Assembly (NCBI GenBank): GCA_023213315.1
Contig: JAKCPI010027609.1
Location: 88,901 to 152,900, forward strand
Reading direction: 5' to 3'
DNA length: 64,000 bases
From: Euborellia annulipes
Lineage: Eukaryota > Arthropoda > Insecta > Dermaptera > Anisolabididae
Shown: positions 1 to 64,000 of the stretch, piece by piece
Numbering within the stretch: the first letter of the stretch is position 1
Layout: every line of letters starts with the position of its first letter
Translations under genes and position numbers: made by a program
The notes under the pieces: model-generated
Database searches by the model: none
What the model was told of the DNA's origin: nothing
What the model saw: the letters and a program-made list of their open reading frames with translations, nothing else

Positions 1-366
1 TCTGGCTCAAGGGTGTCCAGGGACCCAAAAAAATACAGCTTTTGGTGCTCTAGGGGCCAGCGGCGCAACTAGAGTCGACCAAGGATTAGAGGACCAAAGG
101 TGCCTCTAACCGAGAGCTGGTGCGGTCAGCGTTGGAAGGCCAAGGGCGCAACTTAGGCTGAGGAGTAGTCAGGGACCAAAGGGTGCCACTGGCTACGGCG
201 CATTGACTATACGGGGCCGGAACTGGCCCTTTTATAGGGGTGAGGCAGGAGTGGGGCGACTCCCACTTGACCTAGTAAGGGTGAGAGGGGGATGAGATGT
301 GCTTCTAGTACCGGTGGCGCCCCCGAGAGCCTAAGTACGGGGCGCTTTGGAACTAATTTCGTTACA
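1..366 (-). repeat. 3' LTR of the gypsy element (partial)
   Basis: It ends at 366 in ...TTACA (plus strand), which is TGTAA on the coding strand. About 181 bp lie outside the window on the left. It is directly preceded on the coding strand by a purine-rich run (367-380) that fits a polypurine tract. Confidence 0.85.
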
Positions 367-382
367 GTCTCCCCCTCAGGAT
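367..382 (-). promoter_or_regulatory. polypurine tract of the gypsy element
   Basis: On the coding strand the sequence just upstream of the 3' LTR reads CTGAGGGGGAGAC. A purine run abutting the LTR is the expected plus-strand priming site of LTR retrotransposons. Confidence 0.6.
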
Positions 383-398
383 CATAAAATCGTCCCGA

Positions 399-1115
399 TT
401 ATGAGCCTGTATGAGGAGTGGTCTTCTTTCGAGGACGTCCTCGTCGTCGCAGTGGCTGGATTGGGACTTCATCGGTTTGTTCTGCTGATCGGAAGCGTCT
501 AAGTTGAGAAGAGTGATATACTCCTATAGGTTCGGTAGGTTTTTCCTTGGAGGCTACTTCGTAGCTTGTAGGACCCTTTTGATGCAGGATTACATATGGG
601 CCATCCCTTCGAGGAGCGAATTTAGCGGTGTATTCTTTCGAACTACTGCTTTGCGGATGTAGTGTGACAAGTACCAGATCTCCTGGCTGATAAGCGTGGT
701 GCGGTTGGCGGTTCTGGTCAGCGTAACGTTTCCTACTGTCTTGTTGAGCCTCGTGAGTTTCTTGAGCACGACCGAGAGTGTCACTAAGTTCTAGAAGACG
801 TGTCGTGGCTTCAGGAACAAAGTTTTCCGAAAGGACAAGACTCCGGAGATCATGAGTGACGTCGTCTACTGTTCTAAGTTCACGGCCAAACATGAGGAAA
901 GCTGGTGTATAACCGGTACTGACACATTGAGCTGTGTTCATGGCAAATCGTATAGCAGGAAGTTTTTCTGGCCATGAAGGATGTGGAGAATCCCCAATCT
1001 GAATCGCGAGTTGAGTTTTTAAGTCACGGTTCTTCCTTTCTACCGGATTGGCCTCTGGATGATATACTGGGGTGAAGGATTGTGTGATGCCGAGGCAAAA
1101 TGTTACCTTTTGCAT
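399..1115 (-). pseudogene. integrase C-terminal half of the gypsy element
   Basis: About 238 codons are open on the minus strand. The start of the open stretch is not natural: it joins RNase H sequence directly to the middle of the integrase core. Early residues SFTPVYHPEANPVERKNRDL match the integrase core block before the catalytic Glu (P.YHPqaNg.vEr.nr.lk). Then follow the W..kLp...faMNt block, TGYTPAFLMFGREL, and a C-terminal GDLVLV..(P)...KFAPRRDGPYVILHQKGPTSYEV module, the GPY/F-like domain of Ty3/gypsy integrases. The zinc-binding HHCC domain and the first two catalytic acidic residues are missing. It ends 33 bases before the 3' LTR, the normal place for the end of pol. It cannot be functional as it stands. 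Confidence 0.85.
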
Positions 1116-1345
1116 ATTCTATGCACCGTTCTTCTTGTCCCTCCCCCCTGGAGGAGAGCTGCACCTAGAGCGTAAGCGCTGGCGTCCGTTCGCAGTGTGA
1201 ATGGTTTTGTGGGATCGGCTTGTTGAAGAATTGGGGCGCTCGTTAAACATTCTTGCAATCTCGTATAGGCTTCTTGTTGTGGCGGCCCCCAAGTCCAAAG
1301 AGCATTCTTCGGAGAATTTTTGCGGTTGCAAAAATCGCGAAACGC
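1116..1345 (-). pseudogene. RT connection / RNase H start, fused to integrase by deletion
   Basis: In one minus-strand frame the region reads ALWTWGPPQQEAYTRLQECL, then SAPIL, DPTKPFTLRTDASAYALG and AALLQG. This is the Ty3/gypsy junction from RT to RNase H; TDAS holds the first RNase H catalytic Asp. After about position 1150 the frame changes, and the sequence runs into integrase at about 1115. The rest of RNase H and the N-terminal half of integrase have thus been deleted. Upstream (1341-1500) are two or three degenerate copies of a ~90-bp unit with GCGCG and CCGGA motifs, of unknown coding value. Confidence 0.75.
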
Positions 1346-1520
1346 TGAGATCTACGAGACGCGCGAACCGGATATCTTCTTAAGGGAAGCGCGCGTTACC
1401 GGGGTTCTTCTGGAACGAGACGCGTGAACCGGATTTCTTCTTATAGAAAACGCGTTTGCCGGAGGTCCTCGTGAGCGGGATGTGAATATCCTCTCAAACT
1501 TGTCTGTTTTCTCGGGCCTC

Positions 1521-1533
1521 GAGTTGGGCGCCA
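1521..1533 (-). promoter_or_regulatory. primer binding site of the gypsy element
   Basis: On the coding strand it reads TGGCGCCCAACTCGAGG, starting about 8 bases after the 5' LTR. TGGCGCCCAAC agrees with the 3' end of an arthropod tRNA-Lys (from memory); the following bases diverge, so the tRNA assignment is tentative. Confidence 0.6.
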
Positions 1534-1541
1534 ATTTATAA

Positions 1542-3090
1542 TGTGTGAGGGGAGGGAGGAAGAAGGAGGGTAAATAAAGGGTTAATATTTAATATGAAAA
1601 AAAGGGTTACTCGAGAAAACAAGACATTTATTTGAGGAGAAATATTTACAGCAAAAAGTAATACACAAAATAAAAATAGACTTGTGTTCTTGATGAACGG
1701 CGGGTTGTCTTCTCGGGGTCGGTCTGGCTCAAGGGTGTCCAGGGACCCAAAAAAATACAGCTTTTGGTGCTCTAGGGGCCAGCGGCGCGACTAGAGTCGA
1801 CCAAGGATTAGAGGACCAAAGGTGCCTCTAACCGAGAGCTGGTGCGGTCAGCGTTGGAAGGCCAAGGGCGCAACTTAGGCTGAGGAGTAGTCAGGGACCA
1901 AAGGGTGCCACTGGCTACGGCGCATTGACTATACGGGGCCGGAACTGGCCCTTTTATAGGGGTGAGGCAGGAGTGGGGCGACTCCCACTTGACCTAGTAA
2001 GCAGTGGCGTAACCAGGGGGGGGGGGCGAGGGGGGGGGCTCGAGCCCCCCCGCCCCAGGCGCATCGAGCCTTTGGCGCCCCCGGAACCGGCATAGGCGCC
2101 CTACGGCCTCTAAAATATAGCCCAGCGTATGTGATTTTATCATATTCTTTTCATCGATTGTCTTAAAAAATTGATTGTTTTCTTTTAAAACTTGAATTCT
2201 ACTATTTTAAATGAATTTAATTCCAAAAATAATAAATAACGTATATAGAGGCTTTATAATTAAAATTTTTTTTTATTTTGCAATATATAAGCCTTAATTT
2301 GATGTTTTATGGCTGTGGAGATTTACTCAGGATTCGTATAAGCCTTAATATTTAATTTTTTGAAATTCAAAACTTTTTTAAGCATGAAGGAATTGAGCTA
2401 TGAGACTGAAATGTTATATTTAAGTTAAACAACCCCCGGGACCGTGAAAATAAGCTTTTAATCAAAATCGGCCAAAAAGTACTAGTATTTTACTGATGTA
2501 GTTTTTCATTTTTTTCGATCTTCTCAAAATGAAAGGGCTTTTACCATTCTTCAGGCCCGCCCGAGCCCGCCCGGAATTTTTTCAAATCCGCCCATTCCCG
2601 CCCGAGATTTAGTGAATGAATGAACGAATGTCTAGCAATTTTTAAATAAAATTTCATTTGCATGCCCGTCGAAATAAAATACTCAATTTTAAAAAGTTTT
2701 TATTCTTTGATATTTTCCCGAAAACTGAATAGTTTTTGAAATAATCACAGAAGAAAACGACATTTTTCGTAAAAGCAAAGAAAAATCAAAACAAAATCAT
2801 ACAGGGGTCATTAAAAAACATGTAAATATAAACAAATTCGCTGAGAAAATTACTGGATGCAAGAAATTTGCCCGCCGAAGGCGGGCAATTGCTCGCCGAA
2901 GGCGAGCAAGAGGTCCAGGGGGCGGAGCCCCCTGGAAAATCGGCGCCCTAGTTGAGCTTCGCCCCCCCCGCCCTCAAAGGCTGGTTACGCCGCTGCTAGT
3001 AAGGGTGAGAGGGGGATGAGATGTGCTTCTAGTACCGGTGGCGCCCCCGAGAGCCTAAGTACGGGGCGCTTTGGAACTAATTTCGTTACA
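1542..3090 (-). repeat. 5' LTR of the gypsy element, interrupted
   Basis: Plus-strand limits are TGTGTGAGG at 1542 and ...TTACA at 3090 (TG...CA type ends). It contains the 994-bp hAT element at 2002-2995 plus the extra 8-bp target copy; the original LTR is 547 bp. Confidence 0.85.
2002..2995. mobile_element. hAT-type non-autonomous element in the gypsy LTR
   Basis: Left end CAGTGGCGTAACCAGG and right end CTGGTTACGCCGCTG are terminal inverted repeats of hAT type (CAGNG start). It is flanked by a perfect 8-bp duplication CTAGTAAG at 1994-2001 and 2996-3003. The partner LTR has a single CTAGTAAG without insert at the matching place, so the empty site is visible in the same window. The element has no transposase. 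Positions 2370-2535 hold a fragment of the R repeat family, and 2871-2912 holds two adjacent perfect hairpins with GAA loops. Confidence 0.93.
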
Positions 3091-3147
3091 GGCTCGAATT
3101 TCGCCCTATTTGCCTTTTTTTAATTTATGGCTTAAAATTTAGGCCAA

Positions 3148-3300
3148 TATGATATGTATACAATTTATAAATAAGAAATTATATATAATATTTAAGATAT
3201 ATATATCGCGTAGGTAAGCCGCGAAATCCGTGGATCCGTGGTTCAACTCCCGGCGGCACACCCTTATATCTTTTTTCGGGTACATGAAGTAATATCTAAT
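3148..3300 (+). repeat. tRNA-derived SINE (family 1), rearranged fragment
   Basis: GTGGTTCAACTCCCGGCGGCAC at 3238-3259 is the T-arm plus acceptor end of the SINE head seen complete at 11700-11850, with a B-box-like GGTTCAACTCC. The A-box side has been replaced by an inverted piece of the SINE body (CGCGTAGGTAAGCCGCG). Confidence 0.6.
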
Positions 3301-3766
3301 GATATGTATACGTTTCATGAAATTCTGAATAAAATAAGAGGCATTTGTTAGTGTCTATAATGCCTATTTTGGCCGATTCTGGGTTTTGAGGCCTATTTCA
3401 TCTATAATGCCTTTTTTTAGTGCCTATTTTAAGTTCAAATTGCCAATTTCAATTTTTTACGGGCTATACATAGCCTAAATTTAAAATATTTTTGAATTAT
3501 CAAGAAAATATTTCAAGGGGGCGGGGGGTAAAGGGAGTAATTACCCCTTCCCCGAGATTTGAAAAAAAAATACTTTTTTTAGAAAAAAAATAATTTATTT
3601 TTATTGTAAAATTTTAAAAATTAGTACTTAAAAATTTGATTTGTATTTATATTCTGGCAAACAAGTACAGAATTACCGAAATTAAGAAAAAATTGTTTCC
3701 TATGCGACCAGTCACTCCAAATTACCAAAAATAAGACATCAATTTTTTAAATTTTTTTATATTATT

Positions 3767-3936
3767 TGATGACAATTGATGATTGGGAAAGCCTGGCGCA
3801 GACAGATGAATGAGAAATAAAAATGCTGGAGGTACTTTCAGGCCAAATTTTAATACCACTATACAGGCTGTATAGTGGTAATAAAATTTGGCCTGAAAGT
3901 ACCTCCAGCATTTTTATTTCTTTCATTTATATTATT
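3767..3936. repeat. insertion with near-perfect ~50-bp-arm hairpin
   Basis: Arms at about 3812-3864 and 3868-3921 are complementary with one mismatch and a 3-base loop. Compared with copy B near 12360 the segment is an insertion, flanked by repeats of TTTATATTATTT. No coding content. Confidence 0.6.
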
Positions 3937-4067
3937 TCTTAAATAATGCCTTTTAAGTGCCTATTTTTACAATAAATGCCTTTTTAAGTGACTATTTTAA
4001 TAATTTTTAGTGCTTAGTTGCCTGCCTATTTTAAAGATTTTTAGTGCCTATAAATCCGAGCCCTAAT

Positions 4068-5125
4068 TATAACATATTAAAAAAGTAAAAATTAGCCTTT
4101 AATCTATATAAGTGCCTTAATGTCCGAACAACTTTAAAAAGATTAAATAAAATTTATTTTTCCCAACTGATGATACTTTAATCAGAAGTGGTAACTTCTC
4201 TACTGCTTAGGCTTAACTAAGAAAATTTTTTAGAGTAGTTAAGACTTAAAAAAAAATTGTGTAAATTATCTGACCCTTTAAAGAATTTATTTTGTAAAAT
4301 AGGCTTGAGAGGGCTTCTTCCTTATCCCCTCCCTCGTCCTTATCAATTTAGGGATTATTGATTTATTATAAAAAATTTTAATAAAAAAAAATAAAAAAAA
4401 AAACTTTATAAGATACTTAGTCAAGGCCTAGTAATAATTAACTCTGAATTAATATTAATAGTAGGTGGTTAGTATTTTATAACGATAAAAAAATCAACTT
4501 TTCGCAAGAACTTCTATCTCTCTGCCTAGTAAAAGTCATTCAATAAATATTCTTATATTTAATATAATATTCAATAAAAATGTTAAAACTTCTGAGTTTT
4601 ATTTAAATTTATAATTCAAGAGATCTCTTGATAATTACTCTATAAAAAATTAACTAAAATTTTTTTTAATGAGTAAATTTATATAATACATCGAGTTTTA
4701 AAAGTAAGTTTTTTTTTTTTAAACTTTTTTATGAATACTATAATTATTTTTTTATGGTGTTTTTTTTTTCTAAGCGATACATCTGATTTGACGTAAATAG
4801 TTTAAGAAAAAAAAGTAAAATTATTTGTTAAAGTTTTGATTACTTATAAGAGTTGATGCCTTGGAGCATTTAGCAACCGGAAATTTTCTCAAAAAATTTC
4901 CTCTAGTCTGTCCTTAGCAATCATTCAAGAATCTTTTCCTTTTTTTTTTCCTTCACTCTGCTCCCTGTTTCGACTTTAAAGCACAAAAACCATGTTTTTT
5001 ACTTGTAATAACAAATCAACTGATCTTTAATAATATAAATTTTTTTTTTTTCAATTTTTTGATTTTAGAATTTAAAAAAAACAAACCAATTTTAATTAAT
5101 GTCATTAAAGATAAGTAGGAGTAGC
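4068..5125. other. AT-rich spacer, no gene seen
   Basis: Mostly A/T-rich sequence with homopolymer runs. At 4084-4137 is a right-end piece of the TTAA-flanked family (ATGTCCGAACAACTTTAA; compare 9438-9454). No open reading frame of interest. Confidence 0.5.
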
Positions 5126-5420
5126 AGTGGCGTAGTGAGCTTAACTCGCGCCCGGGACACAATACCTTTTTTAGCGCCTCCTCCCCATTCGAAAACCATA
5201 TAATATTATATGTAAAATATACAAAATTATTATGGGGGCGGTATAATATAACTCGCCGAAAATTTGAGCATTGGTTGAAAAAGTTTTCAAATCTCGGGGG
5301 GGGGGGGGGGGTGTAATCTGGTTTGTCTCTTCGCAGACAAATTATTATTAATTCAAAAAAAAAAAAAAATATTTTTTTTTAAATCTCTGGGGGGGAGTGG
5401 GGGGGGGGGGGTAATTACCC
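5126..5420. mobile_element. hAT-type element end fragment
   Basis: Begins CAGTGGCGTAGTGAGC at about 5126; the next ~110 bases match, in inverted orientation, the right end of the element at 32866-35210, including the CCCGGGACACAATACC block. The other end is not found; long G runs (5297-5310, 5400-5410) mark the inner part. Probably truncated by the LINE that follows. Confidence 0.6.
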
Positions 5421-5540
5421 CGCCATCGACAAGGGGTTATATTATAGATTATAACCCTAAATTATATTTTAAAATTTATAATTTAAATTATAAGCGTAAT
5501 ATTATATCCTGAGAATTATAATATAAAATACAAGCTTAAT

Positions 5541-6721
5541 CTTCGAAGGCTTTCGATCAGGTATGGCATAAAAATCTTTATGCTAAACTTCCATCTTTTG
5601 GCCTATCCTCTGAGCTGTGCCAGTGGATCAAGAGCTTTCTAACGGAGCGAAAGATCTCGGTTGTAGTCGACGGTGTGTCTTCTATTCCGCATTCAATCAA
5701 CGCAGGTGTTCCCCAGGGTTCTGTCCTCTCTCCCACCCTATTCCTTATGTACATTAACGATCTCATGGGAGTAACCTCCAACCCAATTCATTGCTTTGCT
5801 GATGACAGTACCCTGCACTCAGTCAGGACTGGTGAAACCTCATCCACTGGTCGTCTGGGGGCTGTGTCGTCGATAAATGATGATCTTGGTCTCTTGGAGG
5901 AATGGGGAAACCTCAATCAAGTAAAATTCAATTCCCAAAAAACCCAATGTTGTTTAATTTCTAGACAAAAAAATAGGATTTGCCCTCCCCTTATTTACAG
6001 CAATAATGGCCTCGAGTTCAAAGATTCATTTTCTGTTCTGGGAGTGACAGTTACATCTGATCTCTCCTGGAGCAACCACATCTCTTCTGTGGTTAAATCT
6101 ACCGCAAGGAAATTGGGTTTCCTATTCAAAACAAAGCGTTACTTTTCCTCCCAACAACTCCTAATCCTCTATAAAGCCCAAATTCGGCCGTGTCTTGAAT
6201 ATTGTTCCCACCTTTGGCGAGGGGCGTCAAAAGACGCTCTCTCCTCCTTGGAAGCCATACAGAGGCGTGCAATTAGACTGATAGGTGATTCTACCCTTAC
6301 TGCATTCCTACAGTCACTAGATCATAGAAGAAGAGTATCTTCACTATCTCTCTTCTACAGGTATTACCATGGCCAATGCTCTGCCGAATTAAAATCAATT
6401 ATCCCACCCAATGCAACATATTCACGGAACACAAGAGAGGCATCTTCCCAGCATCCCTATGCTGTTCAGATCACGACTAACAGAACAAAACAATTTCATT
6501 CTTCCTTTGTCCCCATGACCTCCCGTGATTGGAACAAGCTCCCTGCGTCTATCTTCCCCAAAACCTACAATCTTCAGACTTTCAAGTCTAACCTCAACAG
6601 GCATCTTCTCAGTTCCCGCAGTTGAGTTTCCCCTTTATGCTTCTCCTTTTGTTTTTATTTTCTTCCTGGCTGCATGTGACTATTGGTCATTATAGGTCTT
6701 CGGACCTTATGCACCCATTCC

Positions 6722-6748
<27 letters not shown>
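5541..6748 (+). mobile_element. 5'-truncated non-LTR retrotransposon copy
   Basis: The RT remnant is followed by a ~95-base 3' UTR with GTCTTCGGACC and a 26-base poly(A) run at 6722-6748. I could not fix a target-site duplication. A (CTAT)n microsatellite follows at 6900-6920. Confidence 0.8.
5546..6625 (+). pseudogene. reverse transcriptase C-terminal part of a 5'-truncated LINE
   Basis: 359 codons are open from AAG at 5546 to TGA at 6623-6625, without a natural start. It opens inside RT motif A (KAFDQVWHKNL), continues with the NAGVPQGSVLSPTLFLMYIN block, the catalytic FADD at about residue 86, and the RT thumb (VLGVTVTSDLSWSNHI). It then has the C-terminal block PCLEYCSHLWRGAS...LEAIQRRAIRLIGD that is common in Jockey/CR1-type LINEs. 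Endonuclease and ORF1 are missing, as expected from 5' truncation during target-primed reverse transcription. The reading frame is undamaged, so the insertion is probably young. Exact clade is not decided. Confidence 0.85.
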
Positions 6749-6753
<5 letters not shown>

Positions 6754-7320
6754 TAAGCTTGAACTTATAATAAAACGCTAAAATGTTATATATCCTTGCT
6801 TATATTTCTGCTTATAATCTAAAATTTGACCTAGCTTATATTTTAGCTTATATTTTTTCCTATATTTTTTTCCGTACGGGTCAGAGCCAAATAAATTCTG
6901 TCTATCTATCTATCTATCTTAGGGAAAAAAAGTAAAAATGTATAGGAATTTTTTATTATTATTTGATTTGAAAATTGATAGACTTGTGCCGGGTTGCAAG
7001 AAAACAGTTCTGTAAACATTTAAAAGTCTGTTAGTAAACATCGCTTTGGGCTTTAAAATTATAGGCTGTTGCTAAAGCAACTTTAAAGGAAAGGTTAACT
7101 ATTCCCTACTGTTAAGATATATAGATAGATGCAAAACGATTGGGCCACCGAAAATGACAGCTCTCTATGTAGTTGGCCAAGTTGACCGCAAGGGCGCATT
7201 GTCAAATTGCATAATTTAAATATAATAGTACCAAAATTATAAAAGAAATAAAAATAGTAATGTATATTTGTATTCTTTAAATTTTAATTGTTAATATTAG
7301 GTTACAAAACAAAAAAATGT
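6749..7320. other. AT-rich spacer, no gene seen
   Basis: Contains TATAAGCTTATA-like short inverted pieces and a TATC microsatellite; nothing coding recognised. Confidence 0.4.
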
Positions 7321-7879
7321 TTAAGGTTGTTCGGATAGTACATCGTAAGTCATAATAGAATCTAAATTTTTTTAAAATAAAATTAAAAATTTGAATGCCA
7401 AAATTCCTTATTATAATTTAGTCGTGACCTATCATAGTTTATAATTGTATTAAGTTAATAATTTAATTACCAAAAATAATAAATGAATGACTTTTGACTT
7501 GAGCAGTTTTTCACGTAATATAGAACACAGAGTATATATATAAACAGAGAGCGTACTCAATGTTAATTTCTGGTTTTTGTCCGCCATTAGGGTGGCACAA
7601 TCAGAACGCAGGGAATTTGCGCAAAATTCAAACCAAATTTTAGCCGCTAAATTTAAAATTAGGTATTCCGTGTAAATATATATATTATTTTTCTGTTAAT
7701 AAGTCATTTTTTGTTTTTTTAATATAGAAAGAATCTGGGTATTTTTTATAACATAAAAATCAGATATTTTGGAAAGATAAACTATTTATTTAAAAAAATA
7801 CAGATAAATATATTTTATACCTTTTGGGGTACAGAATACAAAAAAGAAATAAAAAAATTTATAATATGTAAAAATGAAC

Positions 7880-8349
7880 AAAAATACACAAGAGATAAAT
7901 AAATAAAGTTAAATTGTCATTTGTTATAGATTTGTGACGATCTGAAAAATAATCAAAATTAGTAACGTAAGTCAGGGGCGTATATAGAAATTTTTTTTGG
8001 GGGGGGGGGCCCCCACACTATTTTTCGGCTGAAGATTATTTTTTTTTAAAAAACTTTTTTTTTTTCCACATTAATTTTTTCTCTTTTTTTTTTCTAGACC
8101 CACACAACTCGCCCCCACTGTGGTGTGGTTTGTGTTGGTCTCTCCATTTTTTTTTTTTTTTTTTGGGTTGGTTGGGGGGGGGGGGGGGGCCGCGGCCCCC
8201 CTCTCCCCCCCTAACCCCACGTAAGTTATTGGTAAATTAGGCGAGTTGTCCAGTTGATAGTTTTGTCGACGAATAACATCTGAATCCTCTGAAAAAGAAA
8301 AATCTTCTAAGGAATTTGATGTATCATTTAATGGATGATCTTTCTCCAT
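7880..8349 (-). pseudogene. small acidic ORF split by a MITE
   Basis: From ATG at 8349 the minus strand codes for an acidic N-terminus (MEKDHPLNDTSNSLEDFSFS, then EDSDVIRRQNYQLDNSPNLP) up to the MITE at 7973-8218. Leaving out the MITE and one target copy, the frame continues about 34 codons to a stop near 7870, ending in a hydrophobic stretch. Acidic N-termini of this kind occur in piggyBac-type transposases, but nothing else supports that here. Not recognised; it may be no gene at all. Confidence 0.25.
7973..8218. mobile_element. G/C-run MITE of hAT type
   Basis: Starts CAGGGGCGTATATAGAAA, followed by a run of G, ends in a C-rich run. Flanked by a perfect 8-bp repeat ACGTAAGT (7965-7972 and 8219-8226). 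Related left ends occur at 24076 and near 40015. Confidence 0.8.
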
Positions 8350-9454
8350 TTCTATAATAAATTTTGAAGAATATTTGGTGTTCTCAAACTATTGTCAAAA
8401 ATATTGACAATTGTTTGATTATCACTAATATTTATCATAGTTTTATTAGTTTTATTAGAAAAATTACTTATCTTATTTGATGTTTCCATTTGTTATGATC
8501 TTTAGGGTATCAATTTCATTAGTTTGTCATAATTATTGCAATTTTTTACTAAACATTTTCTTTTTCCTAAAAATATAAATGGAAATGTAGTTAATAAACA
8601 TATAAATATAATTAAAAACATTTTTAAGTATATAATGAAATCCAATACTTATCTCTTAAATGACAATTTTAACGTATTTGACAATATTTTAATATAATAT
8701 ATATAGAAATCACAAGAACATTTCATCGGTTGACTACCCTGCTCTCTAGCGGATAAAAGTGTCAAACTCTCAATGGGGTGGCAATCGTGACATCACACAA
8801 TTTCAAATTCTCCCATTGGAGTGCACCCCCCCCCCTGATATAGAACTGGCAACATTGCATTCATCAACTATCTATTTTAAATATTAAAATCCTTCAATTT
8901 TATTTTATTTAATATATTACAATGTTTAATGCAAATCAGTTTAAACACAATGGACGATTTGCGAGAAAAAATATCGTAAAATTGAAAAAAAAGGTAACTG
9001 ACAGCGAGAGATGATTATTATGTTATGCGACGTTGCCGGACTGGTCTGACTCTCGAGACTTCCTTATTTTTAAATATTGGCGACTGTCATTTTGGAGAAT
9101 TTTTTGATTTTCTTTTTAAAATATCTTTAAAAGCGTTGGGCAGAAACTTTTGATTTTATGTTTAACGTATTCCTCGGAAGTGAATTGATAAAATGTAAGT
9201 TTTTTGTTTTTGTATCTATTGCACAGGTGGCTATATAATTCGAAATGTTTCGTCGACATTCCCCATAGACTACATGTTAAATTTCAATTTTTTTAAAATT
9301 ATTTACACGATAACCCTGCGTCAGATCTGCTTCAAAATTTTATTTTATATGTATTGATATTGATATGTATTGTATTTTATAGTGATTAATAAATAACATA
9401 TTAAAAAATTAGCTTTTAATCTAAGAAAGTGCTTTAATGTCCGAACAACCTTAA

Positions 9455-10156
9455 ATATTTAAATATTGTAAAATAAAAATAATAAATACGTTGGCCAGAT
9501 CGGCTGTTAGATGTTAAATTATAAAGAAGCTGGGAATTTTAATACTATAACCTCACTTTTTCTCTTCGTCAGATGAATATCTATAATAATTAATAATATC
9601 GCTTAATACGTTTCAGAAACTAAAGAAAACTCAATTAAATTAATGTATTTCTATCTTACCTCACTCGCGTGATAATATAGTCACCAAATTCTTATTTATT
9701 TCAATGAAACAAATCAGGTTAGTGGATACTTTATAGTTTAAAGCTGCGATTTTCAACCTTTAGTTTAAATACAGCTTTTACGAACCAATCACGTTTTAAT
9801 ACGTTCTTGCAACCCAAATTATTATATTAATCTTGCAACCCAAATTATTATATTAATATTTAGCGGAAGGTTTAAACCACCAAAAGCCTTTAACGAACCT
9901 AACGTTAAATATCTTCTTGCAATCCAGCATTGGCATTATAAATTTATTAAAAATTTTTATATTGATTTGAAAAAAAAAAAAATATTTATAGGATTTGATG
10001 GAAAAATTTAAACTTTTGAATTTCCCTCTTAGAGGCGCACTAAAAATCTTAAAATCGTCAAACCACGCCCATTTTTACCCGTTAAGATGCGCATCTCGGG
10101 GTGCTGATTTTGAAAGTTTCCAGTGGCCACAATTTTGAAGCTATCGACCTTTTTTC
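9455..10156. other. AT-rich spacer, no gene seen
   Basis: Low-complexity AT-rich sequence. A direct repeat of about 30 bases (TTGCAACCCAAATTATTATA) lies at 9808-9856. No coding sequence recognised. Confidence 0.4.
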
Positions 10157-11200
10157 TTTCTCTTAGCCTTATATGAAATATATAGGAGAGAAAGTATTGC
10201 GATCATGTCAAAAATTCGATGTCGAGATTTCGATGGATATACATGTTTTGAGGTCCCCTGAGTCCAAAAAGTGGGTCCCGCAAATTGGTCTGTGTGTGTG
10301 TATGTATGTGTGTGTGTGTGTGGTGCGTGCGTGGTGTGTCTGTATGTGTGGACAGATTTTTAGCATGAAGGAATTGAGCTACCGGATTGAAATTTTATAT
10401 TTAACTTAGGTACCTTCCCACACGCTCAAAATAAGCTTTTGAACAAAATCGGCCAAAAAGTACTAGTACTTTACTGATGTACTTTTTCAGTTTTTTTCGA
10501 TTTTCTCAAAATTCCCTCCAAGGATTTTTTTTTAATTCATAAATGAACTATTTTTTAGATGCTCTTTAAAATGTATATTCTCATTTTGCCGTTGAAATCT
10601 TCTGAAGACCACTTTACTCTTGTTCTTCATAGGAAAGATAGAAATGGTTGCCATGGTAACGGAATTTAAATCTTTTTCTTTTCATTAGATTAAAAATCAA
10701 TTATTATTTAAATTCCCATTTATTTTAAATTTATTTGTGTCTTTAATTGTTTCAAAGAAAACATATATGCTCTCTCTCACTTGCAAACATTATCGTCTCT
10801 CTCTACTCTTTTTAAATTCCCTTTCCACCTTATCTTCGCATAGGCCTAATGTTAATTTCCTATAGGGATTTGTATGTTAATTTCGATTCAAAAGGGGGTC
10901 CCCTTTAGAACTTTTTAGGCATTTAAAATTTTTTTTCCAATTCTTATGAAATTTTGTATTTATTTACGATTCTATATTGTGTATAAAATGTCCAAATATG
11001 AGATTAAAATTTTGAAAAATAACCATAGTTTATTTCAAGCAGTCAACATTTAAAATGCAAGTTTGAAACTAAGGTGTTATCGGAAACTAAATATATCTCG
11101 ACACAAAAAATCTGGTGTGACCAGCACAGTGCGCAACTTTCTCTTACCGAAGGGTAAGAGAAAGTTGTGTGCTGTGCGCCAGTCACACCAGATTTTTTTT
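10157..11200 (+). repeat. R repeat family, most complete copy
   Basis: An unclassified interspersed repeat. Order: a palindromic-looking start (CTTTCTCTTA...TATATAGGAGAGAAAG), a conserved block AAAATTCGATGTCGAGATTT, a (GT)n tract, a block with CGGCCAAAAAGTACTAGTAC, a block GGTTGCCATGGTAACGG, a CTCT tract, and finally the hairpin at 11105-11198. At least eight more full or partial copies are in this window in both orientations, often next to each other or split by other elements. No reading frame is conserved between copies. I do not recognise the family. Confidence 0.75.
11105..11198. repeat. perfect-type hairpin module of the R family
   Basis: AATCTGGTGTGACC...GGTAAGAG and its complement form arms of about 43 bases with a loop of about 4-8. 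The same module is at 16615-16708, 26157-26250, 33166-33238 and 43917-44007; halves are at 29740-29800 and 31338-31405. Confidence 0.8.
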
Positions 11201-11619
11201 AATTAAAGCTATTTAAAATATCTACAATTCATAGAAGCGCTTTTTTTGATTTTCGGAAAAAATTTTTTTTTTTAGATTAATCACTAGGGCTCGGATTCGC
11301 CCTATTTGCCTTTTTTTAATTTATGGCTTAAAATTTAGGCCAATATGATATGTATACGTTTCATGAAATTCTGAATAAAATAAGAGGCATTTGTTAGTGC
11401 CTATAATGCCTATTTTGGCCGATTCTGGGTTTTAGTGCCTATTTCATCTATAAATGCCTTTTTTAGTGCCTATTTTAAGTTCAAATAGCCAATTTCAATT
11501 TTTTACGAGCTATAATTTAAATTTTTTTGAATTATCAAGAAAATATTTAAAGGGGGGGGGGGGGGTAAAGGGGGTAATTACCCCCCCCCCCGAGATTTGA
11601 AAAAAATACTTTTTTTATA

Positions 11620-11955
11620 AAAAAATTTATTTTTAAATAAGAAATTATATATAATATTTAAGATATTATTTACATCGCGTAGGTAAGCCGCGAAACGGAG
11701 ATTTATATAATTAGATATTACTTCATGTACCCGAAAAAAGGATATAAGGGTGTGCCGCCGGGAGTTGAACCACGGATCCACCGATTTACGCTCAGTGTGC
11801 CCTTACCACTAGACCACAGCACGGCATTCGGGTATATGAACTCAGTTGGAAAGCAAATTTAGCCATCGGGAGGATTGGACCCGGATTTGGCGCCACAAAT
11901 TCCTCCGTCAACCTGATGCAATCCAGTTGGCATAGTTGAGACGACCTCAATTAAA
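11620..11955 (-). repeat. tRNA-derived SINE (family 1)
   Basis: On the minus strand the head starts near 11825 with GTGCTGTGGTCTAGTGG (A-box-like TGGTCTAGTGG), followed by GGTTCAACTCC (B-box) and GCGGCAC, which pairs with GTGCTGT as an acceptor stem. The body continues with CCTTATATCC, TTCGGGTACATGAAG and CGCGGCTTACC. It is a Pol III type promoter head, not a functional tRNA gene, because there is a long attached body and an irregular anticodon arm. Confidence 0.75.
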
Positions 11956-11956
11956 A

Positions 11957-12180
11957 CTAATTTATAAATAAGAAATTATATATAATATTTAAGATATTAT
12001 ATACATCGCGTAGGTAAGCCGCGAAACGGAGATTTATATAATTAGATATTACTTCATGTACCCGAAAAAAGGATAAAGGGTGTACACTGAGCGCAAATCG
12101 GTGGATCCGTGGTTCAACTCCCGGCGGCACACCCTTATATCCTTTTTTCGGGTACATGAAGTAATATCTAATTATATAAA
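11957..12180. repeat. SINE family 1, inverted rearranged pair
   Basis: A minus-strand SINE tail (CGCGTAGGTAAGCCGCG...) runs into a plus-strand SINE head (GAGCGCAAATCGGTGGATCC, GGTTCAACTCC) and a second tail, so the two tails are inverted around the head. Confidence 0.6.
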
Positions 12181-12508
12181 TTTATTTTTAATGTAATAAA
12201 TTTTAAAAATTAGTACTACTTAAAAATTTGATTTCAATTTACATTGTGGCAAACAAGTACAGAATGCACCTTTAAATTACCGAAATTAAGAAAAAAATTG
12301 TGTGCTATGCGACCAGTCACACCAGATATCCAAAAATAAGACATCAATTTTTAAAATTTTTTTATATTATTTCTTAAATAATGCCTTTTAAGTGCCTATT
12401 TTTAAAATAAATGCCGTTTTAAATGCCTATTTTAATAATTTTTAGTGCTTAATTGCCTGCCTATTTTAAAGATTTTCAGTGCCTATAAATCCGAGCCCTA
12501 TTCATCAA

Positions 12509-13424
12509 ATTAAATAAAAGATATTTTTTAAAAATTCGATCTATTATAGATAATTAATTTAATAATCATTGTGTTAAAAAATAATTAATTTTTTGTCTTT
12601 AATTAATTAACTGAAAAATTTCAAATGAAATGGAATAAAACTCTTGTTTCCCTACGGGAAAAACTAACTTCATCTCTTGCCGCCTAGAGTAACCAGCTTC
12701 TGAATCGTCTACTAACGGTTTTTCGAGACTCGCACCTTAAGCCAATAGAATTTTAAAGATACTCAGATAAAAATTTATAAATTTAAATCTGGTGCTAATG
12801 GGCATTAGTGACCCATGAGCTAGTACTAAAAAAAATATGAACTGAACAAAATTTGACCCATGTCTCAAAAAGGTTCGCCATCCATGCTCTATAAATTTGG
12901 TCAAGCCAGTTACTTATGGTTAAGTCAAAATGACGGTACAATTATAAGAGGATTGACTGGCTCTGGTCGAAACCGCCAAGACAACCGCTTAAACGGCTTT
13001 CAAGGGCTGCACAGCTCTCTTTGGAAAGACCCTACCCTCACCATACAATTAAAGGACAAACCAGCTAAGTACTAATTAGTTTTAATTTTACCTGCGAAGA
13101 ACAACCTCGCCGAGTTTCCTAACTTTTTAATTCCCTAAAGTGGTGTCATATCATTTTTAATAACAGCAATTAATTAATTTGATGATAAAATATAAGAATT
13201 ATTTTTTTTCTTCAGACATAATTGAGTTCACCTCCCCCTTTCCTATTTTCTTCTATCTCTTCTATTATACGGCAGATTTATCGAGTCAAAAATATTAGGA
13301 TATTGATATGTTGCGAAAAAGCATTTTATGGCCGAATTTTATAGCTTTATTATTGCACTCACGTCAGATTGGAAGTTTATGGAAATTATGTGAAAGATTT
13401 CCAGCAATACGCTTACTGAAATTA
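12509..13424. other. spacer, no gene recognised
   Basis: An open frame of 71 codons at 12860-13075 (plus strand) in less AT-rich sequence has no motif I recognise and no neighbouring signals that support it. Confidence 0.3.
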
Positions 13425-13560
13425 GTTATTTTTTAAAGTGAAACTTTTATTTTATCCTCTCAAATTTTTTGGCTCTTCTATCAGCATGTCGCGTTACAAG
13501 CCGTGACTTGACGTCACGTTTAAAATGATTCAAATCTTCAATCTATATATAGAGAGAGCT
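13425..13560 (+). repeat. S repeat family with TGACGTCA sites, partial
   Basis: GTGAAACTTTTATTTTATCC, GGCTCTTCTATCAGCA and GTTACAAGCCGTGACTTGAC are shared with 24930-25175 (inverted) and 40255-40530. Each copy has one or two TGACGTCA palindromes, the consensus CREB/ATF site. Whether this is functional cannot be told. Confidence 0.6.
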
Positions 13561-13673
13561 CTTGAATGGTTGCTTAATTCAAGTTACGAGTATCAAGTCA
13601 TCAAGTTAGAATACCAATATATGAAACTTATTATATGAAAAATCAAATATTTTTTTATTTTTTATTCAGTTAG

Positions 13674-14702
13674 CCGCAGTGGTTTAAAATGCTATTCTAG
13701 CTGGACAAAATTCAAAAATTTTTTTCTGTAATTAAGTTTGAATCACTTGCAAACCATTCTCGGATGTCTATACCAACAAAAAATGTCCGGGGATTTCTCA
13801 TTTTATGCGAGGGTTTTGCCTTTGCAGTTAAAAAAGGGTAAAATTCATTTGTCAATTTTTACACATTTTTACCTCTCCTAACTTGTACGATTATTCTGCT
13901 GCAGATTCTACAAAAATTGCTCAAACTGTGAATTCTCTTCTTTTAGACTTTAATCTAAAAGTATGTACTTTTAGAATTATTTTATAACAATATAATTAAG
14001 AAATAATAAGTTACAAAAGAAAAATAAAAAGTAAAAATCAATCAATTTTGCTACTTTATTTATGCTTATAAAAAATTCCCGTTAGTCTCCGTCATTTAGC
14101 AATAATGTTTGATTAGAAGGATTATTGTAGAGTTTAGATAACAAATTTTACAACCATATATCACCATATTTGGTTTGTATTGCAGTTTAAACAATGGACA
14201 ACGCATTCATTCGAAGAGCTTTATTCGAGGGGTAACGGGCAAAAATCATCATATATTACAAAATTTTTTAATAAAATGGCTCGACGGTGTAGTCCTATTT
14301 CCTGAAATTATATGAAAAGCGGCTGCTGAAGTAATATTATTGTTTAAAAACCTCGCAACAGCAAGAGTGAATTGCAGATGAGGAGGAGACGAGGGATGAA
14401 GAATTATGTCTGATTTTCAGCAGCAACATAGGCGTAGCTAGGGAATTTGATTGGGGGAGGGGGGCCATGGGACCAACCATCCTCCAGGGTCCTTGGAAGG
14501 CCTCATATTGTCAAAATTTTTCTTGGAGGAGCAGCCTTCTGGGGGGCCAGGCCCCCGGGACGCCCCTAGTTACGCCCATGAGCAGCGATGAAGGCTTTTA
14601 ATATATTTTTATTATTTAACAAAAGTACCCCCAAAAAAGTTACCTTTGTTTCAATATTAATTTTGTCCAGCTAGAATAGCATTTTAAACCACTGTGCGGC
14701 TG
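13674..14702. mobile_element. TIR element of unknown superfamily
   Basis: Ends AGCCGCAGTGGTTTAAAATG and (reverse complement of right end) AGCCGCACAGTGGTTTAAAA continue matching through CTATTCTAGCTGGACAAAATT, about 42 bp with a 2-bp gap. No clear target duplication was found. No transposase. A 154-bp MITE is nested at 14427-14580. Confidence 0.6.
14427..14580. mobile_element. hAT-type MITE, CATRGGCGTA family
   Basis: Ends CATAGGCGTAGCTAGG and CCTAGTTACGCCCATG are inverted repeats. Flanks AGCAGCAA (14419-14426) and AGCAGCGA (14581-14588) match at seven of eight bases. Related copies at 26476-26682 and 32243-32424. Confidence 0.8.
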
Positions 14703-15090
14703 TGTAGAAGACACAGACAACACCAAATTTAAAAAAAATATTTTTTTGAATGAGGGAGGGGGATATTTAAAAAAGAGTCGGACCTCTCCTATGAAAAAAT
14801 TCTATATATGCCTCTGATTAGTAAGTGGGGAGGGGGCGACAAATTAAATTCCCCCCCCCCCCTAACGAATCTCCTAGTTCAGGCCCTGGGTCTAGAGAGG
14901 TGATAAGTTCAAAAACATGAACATTACGATTCCTGATCAGGGATCAATTTTCGGTTGCATGCGTGTTGGCAGTGCTCTCCCTGGACGGTTCTTGGTGTTG
15001 CCAGACTCATTAAAACATATGATCATCAGAGAACGTTTCTTTTGAAACACCGAGGAAACGAACGATCTCAAACTGGCGCGTATTTGATTT

Positions 15091-15400
15091 GATTTGATTT
15101 TATTAACAAACATTGAACAATAGTCCGTGAACTTTTTCCGCACCCTGTATTTCAAAAATTATTTGACTTTTGGGAATTGGGTTCAAAATGTTATTAAACA
15201 ATTGCTGAGGTGGTAACCTCCTGTCCACATCTATTTCTGTAAATAAGAAAAAATAAAATGGCATAGATAGAAGTATACCGCTTTTTAAACGAAATCTATC
15301 GTTGCGTATACTATGTCCCAAGAGGTATGCGGGATCCCCAAAAATTGTGTTGAAACTTTGCACGCCCCTTTTATTACTTTTTTGTTGATTGGAACATGAT
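15091..15400 (-). mobile_element. probable 3' end of a LINE
   Basis: The minus strand has an open stretch (15103-15363) with LGHSIRNDRFRLKSGILLSM, then ends near a (AAATC)n tandem tail at 15086-15101, the kind of simple repeat tail that CR1/L2/RTE-type LINEs have. No RT motif is left, so the class is a guess. Confidence 0.35.
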
Positions 15401-16611
15401 TAGCTGTTGAGAGCAGCAAATTTTTAACTTTCAGAAACCCATACCTATAGCTAAGGACCACCGTAATGCTTACTTATCTAAAGGATTATCTAAAACCTCG
15501 CTCGACCTATTTGATTTTTTGTTAAAAAGTTGATGTGATTTCTCTCTTTAATTTGCCTAGTTTTTATTTAGACTGTACTTCAATCCCTTGCTTATTTGGA
15601 TGTCAATCCAAAACACCTCAACTCTAATTTAATCTTTTGTATTTTTTTATCCCTTGTATATTTACAGGATGTCGCTATCCATAATATATTATATTTATTT
15701 ATTTATAAAATAGGAAGTAGAATATTTGCTCACCGGTGAGCCCTAGAGCAGAAGAACTTAATTGACATCACAAGGGACAGGTGGAGGGTGAGGCTCGCAA
15801 TCAACGTTTGTTGCTTTACTTTCATTTAGATTATTTCAGAAATCAAATTTCCGGACCGTTTTTGTTGAGTTTGCCAAAATTCAACAGATTAAATAATAAA
15901 AAAAAAAAGAAGAAACAAACATTGTCTTTTAAACAAAGAGTTTATTTATTTTTCCGGTAAGAAATAAATTCATTGGTTAATTATATCTCTTTTTTTGGAG
16001 TTTAGGCTTTCACAGTTGTTATCAATAGTAAAGGAATAACAACCGAAAATCTAATTCCTTTACTAATTATATCTCTTTGTTTTTATAGCAAAGTTTGTCT
16101 ATTTTATTTATATAAATTAACATTGAAAAAGAAAGATATATCTTTTTGAAAATTAATAATTTTCTATTCTTTTTTATGTGATTGTCTGCCAAACCTTTTT
16201 TTCTCCTAAAATATCATACTATATAATAAAAGCCTAAGAGGGTGTCCGATGTGTGAAACAACCAATCAGGCCTCAGGGATAGCGCTGATCGGCGAAATAC
16301 AGAGAGGGCAATATTTGAATCACATGCATGTATAAGCTTATACTTGTATACTTGCATCTCGGCACAAAACAATAATATTAAGTGATATGTCTTTTTTCTT
16401 TCCCTCTCTCCTTCCATATTAATACCAAACTATAATTAATGTGAACCTAAAGTATAAATAAATAAACAAAATATATAAAAGTAACACATTAGATTATTAA
16501 AGTTACTTGCTGATGGACAAACCGAGGTTAATTTTGTTTGGATTGTTTTCTTTTTTCGGACTTATTTTAATATATGTATTTTTATTTCTTTTGAATTTTA
16601 ACCTAATAAAT
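15401..16611. other. AT-rich spacer, no gene seen
   Basis: Contains a short interrupted inverted repeat around AATAGTAAAGGAATAACAAC (16010-16070). Two open frames (16214-16417 minus and 16507-16770 plus) carry no recognisable motifs, and the second runs through the R hairpin, so both are taken as chance. Confidence 0.4.
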
Positions 16612-17012
16612 TTAAAAAAATCTGGTGTGACTGGCGCACAGCACACAACTTTCTCTTACCCTTCGGTAAGAGAAAGTTGTGCACCGTGCTGGTCACACCA
16701 GATTTTTTGTGTCGAGATATATTTAGTTTCCCATAGCACCTTAGTTTCAAACTTGCATTTTAAATGTTGACTGCTTGAAATAAACTATGGTTATTTTTCA
16801 AAATTTTAATCTCATATTTGGACATTTTATACACAATATAGAATCGTAAATAAATACAAAATTTCATAAGAATTGGAAAAAAAAATTTTAAATGCCTAAA
16901 AAGTTCCAAAGGGGACCCCCTTTTGAATCGAAATTAACATACAAATCCCTATAGGAAATTAACATTAGGCCTATGAGAGAAGTCGGAGAGACAGGCGATA
17001 ATGTTTGCAAGT

Positions 17013-17037
<25 letters not shown>
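16612..17037 (-). repeat. R repeat family copy, left part (split by LINEs)
   Basis: Starts with the hairpin module (16615-16708) and matches the reverse complement of 10790-11200. It stops in a (GA)n tract at 17015-17037, where the LINE composite begins; the copy continues at 23462. Confidence 0.8.
16615..16708. repeat. R-family hairpin
   Basis: AATCTGGTGTGACTGGCG...CCTTCGG...CACACCAGATTTT folds into arms of about 43 bases with a UUCGG-like loop region and few mismatches. Confidence 0.8.
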
Positions 17038-17043
<6 letters not shown>

Positions 17044-20000
17044 TGAATGAATGAATTATATTTATTTTGCTCTGAGGCGATTTGCCTCCTAGAGCATTAA
17101 TATTACATAGTATTTACAATTTTTATATGTAGACTGTATTTACAATATAACAAGAAAATAAAAAAAAAAGAAAAATTGCATTTTACTAGGAAAAACATTC
17201 TCCCTCCCACTACAGAAATTGCTCCTGTTCTTTTAGTAAAAAAGAATAAAATTTACTTTTGAACGATTCTAAAGAATTTAAAGACCTGATATCGCTAGGA
17301 ATCCTGTTCCATACCCTAATTGATGTCACTAGAAAAGAGGTGTCGAATGCGGCCGTCCGATGAACCGGCATTCGCAAATCCAAAAGATTTGCCCTTGGCA
17401 CAGCCCTGCTACACTCACCCCTGAAAACGTAACTTTCATAAAGATACTTGGGCATTTTGTTTTTCAGGATGCCTAACACACAACACCCCATCAAATATTC
17501 TCGACGTCGTTTTAACTTGAGCCATCCAAGTCTACTATAATAAGGTGTTATGTGCTCGTCAAGAGGCAAATCAAAGACAAATCTAACAAAAGCATTAAGC
17601 ACCCTCTCAAGAGTCAAACCACGCTCACCAGTCATACCGCTGTAAACCAAACAACAGTAGTCGAAGTGGGGCAGGATGAGAGAATTTACCAATAATTTTC
17701 TTATTGATGGGGGGAGGCAGTCTTTGTTTCTCTTAAATTGGAAAAGACTGGAATAAACCTTTCTAGATACTTCACGGACATGCTCTCCCCAACTTAAGGT
17801 CCTATCGAGAGTGACGCCTAAATTCTTGACAGAAATAGAATAATCTATCTGTTTTCCGTCAATAATAATAGGTGGAATGTTAGGTAGCTTGTGAACATAA
17901 GCGCCACTTCCGAAAACCATTGCCTTAGTCTTTTCGATGTTTAATTTTAACTTCTTGCCTCGCACCCAATCGACTATTCGACATACATCCTGATTTAAGA
18001 GATAGATTGCCTGGTCTAGGTTATCAAATTTGGAAACGATATAGATCTGGAGGTCGTCGGCAAACAAATGGTAACGGGAATTTATCAAGTGCTGTCCGAC
18101 ATCATTTATAAAGATAGAAAATAAGAGGGGACCCAACACCGACCCTTGAGGCACCCCCGAAATAACCGGCAAGAGTCCAGAACCGCGACCATCCCAATCG
18201 ACCACCCTCTGACTTCTCCCAGACAAATACGATGCAAACCATGCGGTTGCCGATCTAGATAGATTGAGCCTATGGAGTGACCTGATCAAGATAGAGTGAT
18301 CGACCATATCGAAAGCTTTGCTAAGGTCAAAGAGCACCATAACCGTCAGTTGCTTCCGATCAATGGCGATCTTTATATCGTCAGTTACCTTAAGAAGAGC
18401 AGATTGTGTGCTGTGATATTGCCTATATCCAGACTGGTACGGGTCGAAAGCATCCAGATCCTCCAAATATTGTGTCAAATAATGATGGACAAGTCTCTCA
18501 AGTATCTTCGATAAGGTGCAGAGCAGGGAGATAGGTCTATAATCCTTACATTCAGAGGGATTTGAGATCTTGGGCAATGGTCGAACAATTGATGTTTTCC
18601 AGGAGCGGGGGAAGACTGACTCTTGCAGACACCTATCAAAGATATGAACCAACACCGGTAAGATGCAAGGAGCGGATAGTTTAATTAATTTCAAAGGTAA
18701 CTCGTCAGTTCCTTGTGATTCCGATCCAGGCATGTTTATAAATTTAAGGACGAGGTGTGGTTCAACGCTAGGAAAGAAAAATCGTTCAGAGTCGAAAGTG
18801 TACCCCTTGAAAAGTACATCACTGTCTATATCCGGAATACCACTACCAGGGTTTCCTCCGGACACAAAAAATTCATTTAGAACGTCAGGATCAATTTTCA
18901 ATGGTTGACTTTCCTTTGATTTTGTCAGCCCCAATTTTGAGACCTCTCGCCAGAGGTATGAGATGTTCTTGCTCTTATTATCCTTAAAGAACCTTTCGAA
19001 AAATTGCATTTTGCCCTTCCTAAGAGAGCTCGTCACTTTATTTCTAGCCTGCCTGAACTGAGAGTAAAGACCAGGATCACCGGATCTTAACGCCCATCTG
19101 TGTAAGCGATCACGCTCCTTCATAAGATTCCTAATATCCTCTGTAATCCAAGGGGAAGGTGCACGTTTTCTTTGGACTTTACAAAGAGGGGCGTGTTTGT
19201 TAAAAGCATCTAAGAGGATCCCATTAAGATAGGCAATCTTATCATCTATATTATTATGATTGAAAATGGGCGAGAAGTCCACGGCTTCCAATTCATTTAA
19301 AAAATCTACATGGTTAAAATTTCTAAAATCACGAAAAGAAATACGAGAAGGTGTAAAGCGAGTTATAGACTTATTTATGTTTAAAAAGATCAAATCATGA
19401 GCAGACAGGAAAGAAGCAGGATGTTGTCCCTTAGAGATAATCTTATCATATAAAGGTTCGTTGACAACCATTAAGTCAATCCACGAATGGGAGTTTTGAG
19501 TAAAATGTGTTGAACCCAAAGGGACCACCCTGAGACCCAGACTATAGAATAAGTTACTTAGGTAGATTTTATCCGGCGAGTCCGTATTGAAATCTGTGTT
19601 AAAATCTCCAGTAATTAGTACCTCATTGTACAAAGGTAAGTATTTGTAAAGTGAGTTTTCGAGGTCTGAGTAAAAACCCACTTTTGGAGGCCTGTATACC
19701 ACAACCAATAACAATTGAGTGTCTTCGTTAGTTACCTCGAGAATTAAAAATTCGACCAGGGATGATGTATTTGAATGTGAGGATGTAAGTTCGATACACT
19801 TGAAATTCTTCATAGCATAAACCGCCACCCCTCCTCCCATTCTAGATAATCGGTCAGTTCTGAACAAATTGTAATCTTCTAGGCAGACATTTTTGGAAGA
19901 AATGTGAGGTTTTAACCAAGATTCACTGATACATATTAGATGATATTTATTCAGCGAAAAGTAATGCCTAAATTCATCTAGATGAGCGCAAAGTGACTGA

Positions 20001-20096
20001 CAATTTACATGACATATTTTTAATATCTCAGACATAGGAATAAAATTGGAGTAGATGAAGTAAAATATCCAAGTTGCAAGACCCCAGGCGATATAT
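17038..20096 (-). mobile_element. CR1/Jockey-type LINE A, copy 1 (ORF2 complete, no ORF1)
   Basis: On the minus strand it starts at about 20096 within AATATATCGCCTGGGG, has an intact ORF2 (20035-17210) and a ~170-base 3' UTR ending in (ATTC)n at 17038-17055. The short tandem tail instead of poly(A) fits CR1/L2-like LINEs. It is inserted in the (GA)n tract of an R copy. Its 5' end lies directly against the 3' tail of the chimeric element at 20092-23460. Confidence 0.85.
17210..20035 (-). CDS. LINE ORF2: AP endonuclease plus reverse transcriptase
   Basis: 941 codons, uninterrupted, starting MSEILKICHVNCQSLCAH. Residues 1-230 are an exonuclease-endonuclease-phosphatase (APE) domain: HVNCQSL (Asn), ISESWL (catalytic Glu), VVVYRPP, LITGDFNTDF (Asp/Asn), and SAHDLIFL near the end (His-Asp). 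It would nick target DNA. The reverse transcriptase spans about residues 480-760: YRPISLLCTLSKILERL, FDLSKAFDMVDH (motif A), SGVPQGSVLGPLLFSIFIND (B), HLFADDLQIY (C, catalytic FADD), NLGVTLDRTLSWGEH. The C-terminal region has no clear zinc knuckle. All catalytic residues I would look for are present, so the ORF may still be active, but ORF1 is absent from this copy. CR1/Jockey supergroup; exact clade open. Confidence 0.93.
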   Translation of the reverse strand: MSEILKICHVNCQSLCAHLDEFRHYFSLNKYHLICISESWLKPHISSKNVCLEDYNLFRTDRLSRMGGGVAVYAMKNFKCIELTSSHSNTSSLVEFLILEVTNEDTQLLLVVVYRPPKVGFYSDLENSLYKYLPLYNEVLITGDFNTDFNTDSPDKIYLSNLFYSLGLRVVPLGSTHFTQNSHSWIDLMVVNEPLYDKIISKGQHPASFLSAHDLIFLNINKSITRFTPSRISFRDFRNFNHVDFLNELEAVDFSPIFNHNNIDDKIAYLNGILLDAFNKHAPLCKVQRKRAPSPWITEDIRNLMKERDRLHRWALRSGDPGLYSQFRQARNKVTSSLRKGKMQFFERFFKDNKSKNISYLWREVSKLGLTKSKESQPLKIDPDVLNEFFVSGGNPGSGIPDIDSDVLFKGYTFDSERFFFPSVEPHLVLKFINMPGSESQGTDELPLKLIKLSAPCILPVLVHIFDRCLQESVFPRSWKTSIVRPLPKISNPSECKDYRPISLLCTLSKILERLVHHYLTQYLEDLDAFDPYQSGYRQYHSTQSALLKVTDDIKIAIDRKQLTVMVLFDLSKAFDMVDHSILIRSLHRLNLSRSATAWFASYLSGRSQRVVDWDGRGSGLLPVISGVPQGSVLGPLLFSIFINDVGQHLINSRYHLFADDLQIYIVSKFDNLDQAIYLLNQDVCRIVDWVRGKKLKLNIEKTKAMVFGSGAYVHKLPNIPPIIIDGKQIDYSISVKNLGVTLDRTLSWGEHVREVSRKVYSSLFQFKRNKDCLPPSIRKLLVNSLILPHFDYCCLVYSGMTGERGLTLERVLNAFVRFVFDLPLDEHITPYYSRLGWLKLKRRREYLMGCCVLGILKNKMPKYLYESYVFRGECSRAVPRANLLDLRMPVHRTAAFDTSFLVTSIRVWNRIPSDIRSLNSLESFKSKFYSFLLKEQEQFL

Positions 20097-20368
20097 TATT
20101 ATTATTTTATTATTTTTCATTTATTTAATTACAATTTGTTAAGGACATTGGTCCCATCAAATGGATTCCGAATTTTACTTACAATTCACTTAGACAATTA
20201 GAATTAAAAGAATCAACAACAAAAAAAAAATAAATAAATAAAAATAAATAAATAAACAAACAACGACAAAACAGTTCAAACCAGTTTTCTTTTTCTTTCT
20301 TCTTCCCTTCCATACAATTTGAGAGACAAAATTTTCAACAACTGCATAATCATTCACTCTCTTTTCAT

Positions 20369-21058
20369 TCATTCATTGACGACGAAGGACCTCAACCTCA
20401 TCGCCTCCCTAATGAAAAACGCCAAAGATCTGGCTCGGCCAGGGGATATCGTCTCCAAAAACGAAGCCAACTCACTCCACCCTTCACCCTGCCGAACAAA
20501 CTCAGGTAGATAATGCTCCCTCAATGAGTCATATATTGGGCACTCGAAGAGAATGTGTCGGACAGATTCGACGACCCTCAAATTGCAGATGGTGCAATCT
20601 AATCTCTGGTCGATTCTATAGAGAATTCTGTTGAAGGAGAATTTTATCGAGACTGCATTGACTGTTCTTAGCTGGGAAACGACCCTCTTGATGAAGAAGT
20701 CAATCCTCCACTCCAGGTGACTAGATGGTGCGCGATTCTCAGGGGTGAGATATTTATAAATTGGGTTAAATCTGCTGTTGGCGACGAAATGAAGATCCCT
20801 CTGGAGTAAAACGTTCTCAAACGATGAAAGCTGACTCAAAGCCTCCCTAACAGAGTTCCGACACTGGAGATCCACCCGCTCGAGCCCCGCCGAGCTAAGG
20901 AGAACCTCAACCTGGCAAACCCAATTGTAGTCCACACAGCCGGCTGAACGAGCAGACCAGAGCTTCCGGAAAGATATCTTGGGGTATCTCGACTCATCCA
21001 TGTTTAAAAGTTTCAGTAACCATTTCAACGTCGCCTTCAACACCAGATAGGACATCAT
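20369..21058 (-). pseudogene. LINE B ORF2 C-terminal domain
   Basis: About 229 codons open, unlike the C-terminus of LINE A. Residues about 160-185 hold a zinc-knuckle-like CTICNLRVVESVRHILFECP (Cys-x2-Cys-x9-His-x4-Cys), a module common at the C-termini of several LINE clades, where it is thought to bind nucleic acid. It lies in a different frame from the LINE A part upstream, so the chimera cannot make one fused protein: family A frame runs only about 20 codons past the switch. It is followed by a ~280-base 3' UTR with (AAAT)n and a TAATAATA tail. Confidence 0.75.
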
Positions 21059-22641
21059 CCAGATCCTCCAAATATTGTGTCAAATAATGATGGACAAGTC
21101 TCTCAAGTATCTTCGATAAGGTGCAGAGCAGGGAGATAGGTCTATAATCCTTACATTCAGAGGGATTTGAGATCTTGGGCAATGGTCGAACAATTGATGT
21201 TTTCCAGGAGCGGGGGGAAGACTGACTCTTGCAGACACCTATCAAAGATATGAACCAACACCGGTAAGATGCAAGGAGCGGATAGTTTAATTAATTTCAA
21301 AGGTAACTCGTCAGTTCCTTGTGATTCCGATCCAGGCATGTTTATAAATTTAAGGACGAGGTGTGGTTCAACGCTAGGAAAGAAAAATCGTTCAGAGTCG
21401 AAAGTGTACCCCTTGAAAAGTACATCACTGTCTATATCCGGAATACCACTACCAGGGTTTCCTCCGGACACAAAAAATTCATTTAGAACGTCAGGATCAA
21501 TTTTCAATGGTTGACTTTCCTTTGATTTTGTCAGCCCCAATTTTGAGACCTCTCGCCAGAGGTATGAGATGTTCTTGCTCTTATTATCCTTAAAGAACCT
21601 TTCGAAAAATTGCATTTTGCCCTTCCTAAGAGAGCTCGTCACTTTATTTCTAGCCTGCCTGAACTGAGAGTAAAGACCAGGATCACCGGATCTTAACGCC
21701 CATCTGTGTAAGCGATCACGCTCCTTCATAAGATTCCTAATATCCTCTGTAATCCAAGGGGAAGGTGCACGTTTTCTTTGGACTTTACAAAGAGGGGCGT
21801 GTTTGTTAAAAGCATCTAAGAGGATCCCATTAAGATAGGCAATCTTATCATCTATATTATTATGATTGAAAATGGGCGAGAAGTCCACGGCTTCCAATTC
21901 ATTTAAAAAATCTACATGGTTAAAATTTCTAAAATCACGAAAAGAAATACGAGAAGGTGTAAAGCGAGTTATAGACTTATTTATGTTTAAAAAGATCAAA
22001 TCATGAGCAGACAGGAAAGAAGCAGGATGTTGTCCCTTAGAGATAATCTTATCATATAAAGGTTCGTTGACAACCATTAAGTCAATCCACGAATGGGAGT
22101 TTTGAGTAAAATGTGTTGAACCCAAAGGGACCACCCTGAGACCCAGACTATAGAATAAGTTACTTAGGTAGATTTTATCCGGCGAGTCCGTATTGAAATC
22201 TGTGTTAAAATCTCCAGTAATTAGTACCTCATTGTACAAAGGTAAGTATTTGTAAAGTGAGTTTTCGAGGTCTGAGTAAAAACCCACTTTTGGAGGCCTG
22301 TATACCACAACCAATAACAATTGAGTGTCTTCGTTAGTTACCTCGAGAATTAAAAATTCGACCAGGGATGATGTATTTGAATGTGAGGATGTAAGTTCGA
22401 TACACTTGAAATTCTTCATAGCATAAACCGCCACCCCTCCTCCCATTCTAGATAATCGGTCAGTTCTGAACAAATTGTAATCTTCTAGGCAGACATTTTT
22501 GGAAGAAATGTGAGGTTTTAACCAAGATTCACTGATACATATTAGATGATATTTATTCAGCGAAAAGTAATGCCTAAATTCATCTAGATGAGCGCAAAGT
22601 GACTGACAATTTACATGACATATTTTTAATATCTCAGACAT
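21059..22641 (-). pseudogene. LINE A ORF2, 5' half (endonuclease and start of RT), frameshifted
   Basis: Starts at the same MSEILKICHVNCQSL as the intact copy and is identical to it over the APE domain (residues 1-230) and linker. At 21211-21216 there are six G where the intact copy (18605-18609) has five, which shifts the frame after ESVFP (about residue 477) and ends the protein at residue 494. The correct frame continues (WKTSIVRPLPKISNPSECKD, YRPISLL) to the switch point. RT motifs A to C are missing. The single-base change in a G run may be real or a sequencing error. Confidence 0.85.
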
Positions 22642-23195
22642 AGGAATAAAATTGGAGTAGATGAAGTAAAATATCCAAGTTGCAAGACCCCAGGCGATAT
22701 ATTAGGTATATGTAAAGAAATAAACTCCATAGATGAAAAGAGAATAGGCAGATAAGTCTTGTAATAACAGGAGCAATCAGTGTAATAAACGAGGGGCGAA
22801 CGTTGGTACATTGAGCAAACTCCAGCTTGGCTTCCAGCGCTTTAATAGTAGCCGCCTGAGAATCAAACTTCTCATGCAGGAACTCCAATGACTTGACAAC
22901 CTCGACGCTATTTGTCTGCAAGGCCGTGAGAGAGGACGAGATGTCAAATGGTACCGCTTTAGCCCCTTCGCTTACCATTTCCTGTCTTTCAGGTCCAGAA
23001 GACGAACCGGACAGCCCAGCGCGGGCATCCCCTTTGATACATGAAGGACATTTGAATTTGTCCACTCTTTGGTCTCCCGGTGCAAGCGACACATTTGAAA
23101 TGGTACTCATGGGTACAGTGTTTACAGCTGACACACTCCCCCCTTGAAACACTACGAGAACATTTGTTGCAAAGCACCATTTCGGTTTTATTCAA
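22634..23195 (-). pseudogene. LINE A ORF1 remnant: PHD-like zinc finger and coiled coil
   Basis: From ATG at 23195: MVLCNKCSRSVSRGECVSC then KHCTHEYHFKC, giving Cys-x2-Cys...Cys-x2-Cys-x4-His-x2-Cys. In a second minus frame comes KFKCPSCIKGD, the last Cys pair, so one base was gained or lost near 23090. Together they form a PHD/RING-like finger as found in ORF1 of CR1-type LINEs. Further on, NSVEVVKSLEFLHEKFDSQA and TIKALEAKLEF look like a coiled coil. After that the frame runs into junk before ORF2 at 22641, so the middle and C-terminus of ORF1 are deleted. ORF1 proteins bind RNA; this one is inactive. Confidence 0.7.
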
Positions 23196-23461
23196 GAAAA
23201 AAAATGAGTTTGAATGAGCACTTCAATAATTATTTGCTATCAATTTTCTTCGAAAAGGTGATATGAGTTAATCACTTTATATGAATAGAGGAGAAAAGCA
23301 GTTTTTCATAAAAAATCAGGTCAAATAATCGGAAGTATCTCCCGAGACTCACCAGTCACATCTGGGACCAGATTCCGCACAGGCACATACAAGTCTCAAA
23401 CCAAAATTCCAAAAATATCCCAGGTAAAATTGGCAAAAACAGAGAGCAAAAAAACAAGCGT

Positions 23462-23924
23462 GCGCTCACTAAGAAAGAAGGAAGGAGAGAGAGAGAGTGT
23501 GATATGTTTTCCCGGAAACAATTAAAGACAGAAAAAAAAAATGGGAATTTAAATAATAATTGATTTTTAATCTAATAAAAAGAAAAAGATTTAAATTCCG
23601 TTACCATGGCAACCATTTCTATCTTTCCTATGAAGAACAAGAGTAAAGTGGTCTTCATAAGATTTCAACGGCAAAATGAGAATTTACATTTTAAAGAGCA
23701 TCTAAAAAATAGTTAATTTATGAATTTTAAAAAAAATCCTTGGAGGGAATTTTGAGAAAATCGAAAAAAACTGAAAAAGTACATCAGTAAAGTACTAGTA
23801 CTTTTTGGCCGATTTTGTTCAAAAGCTTATTTTGAGCGTGTGGGAAGGTACCTAAGTTAAATATAAAATTTCAATCCGGTAGCTCAACTCCTTTATGCTA
23901 AAAATCTGTCCACACACACACACA

Positions 23925-23960
<36 letters not shown>

Positions 23961-24075
23961 AGACCAATTTGCGGGACCCACTTTTTTGGACTTAGGGGAC
24001 CTCAAAACATGTATATCCATCAAAATCTGGACATCGAATTTTTGACATGATCGCAATACTTTCTCTCTCTATATC
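23462..24075 (-). repeat. R repeat family copy, right part
   Basis: Continues the copy that stops at 17037: a (GA)n tract, AACAATTAAAGACAG, TTACCATGGCAACC, AGTACTAGTACTTTTTGGCC, (CA)n at 23912-23960, and AAATCTGGACATCGAATTTT. The LINE composite is thus a single net insertion into this copy's GA tract. Confidence 0.8.
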
Positions 24076-24190
24076 AGGGGCGTATATAGAAATTTTTTTC
24101 GGGGGGGGGGGGGGGGCCCAACTCAAAAATTTTTCTGTGGAAAATTTTTTTTTAAGAAACTATACTTTTTTTCACACGAAATTTTTTGCG
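24076..24190. mobile_element. G-run MITE fragment
   Basis: Begins CAGGGGCGTATATAGAAAT with a long G run as at 7973; its right end is not clear. It separates two R copies that lie head to head. Confidence 0.5.
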
Positions 24191-24196
24191 GAACAG

Positions 24197-24870
24197 TTTT
24201 TTACTTTCTCTTAGCCTATATATGAAATATATAGGAGAGAAAGTATTGCGATCATGTCAAAAATTCGATGTCGAGATTTCGATGGATATACATGTTTTGA
24301 GGTCCCCTGAGTCCAAAAAAAGTGGGTCCCGCAAATTGGTCTGTGTGTGTGTATGTATGTGTGTGTGTGTGTGTGTGTGCGCGTGTGTCTGTATGTGTGG
24401 ACAGATTTTTAGCATGAAGGAATTGAGCTACCGGATTGAAATTTTATATTTAACTTAGGTACCTTCCTACACGCTCAAAATAAGTTTTTGAACAAAATCG
24501 GCCAAAAAGTACTAGTACTTTACTGATGTACTTTTTCAGTTTTTTTCGATTTTCTCAAAATTCCCTCCAAGGATTTTTTTTAAAATTCATAAATCAGCTA
24601 TTTTTTAGATGCTCTTTAAAATGTATATTCTCATTTTGCCGTTGAAATCTTCTGAAGACCACTTTACTCTTGTTCTTCATAGGAAAGATAGAAATGGTTG
24701 CCATGGTAACGGAATTTAAATCTTTTTCTTTTTATTAGATTAAAAATCAATTATTATTTAAATTCCCATTTATTTTAAATTTATTTGTGTCTTTAATTGT
24801 TTCAAAGAAAACATATATGTCTCTCTCTCACTTGCAAACATTATCGTCTCTCTCTACTCTTTTTAAATTC
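24197..24870 (+). repeat. R repeat family copy
   Basis: Matches 10157-10830 closely, including GGTTGCCATGGTAACGG and the GT tract (24341-24390). It ends in the CTCT tract without the hairpin part. Confidence 0.8.
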
Positions 24871-24929
24871 CCCTGCGGCGGACCCTCGCCTTTTCGTAAT
24901 TATGGGAAACTGGCTGGCTCGGGATCATT

Positions 24930-25175
24930 TTAAATTATTTTAAAAATTATATTTTATCAATTTAAAAATTGAATTATTAAATCTCACAATTATTTTTTTA
25001 TAATTCCTTATATATATTAAATTTCAACTTTCTTATTTTTGTCGTCACTGGTTGTGACGTCATGGCTTGTAGCGTCACGGCACTTGACGTCACGGCCTGT
25101 AACGCGATATGCTGATAGAAGAGCCAAAAAATTTGGGAGGATATAATAAAAGTTTCACTTTAAAAAAAAAACTAT
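24930..25175 (-). repeat. S repeat family with two TGACGTCA sites
   Basis: Reverse complement of 40255-40530. TGACGTCA occurs at about 25056 and 25086 inside short tandem phrases (GTGACGTCA.GGC.TGTA.CG). Confidence 0.65.
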
Positions 25176-25261
25176 TATTATAGACCCTTTACTTATTCAG
25201 GTCATTTTGTTATGAAAGCCTCTTTCATTGCTTCATTTTGAACAAGATCTAAAGCCCGAAT

Positions 25262-25500
25262 GTCGTGCTGTGATCCAGTGGAGGGCACTCTGAGTACAAA
25301 TCGGAGGATCAGTGGTTCGACTCCGGGTAGCACAACCTTATTTTTTCGGATATATGAATTAATAAATATTTTATTGTATACATTTCGCGGCTCACATCCG
25401 CGATATATATAATATCTTAAATATTATATATAATTTCTTATTTATTAATTAATTAAAATTGAGGTCTTCTCAATTAGTCCATCTGGCTCTCTAATTTGAT
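25262..25500 (+). repeat. tRNA-derived SINE (family 1)
   Basis: Head GTGCTGTGATCCAGTGGAGG (A-box-like), GGTTCGACTCC (B-box) and GGTAGCAC closing the acceptor-like stem. The body has TTTTCGGATATATGAATTAA, TTCGCGGCTCACATCCGCG and a tail with AATTGAGGTCTTCTCAATT. Confidence 0.75.
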
Positions 25501-26475
25501 GAAGTTCCAAAAATTTAAAATTCACTTCATATACTTATAAATGTTTTTAATTGAATAATTGACTTTATTGATAAAATAAATATTTTATTTTAACTGTATT
25601 TTTTCGCTTTAAGACGAGTCTGCCTTCAACATTAAAGAAATTCCTGTTTTTATCACATCTTTTATTTTTTTCTCTTTGTAAGAAAAAAGAATATTTGAGG
25701 ATTGAAACCGTCGCTTGCCATATAAAATTGGACAAACATGTTCAAGATGCATATGAAAGCATTCCGATCAAAATTCAAAGCGGGTTTGTCTTATTTCTCC
25801 CTCTTCGAGTCTTTTACTCTTTTTTTTCTCTTCGTTTCTTACATTTGAATGGGCTTAAATCTACAAACTTAAAAAGCATTATATGATAATTGTTTGAGTA
25901 ATATTTCTGAATCTGGCTGCGCTTTTAATACAAAAATAATTTTTTCTTTTATGTATACATTATAATCTTAATATGTAGACCAGGGCAGCAGTCAGACTTG
26001 GCGGGCCCCGGGGCTACATAGTAATACGGGCCCCTCCACCCTAAAAGTTTTTTTCTAGTTTATTAAAGGCTAATGTGGCCTTCATGCCAACAATTTTTTA
26101 CACAGTTTTTGACACAATTTTTGAAACAGTTATACATAGATAATAAAAAAGTTATTTAAAAATCTGGCGTGACTTGTCGCAGTGCACACAACTTTCTTTT
26201 ACCTTTGTTAAGAAAAAGTTGAGTTCTGTGCTTGTCTCGCCAGAATTTTTGTGTCCGCCCATATATTAAAATTCAAGATCGAAAGTTTATAAATATGAGA
26301 AAATATTTATATTTTGTTACCATGGCAACTATTTCTCCTATCTTTCCTATGAAGTACAAAAGTAAAGTGTTTGAAACAATTTTGAAAGCAAAATGAGAAA
26401 AGTACATGAGTAAAGCACTAGTACACTTTGGCCGATTTTGTTTAAAAGCTTATTTTCACGACTCAGAGGGGTGCC

Positions 26476-26682
26476 CATGGGCGTAACTAGGAGGTGCCGG
26501 GGGGGCCTGCCCCCTAGAAACCTCGTGGCCCCTCCCCAGAAAGCTCCTTGTCCCAAGAAAAATTGAGAAAATATGGGTCTTTCCAGGCCCACCGGAGGAT
26601 AGCTGGTCCCATGCCCCCCCCCCCCAGCGAGGATGGCTGATCTCATGGCCCACCCCAGCCAAATTCTCTAGTTACGCCCATG
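26476..26682. mobile_element. hAT-type MITE, CATRGGCGTA family
   Basis: Ends CATGGGCGTAACTAGG and CTAGTTACGCCCATG; perfect 8-bp duplication GGGGTGCC at 26468-26475 and 26683-26690. Confidence 0.9.
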
Positions 26683-26769
26683 GGGGTGCCTAACTTAAAT
26701 ATAAAATTTCAACCTCCTAGCTCTTATCGTTGTTGAAATATTTTGTTCATAGACACACACACAGAGACA

Positions 26770-26953
26770 CAGGGCGGAAACTAAGAGATTTTGTAGGGGG
26801 GCAAAATTTAATTTGCCGCCCCTCCTAAAAATTTTCTATACAAAATTCATACCATTTTACCTTTTTTTTAGTAATTATTTCTTTAATTGCCGCCCCCTGA
26901 GATCTGCCGCCCGGGGCACACGCACCCACTGCCCCCCCCTAGATCCGGCCCTG
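26770..26953. mobile_element. hAT-type MITE, CAGGGCCGG family
   Basis: Ends CAGGGCGGAAACTA and TAGATCCGGCCCTG; flanks CAGAGACA and CACAAACA agree at six of eight bases. The interior has CCGCCCC-rich runs. Confidence 0.6.
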
Positions 26954-27062
26954 CACAAACAGACAGACCATGTTACGAAAACCACTTTTGGATTCAGGGG
27001 ACCTCAAAACGTGTATATCCATCGAAATCTCGACATCGAATTTTTGACATGAATTCAATACT

Positions 27063-27305
27063 TTCTAAATTAAAATTAAATATACAAATTAAACACTAGG
27101 TTATTTGTTTCAAAGGTTTTATTAATTAAAAATTAACACTTAATACGTATTTCGACAATTTCTTGTCATCATCAGATGACTTCTCTCTCTCACTTCTGAT
27201 GATGACAAGAAATTGTCGAAATACGTATTAAGTGTTAATTTTTAATTAATAAAACCTTTGAAACAAATAACCTAGTGTTTAATTTGTATATTTAATTTTA
27301 ATTTA
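27063..27305. mobile_element. foldback element with hammerhead ribozyme (1)
   Basis: Two arms of about 110 bp (27063-27174 and 27196-27305) are perfect inverted repeats around a short CT-rich centre. Each arm has the hammerhead core, but only the plus-strand right arm has a closing stem I (see 27191-27234). No RT or endonuclease is present. Penelope-like elements and animal retrozymes are the known carriers of such small ribozymes. Confidence 0.75.
27191..27234 (+). ncRNA. hammerhead ribozyme, type I, short stem III
   Basis: Stem I CACTT (27191-27195) pairs with AAGTG (27230-27234). Core CTGATGA is at 27196-27202, followed by an extra T. Stem II GACAA/TTGTC closes on a GAAA loop (27204-27217). 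GAA is at 27218-27220. Stem III is the self-complementary ATACGTAT (27221-27228). The cleavage triplet is ATT, with cleavage expected after T27229. All core bases of the hammerhead family are present except for the inserted U after A9. Folded by eye only. Confidence 0.75.
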
Positions 27306-27372
27306 CAAAATGTTTCAACGAGAACCAACGGTCGAAAGTTTAAATCTTACCAATACTTTCTCTCTCTATATA

Positions 27373-27873
27373 CGAGGGTCGTTCAATAAGTCCTTAGAAA
27401 AAGTTAGAAAAACATTATTTTAGATAGATTTTTTTTGTTATTTTTCAACATAATCTCCTCTTTGCTCTATACACTTTTCCAAGCGTTTCTCCAACTTTTT
27501 TAAGCCATCTAGAAAGTATGATTTCGAAAGGTAGCAAAACAGGCCAGTTCGCCTTCAAAGATCCACTGTTTTGATTGTTCCTTTGTCTCTGGCGTTTAGT
27601 AGTTTATCCACATTTCGTCTACAGTTATCTATCGACTAAGAAACTGGTCGGGACTACGACGAAAAAGTGAAACGCTCGAAACTCACTTTTTTCCATTTTC
27701 TAAAATAAACAAAAGTTTCTTACATCAATCGACAATAAAAATGACACTATGTGGTGATAACTGAGATTTTGTGAGCTGTCTAGTGGATAATAATGCTTAA
27801 AAAAAAAAAAACAAATTTCGACACTACGAGCACAATCTTGTGGATTTTCTAAGGACTTATTGAACGACCCTCG
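27373..27873 (-). mobile_element. mariner-like remnant
   Basis: Ends CGAGGGTCGTTCAATAAGTC and its complement, with TA on both sides (27371-27372, 27874-27875), as for Tc1/mariner. On the minus strand near the left end, GLKKLEKRLEKCIEQRGDYV followed by EK and a stop resembles the C-terminus of mariner transposases (GI.KLP.RW.KCI...GDYVEK). The rest of the transposase is not recognisable in its 501 bp. Confidence 0.85.
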
Positions 27874-28577
27874 TATTAACATATATAGACGTAAGAGAAA
27901 GTAAAAATTTGTCAACATTTCCTAGACATAGGGTTACCATAATTTATCGAGGCCAGACGACTTCCGAGTGGTCTGGGAAAATTAGGCATTGAAATATGCG
28001 TTTTAAACTATCCTGAGACGCGAAAAATATTATCAAACTTACAATTGTTAGCTTGATTTATAAGCATTTTAAATTAAAAAATCTGGAATACAGTACAAAT
28101 CTCCATTGGGATTCAACATTGGCTCTATGAAACGAATAGCCGGAAAGTGAATTTAAAACGAGTAGAAAGAGAGAGAAGATGAGTGCAAGTGAGATAGATA
28201 TAGGCACTGGTGCCTGTCCATCTAGGCAACCCATTTTTCTCCGAACATTTAAAGACAGAAAAAAAAAACAATAAAATTATTTTCTATTTTTGATATATTC
28301 ATGAAATTAATAAAAAAAAAAACTGAGTTACATCATCAAAGTGTACTTCAAACAATTAATACAAAATATTACTGATATACTTTTTAAAAGGTACCTAAAT
28401 AATAATTGATTTATATGAATTTCAATTTAAAAAGAAAAAGATTTAAATTCTAATACCATGGCAACCATTTCTCCTGTGTTCGGTTTAGGTTGACTACGGG
28501 GCCTCAATCTGCCTACTCCCCAAGTCGGTGTATTGGTGGTGTGTTTGGTGGATGCCTCAGAGGTCTGGGTTTGTCTC

Positions 28578-28950
28578 GGCCTGGGGAGTAGGCAGGTTGA
28601 GACCCCGGGAACCAAGAGCTAACACCCCGACTTGGGGAGTAGGCAGATTGAGGCCCCAAAGTCAACCCAAACCAAACACAAACACGATTACACAGAACCA
28701 ACCACTGTCCATTCCTCAGAGACAAACCCAGACCTCTGAGGCATCCACCAAACACACCACCAATACACCGACTTGGGGAGTAGGCAGATTGAGGCCCCGT
28801 AGTCAACCTAAACCGAACACAATTACACACACCCAACCTTCCTCCAGTTCTCAGAGACCAATCCACGCCTCTGAGTCATCCACCAAATTGACCTGGGGAC
28901 CAGGAAGACTGCGACCCCGTAAACAACCCCCCTCCACCATTACCTCCTAA
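28578..28950 (+). pseudogene. repetitive proline-rich ORF end (WGVGRLRPR repeats)
   Basis: The open frame ends at TAA 28948-28950. It has four copies of a W-G-V/P-G-R-L-R-P-R motif (28583, 28634, 28775, 28895) with linkers such as SQPKPNT and QTQTSEASTKHTTNTPT. The part before 28578 is an inverted copy of later sequence and is not natural coding sequence. I do not recognise the protein; the tandem units look like a low-complexity C-terminal tail. Confidence 0.35.
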
Positions 28951-28959
28951 CTTCCTTCT

Positions 28960-28999
28960 CTCTTGAAAATGGCTCCAAAAGGAGAGCCGAAACGTCGAG
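28960..28999 (+). ncRNA. degenerate hammerhead-like motif
   Basis: Stem I CTC/GAG, stem II GGCTC/GAGCC, GAA at 28989-28991, self-complementary stem III ACGT (28992-28995) and the classical GTC cleavage triplet are all present. The core reads TTGAAAA instead of CTGANGA: C3 is U and G8 is A. Loss of G8 should abolish cleavage. Confidence 0.5.
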
Positions 29000-29076
29000 T
29001 AAATCTCAGCACCCCACGCGACTTAACCCGAGAAAACTTGTCTTCGCATACATCCGGTCGCGGAAACCTCCAAGAA

Positions 29077-29078
29077 CA

Positions 29079-29163
<85 letters not shown>

Positions 29164-29180
29164 TAGATAGATAGATAAGT

Positions 29181-29214
<34 letters not shown>

Positions 29215-29215
29215 T
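29077..29215. repeat. (AT)n / (GA)n / (GATA)n microsatellite
   Basis: Runs of TA (29082-29113), GA (29114-29158), GATA (29157-29177) and GA again; spurious open frames cross it on both strands. Confidence 0.95.
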
Positions 29216-29805
29216 ATTGGTTTCATGTCAAAAATTCAATGTCAAGATTTTGATGGATATATACGTTTTGAGATCCCCTGAGTCCAAAAAAAGTGGTTTT
29301 CGCGACACGGTCTTTCTGTGTGTGTGTGTCTATCTGGGTTCAATTTAAATCATAAAGGAATTGAGCTAGGAGGTTGAAATCCTATATTTAAGTTAGGTAC
29401 CCCCCCTAGGGCATGAAAATAAGCTATTAAACAAAATCAGTTAAAAACTACTAGTACTTTACTGATGTGCTTTTTCAGTTTTTTTTCTATTTTCTCAAAA
29501 TTCCCTCCAACGATGTTGATTAAAATTCATAAAACAATTATTTTTTAGATGTTTTTTAAAATGTATATTCTCATTTTGCCATTGATATCTTCTGAAGACC
29601 ACTTTACTCTTGTACTTCTAGGGAGGATAGCAGAAATGATTGCTATGGTAACAAAATATAAATATTTTTCCTTATAAATTTTACATCTTGTATTCTAATA
29701 TATCGGCGGAAACTAAATATTGACAAGCCCAGAACATAACTTTCGATTACCGAAGGTAAGAAAAAGTTGTGTGCTGTGCGACAGTTACACCAGATTTTTT
29801 TTATT
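29200..29805 (+). repeat. R repeat family copy
   Basis: AAATTCAATGTCAAGATTTT, AGTACTTTACTGATGTGC and the half hairpin GTGCTGTGCGACAGTTACAC at the end. Confidence 0.75.
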
Positions 29806-31440
29806 GAAATTTTAACCATGAAAATTAGTTTTTATTAGAATTTTACGGTTAGCGAGCAAAGGGCCCGGGCATATATCCCCCCTGCCCCCACCACCCTGTC
29901 TGCGGCCCTGATGTAGACCTTTGCTTATCACTAAAAAAAAGGACTTAACTTAGATGTTTATTTATTAGTATTTTTGTCTCTTAGCATTTTTATGCTCATT
30001 TGTATTTCGGAGAGATTTTCCTCATCTCGTTCCTTAAACTTACCGAGAAATGACTTATCTTGGGTACAGATTTGTAGGACCATAAATCGTTTTATGGAGC
30101 TTTTTAACAAACCCCTGTAGGCCTCTTGTCCCAATACACGGGGTTAGATTAGTAAGGTCTTGAATTTCGAACATTGCTGTTTTGCGAATCGATTCCCCAA
30201 CGGGTAATTTCCATCCCCTCTCCCTCTCTCTCAACCAGCAGTCTCCTCCAACAATCTTTTCCGATTAAAACAATGTTTTCGATATACTGATTTATATAAG
30301 TTTCAACAGGGGTTTGTATTTTGGTGAGGGGTTATAAATCATACTTAAACTCCCTTAGAACAGTTGTTATTCAACTTTCACAACGAATTATTATTTTTTT
30401 TATGCTCATCTTTTATAAATTAATTTTATTTTCATTGTTTTTAGATAAATCAATCATTTGTAATAATATCATCTCAATGTCACTTTTTGATCTAAATATA
30501 AGTAGAATATATTAGATCGTGTCAAAAATTCGATGTCGATCTTTTGATGGAAATAACACGTTTTTAGTAGAATCGCCTCCACAAGTGCTCGAGAGTTGAG
30601 CCTTGAGTTTAATCAACCAAACTAATCTTATACTATTAAACGAGCAATGTATGTTTGTTTGTAAGCACTCAGTCTCACAGCTCTCAAAAACGGCTCTAAT
30701 GATTTTTTTCAAATTTTAAATATACACTATTTTCGGTACAAATATGAAATCACTCTAGGTCTCACCATTGGGAAAATTCGGGTACTAATAAATTACTTTA
30801 CTGATGTACTTTTTTAGTGATTTTCCAATTTACTCAATATTCCCTTTGACTATTTCTTTCAAATTTTAAATATTTACTATTTGCGGTAAAGAAAACAAAT
30901 TACGCTAGGTCTCATCTTTGGGAAACTTTGAGTACTAGTACTTTGCTGGTGTACTTTATTAGATTTATCCACTTTTTTCGAAATTTACTTTACTGATTTC
31001 TTTCAAATTTTAAAAATTTCTTAATTGTATGTAACCTCCATAAAACGATTTATGGTCCTACAAATCTGTACCCAAGATAAGTCATTTATCAGTAAGTTTA
31101 CGGAACGAGATGAGGAAAATCTCTCCGAAATACAAATGAGCATAAAAATGCCAAGAGACAAAAATAATAATAAATAAACATCTAAGTTAAGTCCTTTTTT
31201 TAGTAATAAGCAAAGGTCTACATCAGGGCCGCAGACAGGGTGGTGGGGGCAGGGGGGGATATATGCCCGGGCCCTTTGCTCGCTAACCTTAAAATTCTAA
31301 TAAAAATTAATTTTCATGGTTAAAATTTCAATAAAAAAAATCTGGTGTAACTGTCGCACAGCACACATCTTTTTCTTACCTTCGGTAATCGAAAGTTATG
31401 TTCTGCGCTTATATCCTATATATAAAATATATAGAAAGAG
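29680..31440. repeat. inverted duplication, arms ~400 bp
   Basis: About 29680-30100 matches the reverse complement of about 31030-31440, including TTATGGTCCTACAAATCTGT, GATGAGGAAAATCTCTCCGA and the hAT end with its ATGTAGAC target copy. The centre (30101-31029) is AT-rich, with a degenerate R fragment at 30509-30570 and a repeated ~115-bp phrase (CTAGGTCTCA.C.TTGGGAAA) at 30720-31000. Confidence 0.75.
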
Positions 31441-31550
31441 AAAGTATTGCGATCATATCAAAAATTCGATGTCGAGATTTTGATGGATATACATGTTTTT
31501 AGGTCGCTTGTGTCCAAAAAAGTGGGTCCTGCGAATTGGTGTGTGCCCAC
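31405..31550 (+). repeat. R repeat family fragment
   Basis: TATATAGAAAGAGAAAGTAT and AAATTCGATGTCGAGATTTT; stops after GTGGGTCC. Confidence 0.7.
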
Positions 31551-32242
31551 GTTCGACGCCTATGACCTATTCAGATTTTCAGCCTAACTGTGATTGGTTA
31601 ATATTTTATGTAATTCTTTTGCACTTAACATATGTTTTGTATTGCTTTTTTGCATCAGATAGCTTTACATATGAATTTTTATCTCCTAATCCCAACGTCG
31701 TCCCAAAATGAAATTTTAATATGTTGTTTATCGTAAACCGAGGAAGCATATATATTTTGTTCATCAATTTCGGAGATGACATGTTTTGAGATATTCAAGA
31801 TCAAAGGTTAAATAAAGTCAATGACCTTAATTATTTTCATTGTTGAAATCTAATCATGTTGCACATCATTTTATAGCTTGTTTCAAGACCTTTCCAAAAA
31901 TACTTGTTTCATAGTTCTATCTTTATTAGAACAGAAGTTAGAGCCGTTTTTGTCTGCCAAGTTTTTGAAATTTTCCGAAATTTTTTAAATTAACTTTTGT
32001 TCTACTTGTGCTACAATTCTATAATTTGGCATTTTTCATTCTCTCATCATGTACAATGAACACACCAAATTTCATTAAAATCCGAGATGGTCGGGTTGGG
32101 AGCTGTGTTGATTTGAAATGAAATGACTCATAAGCAAATGTAAAACTTGTTCATTATTTGCATTACTTCTGAAGGAGACATAATAAGTGTGGAAATATGT
32201 ATAAAGTCTTTATAATAATAAATAAAATATTGAAATATAATT
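31551..32242. other. spacer, no gene recognised
   Basis: AT-rich sequence not obviously repeated elsewhere in the window. I see no coding motif. Confidence 0.4.
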
Positions 32243-32424
32243 CATGGGTGTGTAACTAGGGAATTTAGCGGGGGGGGGGGGGGAGGCCAAGGGACCAGTC
32301 ATCCTACGGGGGCCTGGAAGACCTCATATTGTTTCAATTTTTCTTGGGGTGGTGAGCCTTCTGGGGGAAGGAGGCACGAACCTTCTGGAAGGCCCCCCAC
32401 CGGGTCCCCCTAGTTACGCCCATG
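32243..32424. mobile_element. hAT-type MITE, CATRGGCGTA family
   Basis: Ends CATGGGTGTGTAACTAGG and CCTAGTTACGCCCATG. The flanks do not give a clean 8-bp repeat (GAAATATA/GAAATGTG at best). Confidence 0.7.
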
Positions 32425-32552
32425 GAAATGTGGCCGTGTTTTTCGTTGGTTGTTATGGCATTGTTTGTTGTTTTTATAATTGAAAAAATAAAGTTAGTAT
32501 TATCCCGACGTTCTGTGAGTTATTGCTTTATCTATACGATGGCGTTATAAAG

Positions 32553-32567
32553 TGATGACCCCGACGT
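32553..32567 (+). promoter_or_regulatory. primer binding site (tRNA-Trp type)
   Basis: TGATGACCCCGACGT differs at one base from TGGTGACCCCGACGT, the complement of the 3' end of insect tRNA-Trp as I remember it. Confidence 0.7.
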
Positions 32568-32865
32568 CCGTTTAACTCAAGAAGTCGCGCGCCTAGCCGT
32601 AAAAATTCGGCCGTTTTGAAGAGCCAGTCCCGCAATTTGGTTCAAACAAATCGAATCGGTGTTCATTACCTCCGGGGTAACAGCTGACGCTACAAAGAAC
32701 CAGTATCTCTTAGGGAAATCCGGGAGCTAGCTAATAATAAAATAAATGAAAAAATCTTGAAATCATTATGGATTCAAAGATTGCCCCAGCAAATCCAAAT
32801 TGTCTTATCTGCCAGTTCAAATTTAGACGAATTGGGGACTTTGGCCGACAAAATTAACGATGTAG
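32568..32865 (+). pseudogene. gag N-terminal part (CsRn1-type)
   Basis: Conceptual pieces in the plus strand: EVARLAVKIRPF, a stop, then SPAIWFKQIESVFITSGVTA (the W..QiE..F.....T block of gypsy gag) and, after a frame change, LKSLWIQRLPQQIQIVLSAS with NLDELGTLADKIND. The latter is the L.slWlqrLP..v...la.s....l..lA..AD.i block. The reading passes into the 8-bp target site CGATGTAG and resumes after the hAT element. Confidence 0.75.
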
Positions 32866-33165
32866 CAGTGGCGTAGCGAGGGGGGGGGGGCAAGGGGGGT
32901 CATGATGCCCCGGGCGCTACTCACGAAGGGGCGCCAAAAGGTCCGCAAAACAAAAAATTGCTGGATTTTTGTTTTTTATTTTTATTATAATTGATTTCTG
33001 GAAAATTTTAAATGTAGTTCCAGTAAAAATAATTCTCGCCAAAAATTTTCTAGCCGAAAGCAAAATCTCGCTGAAAATTTTTTCGCCGAAAACAAACTCG
33101 ACGAAAAAAAATCTCGCCGAAAAAAATGGCCGAAAATGCGAAAAGTTTCAAAATAAAATAAAAAA

Positions 33166-33660
33166 TCTGGTGTGATTGTTGCACAGCAGACAACTTTTTC
33201 TTACCAAAGGTACTGTGCTTGTCACACCAGATTTTTTGTTTCGATATACTTATATATAGTATCCGTCGATATATTAGAAGATGTAATGAAATTTATAAGT
33301 ATGGGAAAATATCTATTTATATTTTGATACCCTGGCTTCTATCTTTCCTATGAAGTACAAGAGTAAAGTGGTCTTTATAAGATTTCAAAAGCAAAATGAG
33401 AATATACATTTTAAAGAACATCTAAAAAATAATTGATTTTTGAATTTTAATCAAAATCGTTGAAGCGAATTTTGAGAAAATCGAAAAAAAACTGAAAAAT
33501 TAACATCAGTAAAGTATTAGTAGCTTTTGGCCGATTTTGTTTAAAAGCTTATTTTCACGCCCTAGGGGGGTGCCTAACTTAAATATAAAATTTCATCTTC
33601 CTAGCTCAATTCCTTCATACTTAAAATTGAACCCATACACACACACACACAGAGAGAATA
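33166..33660 (-). repeat. R repeat family copy with hairpin
   Basis: Hairpin 33166-33238, then CTTTCCTATGAAGTACAAGA, GGCCGATTTTGTTTAAAAGC and a CA tract at 33637-33651. Confidence 0.75.
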
Positions 33661-33844
33661 TTTTTTATGCATATTTCCAACTTTTTAAATGCATAATTTG
33701 AGGCTTTTTAGTATTTTTTTTTTTATAAAAAAAACATTCACACTTTTTCTCATTCACACTCACACTCACACACACATTCACACAGTCTTTTCGGAAACTA
33801 AGACCATATAAGACTTTTACGATATCCGTTATTAATGAATATAT

Positions 33845-33965
33845 CAATTGGGGGTCCAGGCATTCTTATTTAAGCCATTTGGTATCCAAATCCAACCCCT
33901 GACCCTTAATTTAGAAGGCCAGCACTCTAGCCACTAGGCCAAGCCCGAGGGCCCGAGCCTTGCTT
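33845..33965 (-). repeat. tRNA-derived SINE (family 3)
   Basis: Minus strand: GGGCTTGGCCTAGTGGCTAG (A-box-like) and GGGGTTGGATTTGG (degenerate B-box), then TACCAAATGGCTTAAATAAG. Same family at 52850-52970. Confidence 0.65.
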
Positions 33966-34003
33966 ATAAATTTCAATACATCTTCTAATATATCGACGGA
34001 AAC

Positions 34004-34035
<32 letters not shown>

Positions 34036-35218
34036 CGTTGTAATGTGCTTTGGTTTGTTTGAAAAGGCTGGGAATAAGGTAAATAAAATTGAGTAATTTT
34101 GATATAAATTTACTTTAATTTAAATAATGGGGTGCTTCGCTTTTGCTGAAAGATTTTTTTTTTGATACAAATGTTTACCAGAGTTATTCATTTTTTTACT
34201 TTTGAAACAATATGAAAAGATTACAATTTTGTTTACATAAAAATGTGCATATCTGTTGATAATTAGTTGGTCCATGTCTGCTGACGATGATCTTGGGGGG
34301 GGGGGTTATCCGTGGCGGGGGTCCAGCATCCAAGAAGAGTGTGGGGCCCGTTGGCCCCTCATCCGGGTAGAATATGGTACTTCTTGATGTTAGGATCTTT
34401 TGCACCTATTTAGTGCGGAGTCAACTTTAGAAGGGAATTTTGCTGGATGGTTTCCGATATGAAGGAGTTTATCTAGTAGGGGCAGGCATATTCACCTAGA
34501 GATCCCCCTAGCTAGATAGGCAAGGTTCCAGCATCCACGATGACTGAATTAGGTATAAGTGAGATAGGTTGTGTGTGTGTTCGAATGATAATGCTGAATG
34601 AGCTGAATGATCTGAATGACGAGTGATCGAATGACAAGTGCTTGAATGATGAATGACCGAATGAGAGCGGGCCCTCCGCCCAGCGCCTATATATAGGGCA
34701 CATTCTCCCTTCTTCTGCATGTATGTCATCATCGATGAGTCATCAGGGGGTGAGGGATTGTCACTCAGACTTGTGCCCATATTTGATCCGAACGAAGTGT
34801 TTTCTTTATCTTGGAGGAATGGGGGTGTTGAGGTCATCGATGAGATCACGAGGGTGGGGGGTTGCATTACATCATGCACAATTTCACAATATTAGAAAAG
34901 TTTTATTTATTGATTTTTTAAAAATCACTGATTTTAATTTATTCAAAAAGTAAATTCATTTTTCCCTTACAACGTATGTCGACACAAAAAATATTTTATT
35001 TTGGAACTTTTCGGATTTTCGGCGAGAAAATTTTCGGCGAGTTTGTTTTCGGCGAGATTTTGCTTTCGGCTAGTTTTTTTTCGGCGAGTTATACCGCCCC
35101 AATAATAATTTTGTATATTTTACATATAATATTATATGGTTTTCGAATGGGGGGAGGGGCGCTAAAAAGGTATTGTGTCCCGGGCGCGCGTTAAGCTCAC
35201 TACGCCACTGCGATGTAG

Positions 35219-36195
35219 TTGAAAATCATTCATGCCGTGGAAAAGCAAGAGAAATCGGAGAGCCATTTAGGGGAGAGACTAGCTAATTTAGAGACACAAA
35301 TAGAAAAACTCTATAGAGATGAGAAATTTACCGCGCGTAAGATCTCCTTCTCGGGAGCGCTCAGAGTCACCAAGATACCGTATATATAGGAGTAGATTTA
35401 TTGAAAACTATTGCTGGTACCACGCAAGATTTGGGAGAAACGCCAGGCAGTGTGTTCCCCCATGCACATAAGCGAATAATAAAAAAAAAAACTAGGCGGT
35501 CGGCCTCAAGAGGCGGATTGTGTCCAGGGCCAGAAATCGTTCCGCTTTTTTCTCACGGATGCCTTAACCAGCATTAGATTTTTAATCGACACAGGCCCAG
35601 AAATATCCATATCGCCAGTCAAATGTAAAGCAATTTCAACCTCTTTTAAGTCATTCTTATTATAAGCGGCAAATGGAAGTCGAATAAATACGTTTGGAGT
35701 CAAAATTTTGTAGTTAAAGTTAGGTCTTCGGCGTTCCTTTGACTGGAGTTCATATTAGCTGATGTGTCCAAGGCAATATCAGGAGCGGACTTTCTCATAC
35801 ATTATGGCCTCAATGGATCTTCGAAAACAATGTCTTATCGACAGTACGAAGTGCTTAGTCGCTCCAGCTCAGGTAGCATGTGAAAGAGAAAGTATTTTGA
35901 CTCTAGAAGGGGATATACCGTTTCTTAAGCTCTTGAAACAATATAAAACCATTACGTTGCCATTCTCAAAGCTCAGGAGCGTGAAGCATAATGTAACCCA
36001 TTACATAGAAACCCGAGGTCCTCCAGTATTCTCGAAAGCTCGAAGGCAAGGCCCAGACAAATTGAAGGCTGCAAAAAGAGTTTGATTACATGATGAAAGA
36101 GGGGTTATCTCGACCGTCGAAGAGCTGAACTACAAGCCTATTTTGTTAACAGAATATTTGCCCAGTGAATTTCGAAAGTTGATCGAATGCACTAA
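35219..36195 (+). pseudogene. gag finger, protease and RT start of the CsRn1-type element
   Basis: About 35410-35467 codes YCWYHARFGRNARQCVPPC, the Cys-His-Cys-Cys gag finger of the CsRn1 clade. About 35545-35620 codes RFFLTDALTSIRFLIDTGPE followed by ISISPV; DTG is the aspartic protease active site, with Pro in place of the usual Ala. About 35730-35810, in another frame, matches the linker RRSFDWS..LADVSKAISGAD followed by FLIHYGL. 35762-36085 is open and ends with HYIETRGPPVFSKARRQGPD plus KLKAAKR, the start of gypsy RT. Several frameshifts and stops make it a pseudogene. Confidence 0.8.
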
Positions 36196-37017
36196 AAAAA
36201 AAAATTATATTCCACCGAAAAAAATTTAAAAAAAAAAAAAATTCTGAACGAAATAGTCGGCGGCGTAAGAGATGTAGATTTATAATTTACAATGGTTAAA
36301 TAAAAATAGGACGAATTTCTTTCATCTAATCCAATAATCCTCTTTGTTAATCAATTTTTCAATTCCTACCGAATTTGAAATATCTTTATAAAGTAAGCAA
36401 GAGCAAGTGCTAAAAAAACCTCTCTGAAATATAATAATTCAACAACACGATCTTATTTATTTTCAATTTTATTTCTTATTTGTTTCAATACTGAACATTT
36501 TTTTTTTTTCTTTCTTTTTTTTCATTTCTTTTCAATTCTATCAATCTCTTCAAATGGCTTACCATTGATCGTTTAAAATGACGTGACAATTTCGTTTTAA
36601 CCTTAAATACACTTTTTATTTTTTTTTAATTCACTTTTGGTCCATTTCAATTATTTTTCAAATTAAATCTTTTGTATTTACTGTGTAGTAGAATAGCTGG
36701 ATTTCGTTAATTATTTTTTTCATTAAATTACTAATTATTAAATATATTAAAACAGAGTTTCTCTTGAATATATAAATAGCAGAATATATAATTATTTTAA
36801 ACAGTTTGTTGATATGACAGAATCCAATATAGAAAAAATGTTCGGGAATTCCCCACTTAGACCATCACGATGAGCCAAGAATTATTAAGCATATGTAGAG
36901 GTCTCTTCTAACCAATCAGAAAGCTTGTTTCGGACCAGTGGCGTAACTAAATTTTTTAGGCCCACAATAAGAGGATAAAGGAGCAAGCAGCCAAGTAGTT
37001 AGTCTCCACGAAATGAA

Positions 37018-37085
37018 ACTCTCTATTGAGGAAACCGTTTCGGTTTTAATGAAATATAACCATCATCAGTCCATTTATCGAGAGT
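37018..37085 (-). ncRNA. hammerhead ribozyme, type I (left arm)
   Basis: Mirror image of 37154-37221: same CTGATGA core, stem II GGTT/AACC, GAA, ACGGT stem III and stem I with internal loop, read on the minus strand. Confidence 0.65.
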
Positions 37086-37153
37086 GTGAGCTCAAATGAC
37101 AAAGCTCACACTCTCGATAAATGGATGGTGTGAGCTCAAATGACACAGCTCAC

Positions 37154-37221
37154 ACTCTCGATAAATGGACTGATGATGGTTATATTTCATTAAAACCGAA
37201 ACGGTTTCCTCAATAGAGAGT
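37154..37221 (+). ncRNA. hammerhead ribozyme, type I (right arm)
   Basis: Stem I has an outer helix ACTCTC/GAGAGT (37154-37159, 37216-37221), an internal loop, and an inner helix GGA/TCC (37167-37169, 37207-37209). CTGATGA is at 37170-37176, then the extra T. Stem II is GGTT/AACC (37178-37181, 37194-37197) with a 12-base loop. GAA is at 37198-37200, stem III ACGGT (37201-37205), cleavage triplet GTT, site after 37206. A stem I internal loop facing loop II is the usual layout of natural hammerheads. The ACGGT stem III cannot close as a monomer hairpin, so a dimer form is more plausible. Confidence 0.7.
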
Positions 37222-37262
37222 TTCATTCCGTGGAGACTAACTACCTGGCTGCTTGCTCCTTT

Positions 37263-37596
37263 ATCCTCTTATTGTCATATATATTTTATTTTCAAAATAT
37301 ATCGAAATAAAAATTATCTCAATGTTTTAATCAGAAAAATAAAGTTAATTTTGCTTTTGAATGAAATGCGTAGGACTATTCTAACTGTAATTAGACAATT
37401 TTTAAAATGAAAAAATTCAGAATATTCATGTTTTAACATTGAACCGTTCGAGGAAAAATTTAAACAGGTTAAAAATTCTTCTATTCAGAGAAAAAGAGAG
37501 AAAGAAAGAAAAAGAATCAAACAAAAACAAGATATGGAGAACGAGAGAGAGAGAGAGAGAGAAGGGCCCTCCATATTTAAGGGTTGAAAAAACATA
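37263..37596. other. spacer with GA microsatellite
   Basis: AT-rich with (GA)n at 37540-37561; the open frames here follow the purine bias and are not taken as genes. Confidence 0.4.
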
Positions 37597-37995
37597 TAAC
37601 CAAGTATTTATTAATTTAAGTAAGCGAAAAATGTAGGTGCCGCCGGAAGTCGCACCACGGATCTGTCGATTTAGGCTCAACATGCCCTACTACTGGACCA
37701 CAGTACCGCACTCGCTTATTTAAATTATGATAGATCGCTAATTTCAGTCTACTAAAGAAACGCCGCTCAAATCAAGCGTTCAGATTTCTCCGTTACTGAG
37801 GCGCGATCTAGATGGACGTTTTGAGATATTCTCCGAAATTAGCGATCTATCATAAATTAAATAAGCGAGTGCGGTACTGTGGTCCAGTAGTAGGGCATGT
37901 TGAGCGTAAATCGACAGATCCGTGGTGCGACTTCCGGCGGTACCTACATTTTTTGCTAACTTAAATTAATAAATACTTGGTTATATGTTTTTTCA
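37597..37995. repeat. inverted pair of SINE family 1 (foldback)
   Basis: Arms about 37597-37750 (minus) and 37831-37995 (plus) with the tRNA-like heads pointing outward from a ~80-base centre. The plus-strand head reads GGTACTGTGGTCCAGTAGTA (A-box) ... GGTGCGACTTCC (B-box) ... GGCGGTACC; GGTAC pairs with GTACC as an acceptor stem. Arms share a long extension (AAATAAGCGAGTGCGGTACT), so they arose by inverted duplication rather than two insertions. Confidence 0.7.
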
Positions 37996-40014
37996 TAATT
38001 ACTTCATGGACCAACACATGATATATTTAATTCTTTATTTAAGGGTTGAAATTTAGAAATGTGTTCGAATTTCATTCAAAAATAAAATTTTGTTTTTTTT
38101 CTGAATAAAATTGTTGTATTTAAAAAAAATTGTTGTATTTAAAAAAAATTCTGGTGAGATGGTCGCAGACCACACAACTTTCTCTTATCTTTGCTTTTTT
38201 TACATTTGGATTACTTAATTAAAATCGAGTGGAAAATAAATTTTAGGGGGTAGTGAGGTGGGAGGGAGGGGGGCCGATAGAACTTTCTAAGGTCTAGAAT
38301 ACCATTTTTCAATTATTTACACACTAGAGAAGTGCCATTTTAAATATTAGTAAAATCGAGTGGAAAAATTAAAAAATACTTTTAGGGGGGGGGGGGTCGA
38401 AGAGTCGGAAAAAACTTTGAAAGGTAGACTTTTATGGGGAGGAGGAATTTTTATTTTCCATTTGAAAGATTTGATAATTTAAATTAATATATGCTTTCCT
38501 TTTGAAGATGTGTGCGCCCCTGATAAGGGGGGGGTTCCCTACCCCTAATTTGACATTACTAAAAAGAATGAATAATATGTTAATTCGATGTATATTTTAA
38601 TTAAAGTTTCAATTCAAATTTTATCACTAATTAATATCTTCATAGATTAAAAAAAATTTCATAACTAAAGTATAGCAAAAAATGAGAAAAAAAATTTTAT
38701 TTTATTTTAGTAATAATATAAAAATATTTTAGAATTCATAAATATTTTTAAAATAAATAAATAATCTTTTATAATGAAACGGAAGGGGCGAAGCTACTTT
38801 TAACGCAAGTCTTCCGTCTTCCCCTATGCATTTTGGCTGCCTAAGCTCAAGGCATCGAGATCAGGCACTTTTGGTGCTCACTGAACTTTTTTTTTTTTTC
38901 TTGCAAAAACAATGCTTTTTTTATTTATTTTTAAATTAAAAATTTTTGAACATTTATTTTTGACGGATTTATTTTTTACACCCCCGCTAAATATTAATTT
39001 ATATTGAATCTTGTATGCCATTCATTATTCATAAATATACATCTGCTATCTTTTTCGAATATAAATTAAGTGTTTAATAGATAAAAAAAGGAGATGGGGA
39101 GAGGATGGGAATTTGGATTGCCGCCGGAACTTGTAGAGGTTTCTAAGATAAATATCAAACGAGCAAGATATTTCCTGAGCATTTTACTGGTCTGGGTGTT
39201 TTTTTTTTTTTTTCTATCTATCTATGTACATATGTGTGTGCGTGTGTGTTTTTTTCCACTTTAATGTGATTTGGTTTACTCGAGATCTTGTTCGGTGTAT
39301 TGATAATGCAACTCTGGCCACTGAATTGCAATGGAGCCCCACCTAAGCTCTTCAAGGACGTGCCTTGCATTTGGCAGCCAACCATAACGATTTCTGATCG
39401 ACGGACAGACACATATCTCTCTCACCCTCTACTACCATTTGATCAGCTTTTTTGTTCTCACCTTTTTTAAATTATTTCACATACTTAATGGAATTTGTTA
39501 AAAAGTTTTGATTTGTGGTTATTAAAATAAAATTAAAATTTAATAACAGAAAAAAAGTAATTTTATAAAAAAAATTAAAATAATCAATTTTAACTTCTCG
39601 GATTACATTTGAAAAAAATTATTTTGAACTACATGATTTTTATTTGTTAAATTAAATAAAAATATATAAATTGATGCAGCAATTATTTTTTATACAATCA
39701 AGAGCGGATCCAGAGGAGTTTCTCGGGGGTCCCCGGGAGGCTGGTCGCTCAGCACACAATTTTTCCTTAATTTCGTTATTTTAAAGGCGCATTCTGTACT
39801 TGTTTACTAGAATATATATACAAATCAAATTTTTAAGTAATAATTTTTAAAATTTTACATTAAAAATAAAATTTTGTTCTGAAAAAAAATATTTTTCTCA
39901 AATCTCGGAGGGAGGGGGTAATTACCCTCTCCCCCCTTGTATACAATATTGTGCAAATATTTAGGTCGGTCTAACGGTTTTAGTCTAATATATAGATGGC
40001 CGGCTAAAATCAAA
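37996..40014. other. AT-rich spacer, no gene seen
   Basis: Contains a half R hairpin (38148-38190), several long G runs (38240-38270, 38386-38396) from MITE debris and a CTAT/GTGT microsatellite at 39216-39250. Two short open frames (39218-39412 minus, 39288-39470 plus) overlap each other and carry no motif. Confidence 0.4.
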
Positions 40015-40110
40015 GATGTATATAGAAATTTTTTCGGGGGGGGAACTCATTTTTAAATAACCCCCCCTCCCATACAGTCAAATGGCGGGAGGTCCAGGGG
40101 GGGGGGCGAA
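40015..40110. mobile_element. G-run MITE fragment
   Basis: GATGTATATAGAAATTTTTT followed by G run and a C run, similar to 7973 and 24076; ends unclear. Confidence 0.4.
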
Positions 40111-40254
40111 AATCAAAATGAAAAATTAAATAATATATAAAAATTTAACTAAAACTGTTCTTTGACTGACTGGATTAGACTGCTACACTCCAAATTTTAT
40201 GCAGATAAGATTTGAAATTATTCAAAAATTTAGAAATATAGTCAATTTTTTTTT

Positions 40255-40530
40255 TTTTTTAAGTGGAACTTTTATTTAATGACCTCAAATTTTTTCGCTC
40301 TTCTATCAGCAGATCGCGTTACAAGCTGTGACGTCAAAGGCCGTAACGCTACAAGCCATCACTTCACAAGCCGTGACGACAAAAATTGAAAAGAAAGTTT
40401 AAATTTATTATATATGACGAATTATAAAAAAATAATTGTGAGATTTAATTATTCAATTTTTAAATTGATGAAATATAATTTTTTAAATAATTTAAAAGGT
40501 ATTCGTTGATAGTTTGGGCTGGAAGTTGAA
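40255..40530 (+). repeat. S repeat family with TGACGTCA site
   Basis: Same as 24930-25175 in opposite orientation; TGACGTCA at about 40330. It continues at 41131-41165 after the foldback, so the foldback is inserted in it. Confidence 0.65.
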
Positions 40531-40582
40531 ATTAATAAGTAGGAGAAGGAAACCAGCGCCTCTTTTTCCACCATACACACTA

Positions 40583-40644
40583 TTTATTTGCAAATATTTC
40601 GGGTTGCAGTACGCCACCCATCATCAGTGCAGCAACTATATAAA
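40583..40644 (-). ncRNA. hammerhead ribozyme, type I (left arm)
   Basis: Exact mirror of 41022-41083 on the minus strand. Confidence 0.7.
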
Positions 40645-41021
40645 GGTAACAATATACAATGTAAAATATAAAATAAAATAAAATAAAATTATTATACAGA
40701 AAATATTCAAAAATTGGCTTACATAGTTTTGGTGGTGGATGTCGTCTATATTTTTGCCTCTGTATAAATGCTTGCCATTCTCATAGCGATGTTCTTAAAA
40801 TAGGCAAATTACCAGCAATGAATGAGACGACTTTTTATTTTTATTCATTGCTGGTAATTTGCCTATTTTAAGAACATCGCTATGAGAATGGCAAGCATTT
40901 ATACAGAGGCAAAAATATAGACGACATCCACCACCAAAACTATGTAAGCCAATTTTTGAATATTTTCTGTATAATAATTTTATTTTATTTTATTTTATAT
41001 TTTACATTGTATATTGTTACC

Positions 41022-41083
41022 TTTATATAGTTGCTGCACTGATGATGGGTGGCGTACTGCAACCCGAAATATTTGCAAATAAA
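41022..41083 (+). ncRNA. hammerhead ribozyme, type I (right arm)
   Basis: Stem I: outer TTTAT/ATAAA (41022-41026, 41079-41083), internal loop, inner TGCA/TGCA (41035-41038, 41074-41077). Core CTGATGA at 41039-41045 plus the extra T. Stem II GGGT/ACCC (41047-41050, 41062-41065) with an 11-base loop. GAA 41066-41068, stem III ATAT (41069-41072), triplet ATT, cleavage expected after T41073. Stem III of two self-complementary pairs favours activity as a dimer. Confidence 0.72.
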
Positions 41084-41276
41084 TAGTGTGTATGGTGGAA
41101 AAAGAGGCGCTGGTTTCCTTCTCCTACTTATTAATAATTTAAAAGGATTCAAATCTTCAATTAGTAAATAAATATTGTTCCCAGTTTTTAACATGCGTCT
41201 ATTGATTTTCCATTATCATTCCCATTTTCCAATTATTAAGTTAAGATTAAAATCGCGATTTTAATACCCTTAATTC

Positions 41277-41345
41277 AGCCATTCTCAAAGTGTGTTCCGC
41301 GGAACCCTAGGGGTGATGATTTTATTTCATTTAAGTCTATTTAGA
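41277..41345 (+). mobile_element. hAT-type end fragment
   Basis: CAGCCATTCTCAAAGTGTGT followed by TCCGCGGAACCCTAGGGGT is the common hAT-type terminal phrase seen in many animal genomes; no right end found. Similar weak ends are at 46950-47020. Confidence 0.5.
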
Positions 41346-41609
41346 CCCCGTCTCTATTTATTTCATTTGAATTGGTGGACTAACAAATTGAAATCAATAT
41401 TTGTCGCATGAGAAGGTATGTGAACCCAATTGTATATGATTACAGTGAATTTTAAAATACCTAGGATCATGTATAGTTGACAATATTTTGGTCGTGATTA
41501 ACGTCCGAAACATCTCGAAATAAAAATTAAATAAAATAGTTTTTATTTCATCGCCTTCAATTTCTTTCGGATCCTGATTAAAATTGGCTTTTTTTTAAAT
41601 AAAAATTAG

Positions 41610-41785
41610 CCCTTGACTCGTGGCTCAGATAGAAAACACTTGCTTCTCGCGACGGAGTCCCGGGTTCGCTTCCCGTCCCAAGCGAAAAAAATTCATATCA
41701 TTTGATTTGACTACAAATCATTTGAAATAAATAGGAATGGGGTCTAAATGGCCTTAGATGCCGAAAAAGACCTTAAAAAAAAAAA
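41610..41785 (+). repeat. tRNA-derived SINE (family 2)
   Basis: Head CCCTTGACTCGTGGCTCAGA (A-box-like TGGCTCAGATAG) and GGGTTCGCTTCCCGTCCC (B-box), body ending GGGGTCTAAATGGCCTTAGA. Other copies at 43570-43660, 45943-46085 (inverted) and a fragment at 59765-59830. Confidence 0.75.
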
Positions 41786-42195
41786 TAACATAAAATCCAG
41801 GAGATCTGAAGGATCTCCATCTCGAACAAACCCCTCTGCCTCCCCCATGGATAGGGTTACCATAATTTATTAAGGCTAGAATCGGACAGACATCATATGG
41901 AGGGTCTGGAGAATATGGAAAATTTTTCGAAAATTAGGCATTGAAATCTGCGTTTTTAGGTATCCTGAGAAGTGAAATATATTCTCAAACTTAGCTTGAT
42001 CTATAAGCTGTTTAAATTAAAAGTATGGGGTTAATAAATTACAAAGAACTTTTCTTCAGACCGCCTAAATCATTGGATCAGATCTATACAAACAAGCCTG
42101 CCTCATGACCTGATGCATGCTAATTATACAACTGAATCATTGTATAAATGGTTGACACTTGTAGGGCAGTTTTGGAAAATAAATAAATAAATAAA

Positions 42196-42416
42196 GCCCT
42201 CAGCCCCAAAAAGCCAGCGGCCACAGAAAGACCGAGGGCTCTAAAGCCCTGAGGCCTCCTAAAGCCAACGGCTTCTAAAACTTGCGGCCTCTTAAAGCGA
42301 ACCGCTTCTAAAACCGTGAAGCCTTTTAAAGTGACTTCTTAAAACACGCAGCCTCGAAAAGCCCGAGGCCCCAAAAAGTCAGCGGCCTCGAAAAGACCTA
42401 CGGACTCTAAAACCCT
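42196..42416. repeat. degenerate 17-bp minisatellite
   Basis: About 13 units of the form TCTAAAGCC..C.GGCC, e.g. TCTAAAGCCCTGAGGCC and TCCTAAAGCCAACGGCT, with one shorter unit. GC-rich in an AT-rich surrounding. Confidence 0.8.
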
Positions 42417-42515
42417 GTTACTAATGACATTCGCTCCCTTATTAATAAAGGTAATTATAAAAATCCTGAATTGGAAAAACGATTGTTGGCTGAGCAATTG
42501 GGTGTCGATCCAAAT
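42417..42515 (+). pseudogene. short C-terminal ORF fragment, unidentified
   Basis: Just behind the minisatellite an open plus frame reads NDIRSLINKGNYKNPELEKR then LLAEQLGVDPN and a stop. The composition looks like real protein, but I do not recognise it. It ends shortly before the Transib fragment. Confidence 0.25.
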
Positions 42516-42544
42516 TAACACAAGAGAATCGGAAATAGATTATG

Positions 42545-42900
42545 AGAAATTCGAAAAATGAACTTCAAAATATAAAAACAACGTTTGGTACACGAATAAT
42601 AAACTATATGTGGACATCAGTACAATAATTCATTTTATTTTTTCCCAACTCAAACCCGAGTTATAGAGTGCCAAAGTGGGTAAGAGAGCTTAGTAACTCT
42701 TTTTTGCGTTTTAAGTCGATATTAAAAAAATTTTTTCATGTATTAATATTGATCCAATTTTAAGGAATTTTTTTTTAAATCAAAAATAAATTAATCCTCT
42801 TTCTGAATATATTTTTGATTTTCTTGTATTTTAGTTAAAATTTGTAAGTAAAAAAAGCAATATAAATTTTTTTCAATTTCAAAAAAGTATATGGAATCCC
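42545..42900 (+). mobile_element. internal fragment of the Transib-type element
   Basis: Matches 56258-56620 almost throughout (GAACTTCAAAATATAAAAAC, CTATATGTGGAC, AACCCGAGTTATAGAG, AAAAGTATATGG) but lacks both ends. Confidence 0.8.
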
Positions 42901-42910
42901 TGCGGATCCA

Positions 42911-43035
42911 GTGGCGTACCGAGGGGGAGGGAGGGGGGAGGGGGCGGTCCGCCCCAGGCCCCAAGCCGGCTCCCAAATATTAATATTTATAAAAAAAAAT
43001 TTAATGAAAATTTCTTTTTGAGAGGCCCCGGGGCT
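42911..43035. mobile_element. hAT-type end fragment with G/C runs
   Basis: CAGTGGCGTACCGAGGGG followed by G and C runs (GGCGGTCCGCCCCAGGCC) and GAGGCCCCGGGGC; no second end identified. Confidence 0.55.
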
Positions 43036-43569
43036 TTTTTTTAGTTTCCAATCCTTTATACTTTATAACTTAATTAAATAAATAACTAAAAACATAATTA
43101 TTTTATTATTTTAATACAAGGAACTAATTATCAGTGAATGCAAATGTAGTTTACTTGTTTGCTCTATTAAGTTTCCGTGAACATCCTTTAGGACCAGGGA
43201 ATATTTAATTGATCAACCCCTGGAGAACATGGTCATAAGCCAACAAGATAATAACAATATTAGCTAGGGCGAAGGGTGCTTTAAAGGATGAGCAACTGCT
43301 ATTATCGGAGGTGTGGGTGGGACGACGCACTCGCTCTAGTTCTAATGACTGAAAAAAAAAACATTTTCACTTAAAAAAAATTTAAATTAATAATTTATAC
43401 ATAGAGGTAAATTCTTTATTATAATTATTTTCCTTTACTGATACGATAATTTGAAAAAATATTATATAACTAGAAGAAAAAGACAAATTAAGTTAATGGA
43501 TCAATATCCCCTCCCCTCCAATTAAAGTGAATGAATAATTATTTAAAAAAATAAATTTCATTTAGAACC

Positions 43570-43660
43570 TTGCCCTTGACCCGTGGCTCAGAGAGAAGAC
43601 ACTAGCTTCTCTCGGGTTCACCTCCCTTCTCAGGCGAGAAAAATTTATTTCATTTGATTT
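43570..43660 (+). repeat. SINE family 2, short copy
   Basis: CCCTTGACCCGTGGCTCAGA and GGGTTCACCTCCC with an internal deletion between the boxes. Confidence 0.6.
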
Positions 43661-43916
43661 TTCGGTTTTACAAAGAAGAAACCCGGCTATCCGGTTTTAA
43701 ACAGTTTTTAATTTTTTCAACATCTGAAGCTATTTAGAACGCACCACCATTCATAGAAGTTAAATTTATTAGTAAACAACATAATTTGGAAATATTTTAT
43801 GGCTTGGTACGGAGAAAGATCCCTTGGCCCTTAGCATTAATATTACTGCATGAGGCAAAATTCCTAAACCTTAAAATACAAAAAATTCTTCCTTAAATAA
43901 ATCAAGGAAAAAAAAT

Positions 43917-44665
43917 AAAAAATCTGGTGTGTGGCGCACAGCACACAACTTTCTATTGCTCTTCGATAAGGGAAAGTTGTGCACCGTGCTGTCACACGAG
44001 ATTTTTTGTGTTGAGATATATTTAGTTTCCCATAGCACCTTAATTTCAAACTTGCATTTTAAATGTTGGCTACTTGAAATAAACTATGGTTATTTTTCAA
44101 AATTTTAATCTGATATTTAGATATTTTATAAACAATAAAGAAACCTAAATAAATACAAAATTTCATGAGAAAAAATTTTTAAAATGTGTAAAAAGTTCCA
44201 AAGGGGGCCCTTTTGAATCGAAATTAACATTCAAATCCCCAAAGGAAAGTAGAGTAAAGTGGTTTTTAGAAGATTTCAAAGGCAAAATGAGAATAAACAT
44301 TTTAAAGAGCATCTAAAAAATAGTTGATTTATGAATTAAAAAAAAATCGGAGCGAATTTTGAGTAAATCTAAAAAAACTAAAAAAAGTACATCAGTAAAG
44401 TACTAGTACTTTTTGGCCGACTTTGTTCAAAAGCTTATTTACACGAGTTCAGGGCGTGCCTAACTGAAATATAAAATTTCAACCTCCTAGCTAATTTCCT
44501 TCATGGTCAAAAATGTCCACACAGACCAATTTGCGGGACCCACTTTTTTGGACTCAGGGGACCTCAAAACATGTATATCCATCAAAATCTCGACATCGAA
44601 TTTTTGACATGATCGCAATACTTTATCTATATTTATATTTCATATATAGTGTAAGAGAAAGTAAA
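43917..44665 (-). repeat. R repeat family copy with hairpin
   Basis: Hairpin 43917-44007; then GTCGAGATATATTTAG-like start, AAAAGTTCCAAAGGGGGCCC, AGTACTAGTACTTTTTGGCC, AAATCTCGACATCGAATTTT and TATATTTCATATATAGTG end. It lacks the GT/CA tract and the CCATGG block, so is internally deleted. Confidence 0.75.
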
Positions 44666-44963
44666 AGTATTCAAAACAAAATTTAATAGAATTATTTTTG
44701 CTAGCCGAAGCGAATTGTCACCTTTTCTTAATTATGAAAAGAAAATTATTATTACTACTATTCCAATCCAGTGCCTGCTTGAGGATTTGTTTACATTCAT
44801 AAAATACATAAATCCAAAGAATACATAAATATTTCTTTATACATTTCCTATGGGAGAAATCGTAAATTTAGAAATTAATAGCTCAATAAAAATATAATGA
44901 AAAAAAACTTAAAAAAAAAAATGCTTTTATTTAAATTGAACTAAAAAGAAAGAAATAATTTAA

Positions 44964-45124
44964 TTGTTCTTGTTAAAATTGTTGAATATTTATGACTTAA
45001 AATAAAAGCGTGGGGCGCACATTGATAGCTTAAGGAATTGTATATACTTAGAGCCTCGGAATCACTTTAATGCGCCCCACGCTTTTATTTTAAGTCATAA
45101 ATATTCAACAATTTTAACAAGAAT
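44964..45124. repeat. palindrome, ~55-bp arms
   Basis: TTCTTGTTAAAATTGTTGAA ... GCGTGGGGCGCA (44964-45019) and its complement (45069-45124) around a ~50-base centre. No hammerhead core. Confidence 0.75.
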
Positions 45125-45164
45125 AGTCTTTTTTATTATAGAGTATTAAAAAAAAGATGGCTTA

Positions 45165-45735
45165 AAATAAAGTACCACATTAGTTTGGTCTATTTTGATA
45201 AAAATGGGCATATCATTGTTGTCATAAAAAATGAGACTATATATCAAATTACACACCTCTTCGGGAAGTCTTTTGAAAATAGATTTATTCGTGTGAAGTT
45301 TCAAATAAAGTACCACATTAGTTGGGTCAATTTTGATAAAAAGTTACTAATAACTTGCGTCATCAAAAATGACGTTTAAATATCAAATTTCACACCTCTA
45401 GCTCATCGGGAAGTTTTTTTAAATTAGATTAATACGCGGGAGGTTTCAAATAAAGTACCACATTAGTTTGGCCTATTTCGGTAAAACCTAACTTACTATT
45501 TGCGTCATCAAAAATGACCATTAAATATCAAATTTCACACCTTTAGGTCATCGGGAAGTCTTTTGAAATTAGATTAATACGCGTGAGGTTACAAATAAAG
45601 TACCACATTAGTTTGGTCAATTTTGGTAAAACCTAATTCACAATTTGCGTAATTAAAAATGACCCTTAAATATCAAATTTCACACCTCTAGCTCATCGGA
45701 AAGTGACATAAACAAAGACTCAAATTTGGTGATTT
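45165..45735 (+). repeat. ~145-bp tandem repeat, four units
   Basis: Units begin AAATAAAGTACCACATTAGT at 45165, 45303, 45448 and 45593 (138, 145, 145 bp). Identity falls toward the ends. The stretch after it has GACAGACAGACACTCCGCTA, a phrase common at the ends of arthropod interspersed repeats. Confidence 0.85.
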
Positions 45736-45942
45736 TGAAAGAGTAAGATAAATAAAAGCATTTAAAAAGTTATACGAATTTAGGGACCCGAGTATTTTTC
45801 CTGGACTCTCCATAAAAGACAGACAGACACTCCGCTATTATTATAAATAGATTATTTAGATTTTGGAAAAAAGGGGAACAAAAAATATAAATAATTTATA
45901 ATTTTTATTTTTTATCAAATTTGTTTAAAATCTTTTTTGGCA

Positions 45943-46085
45943 TCTAAGGCCATTTAGACCCCATCCCTATTTATTTCAAATGATAGCCAATTCATAATGA
46001 AATAAATTTTTCTCGTTTGGGACGGGAAGCAAACCCGAATCCTCAGCCACAGCTTCTCTCTGAGCCACAGGTCGCGGGCTAATTT
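45943..46085 (-). repeat. SINE family 2 copy
   Basis: Reverse complement of the 41610 copy from the TGGCTCAGAGAG A-box to GGGGTCTAAATGGCCTTAGA. Confidence 0.7.
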
Positions 46086-46089
46086 ATAA

Positions 46090-47800
46090 TTTGAGTACAA
46101 GTATTACTGAAGAAAAAATAAAATTAAAAAAAAAGAATTCGGTTTTTCGGGAAAAACTCGGTTTCTCGGTTTTTGAAAATTAGCCAAAAACCCAGTTAAC
46201 CGGTTTCGGTTTCCACCGGGGTTCAAAATCTAGTGCCATCCTCCAAAAGTGTTAAAAATCGAATAATAATAATTGTATTAAGATATTTAACAACGACCAT
46301 ATTATAATATTAAGGCCTTTACCCTAATATATTTTATTTTTATAAGTTAAAACGTATAGGCTATTCGTACTAGTCTTCTTCACTTGTCATTGATTAATAT
46401 AGCCTATTAATTATTTTATAAAAGAAAACATTTTTTTCAAGTAATCTAATAATTCCACATTGAAATTTGATCTTCTATCCATTTAGTAAATAAACTCTTT
46501 CATACAAAATTTTTTTCCTTTGAGTTTGGATAATTTTTTTATTAGAGATGTATGAAATTTGAAACTAATTTTTTTTATACACTTTTAAAAATTTTCAAAA
46601 CTTCCTATTCAAGTATAGGAACTCTGTTTCATAAACTGTTTAAGAATATATATGAGAAAGTTCAAATTGTTGCCAACCTAACAAATTTCTTGTATATTTT
46701 AAAATTAATTATTTTGGTGAAATTGTTAATTTTAATTTTAATAGCTATTTAGTTGAATTATTTTATAAAAATTATTTAATTAGTATGATCTTAATATACT
46801 TCATAAATATTTAAATAGCTTAGAGCGCGGATTTCTAAACAGAATTTAATAAATTTAGATTTGTGAAATAAATTTTAAAAGAATAATTTCAAGTTTCCTT
46901 AAAATAATCATAAAATAATATTAATAAAGGGTTGTAGAGTTATTTGAGAACGTTTTGACCGGTGATTCTCAACTTGTCGCGGTGCACTTTTAACGATTTC
47001 AAAATTTGGCGGCACACAAAGAAAAAGATAAGTTTAAAAGTTGGTAATTTGTTCATTTTTTTTTTATATTAATTTTATTTCATAACCTGGCTATATTAAA
47101 ATTAAATCACCGAAGTATATGAAAAAATGATTGAAAATTCATATTTTTTTTACAGTATTCTCTTTCGACTGCTGAGGCCATTAATAGCTTATTATGATTA
47201 TAAAATAATAGCTGTGATATAGAGTATTAACTAAAGCATTAATTGTTTTCTTTATTCTATTTTGGCCGTCATTTCGGTCCGGCGATAACTAAATTTTTTC
47301 ATCTTTAAAATCTCCTAAAATAATTTATTTATTAATTTTTTATATAAGTTGAAAATATTTAATAGTTTGTCCATTATTTTTTAAAACAATCTATGATTTA
47401 ATTTTTTCCTAACAGAAAATTTTATAAAATTCCGAGATTAAAAAAAAAATTATTCATCATACCTTTTTAATTAGTCATAAAAAATATCTAATGAATTTAA
47501 TTGATTACACAAAACTACATAGAAAATTCCCTAAATTATCTACTCTATAGGGAAAATTTCTTTCTCGTACTGGTGATCTAAAATAAATTCATGGATGGGA
47601 TGACTAGCAATATACTGTATATAGTAATGCGAAATATCTTATTAATTGTTGAATATTATTCCTACCGTTCGTTTTCTCTCATGGAAATTATAACTACCCA
47701 TTGGAGCGGATATTTATTTAACAGTAGCCTAATCGTTATTTATATAAATAGTATCGAGTCAAAATGATTGTGTCCCGATTAATCATGGACCAATTAGCCA
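46090..47800. other. AT-rich spacer, no gene seen
   Basis: Very AT-rich. A hAT-type end phrase (GGTGATTCTCAACTTGTCGC, 46952) is the only recognisable piece. Confidence 0.4.
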
Positions 47801-47840
47801 ATATTATTTGCAGCTCGGAGTAAATGTCGCCGCGTAAATT

Positions 47841-48029
47841 ATGGCGGATTATACGGTTGTGGTCTACAATATGGCTGACTTTGGGGAATGTGGATTTAAT
47901 GCAAGAGCAAATTGTTTTTCACAAGTAACAAGTAAATTATTGGCTCAAGTACAAAAACATCGAAGTAGATTTTCAATAAATTTTAATATAAAGGAAGACA
48001 AATTTTGGCACTTTGTGCAACACACGTAA
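47841..48029 (+). CDS. candidate host exon or chance ORF
   Basis: 62 codons from ATG 47841 (MADYTVVVYNMADFGECGFN...), in sequence that I do not find repeated elsewhere in the window and that is less AT-rich than its surroundings. A splice-donor-like CACACGTAAGAAG occurs at 48020-48032, just before the stop, so it could be a first coding exon. A short upstream ORF (MSPR) begins at 47825. No domain recognised, no partner exon identified. Low confidence. Confidence 0.2.
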   Translation: MADYTVVVYNMADFGECGFNARANCFSQVTSKLLAQVQKHRSRFSINFNIKEDKFWHFVQHT

Positions 48030-48159
48030 GAAGCAACAACTTCATGTCCATGTATACATGTATACTCAACGAAATTTATCAGCATTAATAATATATATTA
48101 AATTATCTTCGAAAATAAATGATGAAAGATATAAGCCAACTAATAAAAGAAGTTATTTA

Positions 48160-48216
48160 TTCAAATCTCACGACGTTTTGGTCGATTCCTCAGGACTTCT
48201 TCAAGACCCTAAAAAT
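48160..48216 (-). ncRNA. degenerate hammerhead-like motif
   Basis: Minus strand: TTGAAGA (U4-A9 with N7=A), stem II with GTC/GAC, then AAA where GAA is required (G12 is A), a self-complementary ACGT stem III and a GTC triplet. Stem I is poor. Probably inactive relic of the same ribozyme class. Confidence 0.35.
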
Positions 48217-48689
48217 ACAAAACAATACAAAATTCAAAAAAAAACCCGATTAATTATAGGAAATGTTGAAACGGAATTGAATAAACTATTTTATAATCAA
48301 TTTCCTTATCTTTTATCATTATTCTAGCCAGTATCTCGTGCATCATATTAATCAATTACTATGATTGAATTATAATGACTGAATATAACATAAGCTTAGA
48401 CTATCGTTACTCAAACTATGAGTAACTCAATTTTTATTGAGTCGCAAAACGGAACTACCCTTACCGCTCAACTGAAGTAAGGATCGCCTCAAAGGGCCCC
48501 CAGAAAATTCTCTGCCTACTAAAAAAAAACTCATTTGAAATACGTCCATTAGTTTTGGAGTCTATGCGTTACAAATAGAGACATTGTCCTTTATTCAAAA
48601 ATCATACTTAACGAAGCCGCGCTATAATCAACTTGTGTATAATAAAATAGAAGTGTAAAATGTTTAATTTTTTTTTTTTTTTTTTAATA

Positions 48690-48790
48690 CAGTCGACTCT
48701 CGATAATTCAAAATTCAAAAGACTATAAGAAAAATTCTAATTATCGAGTTTTGAATTATCAAGAATTTTGAACTAATTTCAAATTATTGA
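48690..48790 (+). mobile_element. pogo/Tigger-like end fragment
   Basis: CAGTCGACTCTCGATAATTC after TA is the usual terminal phrase of pogo/Tigger-type mariner elements, followed by an inverted ATTATCGAGTTTTGAATTAT. The minus-strand ORF at 48864-49082 may be a transposase relic, but I see no motif. Confidence 0.45.
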
Positions 48791-49209
48791 GGGTTTTTAT
48801 TATATTTTTGAAAATATATATGAGCTTATATAAATTTTATTGGATTCTGGGATAAAGGTTATTTCAAGCAGAACTTCGATACGCCTCAGTTACTTCATCA
48901 TTCACTTGTGGATGGTGAGTTATTTTTATTAAATACATTTTCAAAGAAAATTTGTTTAATTTTTTATTATTTTTCTGGTCGATTGATTGAGAATGGATTA
49001 CTATTAAAAAATGTTTTTGTTTCCAAAATAATTGATATCTTAATAGAAAGTATCTCTCATATAGGCCTCGGGAAAAGAACACTCTATTTAAATCATCACT
49101 GCTACTAAAGTCATTAACCTATTAGGTACTTATTTTACATTTAAAACAAATTTTCAGAAGCTTTTGTTACATTCTGAACCTTTTTAGTTCTTTCCTTTTC
49201 ACATTTAAT

Positions 49210-50550
49210 AGCTGGGCATACACGGAGAGGTAGACCTGTCGGGTTGGACCGGGGCGGTCCAATCTTTCGGGTCGATCCGCCACGGTTAAAACCGTCATTA
49301 TCAATTTCGCTTAAAATAAAAGGAGAGTTTGATCTGTCGGGTTGGACCGGGTCGGACCAGTCTGCCGGGCCGGCTAAAACCGCCACGGTTAAAACCGTCA
49401 TCACTCGCAAACGTAAAGGAAAAACCCGCAGATAAACCCGTATAGTTGGCCCGCCACGGGCCAAACCGTACGTGTATGGGCAAAATCTTTGGACCGCGGC
49501 AGTTTTAACCGCTGATTTGACCAAATCCGTGGACTTTCGTCTTGACGAAAGTTTTGCCTGCCGACTAGACAGATCAAGTCAAGAAGCCATTGGAATTTCA
49601 AAGAAAAATGGAAATAGAAAATTATTTAAAAAAAAAAGTAATTAATCGTTTCTTGTCCTTCTCCTTTAAATAAAATCTTTAATTAAAATAAAAATAAATT
49701 GAATTCCAAATTTAATATAATTTTTCCTTTTTTATCTCTTTTTTTAAATAAATTATCTTTATATGTAATTTTTAACTTTCCCACTAACCAAAGGTTGGGC
49801 AGGTAAAGTTAATGTAATTGTAAAAAAAATCGAAATTTTTCTGAAGCTGCCAAAATGAGATTTGAGGTTCACTGAATCCATTTAAGTAGTTTTTGGAATG
49901 ATGTCTGTGTGTCTGTGTGTATGTCTGTGGTATTTTGCACACATAAACTAGAGGTAATGGTCAAGAACTAAAAAGCTTTTGGTAAACATCGGACCATTAG
50001 GGGGCGCACTAGAGGGAGGGCCAATATTTTTTTCTTACATAACCTATAATTTTTTTTTGTATATTCAGAAACTAGACTTTCTCCCGAGTAAAATGATATA
50101 TAATATTTGTATCCTAATTTGCCATGACCTTAAATGATATTTAAAAAAAAAAAAATAATAATAAATTTGTTTTTGTGAATGGTGATTAACTAAAATATTT
50201 TCGAACATATTAATTAATAGCTTAATTAATTAATGGGGGGGGGGGGAGGGGTAACTTATTTTCTTTAAATGGTCAAAAAAATAAATTTGTAAAAAAAATT
50301 TTGAAGTAACATGTCCTCCCCTACCCCTCCAAAAATCGCGACTTAAAGAGATGGTCCGGGGCGGTCAAAACTGTCGCTTGTCCACTAACGAAAAGATCAG
50401 ACCGTGAGTTCGGACCGCGGTCAAATCTGTTAGATTGATCCGTGGCGGTCAAAACTGGCGCGTGCTCGCCTACTAACGTAAAGATAAATCTTCGCCTTTG
50501 GACCGGCACGGTCAAAACCGACGGTTCTACCTCTCCGTGTATGCCCAGCT
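49210..50550. mobile_element. TIR DNA transposon, copy 1 of a tandem pair
   Basis: Ends AGCTGGGCATACACGGAGAG and its complement. Subterminal regions hold repeated GGTTGGACCGG, ACGGTTAAAACCGTCAT and similar phrases. The middle (49855-50100) resembles the R family in style (GT-rich microsatellite, a block TTTTGCACACATAAACTAGA). Bordered by AAT (49207-49209, 50551-50553). No transposase; superfamily undecided (3-bp AAT is not diagnostic). Confidence 0.8.
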
Positions 50551-50553
50551 AAT

Positions 50554-52624
50554 AGCTGGGCATACACGGAGAGGTAGAACTGTCGGGTTGGACCGGGGCG
50601 GTCCAATCTGTCGGGTCGATCCGCCACGGTTAAAACTTTCGTTATCAATTTGGCTTAAAAAAGTGGAGAGTTTGATCTGTCGGGTTGGACCGGGGCGGAC
50701 CAATCTGTCGGGTCGACCGGCACGGTTAAAACCGTCATTATCAATTTCGTTTAAAAAAACGGAGAGTTTGATCTGTCGGGTTGGACCGGGGCGGACCAGT
50801 CTGCCGGGCCGGCTAAAACCGGCACGGTTAAAACCGCCACGGTTAAAACCGTCATCACTCACAAACGTAAAGGAAAAACCCGCAGATAAACCCGTATAGT
50901 TGGCCCGCCACGGGCCAAACCGTACGTGTATGGGCAAAATCTTTGGACCGCGGCAGTTTTAACCGCTGATTTGACCAAATCTCTAGGGCTTTCGTCTTGC
51001 CGAAAGTTTTGCCTGCCGACTAGACAGATCAAGTCAAGAAGCCATTGGAATTTCCAAGAAAAATGGAAATAGAAAATTATTTAAAAAAAAAGTAATTAAT
51101 CCTTTCTTCTCCTTTAAATAAAATCTTTAATTATCTGATTCTGAAGCTGCCAAAATAGGATTTAAGGTTCCCTGAGTCCATTTAAGTAGTTTTTGGAATG
51201 ATGTCTGTGTGTATGTCTGTGGTATTTTGCACACATAAACTAGATGTAAAGGTCAAGAACTGAAAAGCTTTTGGTAAAGATCGGACCATTAGGGGGCGCT
51301 CTAGAAAGAGGGCCAATATTTTTTTCTTACATAACCTATAATTTTTTTTGTATATTCAGAAACTAGACTTTCTCCCGAGTAAAATGATAGGTCTATATAA
51401 TATTTGTATCCTAATTTGCCATGACCTTAAATGATATTTAAAAAAAATAATAATAATAAATTTGTTTTTGTGAATGGTGATTAACTAAAATATTTTAGAA
51501 CATATTAATAGCTTAATTAATTAATAGGGGGAGGGATAACTTATTTTCTTTAAATGGTCAAAAAAATAAATTTGTAAAAAAAATTTTGAAGTAACATGTC
51601 CTCCCCTACCCCCTCCAAAAATCGCGACTTAAAGAGATGGTCCGGGGCGGTCAAAACTGTCGCTTGTCCACTAACGAAAAGATCAGACCGTGAGTTCGGA
51701 CCGCAGTCCAATCTGTTAGATTGATGCGTGGCGGTCAAAACTGTCGCTTGCTCACTAACGAAAAGATCAGTCCGTGAGTTTGGACCGCAGTCCAATCTGT
51801 TAGATTGATGCGTGGCGGTCAAAACTGGCGCGTGCTCGCCCACTAACGAAAAGATCGGATCGTGAGTTTGGACCGCAGTCCAATCTGTTAGATTGATGCG
51901 TGGCGGTCAAAACTGGCGCGTGCTCCCCCACTAACGAAAAGATCAGTCCGTGAGTTTGGACCGCAGTCCAATCTGTTAGATTGATGCGTGGCGGTCAAAA
52001 CTGGCGCGTGCTCGCCCACTAACGAAAAGATCGGATCGTGAGTTTGGACCGCAGTCCAATCTGTTAGATTGATGCGTGGCGGTCAAAACTGGCGCGTGCT
52101 CGCCCACTAACGTAAAGATCGGATCGTGAGTTTGGACCGCAGTCCAATCTGTTAGATTGATGCGTGGCGGTCAAAACTGGCGCGTGCTCGCCCACTAACG
52201 AAAAGATCAGTCCGTGAGTTTGGACCGCAGTCCAATCTGTTAGATTGATGCGTGGCGGTCAAAACTGGCGCGTGCTCGCCCACTAACGAAAAGATCGGAT
52301 CGTGAGTTTGGACCGCAGTCCAATCTGTTAGATTGATGCGTGGCGGTCAAAACTGGCGCGTGCTCGCCCACTAACGAAAAGATCAGTCCGTGAGTTTGGA
52401 CCGCAGTCCAATCTGTTAGATTGATGCGTGGCGGTCAAAACTGGCGCGTGCTCGCCCACTAACGAAAAGATCGGATCGTGAGTTTGGACCGCAGTCCAAT
52501 CTGTTAGATTGATGCGTGGCGGTCAAAACTGGCGCGTGCTCGCCCACTAACGTAAAGATAAATCCGTGCGTTTGGACCGGCACGGTCAAAACCGACGGTT
52601 CTACCTCTCCGTGTATGCCCAGCT
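50554..52624. mobile_element. TIR DNA transposon, copy 2, with expanded minisatellite
   Basis: Same ends and order as copy 1, separated from it by AAT only and followed by AAT (52625-52627). Its right subterminal region has about ten units of an 84-88-bp repeat where copy 1 has one, and its left subterminal region has one more ~110-bp unit. Confidence 0.85.
51671..52546. repeat. 88-bp minisatellite with higher-order pattern
   Basis: Units start CTAACGAAAAGATC at 51671 (84 bp), then 51755, 51843, 51931, 52019, 52107, 52195, 52283, 52371 and 52459, each 88 bp. Two variants, A (ATCAGTCCGTG) and B (ATCGGATCGTG), follow as A B A B B A B A B after the first unit, i.e. mostly a 176-bp dimer. Confidence 0.92.
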
Positions 52625-52849
52625 AATGTTTATTCTTTTGTCACTTTTTTCAAGGGTAGAATTTTTACTTTCTCTTATCCTATATATGAAATATATTTTA
52701 TTTTATTTTAAATTTAAATAGCTTATAAAATTTCGCAGAAATATTAATTTTTTACACCATAAACTTTTTTTGAACACTGAAATTTTAAACATGAGTGTAT
52801 TTCTATTGGAGCAAAAACCTTATGGGCTTTAAAAGTATGGAGAAATCTA

Positions 52850-52970
52850 CTGGGGGCGTGGTATCCAAATGGCTTAAATAAAATCATCGGACTGCCTGGG
52901 ATCCGAACCCTCGACCCTTGGTATACAAGGCAGGCGCGCTGCCAACTACGCCAAGCTCGAGGGCTACGAT
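52850..52970 (-). repeat. tRNA-derived SINE (family 3)
   Basis: Minus strand: GCTTGGCGTAGTTGGCAGCG (A-box), GAGGGTTCGGATCCC (B-box), then AAGCCATTTGGATACCACG. The heads of this copy and 33845 agree. Confidence 0.75.
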
Positions 52971-52975
52971 AAGTT

Positions 52976-54107
52976 AATTTAATGTAATAATATGTATCAA
53001 TACCACGAATTACCCGAGCTATGCCAGCATTTCTTCTGCTTCCTTTATTCCGTCAGACCGAGCGACGGACCGGCTTTTTTTTTCACTTGGTCGTGTCGAC
53101 TCCAAAGGGGAATATAGGTCATAATAGAAGAAGGCATTCAAAGATATTTGTGGCCCTCCAAATATTATATTGGTGATTCCTCAGAAAACGCATATTTTCA
53201 GTGCCGGAATTTTTAACTTTATACTTTTATGAAATAAATCAAAGAAAGGTAGTTTTGTTTAGTACTTGCCATCATAAGTAATATAAAGGTAATGGCCAAG
53301 CTCATTAAGCACTATTTCTATTTTTTTTAAGCTAATAATAGTACATGACGTCCATGGACATGATGTTTTCTAGGAAAATAATTTTTCACATCTTCACTGA
53401 TGAGATTAGAAGCATGCAAAAAGAATATTTGCAAAGTAAACCAGCTGACTAAACAAGTACACTAGTGACTATCACGATTTAAATGATGTTAAATACTTTT
53501 ATCTTGACCACAGACCTGATGACTTGAGGTTTACACTTTAACTTTACTTGGGAAATTTCTAAAAAAACTGGCAACACACCAACTAATAATCACAACATAT
53601 CAACTCTGTCTGAATCCAAGATGACTTCCCTTCTTCTCCAAAAAAGTACTGCTGGAGTCAAACGAGAGACTAGTATTTTTACATATAAAATCAAGTGTGT
53701 CCACTCACATGATGTTGAATCCTGTGACACTATATCACTGGGTATAAAAGTGAATCAAATTATTTTTATTTACTGGTATATAATCACTTCATTATCTTAT
53801 TTGTTTTTACTTAAATTATTTGAATTATAATTTGTTTCCTCAAATTTAATTAAATATAAATAAAAAATTCTAGTTCTTGATCAAAATTTGAGGTTGTGAC
53901 AGTCCAAGGACATGACAAATCATAGTCTGTGGACACTTTTAATACTAGATTTTATGTTGAACTATTAAAGTTGATTACTTACTTTTATTTATTGTTAACA
54001 TTAGCTGTAGTTTTCAAAAATATACAACAATATAAGTAGTATTTAACAAAAAAAGACCTGTGGCTAGTTTATATGCGTTTTCATAGGAATGACCCATATG
54101 CAAATAA
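52976..54107. other. spacer, no gene recognised
   Basis: A 69-codon open frame (53621-53830, plus) has no motif. The region is not obviously repeated in this window. Confidence 0.35.
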
Positions 54108-54109
54108 GT

Positions 54110-54346
54110 TTCCATACTCATTGATTATTCAAGAAAACCGATAATTGCCCATAACCGATGCTTAAAAACATCGGATTATTTATCCAATGATCAATTATTT
54201 CCATAATCGATTATAAGAATAATTTATTATTTGTCTAATAATCGATTATGAAAAATAATAGATTAATCGATTTTTTTTTGATAATCGATTATTAAAAAAA
54301 AAAATTGGTAAATAATCGATTAATCGATTATTTTGCACAGCCCTAA
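54110..54346. mobile_element. hAT-type element end with TCGATTA repeats
   Basis: Rich in inverted ATCGATTAATCGATTA phrases and ending TTTTGCACAGCCCTA; the complement TAGGGCTGTGCAAAA is a known hAT-type terminus. The other end is degenerate. Confidence 0.6.
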
Positions 54347-55258
54347 TCTTAATATGGATCGTTAACACCTATAAAAGGCAAAATGTTAAGGTTGCTGTTG
54401 AAACTTTGTTTAGAGAATAGCATTTTTTAACGCTGATTTTATTACTTAGCCTTTTAACACCCAATTTATGATGTTACGTTTTAACGTCTGTTTTTAAATA
54501 GGCCTGAATATCTGGGAATAAAGAGAAAAAATCAACCCCCTTCTCCACCCCAATACTCCAGTCCACCGCCAATACCTCTGAGCAGCAAGTTTGATTTAAT
54601 GGTTGGTTATTAAAGATAACATTTATCGAATATTAACAAAATAGCATTATATTTGCGTATCAATTAAAATTTAAAAAATACACATCCGGGATCTCTCTCT
54701 GTTATATATCTCTGGTGAGTTTGCATGTTTTAATTGATATGAATTTAATCTCCGAAAATTAGGGTGGATGGGGTATTTTATGTGCAATCACACTAAAACT
54801 TTTTATTCCAAATGATATTGTCTAATTTCGTGGCGTTTTATTTTTATCGGCCTAAATGTTAACATAAAAATAAGTCTAAGAGAGCGATTGTATATATAAA
54901 GTATTTGAGCCAATTTGAGCGGAATGGCGTTTTGACTGAACGTGTATGGGCAAGACTGAAGACTGATGGCCGTTTTCTTTTTGTTTTTTTATTGTTACTT
55001 AGTGGCAGGGAACAAAGTTAGTTTGGTTAAGAAGAAAAATTAGCGGCTTCCCACAGTCGAATGAGCTAAAAAGAACTTTATTCTGACTGGTAGTCTGAAT
55101 GCTACGTGTAAAATTATACTTGAATGAAGAAAATACTGACGGTTGGACTGATTCAGTCAGACTGACGGTATGATTGATCGTGTAAGGGCCCCTTTACTCC
55201 CTTTCGGCGAGCAATTTCCTGCCTTTGGTAGATAGAAAGAGATAGAAGGAAAGAGAAG

Positions 55259-55570
55259 GTGGGCTTGGCTTCGGCTAATCTCGCCTCCCTTCGCCGTCGC
55301 TCGGAAACGCGTTTTTGTTACGTTACATTTTCTCCCATTTCACTTCATAGGTCTGTCATTAAAGAAACCAAAGGTACAGCCCGTACAGTCAAGGACAATA
55401 TTAAGTCCCACCCTGAGGCCTACTTTACTGACTTTAGAGCCCTGCGCGTAGGCAACCATTTACGGAGGTCTGTCTTTTGTGTTGCCCTAAAATACAGCTC
55501 CTCTTGTGTCAATGATTTTTGCGCATTTCTTATCAAATATTACTTTAAAATTTTTGTCAGAAATTTTTGA
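55259..55570 (+). other. unclassified open frame beside the copia element
   Basis: 103 codons open, of which TVKDNIKSHPEAYFTDFRAL has a protein-like composition. The last ~70 bases overlap copia sequence on the other strand, so the 3' end is chance. Nothing recognised; the copia element is truncated against this sequence at about 55497. Confidence 0.25.
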
Positions 55571-56231
55571 TACCGACATAAGATTGTTTTTAAGATTGGG
55601 TATATGCAGAGCATTTTCAATTGTTATGTGATTGTCTTTTTGACCATTATTGACAAAAATATCTAGATAGCCTCTTCCAATTACATTTGTGCTAGAGGCA
55701 TCAGCTAAATTTATCTCATTAGTGATTTTAAAATTTTTAAAGGAGGAACGTGCATTACTCATGTGTGAGGTGCATCCACTATCAAGACACCATTTGTTAT
55801 CTTGATCGTCAGATTCATTTAAAACAGATAAAATTGCATTATAAGGATGGGAACTTTCATTTTTATTTTTATTTGAGACCCCGCAATATTTTCCTTTGTG
55901 GCCGTATAAATTGCATTTAATACATTTCCCATGAAATTTATATTTTTTAGAAAAACTTTGTGATTTATTAATAGTAGATTTAGCAGCCACTGCATTAATA
56001 TCATTAGAGGCTTTGGATTTCCTAGAATCACTCTCTTCGATTATTTTAATTTTTAAATTTTCAGCTTTCGGCAGCTCATCTCTTGATTCTATAGCACATC
56101 TAAAATTGTCATATTCGTCGGGGAGACTATATAATAATATTATTGACAATAGGTCGTTATTAATATCTATATTAAGGTCTTTGAGTTTATCTACTGCATC
56201 GAAGAAATTGTTTAAAAATGATCTGACGTCG
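55497..56231 (-). pseudogene. copia gag C-terminus and protease
   Basis: Continues the gag frame after the Transib insertion: LPDEYDNFRCAIESRDELPK is the C-terminal gag (UBN2-like) block. CIKCNLYGHKGKYC is the CCHC zinc knuckle (Cys-x2-Cys-x4-His-x4-Cys) that binds RNA. WCLDSGCTSHMS is the copia protease active site (D-S-G), followed by ALHIPNLKNNLMSVSKIS, the pre-integrase block. It breaks off soon after. Leaving out the Transib element plus one target copy (1349 bp) puts this part in the same frame as the start at 57927. I infer that the ORF was intact when Transib inserted. Confidence 0.88.
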
Positions 56232-57575
56232 CACAGTGGGCTGAGATGGGAAAAAAGCGGCCAAAATTCGAAAAAATGAACTTCAAAATATAAAAACGAC
56301 GTTTTGCACACCAATAATAGACTATATGTGGACTTCAGGACAATAATTCATTTTTTTTTTTACCCAACCCAAACCCGAGTTATAGAGCGCCAAAGTGGGC
56401 AAGAGAGCTTACTAACTTTTCTTTGCGTTTTAAGTCGTCATTTATTAATATTGATCCAAGTTTAATGAATTTTTTTTTGAATCTTAGATAAATTAATCTT
56501 CTATATGGGAATATTTTTGTTTTACTTGTATTTCAGTTATTTATTTTTAAATAAATTTTTTTTGTAAATAAAAAAAAAGCAATATAAATTTTTTTCAATT
56601 TCAAAAAAGTATATGGGCATCCTCTTGCCTTCTAACAAACTCAATAGATTCTGAAACTAGAATACATGTAGAACAATTGCATCAGAACTTTCTGCCCGAA
56701 TTTGCCCGCCGATTTTTTATTAATTTTTTTATAATTAAATCGGCAGAAAAACAAATGATTTCCGTCAAACCATATGAACTTCCCTCTGCTTTACAGATAA
56801 TATTGAAACGAGACAAAGGGCTGTCGGACAAAATAAAACCAGGCTATTATTAGAATGACCATAAAATTTTACGGTGGCCTCTTATGGGGCCTCAGATTTT
56901 GAAATATTTTGAAAAAATAATCTATTAAAAGGGAATATCCACTATTTTAAAATTTCATTTTTTCTTGTTCATATTCATCTTTAAGTATAATGACAGAGAA
57001 TAGAAGCCGACTCCAAGGGGCCCAAGGGGCTCAAGCCCCCTCCCCCCTGCCCCAATGTTGAGGGAAGAGAAAATAAGTCATCTTTGTAATCAGCAATCCA
57101 TTAAAATGTATATAAAGACGTATTGCTTATATAAAAAAAAATATATATTTCGACCCTTTGAGTAAGGGGTAGTTTACCCCATCTATATATTTTGTAAAAA
57201 TAGATGACATTTTTGTAACGAGTGACCTTTAAAATGTATATAAAACATATTGCTTGTAATTATCAAAAAAAAAAAATTTTGCTCCTTCAGTAAGGGGTAG
57301 TTCACCTCATATATGTTTGTTGTAAAAATAAATGTCATTTTTGTAAAACGCATATTTTTTTTTGATTTTTTGACATATGTTTTTTTTTATATTTCACACA
57401 TCATAATTTTTTTTTCAACTTTGTCAAGGGGTTATTTCAACCCCTTTCGGTAAAATATGAAAATATTGAAGGGTATAGAAGAACATATGATTATGTATGG
57501 ATAGTTTTAATTTTGTAAAAATCCGCCCAAAAAAAGATAATTTTGGCCGCTTTTTTTCGATTTCAGCCCACTGTG
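56232..57575. mobile_element. Transib-type non-autonomous element
   Basis: Ends CACAGTGGGCTGAGATGG and (reverse complement) CACAGTGGGCTGAAATCG continue matching through AAAAAAGCGGCCAAAATT, about 40 bp. CACAGTG is the Transib terminal heptamer, the same as the RAG recombination signal heptamer. The flanking 5-bp duplication CGTCG (56227-56231, 57576-57580) fits the GC-rich Transib target pattern CGNCG. No transposase core recognised in its 1344 bp. Confidence 0.9.
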
Positions 57576-57927
57576 CGTCGTCTCCTATATTCATTTTATT
57601 AAGAAGTAACTGTTTAAGCAATGTGGCCTTTCTAGCAGGCCCTTTTGGTTGATAAATAAAATGTAATTTTTTCCATACCTCATTTGAAGTGGAGCAGTCT
57701 TTTATTTGTTTCAGCTCAGACGGATTAATTGCTAAAATTAAATCTGGCCTTGCTTTAGCATCATACTTCATCCATTTTGCAGCAGTAACAGCATCGCTAG
57801 GCTTGACGTATTCTCCATTAACATAATCCCACAAATCGTTTTTAATTAAAATTGCTTGCATTTGGATTTTCCACTTATCAAAATTTTCCTTTCCTAAGGT
57901 TTCAATTTTTATAGGCACTGTAGACAT
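57576..57927 (-). pseudogene. copia gag N-terminus
   Basis: Starts MSTVPIKIETLGKENFDKWK at 57927; LGKENFDKWKIQMQAILIKN and LWDYVNGEY are the N-terminal copia gag block, followed by WMKYDAKARPDLILAINPSE and VWKKLHFIYQPKGPARKATL. It ends at MNIGDD, where the Transib target site lies. The open frame then runs into the Transib element to 57424, which is not copia sequence. Confidence 0.9.
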
Positions 57928-58055
57928 GATGCACTTTGCTTCTGAAGATCAAAAGAAAATTATTAAAATGGTTGACGATTTATTGATATATATATATATT
58001 TTCTTTTAGCACGACGAGGTTAAGATTCTGTTCAATCTTCTATACTTCTTTTATT

Positions 58056-58069
58056 CTGGGCCCATAACC
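58056..58069 (-). promoter_or_regulatory. copia primer binding site
   Basis: Minus strand GGTTATGGGCCCAG matches the internal initiator tRNA-Met segment used by Drosophila copia (half-tRNA primer), from memory. Confidence 0.8.
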
Positions 58070-58071
58070 TT

Positions 58072-58342
58072 TGTAGGGACAAATTCGGGAAGCCGATTGA
58101 AAGAATATAAGATTGATTATAATTACATTTATTTATATTTATTGAATATATTTTACATAGCGCAAGAGAGAGATGAGAAAGAGTAGTGAGTAGAAAAGGT
58201 GAGGTAAAACGAGGAGGACGGTAGACTCATGAGTGAGACGACGAGTTACGCATGCGCGTTGATGCGGCCCCACTGCCAACTTCTAATTAGTCGAGTTTCC
58301 CAATGGAAGTCTTCGGTTGGAGCTGAATTTATATTTTCAACA
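58072..58342 (-). repeat. copia 5' LTR
   Basis: 271 bp with TG...CA ends (coding strand TGTTGAAAATATAAATTC to TTTGTCCCTACA), followed after two bases by the primer site. It contains an AATAAA-like region (ATTCAATAAATATAAATAAA) before the end. Confidence 0.8.
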
Positions 58343-59760
58343 GTTAATAAACAAATTTTTTAATTAAATCCAAAGAATTAATAGAATTAAGTTAATGAAA
58401 TATTTTTTTTAAGAACTCGTATTGTAAAATATATCACATCTCATCATTTTATTCATTTCATTCATTTTATTGTTAAAAGACGTTGAATCAAAATATATCT
58501 AGTTTTTTTAAAAATAAAATGGTGAGATGTATATTTTACTATAAGAATAAAAATGAAGAGGGTTTCTGCACTACAAAAAAAGCCATTTAACTCCACTAAC
58601 TACCCAAACATCAAACAACTGGTCCTTAGTTATTTTTATTAAATTAAAAAAGTTTAATATTTCATTTTTAGCTAATAATTGGATTCAGCTTATTGTTAAA
58701 AAAAATTCAATGTTGATTTTCGATTTATCATTTATTTATTTATTTCGGTTTAATATAATCTTAATTTTATTTTGTTTCTGTTAAAAAAAATTTAGTTGTT
58801 GCAGTTCGCTTATATTTTTCATACAATATTTATTAAAAAAATAAATGAGATAACCTCACGTTTGTCATTGAGTAAATTTGTTTTTGTTTTTAATAAATGA
58901 TTTTTAAATACATACAAGTTTTAGAACAATGTTTCCGTTTTGATAACGTCAAGTTAGAATCGTAAATACTTGATTTAAATGAATATCTTTTGTTAAATAA
59001 AATGTTGCCTTTTTTTAAAACAATCGTTTACCTAAAAATATATATATATATATATATTCCGGTCGCTTTGTGACGTTGTGACATTGTGATTTTATTGCCA
59101 ACATTATTTCAAAGTTTATCAGAAGGGAACAATTATTGTCATAAATTAGTCGCCGTGTGGCTAATCACAAAAGTCGCTAACTTTCTACTCATAAATTGGA
59201 TTTTTATATATAACAAACAAGGAACGCCCTCGAGGAAATTTATTTTTTGAATGGTTTTTTAAATAGTATGTAGGGAAAAAAAGTTTTCAAAATATTCAAT
59301 TTACTTTTTAAAATTTTAAAATATTTTGTTTATTTGATCCAATGCCCGACCCTAGAATGTCTCAATTTTTTTTTTTATTCTGACTGGGGGGAGGGATTCG
59401 AAATATAAATTCATTTTTACTTTTTTTTTTTATACCTGTTTGCTATTAAAAATCAAAGCAGCTTTTAAATAAATAGATTACATTTATTCAAAATTTTTTT
59501 AATAATTTTTTTTTTATGAATATCGCCAGTGATTATTTATTCAATTTTTTGAAATTAAACGATTAATTGCCAATTATCTGTATTTATAATTTTTTACTAA
59601 TTAGATTCCGTGATTTGTTAATGAAAAGCTATTTTTAAAAATTTTTCTCTTTTATATCCTTCCTGTTTTTATTCGATGTCTGTTAGACTTTATTAATTAG
59701 TAGGACATTAGACTTAGGGTTAATTTTGAATATATTCCTAACCCTAAATTTTGGACTTCA
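58343..59760. other. AT-rich spacer, no gene seen
   Basis: Long A/T runs and a TATA microsatellite at 59038-59057; no reading frame or repeat recognised. Confidence 0.4.
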
Positions 59761-59764
59761 ATTA

Positions 59765-59830
59765 AATTAAAAAGCGAACCCTATCCACGAGAAGCTAATG
59801 TATCCTCTCTGAGCATCGGGTCACGTGCCC
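59765..59830 (-). repeat. SINE family 2 head fragment
   Basis: Minus strand GATGCTCAGAGAGGATACAT and CTTCTCGTGGATAGGGTTCG correspond to the A- and B-box region of the 41610 copy, degenerate. Confidence 0.45.
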
Positions 59831-60264
59831 TAACTTTATTATATATTATTAAAAAAAAAATTTTTTTGAATCTCATATCTTTCTTTATACTTCTAAAAGA
59901 ACAAGAGGTCCATTTTTTTCGTCCAGTGAGTGCCCGAGTCGAAATCGAACGCCTGGTTTGAGTCTACAAAACCTCAGAATCTAATTGTTGTCTAAGTAGA
60001 CTTAACAGAATCAAACTAGGATTTGAAAGCATGGTTTCTATGGGAATTTGATAGTCTGGTTTGGTTCTAACAAGTCTACTTATGTTCCTTTTTGACAAGT
60101 TTAGACTCAGACCAGGTATTCGAAATACTCGTTTAAGTCTACCAGATCTACTATTACGACCAGCAGTACTGAATGCTGGAATCCTAGTTTAGGCCTATAA
60201 ATTCTCATTTAAAATTTGTTTATATACATATATACAGAGTGACAAAAAAGTTCTGATAATTTTG

Positions 60265-60470
60265 TTAGATTAGCAAAGAGGTATGCTTGTTTTTTTCGCA
60301 ATGAGAAAAATAACTTTAAGAGTGTTTTCTTCAAATATTTCGAAGACATTTAATAGCACTTCACCGCTGATGAAGAAGTCCTATTAAATGCCATCGAAAT
60401 ATTTGAAGAAAACACTCTAAAGTTATTTTTCTCATTGCCAAAAAACAAGCATACCTCTTTGCTAATTTAT
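60265..60470. mobile_element. foldback element with degenerate hammerhead (4)
   Basis: Arms about 60271-60365 and 60372-60466, near-perfect (TTAGCAAAGAGGTATGCTTG ... GTGTTTTCTTCAAATATTTC). The arms carry TGATGAAG...CGAAATATTTGAAG. Core CTGATGA (60367-60373), GAA (60396-60398), ATAT stem III, ATT triplet and a CTTCA/TGAAG stem I are there, but stem II does not form on the plus strand. Confidence 0.6.
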
Positions 60471-60519
60471 ACAACTTGGCACGCCACATTCGAAATTTTT
60501 TACTTTCACTTACATCTAT

Positions 60520-60605
60520 ATATGTTAATATATATAGAGAGAAAGTATTGGATTCATGTCAAAAATTCGATGTCGAGATTTTGATGGATCTTCACGTTTT
60601 GCTCT
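60520..60605 (+). repeat. R repeat family fragment
   Basis: TATATATAGAGAGAAAGTAT and AAAATTCGATGTCGAGATTT, ends after CACGTTTTG. Confidence 0.7.
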
Positions 60606-61091
60606 TCATTTCGCTACAATTAAATTCTTAAATAAAAGGAAAATCAAATTAATCTTTAAATAAAATTATATTTTTTGTTTAAATATCAATTTTCTTTAAT
60701 TTGAGAATAAGATAACTAACATATATTTAAAAAATTTTAAAAATTCCAAATGCTCTTCGTGTCGATTTCAATATTTCTGGAGATTCATTACTGAAATTGT
60801 TTTAAAGAAAATATGGATGTAAAAATAAGTTTCCATCTCTAAAATAAATCACATTAATTTTTATCTTGACTGTATATGTAGGCCTATACCATTAGCTATC
60901 ACGTGTGGAAAAATATTTTTCTTTTCAGTAAAAACTTCATTTAGTTCTCTGGAAATGTGAAAAATATATAAATTAATTTTATAAATTTATAATCTTTTTT
61001 AATTTGTCTTCTTACCTTTCAAAATGACATGAATGGCCAATGTTCCTTGTATTCATTTATTAAAATTAAAGTGGCTTCTTCGGGCCAATGT
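60606..61091. other. AT-rich spacer, no gene seen
   Basis: No repeat or coding signal recognised. Confidence 0.35.
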
Positions 61092-61099
61092 GTTTTTAC

Positions 61100-62509
61100 T
61101 AGGAACCGACTGAATATTCGGTTTCGGTTACGGTTTCGGCCAGTTTCGGCCAAAAATCATGGTTTCGGCCGTAGTTTCGGTTTCGGCCAAAAAGTGGCCG
61201 AACCTTTTCGGCCGGCCGAAACCAGAGTCTGAAAAAATGGGATGAGACTCGCATGCAAAAAAAAAAAAAAAAAGGTCAAATAATTTGCACTTGTAGTCCA
61301 GTCAAATTTCACATTAAATTCGCAAATGCGAAATAACGCTGCATTTTTGGTATGTTATTTTGACCCCTTAGGAGAGTGTGAAACCACATTTGGCAATCAA
61401 AAAAAAGTTGTGCTACCTGCATAATACGAGAAAAATTTCAAAATTTTCGGACATTTTCAGTTTTTGCAGTTTAATTAAAAATATGGGCTTTTGACATTAG
61501 TTGTTATTATCATTTTTAAAGTGCATTAAATTTCAAACAATTGAAGCCAAACCACACCTTCGTAAGTTTAATAGTTTTTGAGATATGATGCAATTTCATG
61601 TAGGGCTATTTAAAACTTGTATTATTGGAATTTTTTGTTTTTTAAGTTTATAGGAGAACTATAAGAGCTAATGACCCCGTTTTGCCCTTAAATGAAAGGT
61701 AATTAAATGTGCTAAAACTCAATTTATCACAACTTTTCTCTTAGCAAGAGCCGTTATGTCGATATTGGGCTTTAAACATAAATAAAATTAAAAATTCTAA
61801 AATTTCTGTTGTGTTTTAAGCCCAATATCGACATAACGGCTCATGCTAAGAGAAAAGTTGTGATAAATTGAGTTTTAGCACATTTAATTACCTTTCATTT
61901 AAGCGCAAAACGGGGGTCATTAGCTCTTATAGTTCTCCTATAAACTTAAAAAAAAAAAATTCCAATAATACAAGTTTTAAATAGCCCTACATGAAATTGC
62001 ATCATATCTCAAAAACTATTAAACTTACGAAGGTGTGGTTTGGCTTCAATTGTTTGAAATTTAATGCACTTTAAAAATGATGATAACAACTAATGTCAAA
62101 AGCCCATATTTTTTTAATTAAACTGCAAAAACTGAAAAAAAGTGCGAAAATTACGCAGTTTTTCTCGTACTACGCGGGAAGCACAACTTTTTTTTAATTG
62201 CAAAATGTGGTTTCTGCATTCCCCAAGGGGTCCAAATAATATACCAAAAATGCAGGAATACTTTTACGTTTTGCGATTTAAATGTCGATATTGACTGGCC
62301 TATTGAGGGAAAAAAAATTTTAGTCTCCCTAAAAAAAAGTTAAAATGATTTTCACGGGAGGGAAAAAAAAATTCAAAAAAAAAAGGTAAAATGAAAAAAA
62401 AATTTTTATAGGAAATACAAGTTTCGGTTTCGGTTACGGTTTCGGCCGAAACTAAGGTTGAGGCCGAATATTCGGTTTCGGCTGAAAATCTTGTTTCGGT
62501 CGGACCCTA
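61100..62509. mobile_element. hAT-type palindromic element
   Basis: Left end TAGGAACCGACTGAATATTC, right end (reverse complement) TAGGGTCCGACCGAAACAAG; subterminal GGTTTCGGTTTCGGCC repeats. Perfect 8-bp duplication GTTTTTAC at 61092-61099 and 62510-62517. Most of the element is one palindrome: arms about 61260-61775 and 61813-62330 match, best in 61480-61775, around a ~38-base centre. No coding capacity. Confidence 0.88.
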
Positions 62510-62829
62510 GTTTTTACAACTAAAATTTATAATGAATATAATTGAAAAAATTAAATAGAATATAAGATTACATCTATATAAAAAAAATAAAAATAAAAAT
62601 AACAGCTAACCTTATCATTTTGTTTTGGCTTGTTTTTATAACGTTGACCCTTAAATAAATAAAAATAATTAATAATAATAAAGAAAATTAATGAAAAAAA
62701 ATGAAAATAAAACTTAAAACTTACTTCTTTTTTATCGATAATAAATCCAAATATCCAAGGAATGAAAGAAAATGAAAGGTGGTCATCTATTAAAGCTTTG
62801 GCGCTGAGATCGCACTGTTTTTAATTTTT

Positions 62830-63060
62830 TACCCGAGAGGATTAGAAGATTCAAACCAGTACTTCCCGAGTCAAAATCGAACGCCTGGCTTGAACCTTTT
62901 AGTTCTCAATTGAAGACTGCAAGGTTCAAGCCAGGCGTTCAAGTACTGGTTTGAACCTTCTAATTCTCCTGGCAGGCTCAGTAGGATCAAGCCAGGCTTT
63001 CGATTTTGACTCAAATACTGGTTTGAATCTTCTAATTCTCCTGGTAGAATCAGTAGGCTT
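62830..63060. repeat. inverted and direct repeats of a CCAGGCGTTCGATTTTG unit
   Basis: The phrase AATCGAACGCCTGGCTTGAA (62876) recurs inverted at about 62930 and 62990, and once at 59943-59962. TGGTTTGAACCTTCTAATTC and variants recur. Family unknown. Confidence 0.6.
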
Positions 63061-63061
63061 T

Positions 63062-63130
63062 CCCAAAACTTATCTTTGCATACACCCGGTCGCGGAAACC
63101 TTCCAGAACATATATATATATATATATATG
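63062..63130 (+). mobile_element. Penelope-like tail fragment
   Basis: AAACTTATCTTTGCATACAC, CCGGTCGCGGAAACCTTCCA and ACATATATAT match 29035-29090, the end of the Penelope-like fragment, again followed by an AT microsatellite. Confidence 0.5.
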
Positions 63131-63225
63131 GTTAAATAAAATTTCAATTATTAAATAATTTTATTTTATTTTTAATTTTTCAGTGTGGCCAACTGTTAAC
63201 ATATAAATAATAAATAAATAGTTTA

Positions 63226-63284
63226 ATATTTTTAGTTGCTTAGGGAAGCAGTGCTTCCCTTGCTTCCTCTAACTGCACGCCACT
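63226..63284 (-). mobile_element. hAT-type end fragment
   Basis: Minus strand CAGTGGCGTGCAGTTAGAGG then AAGCAAGGGAAGCACTGCTT, a phrase typical of hAT-type ends. Confidence 0.5.
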
Positions 63285-63758
63285 GGATTTACATTGTTTT
63301 GATTAGATTATATATAATTTTTTTTGTCAATTGTGCAAGTAGCATTAAATATAAATTTTTTTAGGACATATTTCATAAAAAATAATATTAATTATAGCAT
63401 TTGAAACAATATTCCGCGCTTAACCCAACTTTTAATTTTTTGGCGCTTGACACACTAATGCATAACAGGATCCATATATGGATGCTATGGATGTGTAAAA
63501 AATTAATTTTAAGAACTTTGACAGTTGCCGTTGTAATCCAAGTGCCACAAAATATATTATATTTTATAATTTTATAATTATATATATTAATTGACAGGCC
63601 CTGAAAGGGGGAGGGGAGCAAACTTTTTTTCTTAAAAATTTACTTACAAATAGGTACTCAAATTTGGCTAAAAAGATATTTAAATTAATTAATTGTTTAA
63701 TTGTGTACAGTTTATATACTCGTATAGTTCATATTTGCTTAATAGATTTGTTTTATAC

Positions 63759-64000
63759 TAGGAACCGACCGAATATTCGGTTTCGGTTTACGGTTTCGGC
63801 CAGTTTCGGCCAAAAATCATGTTTTCGGCCTCAGTTTCGGTTTCGGCTAAAAAGTAGCCGAAACCAGAGTCTGAAAAAAATGGGATGAGACTCGCATGAA
63901 AAAAAAAGGGTCAAATGATTTGCACTTGAGGGAGAAAATATTTAGTCTCCCCTAAAAAAAAAGTGCAAAATGATTTTTCACGGAAGGGAAAAAAAATTCA
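63759..64000. mobile_element. hAT-type palindromic element, second copy (deletion derivative, cut by window)
   Basis: Starts TAGGAACCGACCGAATATTC and matches 61100-61290, then jumps at TTTGCACTTG directly to sequence matching 62305-62370 (TTAGTCTCCC). The palindromic core (about 1 kb) is missing. The right end lies outside the window. Confidence 0.8.

Follow-up and report, generated by a model that had tools for sequence, protein, structure and literature searches.

The foldback at positions 40500-41135 is very probably a 5'-truncated, non-autonomous insertion of a Penelope-like element (PLE), in which two pseudo-LTR (pLTR) pieces lie head to head with their 3' ends outward; this reading includes an origin by priming on both sides of the target. 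The same plan is found at many sibling loci of this genome, and 38 of 40 distinct two-armed insertions, belonging to three subfamilies, carry a short tail on exactly one arm. Together with the lengths of the arms, this suggests that the two arms are target-primed cDNAs, one per target strand, that begin at different start sites of reverse transcription and are then joined.

A truncated PLE insertion and its full-length relative

The window, which is the whole stretch of 64 kb that was analysed, contains two inverted arms of 293 nt each that are 100% complementary (40531-40823 and 40843-41135) and separated by a spacer of 19 nt. A preliminary description made from the sequence had given arms of about 295 bp in a foldback at 40535-41140. 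The foldback is real and the arm length was close, but those limits were wrong, as the insertion extends from 40500 to 41135 and reaches further to the left. Its parts are as follows.

40486-40499, no strand: left target-site duplication (TSD), AATAATTTAAAAGG, from comparison of the flanks with a swapped-flank control
40500-40530, minus strand: PLE tail of 31 nt, on the left arm only, from its match to the 3' tail of the full-length copy L020
40531-40823, sense strand minus: left arm, an inverted PLE pLTR; the BLAST match to L020 runs on to 40844
40594-40627, minus strand: hammerhead core of the left arm, from the sequence pattern and covariation of homologues, with predicted cleavage after 40593 (minus strand)
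40824-40842, no strand: centre of 19 nt, from comparison of the window sequence with L020
40843-41135, plus strand: right arm, a PLE pLTR in sense orientation that ends without a tail, from the alignment of the arms and the match to L020
41039-41072, plus strand: hammerhead core of the right arm, from the sequence pattern and covariation of homologues, with predicted cleavage after 41073
41133-41146, no strand: right TSD, AATAATTTAAAAGG, from comparison of the flanks

The length of the TSD is given as 11-14 bp because 3 bp are ambiguous and overlap the end of an arm. The centre consists of further 5' sequence of the left arm (AAAATAAAAAGTCGTCTC, minus strand) and one extra T, and abuts the start of the right arm. 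No ORF is present between the arms, in agreement with the non-autonomous status proposed earlier. A foldback or TIR DNA transposon was considered and rejected, since its terminal inverted repeats would be symmetrical and the tail here is one-sided.

The genome assembly (903 Mb in 25,949 contigs) was searched with the window arm, which gave at least 51 matches with scoring confined to the best 40 of 618 candidates, and 34 sibling loci (L009-L042) were fetched. One of these, L020, has direct pLTRs (1027-1319 and 3959-4251) enclosing an open frame of 852 codons. The frame (L020:1267-3822) matches the Pfam families RVT_1 (E 2e-12) and GIY-YIG (E 2e-5), and its position between pLTRs identifies L020 as a PLE. 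The left arm of the window with its tail and the right arm map to 2619-2963 and 2640-2932 of L020, respectively, which bears out the Penelope-like link in the preliminary description. The reverse transcriptase (RT) with C-terminal GIY-YIG that is typical of PLEs is thus found in the sibling L020, while the window copy has no such ORF. Two other PLE traits are seen in the window itself: a tail of 30-40 nt at one 3' end (40500-40530, left arm only) and a short TSD in an AT-rich target (AATAATTTAAAAGG). The pLTR takes in the first codons of the ORF, and the start of the protein matches window 40497-40583 on the minus strand. The pLTRs are direct in L020 and inverted in the window and in most of the 34 fetched loci. 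A genome search with the L020 protein yielded at least 53 scored matches among 4552 candidates; a search of solved structures with the L020 ORF gave no match.

Several other repeats were seen. Among the protein matches listed, long PLE coding stretches form head-to-head pairs, minus then plus, at two places (G000 C2040:18045-22769 and C373:66618-71075). In the window, near-identical LINE-type frames occupy 17210-20095 and 21157-22701 on the minus strand, with 300-nt blocks that are 100% identical; both have an endonuclease domain, and the former also has RVT_1. A tandem array of an 88-bp unit (10.7 copies) lies at 51646-52579. Copia-type gag fragments are found on the minus strand at 55487-57948. 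In the stretch 1-2001, direct repeats of 279 nt (1-279 and 1723-2001, 100% identical) flank a frame that encodes an SH3 domain of Tf2-1-like type, and perhaps represent the end of an LTR element.

The hammerhead motif

Each arm holds CTGATGATGGGTGGCGTACTGCAACCCGAAATATT, on opposite strands, with one occurrence per arm of the pattern CTGATGA...GAAATAT (40594-40627 minus, 41039-41072 plus). This pattern has three matches in the 64-kb window, compared with a mean of 0.04 in shuffled sequences; in the third of them, at 60367, stem II is not apparent. The right arm contains the following parts on the plus strand, all assigned by sequence.

41022-41026 and 41079-41083: outer part of stem I, TTTAT and ATAAA
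41035-41038 and 41074-41077: inner part of stem I, TGCA and TGCA
41047-41050 and 41062-41065: stem II, GGGT and ACCC
41066-41068: GAA
41069-41072: ATAT, followed by the predicted cleavage site after T41073

These stems and the cleavage site are where the preliminary description had placed them, and the conserved type I minimal core CUGANGA...GAA...NUH is complete in each arm, as it had also proposed. The letters of stem III, ATAT, are self-complementary and loopless, which fits the minimal form. A covariance-model search, which had been suggested as a check, was negative: the Rfam hammerhead models gave no match in the window that reached the gathering score, nor any at E<=10 in 40400-41300. 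At E<=10 they also matched none of four loci that carry other such motifs, in a search run without a positive control; the models thus seem blind to the minimal form. Folding of the 75-nt motif alone was no better than that of shuffles (z 0.24; -13.6 kcal/mol).

Evidence for the helices comes from comparison between families. The pattern CTGATGAN{8,30}GAAATATTTGC has 791 exact matches in the genome and its reversed control has 0. Stem II varies between subfamilies with compensating changes, GGGT/ACCC, GACT/AGTC and GATAT/ATATC being among the examples. In an alignment of 26 motifs of the genome, pairing is seen in 78.6% of the cells of stems I and II, compared with 59.9% in shuffles; 38 cells carry changes on both sides, compared with 15.0, and covariation scores 0.464, compared with 0.183. 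None of 500 shuffles reached any of these three values. When the partner is slid by 1-3 columns, pairing falls to 22-51%. Two of the five covariation measures were not above shuffles (181/500 and 104/500) in these 26 motifs. An earlier alignment had comprised 20 of the 26, with weaker ones omitted; the count was redone with all 26, and helices I and II are backed by covariation in both sets. The 26 include the motif at window 27196, which violates the NUH rule and is probably not a hammerhead. For distal stem I the gain over swapped partners is slight (7.42 for own partners, 6.86 swapped; 203 of 5000 permutations as high). Within the family, 49 distinct arms gave a mean minority frequency of 0.013 in the core, compared with an overall 0.032, but conservation is higher still in two bins that lie outside the ribozyme (0.006 and 0.005). 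Within-family conservation is therefore uninformative on the ribozyme, and between-family covariation was used instead.

It had been claimed that both strands could yield self-cleaving RNA. This is doubtful for transcripts of the window locus, since pairing of the arms would produce a duplex of 293 bp and bury the motif: a whole-element transcript of 661 nt is predicted to fold into a single extended duplex (-513 kcal/mol). The arms may also give rise to double-stranded RNA. In a cofold of two RNA copies (-32 kcal/mol), pairing in trans involved stems I and II and did not produce the palindromic dimer expected of stem III. The hammerhead belongs to the PLE 5' leader and was carried along with it; it probably serves the RNA of the full-length element, not the scar in the window. 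Minimal hammerheads of PLEs were reportedly described by Cervera and de la Pena in 2014. Published minimal PLE hammerheads have a type I core without a closed helix III (PMC6155905), as does the window motif, with no evident difference from that account; PLE hammerheads are also treated in PMC7229834.

Other observations on these motifs may be added. An ATGATG within the hammerhead opens a frame of 14 codons, from the ATG at 41042 to the TAG at 41084-41086, which stops just ahead of the point where the long RT frame has its first ATG (L020 1267 on) and is possibly an uORF. A second hammerhead-like foldback lies at window 36964-37275, with arms of 129 nt that are 98% complementary and a spacer of 54 nt. 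It has CTGATGATGG...AACCGAAACGGT pointing outward on both strands; its two arms appear to share one end point (CTCTTATTGT), and no TSD was seen. Opposed hammerhead-like pairs, minus on the left and plus on the right, also occur in L022 (3433/3484), L027 (4257/4434), L040 (3390/3464) and L010 (1074/1401), and in several of these motifs GAAACGT replaces GAAATAT.

Tails, target sites and arm lengths of sibling insertions

The 34 loci together with the window gave 23 distinct pairs, all of family A, in which both outer ends could be called. Those dropped were L014, a duplicate of L013; L009, L012b, L020 and L039, in which the outer ends were not callable; and the single-arm loci L019, L021, L030, L031, L034, L035, L036 and L038. 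Every one of the 23 pairs has exactly one tail, and the other arm stops about 31 nt earlier. A further set was drawn from the hammerhead pattern: among about 100 of its 791 matches, listed in contig order, there are at least 19 opposed pairs within 2 kb, and by reading of that listing all 19 have the minus motif on the left and the plus motif on the right. All 19 were checked; two had already been counted (C1294 is L026 and C1885 is L025), which left 17 new pairs. Exactly one tail is present in 15 of the 17 (10 of subfamily B, 3 of C and 2 of A), giving the total of 38 of 40. The remaining two are C2214 (L080), which has the tail in both arms and about 12 nt of common flank beyond it, and C947, which has the tail in neither arm and an interrupted right arm. 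One of the pairs scored as one-tailed, C554 of subfamily B, is a doubtful call: the arm without a tail stops short, and no convincing TSD could be identified. Subfamily B is likewise a PLE, since the arms of its copy C1166 enclose a frame with 54% identity to the L020 protein. No two insertions were found to have both flanks in common, and flank matches on one side only, where they occur between different insertions, do not exceed 89% identity.

Copies with a single arm, which the preliminary description had thought worth looking for, make up 8 of the 34 fetched loci (L009-L042), and some have a plausible TSD, e.g. L035 and L038. Two arms, and hence priming on two sides, are thus not obligatory for insertion.

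The flanks have at least 10 bp in common in 21 of the 23 two-armed insertions, compared with 20 of 506 swapped flank pairs; the other two lack a TSD of this length. The 14 nt adjoining the junctions have 8-9% G+C, compared with 23-26% at 20-40 nt away, and no obvious difference in target motif was seen between the side with the tail and the side without. The points at which the paired arms are truncated show no correlation (Spearman -0.17, p 0.45, n=23); the median distance between them is 255 nt, and the tailed arm is the longer in 12 of 23. In four of the 23 pairs, the window included, the two break points lie no more than 32 nt apart, where 1.9 such pairs are expected (P 0.13); the window arms break at most 21 nt apart. 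Arms of the same insertion differ at 1.12% of positions, while permuted partners differ at a mean of 2.54% (5000 permutations, minimum 1.85%). Uncorrelated break points and low mismatch within an insertion together indicate that the arms would be separate reverse transcripts of one source sequence. We found neither the count of one tail per insertion nor a test of independent truncation in the PLE literature surveyed, of which the coverage was incomplete, and both may already be known.

Formation of the second arm

The purified PLE of the anole cuts and extends both target strands in vitro (PMC11167929). Its reverse transcription has two internal start sites next to each other, and the stretch that separates them corresponds to the tail; the same work describes formation of the second PLE end as not yet validated, and reports cleavage by the hammerhead only with its protein present (PMC11167929). 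Taken with the sibling counts, two-strand cutting and two start sites make it the simplest account that both nicked strands prime, one per start site. The PLE protein, bound to its own RNA, would cut both strands of an AT-rich target with a stagger of about 11-14 bp, and each freed 3' end of the target would prime reverse transcription of the same RNA species. One of the two cDNAs would begin at the outer start site and so carry the 31-nt tail, while the other would begin at the inner site and lack it. Both would stop early, and their ends would be joined in the middle to give an inverted repeat with a TSD. We lean towards a stricter form of this proposal, in which two-sided insertion is obligatorily asymmetric: one RNP makes one cDNA per strand and uses each of the two start sites once, and the inverted repeats result directly from target-primed reverse transcription on both sides followed by end joining, without self-priming. 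As to the cause of the asymmetry, an asymmetric protein dimer on the stem-loop of the start site is our guess.

For rotifer PLEs, inverted repeats have been attributed to self-priming on an antisense template (PMC3846280), in which the first cDNA, or an antisense transcript, folds back and is copied to give the second arm. Identical arms around a 19-nt loop, as in the window, agree with this published interpretation, and break points at most 21 nt apart are also expected from hairpin priming. Copying of this kind would place the tail in both arms, however, yet nearly all of the 40 insertions are one-tailed. It should also give equal arms, and the large, uncorrelated differences in break point among the 23 family-A pairs would call for large loops primed by hardly any pairing or none. 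Self-priming therefore fits poorly as a general account, and we consider it improbable, although C2214, with tail and flank in both arms as copying of a fold-back predicts, resembles such a case.

The remaining explanations concern the nature of the hairpin itself. That it belongs to a distinct non-autonomous, ribozyme-bearing foldback family spreading as a unit was suggested by the fully complementary 293-bp arms with the motif on both strands, but is very hard to reconcile with its relatives. Of the 34 other arm-matched loci, 33 join the pLTR end to other PLE sequence or have a partner arm that breaks elsewhere, and the last, L019, shows a lone arm only. The window's pair of break points is not repeated in any other fetched copy (from the best 40 of 618 candidates scored), and the nearest relative of the arm among the scored matches, L009, is 95.6% identical but differently structured. 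The combination of a short ORF-less repeat with a type I hammerhead also recalls a retrozyme, a small hammerhead-bearing repeat copied through circular RNA. This too has very little to commend it, as the arm consists of the leader of a PLE ORF together with its first codons, the arms form inverted pairs instead of tandem repeats, and the hammerhead is minimal (ATAT, with stem III unclosed). Palindromic chimeras arising in library or assembly typically have perfect arms and a short loop, as the window has. We regard such an artefact as extremely unlikely, because neither a one-sided tail nor a TSD is expected from a chimera, and many sibling loci share the plan with unequal arms.

The preliminary description had taken the architecture to be undescribed. 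It is in fact published for an animal Penelope element: Pen2a of the rotifer Adineta vaga has, like the window, inverted head-to-head pLTRs with a 31-bp tail on one of them and a TSD, and its pLTR likewise extends into the first codons of the ORF (PMC3846280). The TSD of Pen2a is 8-10 bp, compared with 11-14 bp in the window, the window has no ORF between its arms, and the word hammerhead does not occur in the main text of the Pen2a paper (PMC3846280). Inverted pLTRs with short 3' extensions are also reported in PMC8969392. Poseidon PAc of Anolis carolinensis resembles the window family in its minimal hammerhead at the junction of pLTR and ORF, its AT-rich targets and its two RT start sites spanning the tail (PMC11167929). 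Its ORF starts at stem II, whereas in L020 the ATGs of the motif open the short upstream frame and the ATG of the long frame follows; its tail is found in a fraction of genomic copies (PMC11167929), whereas here a tail is present exactly once in 38 of 40 two-armed insertions. Animal retrozymes share with the window element a type I hammerhead and a non-autonomous nature, but are small tandem repeats with canonical hammerheads (PMC7229834), whereas the window holds an inverted PLE fragment.

PLE hammerheads, head-to-head inverted pLTRs and the one-sided tail are thus already published, and the window element itself is ordinary. The reading of such hairpins as new ribozyme-bearing foldback families is hereby corrected. 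The siblings are informative on how PLEs form their second end: the rule of one tail per insertion, with independent arm lengths, makes a concrete prediction for this step, and offers a modest lead towards its mechanism.
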